7,663 nt of DNA, taken from Planctomycetota bacterium. Its GTDB lineage: Bacteria; Planctomycetota; Phycisphaerae; UBA1845. Shown one piece after another: positions 1-7,663 of this stretch. The stretch is from the NCBI GenBank assembly GCA_022566435.1, contig JADFIX010000010.1, positions 1,681 through 9,343 on the forward strand, in the 5' to 3' direction. Position 1 is the first letter of the stretch. Each line of letters starts with the position of its first letter. The translations under genes and the position numbers were made by a program. Below the pieces are notes generated by a model that was not told the origin of the DNA, made no database searches, and saw only the letters and a list, made by a program, of their open reading frames with translations.

Positions 1-1
1 A

Positions 2-322
2 CACTTGCTGCCGGTCCTGATCGGGCTGTGTTTGATGTTTTCCCGGCCAAGCGATTTTCTCGCCCGGGTCGCGCTGGGCATCGGCTACTTGCTCTGTCAC
101 GCATCTTGGCCTGAGCTCGCGTCCGCGGGCGGGGAATTCCCAGATCGGTGGACGTTGGTCACGAGCTATCCTTTTTCCTTCACGCTTGGTTGCGTGATTA
201 CCGGGTTCCTCGCCCACTGGGTGGCGATCGGTGTGCTGTTCCCGCTTTTTCGCCTAATTGACGTAAGAGACCCTGTCATCGATAAACAGACCCACACCGA
301 TTCCATGAAGCCAGGCTCATAG
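2..322 (+). CDS. C-terminal part of an unidentified multi-pass membrane protein (5' end outside window)
   Basis: The open frame runs in from the left edge and ends at TAG 320-322, so this is probably the last 106 or so residues of a longer protein; the TTG at position 5 need not be a true start. The visible part is strongly hydrophobic. Numbering from that TTG, there are segments at about residues 1-12 and 18-35, then a polar loop containing GGEFPDRW, then a long hydrophobic stretch at about 57-82 ending in LFPLFRLIDVRDP. A short hydrophilic tail follows. This suggests the final two or three helices of an integral inner-membrane protein. I do not recognise the family. It is convergent with the large minus-strand array and is unlikely to belong to it. 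Confidence 0.55.
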   Translation, partial: HLLPVLIGLCLMFSRPSDFLARVALGIGYLLCHASWPELASAGGEFPDRWTLVTSYPFSFTLGCVITGFLAHWVAIGVLFPLFRLIDVRDPVIDKQTHTDSMKPGS

Positions 323-350
323 TATCGCGCGCTGTTGTTCGTGTAACGAT

Positions 351-419
351 CGTTGTTCGCCCCTTATACTCCTGTACGTTCGTTGTTCGTTCCTGTTGAT
401 CGTGTACGTTCGTTGTTCG
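351..419. repeat. Three copies of CGTTGTTCG at an exact 30-base period
   Basis: CGTTGTTCG occurs at 351-359, 381-389 and 411-419, that is, at exactly 30-base intervals. The flanks are partly conserved: GTGTAACGAT before copy 1, CTGTACGTT before copy 2 and GTGTACGTT before copy 3, with CCCC after copies 1 and 3. A partial extra copy (GTTGTTCG) lies at 334-341. The 21-base intervals between cores are not unique spacers of CRISPR type. It looks like a small degenerate tandem repeat in the space between convergent genes. Its function is unknown. Confidence 0.75.
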
Positions 420-533
420 CCCCAACGGGGCAGCCACATGTAAGCCCAGGGCATCGCCCCGTGACAGCTTATGCAGCTTCAGCGCCGTACGCTGATGCAG
501 CCGGAAGGACTGAACGACAGTAGACCTGGGCAA

Positions 534-551
534 GTCCCGCCGAAGCGGGAC
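534..551. terminator. Perfect 7-bp GC-rich hairpin, possible terminator
   Basis: GTCCCGC (534-540), loop CGAA, GCGGGAC (545-551) form a perfect inverted repeat in the gap between convergent genes. Neither strand has a T-run after it, so it is not a canonical intrinsic terminator. Position and stability make an end-of-transcript structure plausible, but it could equally be a dispersed palindrome. Confidence 0.35.
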
Positions 552-584
552 GCCGCTCACGGTACCCCCAACACACGATCCAAT

Positions 585-611
585 CGACCCTCTAGGGTCC
601 TCTAGGGGTCG
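585..611. terminator. Hairpin just after the array's last stop, possible bidirectional terminator
   Basis: CGACCC-(T)-CTAG at 585-595 pairs with CTAGGGGTCG at 602-611 around a 6-base loop, giving ten pairs with one bulged T. The hairpin begins 21 bases beyond the stop of the propeller gene (633) on the minus strand. No T-run follows on either strand. The position fits the 3' end of the minus-strand transcript, but the terminator call is inference. Confidence 0.35.
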
Positions 612-632
612 CAGAAGCGCTATGAATCAAAC

Positions 633-2390
633 CTACACCAAACAGAAGTCTTGAATGCTCTGACTGCACATGCGCGATACGGGTATGGTATTCGCCGGAC
701 GCGCCGGATGACCCGGCGTCCAGCAAAAAAGTCGGTCGCGCAGTTCGTTCGTCGCGACGATTTGATCGGCGACCGCTTCGACGCGCCGTAATGTCTGACC
801 GCCGGCCTCATATCGGCAGACGAAACTGTCGCCCAGCACCTGTGCGCGAATGCAGATCGACGTGTCGCTGAAGATCAGTCTGTCCACACCCTGCGTGGCG
901 AGGTGCCAAATCGATTCCGCGGCACGTCCGCCGCCGCGCGAGATGATTTCCGGATCGGTGTCGGCCGAACCCGACCAGCGCAAGACATCACCGCGACTGT
1001 TACCGGCGAACACGCCCGAAGGCGAAACGCACAACGACGTGATCGAACAATCGCTACCGGTGAAGAGTTGCGACGGCATCTGCGCGCCGTCACCGATCGG
1101 CATGCAGATCACGCGATCATCAATGGCACAGTAGACCTGGCCGCCGGTCGCGCACACTGCGCGAACTGTCTGCGAACTCTTGGTCATCGATTCCAGTAGG
1201 CGTCGCGGCGAATCGGGTTTGTCTACTCGCCATTCATAGAGCCCGAGTTCGGAATGGGAGGCAAAGACCCGATCTTCGCACGCTGCCACGGCGTTGAACC
1301 CGCCGCGAACGCTGGGCGCACCCGGCACCGAAAGCGTCAGGTCCGGGCGCTTCGCGTCGAGCGGTAGTCGATAAACTCCGGTCGCCGCACCCAGCCACAA
1401 GACGGCACCCGGTTCACCATGGCCCGCGGTCTGTACCGAGCGAACCGCACCGACGGTGCCCTCGATCGGCACGCGGCGCGCTACCTTCGAAGGGTCTTTC
1501 GGTTCGAAGAACAGAAGTTCGTGCCCCACGGCCACCACGATCCAGCGCGTTTCCGTTACGGCGGCGTCCGTCGCAAAAAGAGCCTCGTAAAGCTCACCTC
1601 TCTGCTGTTCCGTAAAGGTCTGCAATAGAACGGGCAGATCGACGTCAGGCGATGCGGTGGCCAGTGAACTCAAACGATCGAGCATCTCGGCCAGATGGTC
1701 CAGATGTTCGCCCTGGGCTCGCTCGATCGCCTTTTTGAGACTTAAAGAGGTGTCGTGCTCGGCCCGACGGCGGGCGGTCTCTTGCTGGGTCTTTTGCAGA
1801 CCGCGAAGGGAGGCCGAATCGATTCGGACGACCGGTCGACTCTCCGCGCGGAGCCCGCCGGAAAAACACGGCGCTTTCAGAGCGTCGGCCACCGCGGTCG
1901 CCAATTGGTCGAGGGCATCGGGGCCGACGAGTTCCTTCCCATCGAGTTTCGCCGCGACTTCCATCAGCGCTGCCCGCACGGTCGGTTCCAGGTATCTCGC
2001 GATGGCCTTCGTTTGCACGACACGATGGCTTCCGAGTACGTGCTTTTGGAACGATTGAAGATCACCCGCTTCGGGGACGACGCTTACCTTCACGTCGACC
2101 GCGGCGTTGCCTTGAAAGTGATCTCGCGAGACGAGCCCTTCGGTCTCGATCGAAACATCCACCGGAGACACCCGGACGAACATGATGTCTTCGGCTCCGG
2201 CGCGGGGTATGTTCGCCCCGGGCTGGACCACGATCTGGTCGCCGGCCGTCCGGGTGATCAGCGCCGCCCAAAAACCGGGTAAGTCCAGGGTTCGTGTCAG
2301 CAGACCAAACACCTCGGACGCGGATACGTTGAGCGCGATGTTATCCGCCCCGTCGAAGAATCGTTGTGGATCAAACTTGCCGGCAATCAT
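633..2390 (-). CDS. SPFH/band-7-like domain protein with central coiled coil and C-terminal beta-propeller
   Basis: This protein of 585 residues has no signal peptide or clear membrane helix. Residues about 40-160 read as a divergent SPFH/band-7 domain: a short beta stretch (IVVQPGANIP), DIMFVRVSPVDVSIE, GLVSRDHF, VDVKVSV, then a helix with FQKHVLGSHRVVQTKAIARYL and LEPTVRAALMEV. This is the layout seen in bacterial SPFH proteins. A charged helical stretch at about 190-240 is probably coiled coil. From about 285 to the end, repeated strands of the type VYRLPL, GLYEWRV, VYCAIDDRVI, VFAGNSRGDVLRW and DRLFCWTP indicate a WD40- or PQQ-like propeller. SPFH proteins scaffold membranes and form large rings; the propeller may bind a partner or cargo (inference). 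ATG at 2390 is preferred over the upstream TTG because GAGG lies six bases before it. The gene starts 40 bases after the ATPase stop. The propeller call is firmer than the SPFH call. Confidence 0.75.
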   Translation of the reverse strand: MIAGKFDPQRFFDGADNIALNVSASEVFGLLTRTLDLPGFWAALITRTAGDQIVVQPGANIPRAGAEDIMFVRVSPVDVSIETEGLVSRDHFQGNAAVDVKVSVVPEAGDLQSFQKHVLGSHRVVQTKAIARYLEPTVRAALMEVAAKLDGKELVGPDALDQLATAVADALKAPCFSGGLRAESRPVVRIDSASLRGLQKTQQETARRRAEHDTSLSLKKAIERAQGEHLDHLAEMLDRLSSLATASPDVDLPVLLQTFTEQQRGELYEALFATDAAVTETRWIVVAVGHELLFFEPKDPSKVARRVPIEGTVGAVRSVQTAGHGEPGAVLWLGAATGVYRLPLDAKRPDLTLSVPGAPSVRGGFNAVAACEDRVFASHSELGLYEWRVDKPDSPRRLLESMTKSSQTVRAVCATGGQVYCAIDDRVICMPIGDGAQMPSQLFTGSDCSITSLCVSPSGVFAGNSRGDVLRWSGSADTDPEIISRGGGRAAESIWHLATQGVDRLIFSDTSICIRAQVLGDSFVCRYEAGGQTLRRVEAVADQIVATNELRDRLFCWTPGHPARPANTIPVSRMCSQSIQDFCLV

Positions 2391-2396
2391 GTCGTA

Positions 2397-2400
2397 CCTC
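2397..2400 (-). promoter_or_regulatory. Shine-Dalgarno GAGG for the SPFH-propeller gene
   Basis: On the minus strand GAGG stands six bases before ATG 2390. This selects that ATG over the TTG at 2402, which would put the GAGG inside the coding region. Confidence 0.6.
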
Positions 2401-2430
2401 AAACAGCGTTATTTCAGCCGCCTGCCGATT

Positions 2431-3549
2431 CTAGTCTCGCCCTTGGAAGAACTTCTCGTAACGGACCAAATCAGACTGTTTCACCGACGGCGGCGTACTC
2501 TGAATCACGGCCAGTACATCCTTGTAGGAAATCGCCCTGGCCTCCTTGCCGGCGATGGCCTCCATAAAGGGTAATTGTGCCGACTGTAGGGCAATATTTG
2601 CGATATCCGCCCCGCTGTAGCCGTCTAATTTGTCACAAAGATCGCCGAAATCCACGTCGTCGGCCAAGGGGCGGTCTTCAAAGTAGATTTCCAGCAATCG
2701 CATGCGAGCGACGGCGTCGGGCAGGGGCACGTAGACTTTCGAGTCCAACCGGCCCGGGCGAAGCATAGCTTCATCGAGCATCCAGGGCCGGTTCGTCGCC
2801 CCGATAAACAGAAGCGCCCGGTCGCTGTTACGATCGAATCCTTCGAGCTCCTGCAGAATCTGCGGCACGACACGTTGCATGACCGTCGAGCCGCCGCTTT
2901 TTCGCTTGGGCACCAGGGCCTCGGTTTCGTCGAGGAAGATGACCGACGCATCTTCCGCCTTGGCCGCCTCGAAGAGTTTCTGGACGTTCTGCTCCGCCTC
3001 GCCGACCCATTTGCTCATCATCTGCGCGGGGCTTACCAGGAAGAATGCGGCGTCGATTTCGCGGGCGACCGCCCTGGCGATCATCGTCTTGCCGGTACCG
3101 GGGGGGCCGTAGAGAAGTAGGCCGCCGCCGGTGCTGATGCCGTATTTTTTCGCCAGTTCGGGATGGGCGAAGGGGTAGATCATCTTGAGGCGGATCTCTT
3201 CTTTCACGTCGTCCAGCCCGGCGATGTCGTCGAAGCCGATGGTCGGCTTGTCCTTGACGATCCAGTCGGAGGCACTTGCCCCGGAGTCGTCTTCCTTCTC
3301 GCGCTGCCGTCGGCGGGCGTCTTTGGGCGACTTGTGCAGATGGTCGCAGTCTTTGGCCAGGTCGATCAGCTCGGCCGCGATCTCTTCGTGCTGACGCTGG
3401 ACCTCGGGCGACTTCGTGGCTTCCGCCAATTCGATCAAGCTTTCGGCCGCCTCGATCAGATACGTTTTAGCTGTCAGGTAGTCGCCCTTCTGGTAGGCCG
3501 CGACGCCCTTGCTTTTCAGCCGATCAAATGTGGAAAAAGAAACAGCCAT
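2431..3549 (-). CDS. Vps4-like AAA ATPase with N-terminal MIT domain
   Basis: This 372-residue ATPase most likely remodels or disassembles the ESCRT-III-like proteins encoded upstream. Residues about 5-73 look like a three-helix MIT domain (GVAAYQKGDYLTAKTYLIEA, then EEIAAELIDLAKDCDHL), followed by a charged linker to about 100. The AAA module has FDDIAGLDDVKEEI (106-119), Walker A GPPGTGKT (148-155), pore loop KWVGEAE (180-186, with the Trp of Vps4), Walker B VIFLDE (203-208), sensor 1 GATN (250-253) and arginine-finger region LRPGRLD (263-269). The end, with VIQSTPPSVKQSDLVRYEKF, matches the C-terminal helix typical of Vps4 and its meiotic-clade relatives. It differs from eukaryotic Vps4 (about 435 residues): the beta-domain insert is missing, because LPFMEAIAGK passes almost directly into ISYKDVLAVIQ, and the finger motif is of p97/FtsH type (RPGR). 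ATG 3549 is preferred; the GTG at 3570 lies inside a hairpin. Katanin- or spastin-like ATPases are the alternatives. Confidence 0.92.
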   Translation of the reverse strand: MAVSFSTFDRLKSKGVAAYQKGDYLTAKTYLIEAAESLIELAEATKSPEVQRQHEEIAAELIDLAKDCDHLHKSPKDARRRQREKEDDSGASASDWIVKDKPTIGFDDIAGLDDVKEEIRLKMIYPFAHPELAKKYGISTGGGLLLYGPPGTGKTMIARAVAREIDAAFFLVSPAQMMSKWVGEAEQNVQKLFEAAKAEDASVIFLDETEALVPKRKSGGSTVMQRVVPQILQELEGFDRNSDRALLFIGATNRPWMLDEAMLRPGRLDSKVYVPLPDAVARMRLLEIYFEDRPLADDVDFGDLCDKLDGYSGADIANIALQSAQLPFMEAIAGKEARAISYKDVLAVIQSTPPSVKQSDLVRYEKFFQGRD

Positions 3550-3558
3550 ATTCTGTAG

Positions 3559-3575
3559 GGCGGGTTCCACCCGCC
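3559..3575. repeat. Perfect 7-bp palindrome GGCGGGT-TCC-ACCCGCC in the leader of the ATPase gene
   Basis: The hairpin ends ten bases before ATG 3549 of the Vps4-like gene. On the + strand it reads TGTAGGGCGGGTTCCACCC, which resembles short palindromes I recall as widespread between planctomycete genes. On the mRNA it would form a stem immediately upstream of the start codon. I see no Shine-Dalgarno there, so it could influence translation, but a dispersed element is as likely. Confidence 0.45.
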
Positions 3576-3600
3576 GTTCCTCTATAAGCGATCCACCGAT

Positions 3601-3843
3601 TCAGCATCTTTTCCTGGCTCTAGCATTCGCCTTGCCTTTCCCAACGGTAATGTTGGTCACCAGCATGACGTCGACGATTTCGAACGAGCCGTCCTCTCCG
3701 TAGATGACAGCGCTGCGTCCCGTGGGCGACACGGCCATGAATTCCGGATGTTCGACCGGAATGTTCCGTCCGTCCGCCAGATTGACGACGAATGGTCTGA
3801 ACGGTTCTGCACGGTACACGGATTTGAATTCTGATGATTGCAT
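3601..3843 (-). CDS. Small protein of unknown function (80 residues)
   Basis: The protein is a compact beta-rich sequence: RAEPFRPFVVNLADGRNIPV, then VEHPEFMAVSPTGRSAVIY and GSFEIVDVMLVTNI, with a basic tail (GKGKANARARKRC). I recognise the pattern (F-RPF, LADGR, V-HPEF, IVDV) from small hypothetical proteins that I associate with Planctomycetota, but no function is known to me. There is no signal peptide, membrane helix or catalytic motif. AAAGG nine bases before ATG 3843 is a plausible ribosome-binding site. It lies 55 bases after the phosphatase and 51 before the ATPase. Its role in the locus is unknown and it may be a passenger. Confidence 0.7.
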   Translation of the reverse strand: MQSSEFKSVYRAEPFRPFVVNLADGRNIPVEHPEFMAVSPTGRSAVIYGEDGSFEIVDVMLVTNITVGKGKANARARKRC

Positions 3844-3898
3844 GTTCGTTTGCCTTTAGCCATATTTCGTATCATGGCACCGCCCACCAATGTATCCG

Positions 3899-4441
3899 CT
3901 AACGCCTCCCCGGATAATGCAATCGCTGAAGCGTCGCGGCTTTGGTATCCCCGGCCGGGCCGGCCAGCGTGACAATAAACAAATCGTCGTAGCCGGGGAG
4001 GATTTTGTCTTCGATAGGCACGCCGAGCGACTTCAACAGCTCCGGTATCGTGTTCGAATGGCCGCTTACCAAGAGCGTCTGCCCCCGATGTTTACGCCGG
4101 ATGGTCTCGGCGAGTTTCCCCGGCCTCGGTACGTAAGATTCGACGGACAGCCCCTTTTCCTTGGCGATCGGTTCGACGGTGTGAAGAGTTCGCGGGGCGT
4201 CGGTACTGTACACCGCGTCGAGCGCGATGTCGCGCAGCATCCAGCTCAGAACTTCGACCCGCGTTTTCCCCTCGGGCGACAAATCCGCGTCAGGTGTCTC
4301 GCCGGTTTTCTCCGCATGCCGCACGATATACACGACCGTTGGCTTTGTGCTTCGTTCATCGGGCGTCTGGGCACCAAGCAATGGTACAAGAACACAACTA
4401 CTCGCGAGCAGCACCCAACGTTTAGTCTTGGAAATCGTCAT
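3899..4441 (-). CDS. Secreted histidine phosphatase, SixA/phosphoglycerate-mutase-like
   Basis: This is a 180-residue member of the histidine phosphatase superfamily, branch 1. Residues 1-24 form a Sec signal peptide (basic start KTKRW, hydrophobic core, cleavage probably near LLGA-Q). The catalytic RHAE motif at 41-44 supplies the nucleophile His42. ADLSPEGK at 52-59 is the usual follow-on motif, Arg84 in YSTDAPRT is a likely phosphate ligand, and His128 in SGHSNT is the second catalytic histidine. All key residues are present, so the enzyme should be active, in the periplasm. The substrate cannot be told from the sequence. Because it would act outside the cytoplasm, direct work on the ESCRT-like proteins is unlikely. 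The 144-base gap upstream suggests it may have its own promoter. Confidence 0.88.
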   Translation of the reverse strand: MTISKTKRWVLLASSCVLVPLLGAQTPDERSTKPTVVYIVRHAEKTGETPDADLSPEGKTRVEVLSWMLRDIALDAVYSTDAPRTLHTVEPIAKEKGLSVESYVPRPGKLAETIRRKHRGQTLLVSGHSNTIPELLKSLGVPIEDKILPGYDDLFIVTLAGPAGDTKAATLQRLHYPGRR

Positions 4442-4488
4442 GGTGTTTTCATTGCTCTTCGTCGTGTGTTTCGACGATTACCTTCTTC

Positions 4489-4539
4489 GGTGGGCAGTGC
4501 CAACCCTACCGTATTGGACCGGTCGCTTACGCTCGCGGT
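4489..4539. repeat. Intergenic palindrome plus GCGAGCGTAAGCGA-type element
   Basis: On the + strand, GGTGGGC (4489-4495) pairs with GCCAACC (4499-4505) with one mismatch and a 3-base loop. Next to it, GGTCGCTTACGCTCGCGGTA (4520-4539) contains, on the minus strand, GCGAGCGTAAGCGA. Both resemble short extragenic elements that I recall as recurrent in planctomycete genomes. They occupy the widest gap in the array, between the 202-residue ESCRT-III-like gene and the phosphatase. Confidence 0.4.
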
Positions 4540-4552
4540 ACTGACATCGACC

Positions 4553-4584
4553 CTTCGTCGCTTCGTCGCTCTGTCGCTTCCTCC
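4553..4584. repeat. Tandem 8-base repeat CTTCGTCG
   Basis: CTTCGTCG occurs at 4553-4560 and 4561-4568, followed by the variants CTCTGTCG (4569-4576) and CTTCCTCC (4577-4584). The run ends directly beside the stop codon (4586) of the 202-residue ESCRT-III-like gene. It is a simple short tandem repeat with no evident role. Confidence 0.6.
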
Positions 4585-4585
4585 A

Positions 4586-5194
4586 TCACTTCTGCTTCTC
4601 CCCTTCTCCCTTCAACGCACTCAATTCCGCACGAAGACCGGCGAGTTTGTCCAGCTCGCGATTGTGTTCCGCCTCCGTCTCGGCGTCGATCAGCCGGTCG
4701 ATTTCCTCGTCCGAGACCGCCTCGCTCGCTTTGCCCGATTCCATGTCCGATGCGGCCACGTCCTCTATCGTATCGAGGAACATATCCATTCGCTCTTCCA
4801 TGGTTTGCGACTGCACCATGGCCTTCTCCCAGTCGGCTTGGGTTTGGACCAGATCGGTCTCGCCGAAGAGCTTGCCGATTTCAGAGGCCATCATGCCCAT
4901 GGCCTGTGCGAAGTCCGCCGACGCCTCCGCCTGCCGCTTGATCAGCAGGGCGTTCTTGACCGACAGGAGTTGCCGTTCGAGCATCTTGCGAATGGACGCC
5001 GTCTTCTTGAGCGAGTTGCGGATGAACGTATACTGCTGGTTGTCGCCGATTTTCTTGGCATGCTGGGCGTTCTTGATGAATTCGTCCTGAAACTTGCCCT
5101 GCTCGCGAATAGATTTCTCGATCCGCCGAATACCCTGACGAATCTTGATATCCCGCTCGATGCGACGCTCTTCCGCAGACTTGAAAAGACCCAT
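4586..5194 (-). CDS. ESCRT-III/CHMP-like protein with MIM1-like C-terminus
   Basis: This 202-residue, almost wholly helical protein is the clearest ESCRT-III homologue here. It begins MGLFKS, like the MGLFGK start of several eukaryotic CHMPs. A basic helix (about 10-48) and a second long helix (about 52-90) form the alpha1-alpha2 hairpin; between them AKKIGD (46-51) takes the place of the AKKGQ turn of CHMP proteins. FAQAMGMMASEIGKL (95-109) and MVQSQTMEERMDMFLDTIED (126-145) match the alpha3 and alpha4 patterns. An acidic linker, SDEEIDRLIDAE (161-172) like alpha5, and a final helix follow. The end, LRAELSALK (187-195), fits the LxxRLxxLK core of MIM1 except for Glu at the Arg position. It would bind MIT domains such as that of the ATPase at 2431-3549. 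PspA/Vipp1 is the alternative family, but the short acidic tail and MIM-like end favour CHMP type. Confidence 0.82.
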   Translation of the reverse strand: MGLFKSAEERRIERDIKIRQGIRRIEKSIREQGKFQDEFIKNAQHAKKIGDNQQYTFIRNSLKKTASIRKMLERQLLSVKNALLIKRQAEASADFAQAMGMMASEIGKLFGETDLVQTQADWEKAMVQSQTMEERMDMFLDTIEDVAASDMESGKASEAVSDEEIDRLIDAETEAEHNRELDKLAGLRAELSALKGEGEKQK

Positions 5195-5282
5195 GAGGTT
5201 TCACTTTCGTTGTCGGTACAGTGCGGCCAACCGCGACGGCCGGTCCCCAAGCCGAGCGACGAGGCACGTCAGAATCACCGCG

Positions 5283-5489
5283 TCAATAATACTCCCGCTC
5301 GGGAATCAGAAGCCAAAGGACGAAGTAGACCAGCAGGCCGGGAAACGCGGCGGAGATGATCGACAACAGCACATAGGCTACGCGCACCGCGGTCGTGTCG
5401 ATGCCGAAGTATTCACCAAGCCCGCCGCACACGCCGGCGACCTGCCGGTCGGCGACGCTTCGACGCAACGTGTTTCCGTATGCACTCAT
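5283..5489 (-). CDS. PspC-domain membrane protein
   Basis: This 68-residue protein is essentially one PspC domain. The N-terminal part has the signature LRRSVADRQVAGVCGGLGEY (8-27), continuing FGIDTTAVRVAYVLL. One hydrophobic membrane span follows at about 37-62 (LLSIISAAFPGLLVYFVLWLL), ending in IPEREYY. In the phage-shock response PspC is an inner-membrane protein that communicates envelope stress to PspA, a member of the ESCRT-III superfamily. Here it lies between two ESCRT-III-like genes (39 bases after one, 88 before the other), suggesting a membrane anchor or recruiter for one of them. That role is inference. Free-standing PspC domains also occur in unrelated contexts. Confidence 0.9.
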   Translation of the reverse strand: MSAYGNTLRRSVADRQVAGVCGGLGEYFGIDTTAVRVAYVLLSIISAAFPGLLVYFVLWLLIPEREYY

Positions 5490-5528
5490 GATGGTCTCAC
5501 CACTCCGCCTTGTTCGCAGTCGCCGTCC

Positions 5529-6134
5529 TTACGCCTCCGGCGCCGCGTGGCGTTCGCGCACGCTTCGGTCGGCTTCCTCAAACGCTTCGCTCTGATCGGT
5601 AATGGCCCCGTTGTCCATTTTTTCCCATACATTCAGGACGGTCTGACCGGCGTCGCTCAGGCCGGCCGCCCCTTCGTCGATTTCCGAGCCGATTTTCAGA
5701 ATCTCATCGAGTCGTTCTTGATAGACCTCACTTCGGACGGCGTCCGTCTCGATCAGTTTCCCGAGGCGGAGCATGTCCGTTTCACTGACCAGCCCGATCT
5801 TGCCGCGGCTCCCCGCCCGATCGGGGTTTTCCCGCAGCATGCGCAGGCGAGAGACGGTCATCATCTCCTTGCTGCGTATGTTAAGCTGCCGGGCGATCAT
5901 GAGCTGTTCGGTGGTGCGCAGCTCGAACTCCTGCGCGAGGGCCCGTCTGATCTCGGGCGTCTTTTCTTTCGTACCGCGCTCGAAGAGCGTCTCCTTGTCC
6001 TTGCCCAGCTTACTGATCTTGTTCAGCATTTGCGTGCGATCTTTTTCCAGCAGCAATTCCTGGCGGCGCAGCTCCGACCGGGTCATCTGAGACAGCGGCT
6101 TCTTTCTCTTGGTTAGCCATTCGAGAAAACCCAT
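5529..6134 (-). CDS. ESCRT-III-like helical protein (second paralogue)
   Basis: This 201-residue helical protein has no signal peptide. It starts MGFLEWLTKRKK, a short amphipathic and basic N-terminus suited to membrane binding. A long helical hairpin follows: residues about 16-52 (ELRRQELLLEKDRTQMLNKI) and about 58-102, joined at RGTKEKTPEIRRALAQE, which resembles the CHMP turn plus LA-containing second helix. DMLRLGKLIETDAVRSEVYQ and RLDEILKIGSEIDE (about 120-154) resemble alpha3-alpha4. The tail is short and acidic, with no MIM1 pattern, so it may depend on a partner for ATPase contact. ATG 6134 lies four bases after the upstream stop, with GGAGG twelve bases before it; the open frame extends further upstream, but that part overlaps the previous gene. 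ESCRT-III membership is less certain than for the 202-residue protein; PspA-like or generic coiled coil are alternatives. Confidence 0.7.
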   Translation of the reverse strand: MGFLEWLTKRKKPLSQMTRSELRRQELLLEKDRTQMLNKISKLGKDKETLFERGTKEKTPEIRRALAQEFELRTTEQLMIARQLNIRSKEMMTVSRLRMLRENPDRAGSRGKIGLVSETDMLRLGKLIETDAVRSEVYQERLDEILKIGSEIDEGAAGLSDAGQTVLNVWEKMDNGAITDQSEAFEEADRSVRERHAAPEA

Positions 6135-6138
6135 CTTA

Positions 6139-7614
6139 TTAAATCGCCTCCGGATCGGCGGGACGCGACTTTTCGCCGCTTTCATTCAGCTTGCCATCTG
6201 CGACCGGTGGCGGCGTTTCGCCGATTCGCTCCGTCGCCGCGGGAGTGCTCGATCCTTCCGGCGTCGGTGCCGCGCGCTCGACCGTCGATGGTTGCTCCTC
6301 CGCGCCCTCGAATTCCTGCATGATCGCCAGCTCTTCCTCACTGGTCAGCGATTGCTCCATGCCGGTCTCCAGACTGTCCACCATGTCGGCGTCGGCGTTG
6401 AGCGTTTCGAGCATCTCCTCCGCTTCCACGGCGTGCTCGGTGAGCTCGGTCGTATCCGGAAGCTGGGCCATTTCGCCCTGCTGGATCAAGGTCAAGTTGT
6501 GAATGTCCGTACTAATGATGTTAATCTGCTTGTTGAGCATGGCCGCCGAGGTGTTCTGCCGGCCTATATCCTTGCGAAGTTGCAGGAGCTGCGAAGCGAG
6601 GCGACGGAGGGGTATTTGAGACTTGGCTGCCTTGGCAGCCTTGCCCTCTTCAACAAGCTGCGCGTCTTTTTGCTCGAGTTTGCCGATGTCTTCGTAGATG
6701 CGGTCGCGACGTTGCGCCAGGGCAGCGCGACGTTCGGCCAGCACGTTGATCTTGTCGCTTTCGTCGCCGTCGCCGGCGAAGAGGCTCTTGATCTTGTCGA
6801 TGACATTCATCGATTGTTTCTCCTGATGGCGCGTCGCGGCGCCACGGTACATCAGCACGTCGTTCGCCTTCTTCGTGATGCGCAACTCCGGATCCGCCTT
6901 GGCGATTTGGCGGAAACCCTCTTTGACGACTTCGACGGGCAGATGGGTCTTTTCGACGACCGACGATACCGACAATCCGCCGGTCAGCAAGTCGGCACTG
7001 TGCTGTTCGATGATGTCCTGAACGCGCTGAACCTTCTGGCTGACGCCCTCCGGATCGAACATCGCCAGGACACGCGGATCGACGCCTTCACCGGCGGCCG
7101 TCGCCCGCCAGCCGCCGTGCCCGTCGGGTTCGACGAGTACGATTTGCGCGCTGGTCGAGCTTAGTGCGGCGTTTCTCGCCTCGTCTGTAAAGCCCGTGGG
7201 ACTGCAAATACCGACGACGTGCCGGACGCCTTTGTCCGACGTCAATTCCCGAACATGTTCCGTCAATTCACCAAGGTCGATGGGTGGGCCGTCGGATTCC
7301 GCGGATTTGGCGTAATGACTAAGCGGCGACAGCACCGAGGCGATCGCGATGCCAGTCTTGCGCTTCAGGAAGAGCCACCGTCGCTCGTATCCATGGATGG
7401 CGATCCGGCGATTGGTGGGCATCGATTTCAGCAGCTCGCGGTCGTAGTTGTGGTGGGTGGCCATCAGTGATCGCATACGGGGGTCGTCGTCATGTTCGGT
7501 CCGCTCCCACTGCGATCCCGTCAGGTGTTTTCCTTTGGCCGCTTCGAGGTTGGCCCCGACGCCGGAGAGGAATTCCGTTTCGAAATGCAGTGCCTTGGAT
7601 GCGTTGGCTGTCAT
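6139..7614 (-). CDS. Winged-helix / ESCRT-III-like fusion protein (CHMP7-like layout)
   Basis: This 491-residue protein has three parts. Residues 1-185 are an unrecognised alpha/beta region with strands such as VRHVVGICSPTG (130-141) and AQIVLVEPDGHGGW (156-169). Residues about 195-258 look like a winged helix (GLSVSSVVEKTHLPVEVVKE, then LRITKKANDVLMYRG). Residues 269-440 form an ESCRT-III-like core: amphipathic MNVIDKIKSLF, charged helix, KAAKAAKSQIPLRRLASQLL, QLRKDIGR, then helices ending in SLTSEEELAIMQEFE, which is alpha5-like. A proline-rich, acidic tail (about 445-491) follows. A winged helix joined to an ESCRT-III core recalls eukaryotic CHMP7, though homology of the N-terminal part is unproven. 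TAA lies directly before ATG 7614, fixing the frame limit; no Shine-Dalgarno is visible there. An internal Shine-Dalgarno and ATG at 6810 may also give a separate 223-residue core. A sequencing frameshift fusing two genes is unlikely, because the joint reads cleanly. Confidence 0.75.
   Translation of the reverse strand: MTANASKALHFETEFLSGVGANLEAAKGKHLTGSQWERTEHDDDPRMRSLMATHHNYDRELLKSMPTNRRIAIHGYERRWLFLKRKTGIAIASVLSPLSHYAKSAESDGPPIDLGELTEHVRELTSDKGVRHVVGICSPTGFTDEARNAALSSTSAQIVLVEPDGHGGWRATAAGEGVDPRVLAMFDPEGVSQKVQRVQDIIEQHSADLLTGGLSVSSVVEKTHLPVEVVKEGFRQIAKADPELRITKKANDVLMYRGAATRHQEKQSMNVIDKIKSLFAGDGDESDKINVLAERRAALAQRRDRIYEDIGKLEQKDAQLVEEGKAAKAAKSQIPLRRLASQLLQLRKDIGRQNTSAAMLNKQINIISTDIHNLTLIQQGEMAQLPDTTELTEHAVEAEEMLETLNADADMVDSLETGMEQSLTSEEELAIMQEFEGAEEQPSTVERAAPTPEGSSTPAATERIGETPPPVADGKLNESGEKSRPADPEAI
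6147..6151 (-). promoter_or_regulatory. Shine-Dalgarno GGAGG for the 201-residue ESCRT-III-like gene
   Basis: GGAGG on the minus strand stands twelve bases before ATG 6134, inside the last codons of the preceding gene. This favours ATG 6134 over the in-frame ATG at 6185 and implies translational coupling across the 4-base gap. Confidence 0.55.
6820..6824 (-). promoter_or_regulatory. Internal Shine-Dalgarno AGGAG for an in-frame start at 6810
   Basis: On the minus strand AGGAG is followed after nine bases by ATG 6810-6808, in frame with the 491-residue gene (codon 269). The start would give MNVIDKIKSLF and a 223-residue ESCRT-III-like protein. The site falls at the boundary between the winged-helix-like segment and the ESCRT-III core, and the resulting N-terminus resembles those of the other two ESCRT-III-like proteins. 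It is a better ribosome-binding site than anything visible before ATG 7614. Confidence 0.6.
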
Positions 7615-7663
7615 TTAGGTACACATATCCACTGAGTTTCGTTGCGGCTGAAGAGGCGCACCG

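Follow-up and report, generated by a model that had tools for sequence, protein, structure and literature searches.

The window, by which we mean the whole 7,663-nucleotide stretch of planctomycete DNA analysed here, carries eight open reading frames at positions 633–7614, separated by gaps of 4 to 144 nt and all on the minus strand, as are all features given below. We consider it likely that an ESCRT-III (Snf7)-related subunit (H3), a helical protein (H2) with the C-half of a larger one (H1C, part of H1), a Vps4-like AAA ATPase and an SPFH-WD40 protein act together as an ATP-driven membrane-remodelling machine, most likely in repair or scission at the cytoplasmic membrane. Sequence comparison establishes the gene order, the relation of the H3 family to Snf7, the MIT-type domain and the AAA core with its motifs, and the union of a winged helix with a hairpin in H1 is predicted from a structural model. 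The genes named in an earlier note on this DNA are all present and their core recurs in order across Planctomycetota; two further reading frames, not listed in that inventory, sit between the H3 and ATPase genes, and conserved neighbours lie upstream of the window.

H3 (4586–5194, 202 aa) is, as judged from family profiles, a member of a family related to ESCRT-III/Snf7. The family profile searched against the whole PDB (E ≤ 10) returned eight matches, all of them ESCRT-III proteins, with CHMP3 the best at E = 0.001, a value that cannot settle the matter where the profile is helical (the best PDB match of H2, at E 0.0002, is a designed helical bundle). Pfam Snf7 was matched by 34 of 39 H3 members (E ≤ 10, best 3.7e-6), the next family by only 6. 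When 20 of the 39 members were reversed, the PDB search gave three matches, none to ESCRT-III, and Snf7 was missing from the 25 of 40 Pfam families listed, so that at most 1 of the 20 can have matched it. Across 294 planctomycete genomes there were 26 Snf7 matches at E ≤ 0.001, of which 25 fall on H3 and four lie above the Pfam cut-off; an archaeal control from Sulfolobus also scores below that cut-off. Snf7 was detected in only 25 of the 54 H3-bearing genomes, and the window organism's own genome (64% complete) gave no Snf7 match in this survey. The window H3 by itself reaches just 7.7 bits (E 3.5), and the ESCRT-III case therefore rests on the H3 family. The PspA family is absent from the 25 of 61 families listed for the 39 members; for H3, the proposal of the earlier note that the set is closer to archaeal/eukaryotic ESCRT than to Psp thus holds.

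The AF2 model of H3 (mean pLDDT 71.7) comprises helices 7–49, 52–110, 115–152 and 162–201, with a predicted hairpin. Foldseek ranks 1–5 were all ESCRT-III, but at E 0.19–0.36, and in the VIA fold list ESCRT-III proteins are mixed with BAR domains, which stand on top; no fold search gave a match at E ≤ 0.001, and BAR domains scored as high as or higher than ESCRT-III for H3. Near its C-terminus H3 carries the MIM1-like motif LRAELSALK (4610–4636), a predicted MIT ligand. The MIM1-like pattern occurs in 68 of 85 non-redundant H3 tails (shuffled mean 1.33, maximum 6), the strict eukaryotic MIM1 in just three, and the tails of H2 and H1C yielded no MIM1-like motif. ESCRT-III proteins have a basic N half and an acidic C half, a pattern found in all three helical proteins (H1C +5/−24, H2 +10/−10 and H3 +11/−16 in the window). 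Judged by hydrophobic moment, neither H2 nor H3 begins with an amphipathic stretch (0.16 and 0.05, where the median is 0.35).

H1 (6139–7614, 491 aa) is predicted, from its AF2 model (mean pLDDT 84.3) and fold comparison, to consist of an alpha/beta N-domain, a winged helix (residues 191–259; 6838–7044) and a membrane-type, CHMP/PspA-like helical hairpin with an N-terminal amphipathic helix. This hairpin, H1C (6346–6828), has modelled helices 263–280, 285–330, 336–382 and 389–423 in an ESCRT-III/PspA-like topology. The 120 best H1 homologues are of similar length (466–507 aa), and many of the more distant relatives encode the two halves in neighbouring but separate genes. H2 (5529–6134) is a helical protein of 201 aa, with ATG 6134 as its likely start because most listed homologues have this length. 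H2 and H1C are homologous to each other by profile alignment (hhalign probability 98%, E 3e-13), which makes H2 a putative second hairpin-type subunit. Aligning H3 with either of them by hhalign found nothing, a clear Pfam family was not found for H2, and no Snf7 match appeared among the Pfam families shown for H2 or H1. Of the three CHMP-like helical hairpins claimed previously, the Snf7 relation of H3 through its family, the predicted hairpins of H3 and H1 and the homology of H2 to H1C are upheld. ESCRT-III membership of H2 and H1C is not supported: Pfam and PDB profile searches, like hhalign, give no sequence link to ESCRT-III, and we rejected the two as proven members. Nor is the word 'complete' in the earlier note supported, as no ESCRT-I, adaptin or ubiquitin part was recognised among the window's genes.

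The window ATPase, VPS4a (2431–3570; first ATG at 3549), has a single AAA cassette (Pfam PF00004, 135.9 bits) followed by a Vps4_C helix (PF09336, 27.5 bits against a cut-off of 21.3). Its N-domain (approximately 3343–3534) can be identified through VPS4b, a second ATPase added in many distant relatives. The VPS4b N-domain matches human VPS4 MIT (E 0.001, closest to that of VPS4B), and the two N-domains align with an hhalign probability of 95.6% (E 1.3e-8). On these comparisons VPS4b has an MIT domain by direct match and VPS4a an MIT-type domain by way of VPS4b, in agreement with the MIT-AAA-Vps4_C architecture read from the sequence earlier. Ten ATPase N-domains gave weak TPR but no MIT matches in Pfam, and the VPS4a N-domain profile had no clear match in the PDB. 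Against the curated CdvC family NF041006, VPS4a scores 237.6 bits, far under the cut-off of 650 though its best NCBIfam match. Meiotic-clade AAA proteins have an arginine-finger region of the RF-E-K type; here it reads SRF[ED]K in 26/26 VPS4b proteins and RPGR[FL]D, a p97-type motif, in 63/64 of VPS4a. Given this motif and the CdvC score, the window ATPase is Vps4-like in architecture but no proven Vps4 orthologue. CDC48 is the best PDB match of VPS4a. VPS4b is co-linear with human VPS4B across MIT and AAA at 221.6 bits; no single CDC48 domain listed exceeds 188.7 bits, and two AFG2-homologue chains score 231 in all.

The last gene (633–2402) encodes a predicted membrane platform, with an SPFH (Band_7) domain (PF01145, 28.2 bits; cut-off 23.6) and a C-half that forms a WD40-type propeller by PDB profile (matches down to 3e-12). 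This protein and the PspC-domain membrane protein (5283–5489; PF04024, 80.2 bits) are confirmed as first described. PspC is an optional member of the set, and the SPFH-WD40 protein is a frequent partner, as are a Ser/Thr kinase and a membrane protein encoded by conserved neighbours upstream of the window. The two frames between H3 and the ATPase, a histidine phosphatase (3899–4441; PF00300) and an 80-aa protein (3601–3843), were rejected as system parts, occurring in 0/80 and 2/80 named loci; both probably lie outside the system.

These neighbours bear on an alternative that we regard as unlikely, a variant Psp-type envelope-stress system of PspA-like coiled coils, PspC and SPFH, in which the AAA protein is a chaperone or regulator and there is no Vps4-type disassembly motor. 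PspC was found in 35 of 80 named loci with the window sequence as query, and in B. subtilis, according to the part of PMC8581546 drawn on here, an SPFH-domain protein is needed to link a phage-shock protein to the membrane. Fold comparison gives H1C a VIPP1-like hairpin, and its hhalign probability against the PspA profile is weak (28 to 30%), that of H3 being 7 to 25%. Against such a system, the H3 family matches Snf7, and PF04012 (PspA) at E ≤ 1 gave no match to the window H1, H2 or H3 and was absent from the families shown for H2 members. PspA occurs elsewhere in the phylum (32/119 genomes), but none was found in the window's own genome (64% complete). A single-sequence search of 40 fetched regions located PspC solely in the window's own locus. 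To our knowledge, an MIT-type ATPase is not a part of PSP systems.

Database homologues at E ≤ 0.001 number 2,994 for H3, 1,228 for H2 and at least 422 for H1 (7,995 best candidates scored). In named genomes the gene order is kept for H1 in 65/68 loci, for H2 in 62/68, for VPS4a in 43/61 and for SPFH in 36 of 52 loci with 6 kb downstream. These homologue numbers and the conserved order exclude chance. Of the two outcomes set beforehand as refutations, neither appeared for H3 and the ATPase: H3 was not placed in an unrelated coiled-coil family, and the ATPase is conserved nearby. It is absent downstream in 18 of the 61 loci, and a VPS4a-type match lies somewhere in 11 of 12 such genomes tested. 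Two loci are on chromosome records, one with PspC, H3, VPS4a and SPFH but without H1 or H2 (L107), the other with solely H3 within 10 kb (L169). The titles of the best 80 named loci give a planctomycete lineage or just 'bacterium', with the exception of one locus titled Alphaproteobacteria (L139), which also carries H1, H2, H3, VPS4a and the kinase; archaeal contamination, which the earlier note had wished to exclude, was rejected on these titles.

The distribution likewise makes it improbable that the set is a Cdv-like division machine substituting for FtsZ, with an ESCRT-III-like filament constricting the division neck and the ATPase driving scission. FtsZ was above cut-off in 0/294 planctomycete genomes (11 weaker matches) against 13/14 control genomes, and archaeal Cdv division offers a precedent in its use of ESCRT-III and Vps4 homologues (PMC10936438, in the part cited). 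H3, however, is present in just 54 of the 294, so division without H3 appears to be the rule among FtsZ-less planctomycetes, and we rejected FtsZ replacement as the lead reading on this mismatch. The window's own genome also has an FtsZ-like fragment, and SPFH, PspC and kinase partners would suit repair better. It is highly improbable that unrelated coiled-coil proteins lie beside a generic CDC48-like unfoldase, with ESCRT likeness due to composition and convergence: helical folds readily match one another, the VIA list for H3 is headed by BAR domains, H2 best matches a designed bundle and VPS4a has a p97-type motif with CDC48 as its nearest structure, but the reversed-sequence control is clean, VPS4b outscores listed single CDC48 domains (two AFG2-homologue chains score higher) in its alignment to VPS4B, and gene order is conserved.

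For the ATP-driven membrane-remodelling machine that we favour, we postulate that the SPFH protein forms oligomers at a site on the membrane, where H1 would nucleate a filament via its winged helix and amphipathic helix. H2 and H3 would polymerise on this nucleus and bend the membrane. The MIT domain of the ATPase may then bind the conserved MIM1-like tail of H3 and extract subunits, and the resulting polymer turnover could constrict a neck or seal a lesion. PspC, the upstream kinase and the membrane protein would sense stress and set assembly. Only tentatively do we entertain the bolder reading of a true bacterial ESCRT in Planctomycetota, a phylum known for internal membranes. Here a composite polymer built from three or four hairpin subunits, with a winged-helix/hairpin nucleator on an SPFH-WD40 platform and one or two MIT-type AAA motors engaging MIM1-like tails, would be gated by the kinase and, in FtsZ-less bacteria, perform scission of ESCRT topology at endomembranes or in cell division. 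On that reading ESCRT would no longer be confined to archaea and eukaryotes. Such machines are reported as archaeal/eukaryotic only; this view would be overturned by a multi-gene system, conserved in bacteria, that has a Snf7-type subunit together with an MIT-type AAA motor. Such a system would also add a bacterial branch to ESCRT evolution and make membrane remodelling testable in some bacteria of an FtsZ-lacking phylum with internal membranes.

Our literature search found no description of a gene set of this type. Among bacterial systems, those of Ravi et al. 2024 resemble the window set in linking AAA+ ATPases to PspA/Snf7 proteins: the part of that paper used here (PMC11237479) describes bacterial Snf7/PspA operons with AAA+ proteins and transferred VPS4-like ATPases. 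There, in contrast, snf7 is displaced by a TPR/6TM gene beside the transferred VPS4-like ATPases, and a separate AAA+ protein that partners PspA contains two AAA domains; the string 'planctomycet' is absent from the main text of that source. With bacterial PSP (PspA/PspC and band-7/SPFH variants) the set has in common PspC and SPFH neighbours and helical hairpin subunits, and differs in its Snf7-type instead of PspA-type subunit, its MIT-type ATPase and its several helical paralogues. From eukaryotic ESCRT-III/VPS4 (CHMP2/CHMP3, VPS4A/B) it is set apart by the rarity of strict MIM1 (3/85) and the RPGR motif of the window ATPase, and an ESCRT-I/II complex was not recognised among the window's genes; the likeness lies in an H3 profile nearest CHMP3, a VPS4b N-domain nearest the VPS4B MIT domain, and the MIM1-like tail. 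Archaeal ESCRT/Cdv, as portrayed in part of PMC10936438, combines ESCRT-III and Vps4/CdvC with winged-helix partners, in some cases with SPFH and 'Meth_adaptin'. The window set is bacterial, its SPFH protein bears a WD40 propeller, a Ser/Thr kinase and PspC are frequent, its winged helix is N-terminal and fused to the hairpin, its CdvC score is under the cut-off, and an adaptin or ubiquitin-type part was not recognised among its genes. The two nevertheless share a Snf7-type subunit, an MIT-AAA ATPase, a winged helix beside ESCRT-III and an SPFH gene in the locus.

The window (G000:C773:1681-9343) carries eight genes on its minus strand, running from 7614 to 633: H1 (491 aa), H2 (201 aa), PspC, H3 (202 aa), a histidine phosphatase, an 80-aa protein, VPS4a (379 aa) and SPFH (589 aa). 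The intergenic gaps measure 4, 39, 88, 144, 55, 30 and 28 nt from H1 to SPFH, in keeping with the one-strand, closely spaced set described in the earlier note. Pfam and NCBIfam recognise PspC, the phosphatase (His_Phos), VPS4a (AAA with Vps4_C) and SPFH (Band_7), and give no family above cut-off for H1, H2 or H3 as single sequences. Short repeats of the type 'cgttgttcg' lie at 330-425, between a plus-strand gene at the window start and SPFH.

Profile comparisons relate H3 to ESCRT-III. A profile of 39 H3 proteins, to whose other members the window's H3 is 35 to 93% identical, gave eight matches at E<=10 among 177,635 PDB sequences, all of them ESCRT-III (CHMP3, best E 0.001; Snf7; CHMP2A). When each of the 39 was scanned singly, 34 matched Pfam Snf7 at E<=10, with 3.7e-6 as the best value, and six matched the next-best family; the window's H3 alone was a weak match (7.7 bits, E 3.5). 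Reversed sequences of 20 members, which retain composition, yielded three PDB matches, none to ESCRT-III, and no Snf7 among the best 25 of 40 Pfam families. Since the top PDB row for the H2 profile was a designed helical bundle at E 0.0002, we weight the H3 case on the agreement of all eight matches in one family and not on E-value. In a scan of 294 planctomycete genomes, Pfam Snf7 gave 26 matches at E<=0.001, 25 of them at an independently found H3 gene; four exceeded the curated cut-off, the Sulfolobus control fell below it, and the model was silent in 29 of the 54 H3-bearing genomes. In the AF2 model of H3 (pLDDT 71.7), a long hairpin is accompanied by additional helices. The top five PDB rows of Foldseek are all CHMP2A, CHMP3 or CdvB, at weak E-values (0.19 to 0.36), and VIA-align scored BAR domains equal to or above ESCRT-III, so the predicted structure is consistent with the relation without deciding it. 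Judged by its profiles, the H3 family is an ESCRT-III (Snf7) relative; of the three ESCRT-III-like proteins previously proposed this one stands, and the others are not classed as proven ESCRT-III.

The conserved C-terminal helix of H3 is a putative MIT ligand. Of 85 non-redundant tails, 50 read LRAELxxLK and 68 fit a broader MIM1-like pattern (mean 1.33, maximum 6 in 300 shuffles). These patterns were composed after inspection of the tails, which are moreover related to one another, so the counts are not independent events. The strict eukaryotic MIM1 pattern is found in 3/85. Tails of H2 and of H1C, the C-half of H1, gave no match to the two patterns tried on them. We infer that H3 is the main ATPase substrate.

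Among VPS4a proteins, Walker A and an aromatic pore loop are each found in 63/64 and the Walker B pattern, present in the window's protein, in 50/64. The window's VPS4a has Vps4_C above cut-off; its best NCBIfam row, CdvC, scores 237.6, far below the model cut-off of 650. Taken over 17 members, the best E-value goes to CDC48, which is also the top PDB match. Directly searched, the VPS4a N-domain gave weak TPR rows and no MIT in Pfam, and no clear match in the PDB. It is homologous (hhalign probability 95.6%, E 1.3e-8) to the N-domain of VPS4b, a second ATPase of many distant relatives, and can therefore be taken as MIT-type: for the VPS4b N-domain profile, MIT chains of VPS4B/SKD1 were the first four of 50 PDB matches (E 0.001 to 0.003), followed by designed TPR proteins at E 0.004. 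Full-length VPS4b is co-linear with human VPS4B (221.6 bits); single CDC48 domains reach at most 188.7 among the matches listed, though two AFG2-homologue chains have overall scores of 231. The RPGR motif of VPS4a is of the p97 type, and VPS4b has one of the SRF-E-K type. In ten genomes including the window's own, all matches to a VPS4b query had 31-38% identity and were interpreted as VPS4a-type or general AAA proteins, so one ATPase seems to suffice in this lineage. The MIT-Vps4-type ATPase of the earlier note is thus upheld as an AAA protein with Vps4_C and a probable MIT-type domain, and not as a proven Vps4.

Database homologues at E<=0.001 numbered 2,994 for H3, 1,228 for H2 and 422 for H1, the last scored among the 7,995 candidates sharing most words. 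An H3 profile match occurs in 54 of the 294 planctomycete genomes. In 40 profile-mapped regions around H2 or H3 matches, the usual order is H1N (the N-half of H1), H1C, one or two H2, VPS4b (about 405 aa), H3, VPS4a and SPFH, with SPFH at the opposite end in some; in many, H2 is unrecognised, yet a helical gene occupies its position. H1 is a fusion in the window and its 120 best homologues (466-507 aa); many distant relatives have its two halves as neighbouring genes. Relatives are encoded at 157 places among the 84,980 named species scanned. Among the best 80 of these, H2 was present in 74, H1N in 72, H1C in 69, VPS4a in 47 and SPFH in 41; single-sequence searches recovered PspC at 35 of these loci, the 80-aa protein at 2, VPS4b at 1 and the phosphatase at none. 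Where 3.5 kb of upstream sequence was available, H1N was found in 65/68 and H2 in 62/68; SPFH was found in 36/52 loci with 6 kb downstream. VPS4a was found in 43/61 loci with 3 kb downstream, and as we read the region maps a VPS4-type ATPase is present in 29/32 H3-bearing regions; a lack of conserved ATPase beside the helical proteins, named earlier as speaking against the operon, was not what we found. The three H3 regions without ATPase come from short contigs (about 7 kb each), one of them ending within an ATPase, and for the 18 loci without downstream VPS4a, 11 of 12 genomes tested have a VPS4a-type match (E<=1e-60) somewhere. The set is poorly represented at the two loci that come from chromosome records: L107 has PspC, H3, VPS4a and SPFH with H1 and H2 unrecognised, and L169 has H3 alone within 10 kb, with a VPS4a-type match elsewhere in the genome. 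Locus L139, from a record titled Alphaproteobacteria and possibly a misnamed bin, has the core genes as in Phycisphaerae. Four genomes (L075, L076, L077 and L078; family f34) encode H2-family proteins without recognised H1, H3 or nearby ATPase in the fetched regions.

Directly upstream of the window, on the same contig and on the strand of H1 (locus L061), are the genes of a Ser/Thr kinase (9595-10659), whose cysteine pairs resemble a zinc ribbon, and of a small membrane protein (10676-11122). Kinase relatives occur at 73 and membrane-protein relatives at 57 of 112 H3 loci, a count in which at least one contig enters twice (L082 and L180 appear identical); with 6 kb on each side, the kinase figure is 48/63. 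Both genes are 5' of H1 in close relatives, and a kinase lies beyond SPFH in several distant ones. The C-terminal part of SPFH is a WD40-type propeller according to its profile matches in the PDB, the best of them at E 3e-12. Residues 1-187 of H1 (window 7054-7614) form a confidently modelled alpha/beta N-domain, barely covered by fold comparison, which could be a sensor or cargo part.

We postulate that SPFH would provide a platform, H1 nucleation, and H2 with H3 a polymer, which the ATPase would turn over through its MIT-type domain and the H3 tail, under control by the kinase and PspC. As the process served we favour cytoplasmic-membrane repair or scission, given the SPFH and PspC context and the published SPFH/PspA and SPFH/ESCRT links (PMC8581546 and PMC10936438, respectively). 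Cell division is possible, FtsZ being above cut-off in 0/294 planctomycete genomes (11 weaker matches), but is poorly supported because H3 is in only 54 of them and the window's own genome carries an FtsZ-like fragment. This fragment (G000:C475:4101-4706, L251; 216.7 bits) may be real or may stem from a contaminant contig in the bin.

PMC11237479 describes operons of the AAA+/PspA/Snf7 kind in bacteria, as well as VPS4-like ATPases acquired by transfer, with no snf7; 'planctomycet' is absent from its main text. Excerpts of PMC7618577, PMC11746142, PMC7203096 and PMC6952346 do not describe the window's system, nor do the titles and abstract starts listed by a search of published papers. The bacterial system appears to work in an ESCRT-like way, with H3 a Snf7 relative by sequence and the remaining parts not classed as proven ESCRT-III or Vps4.
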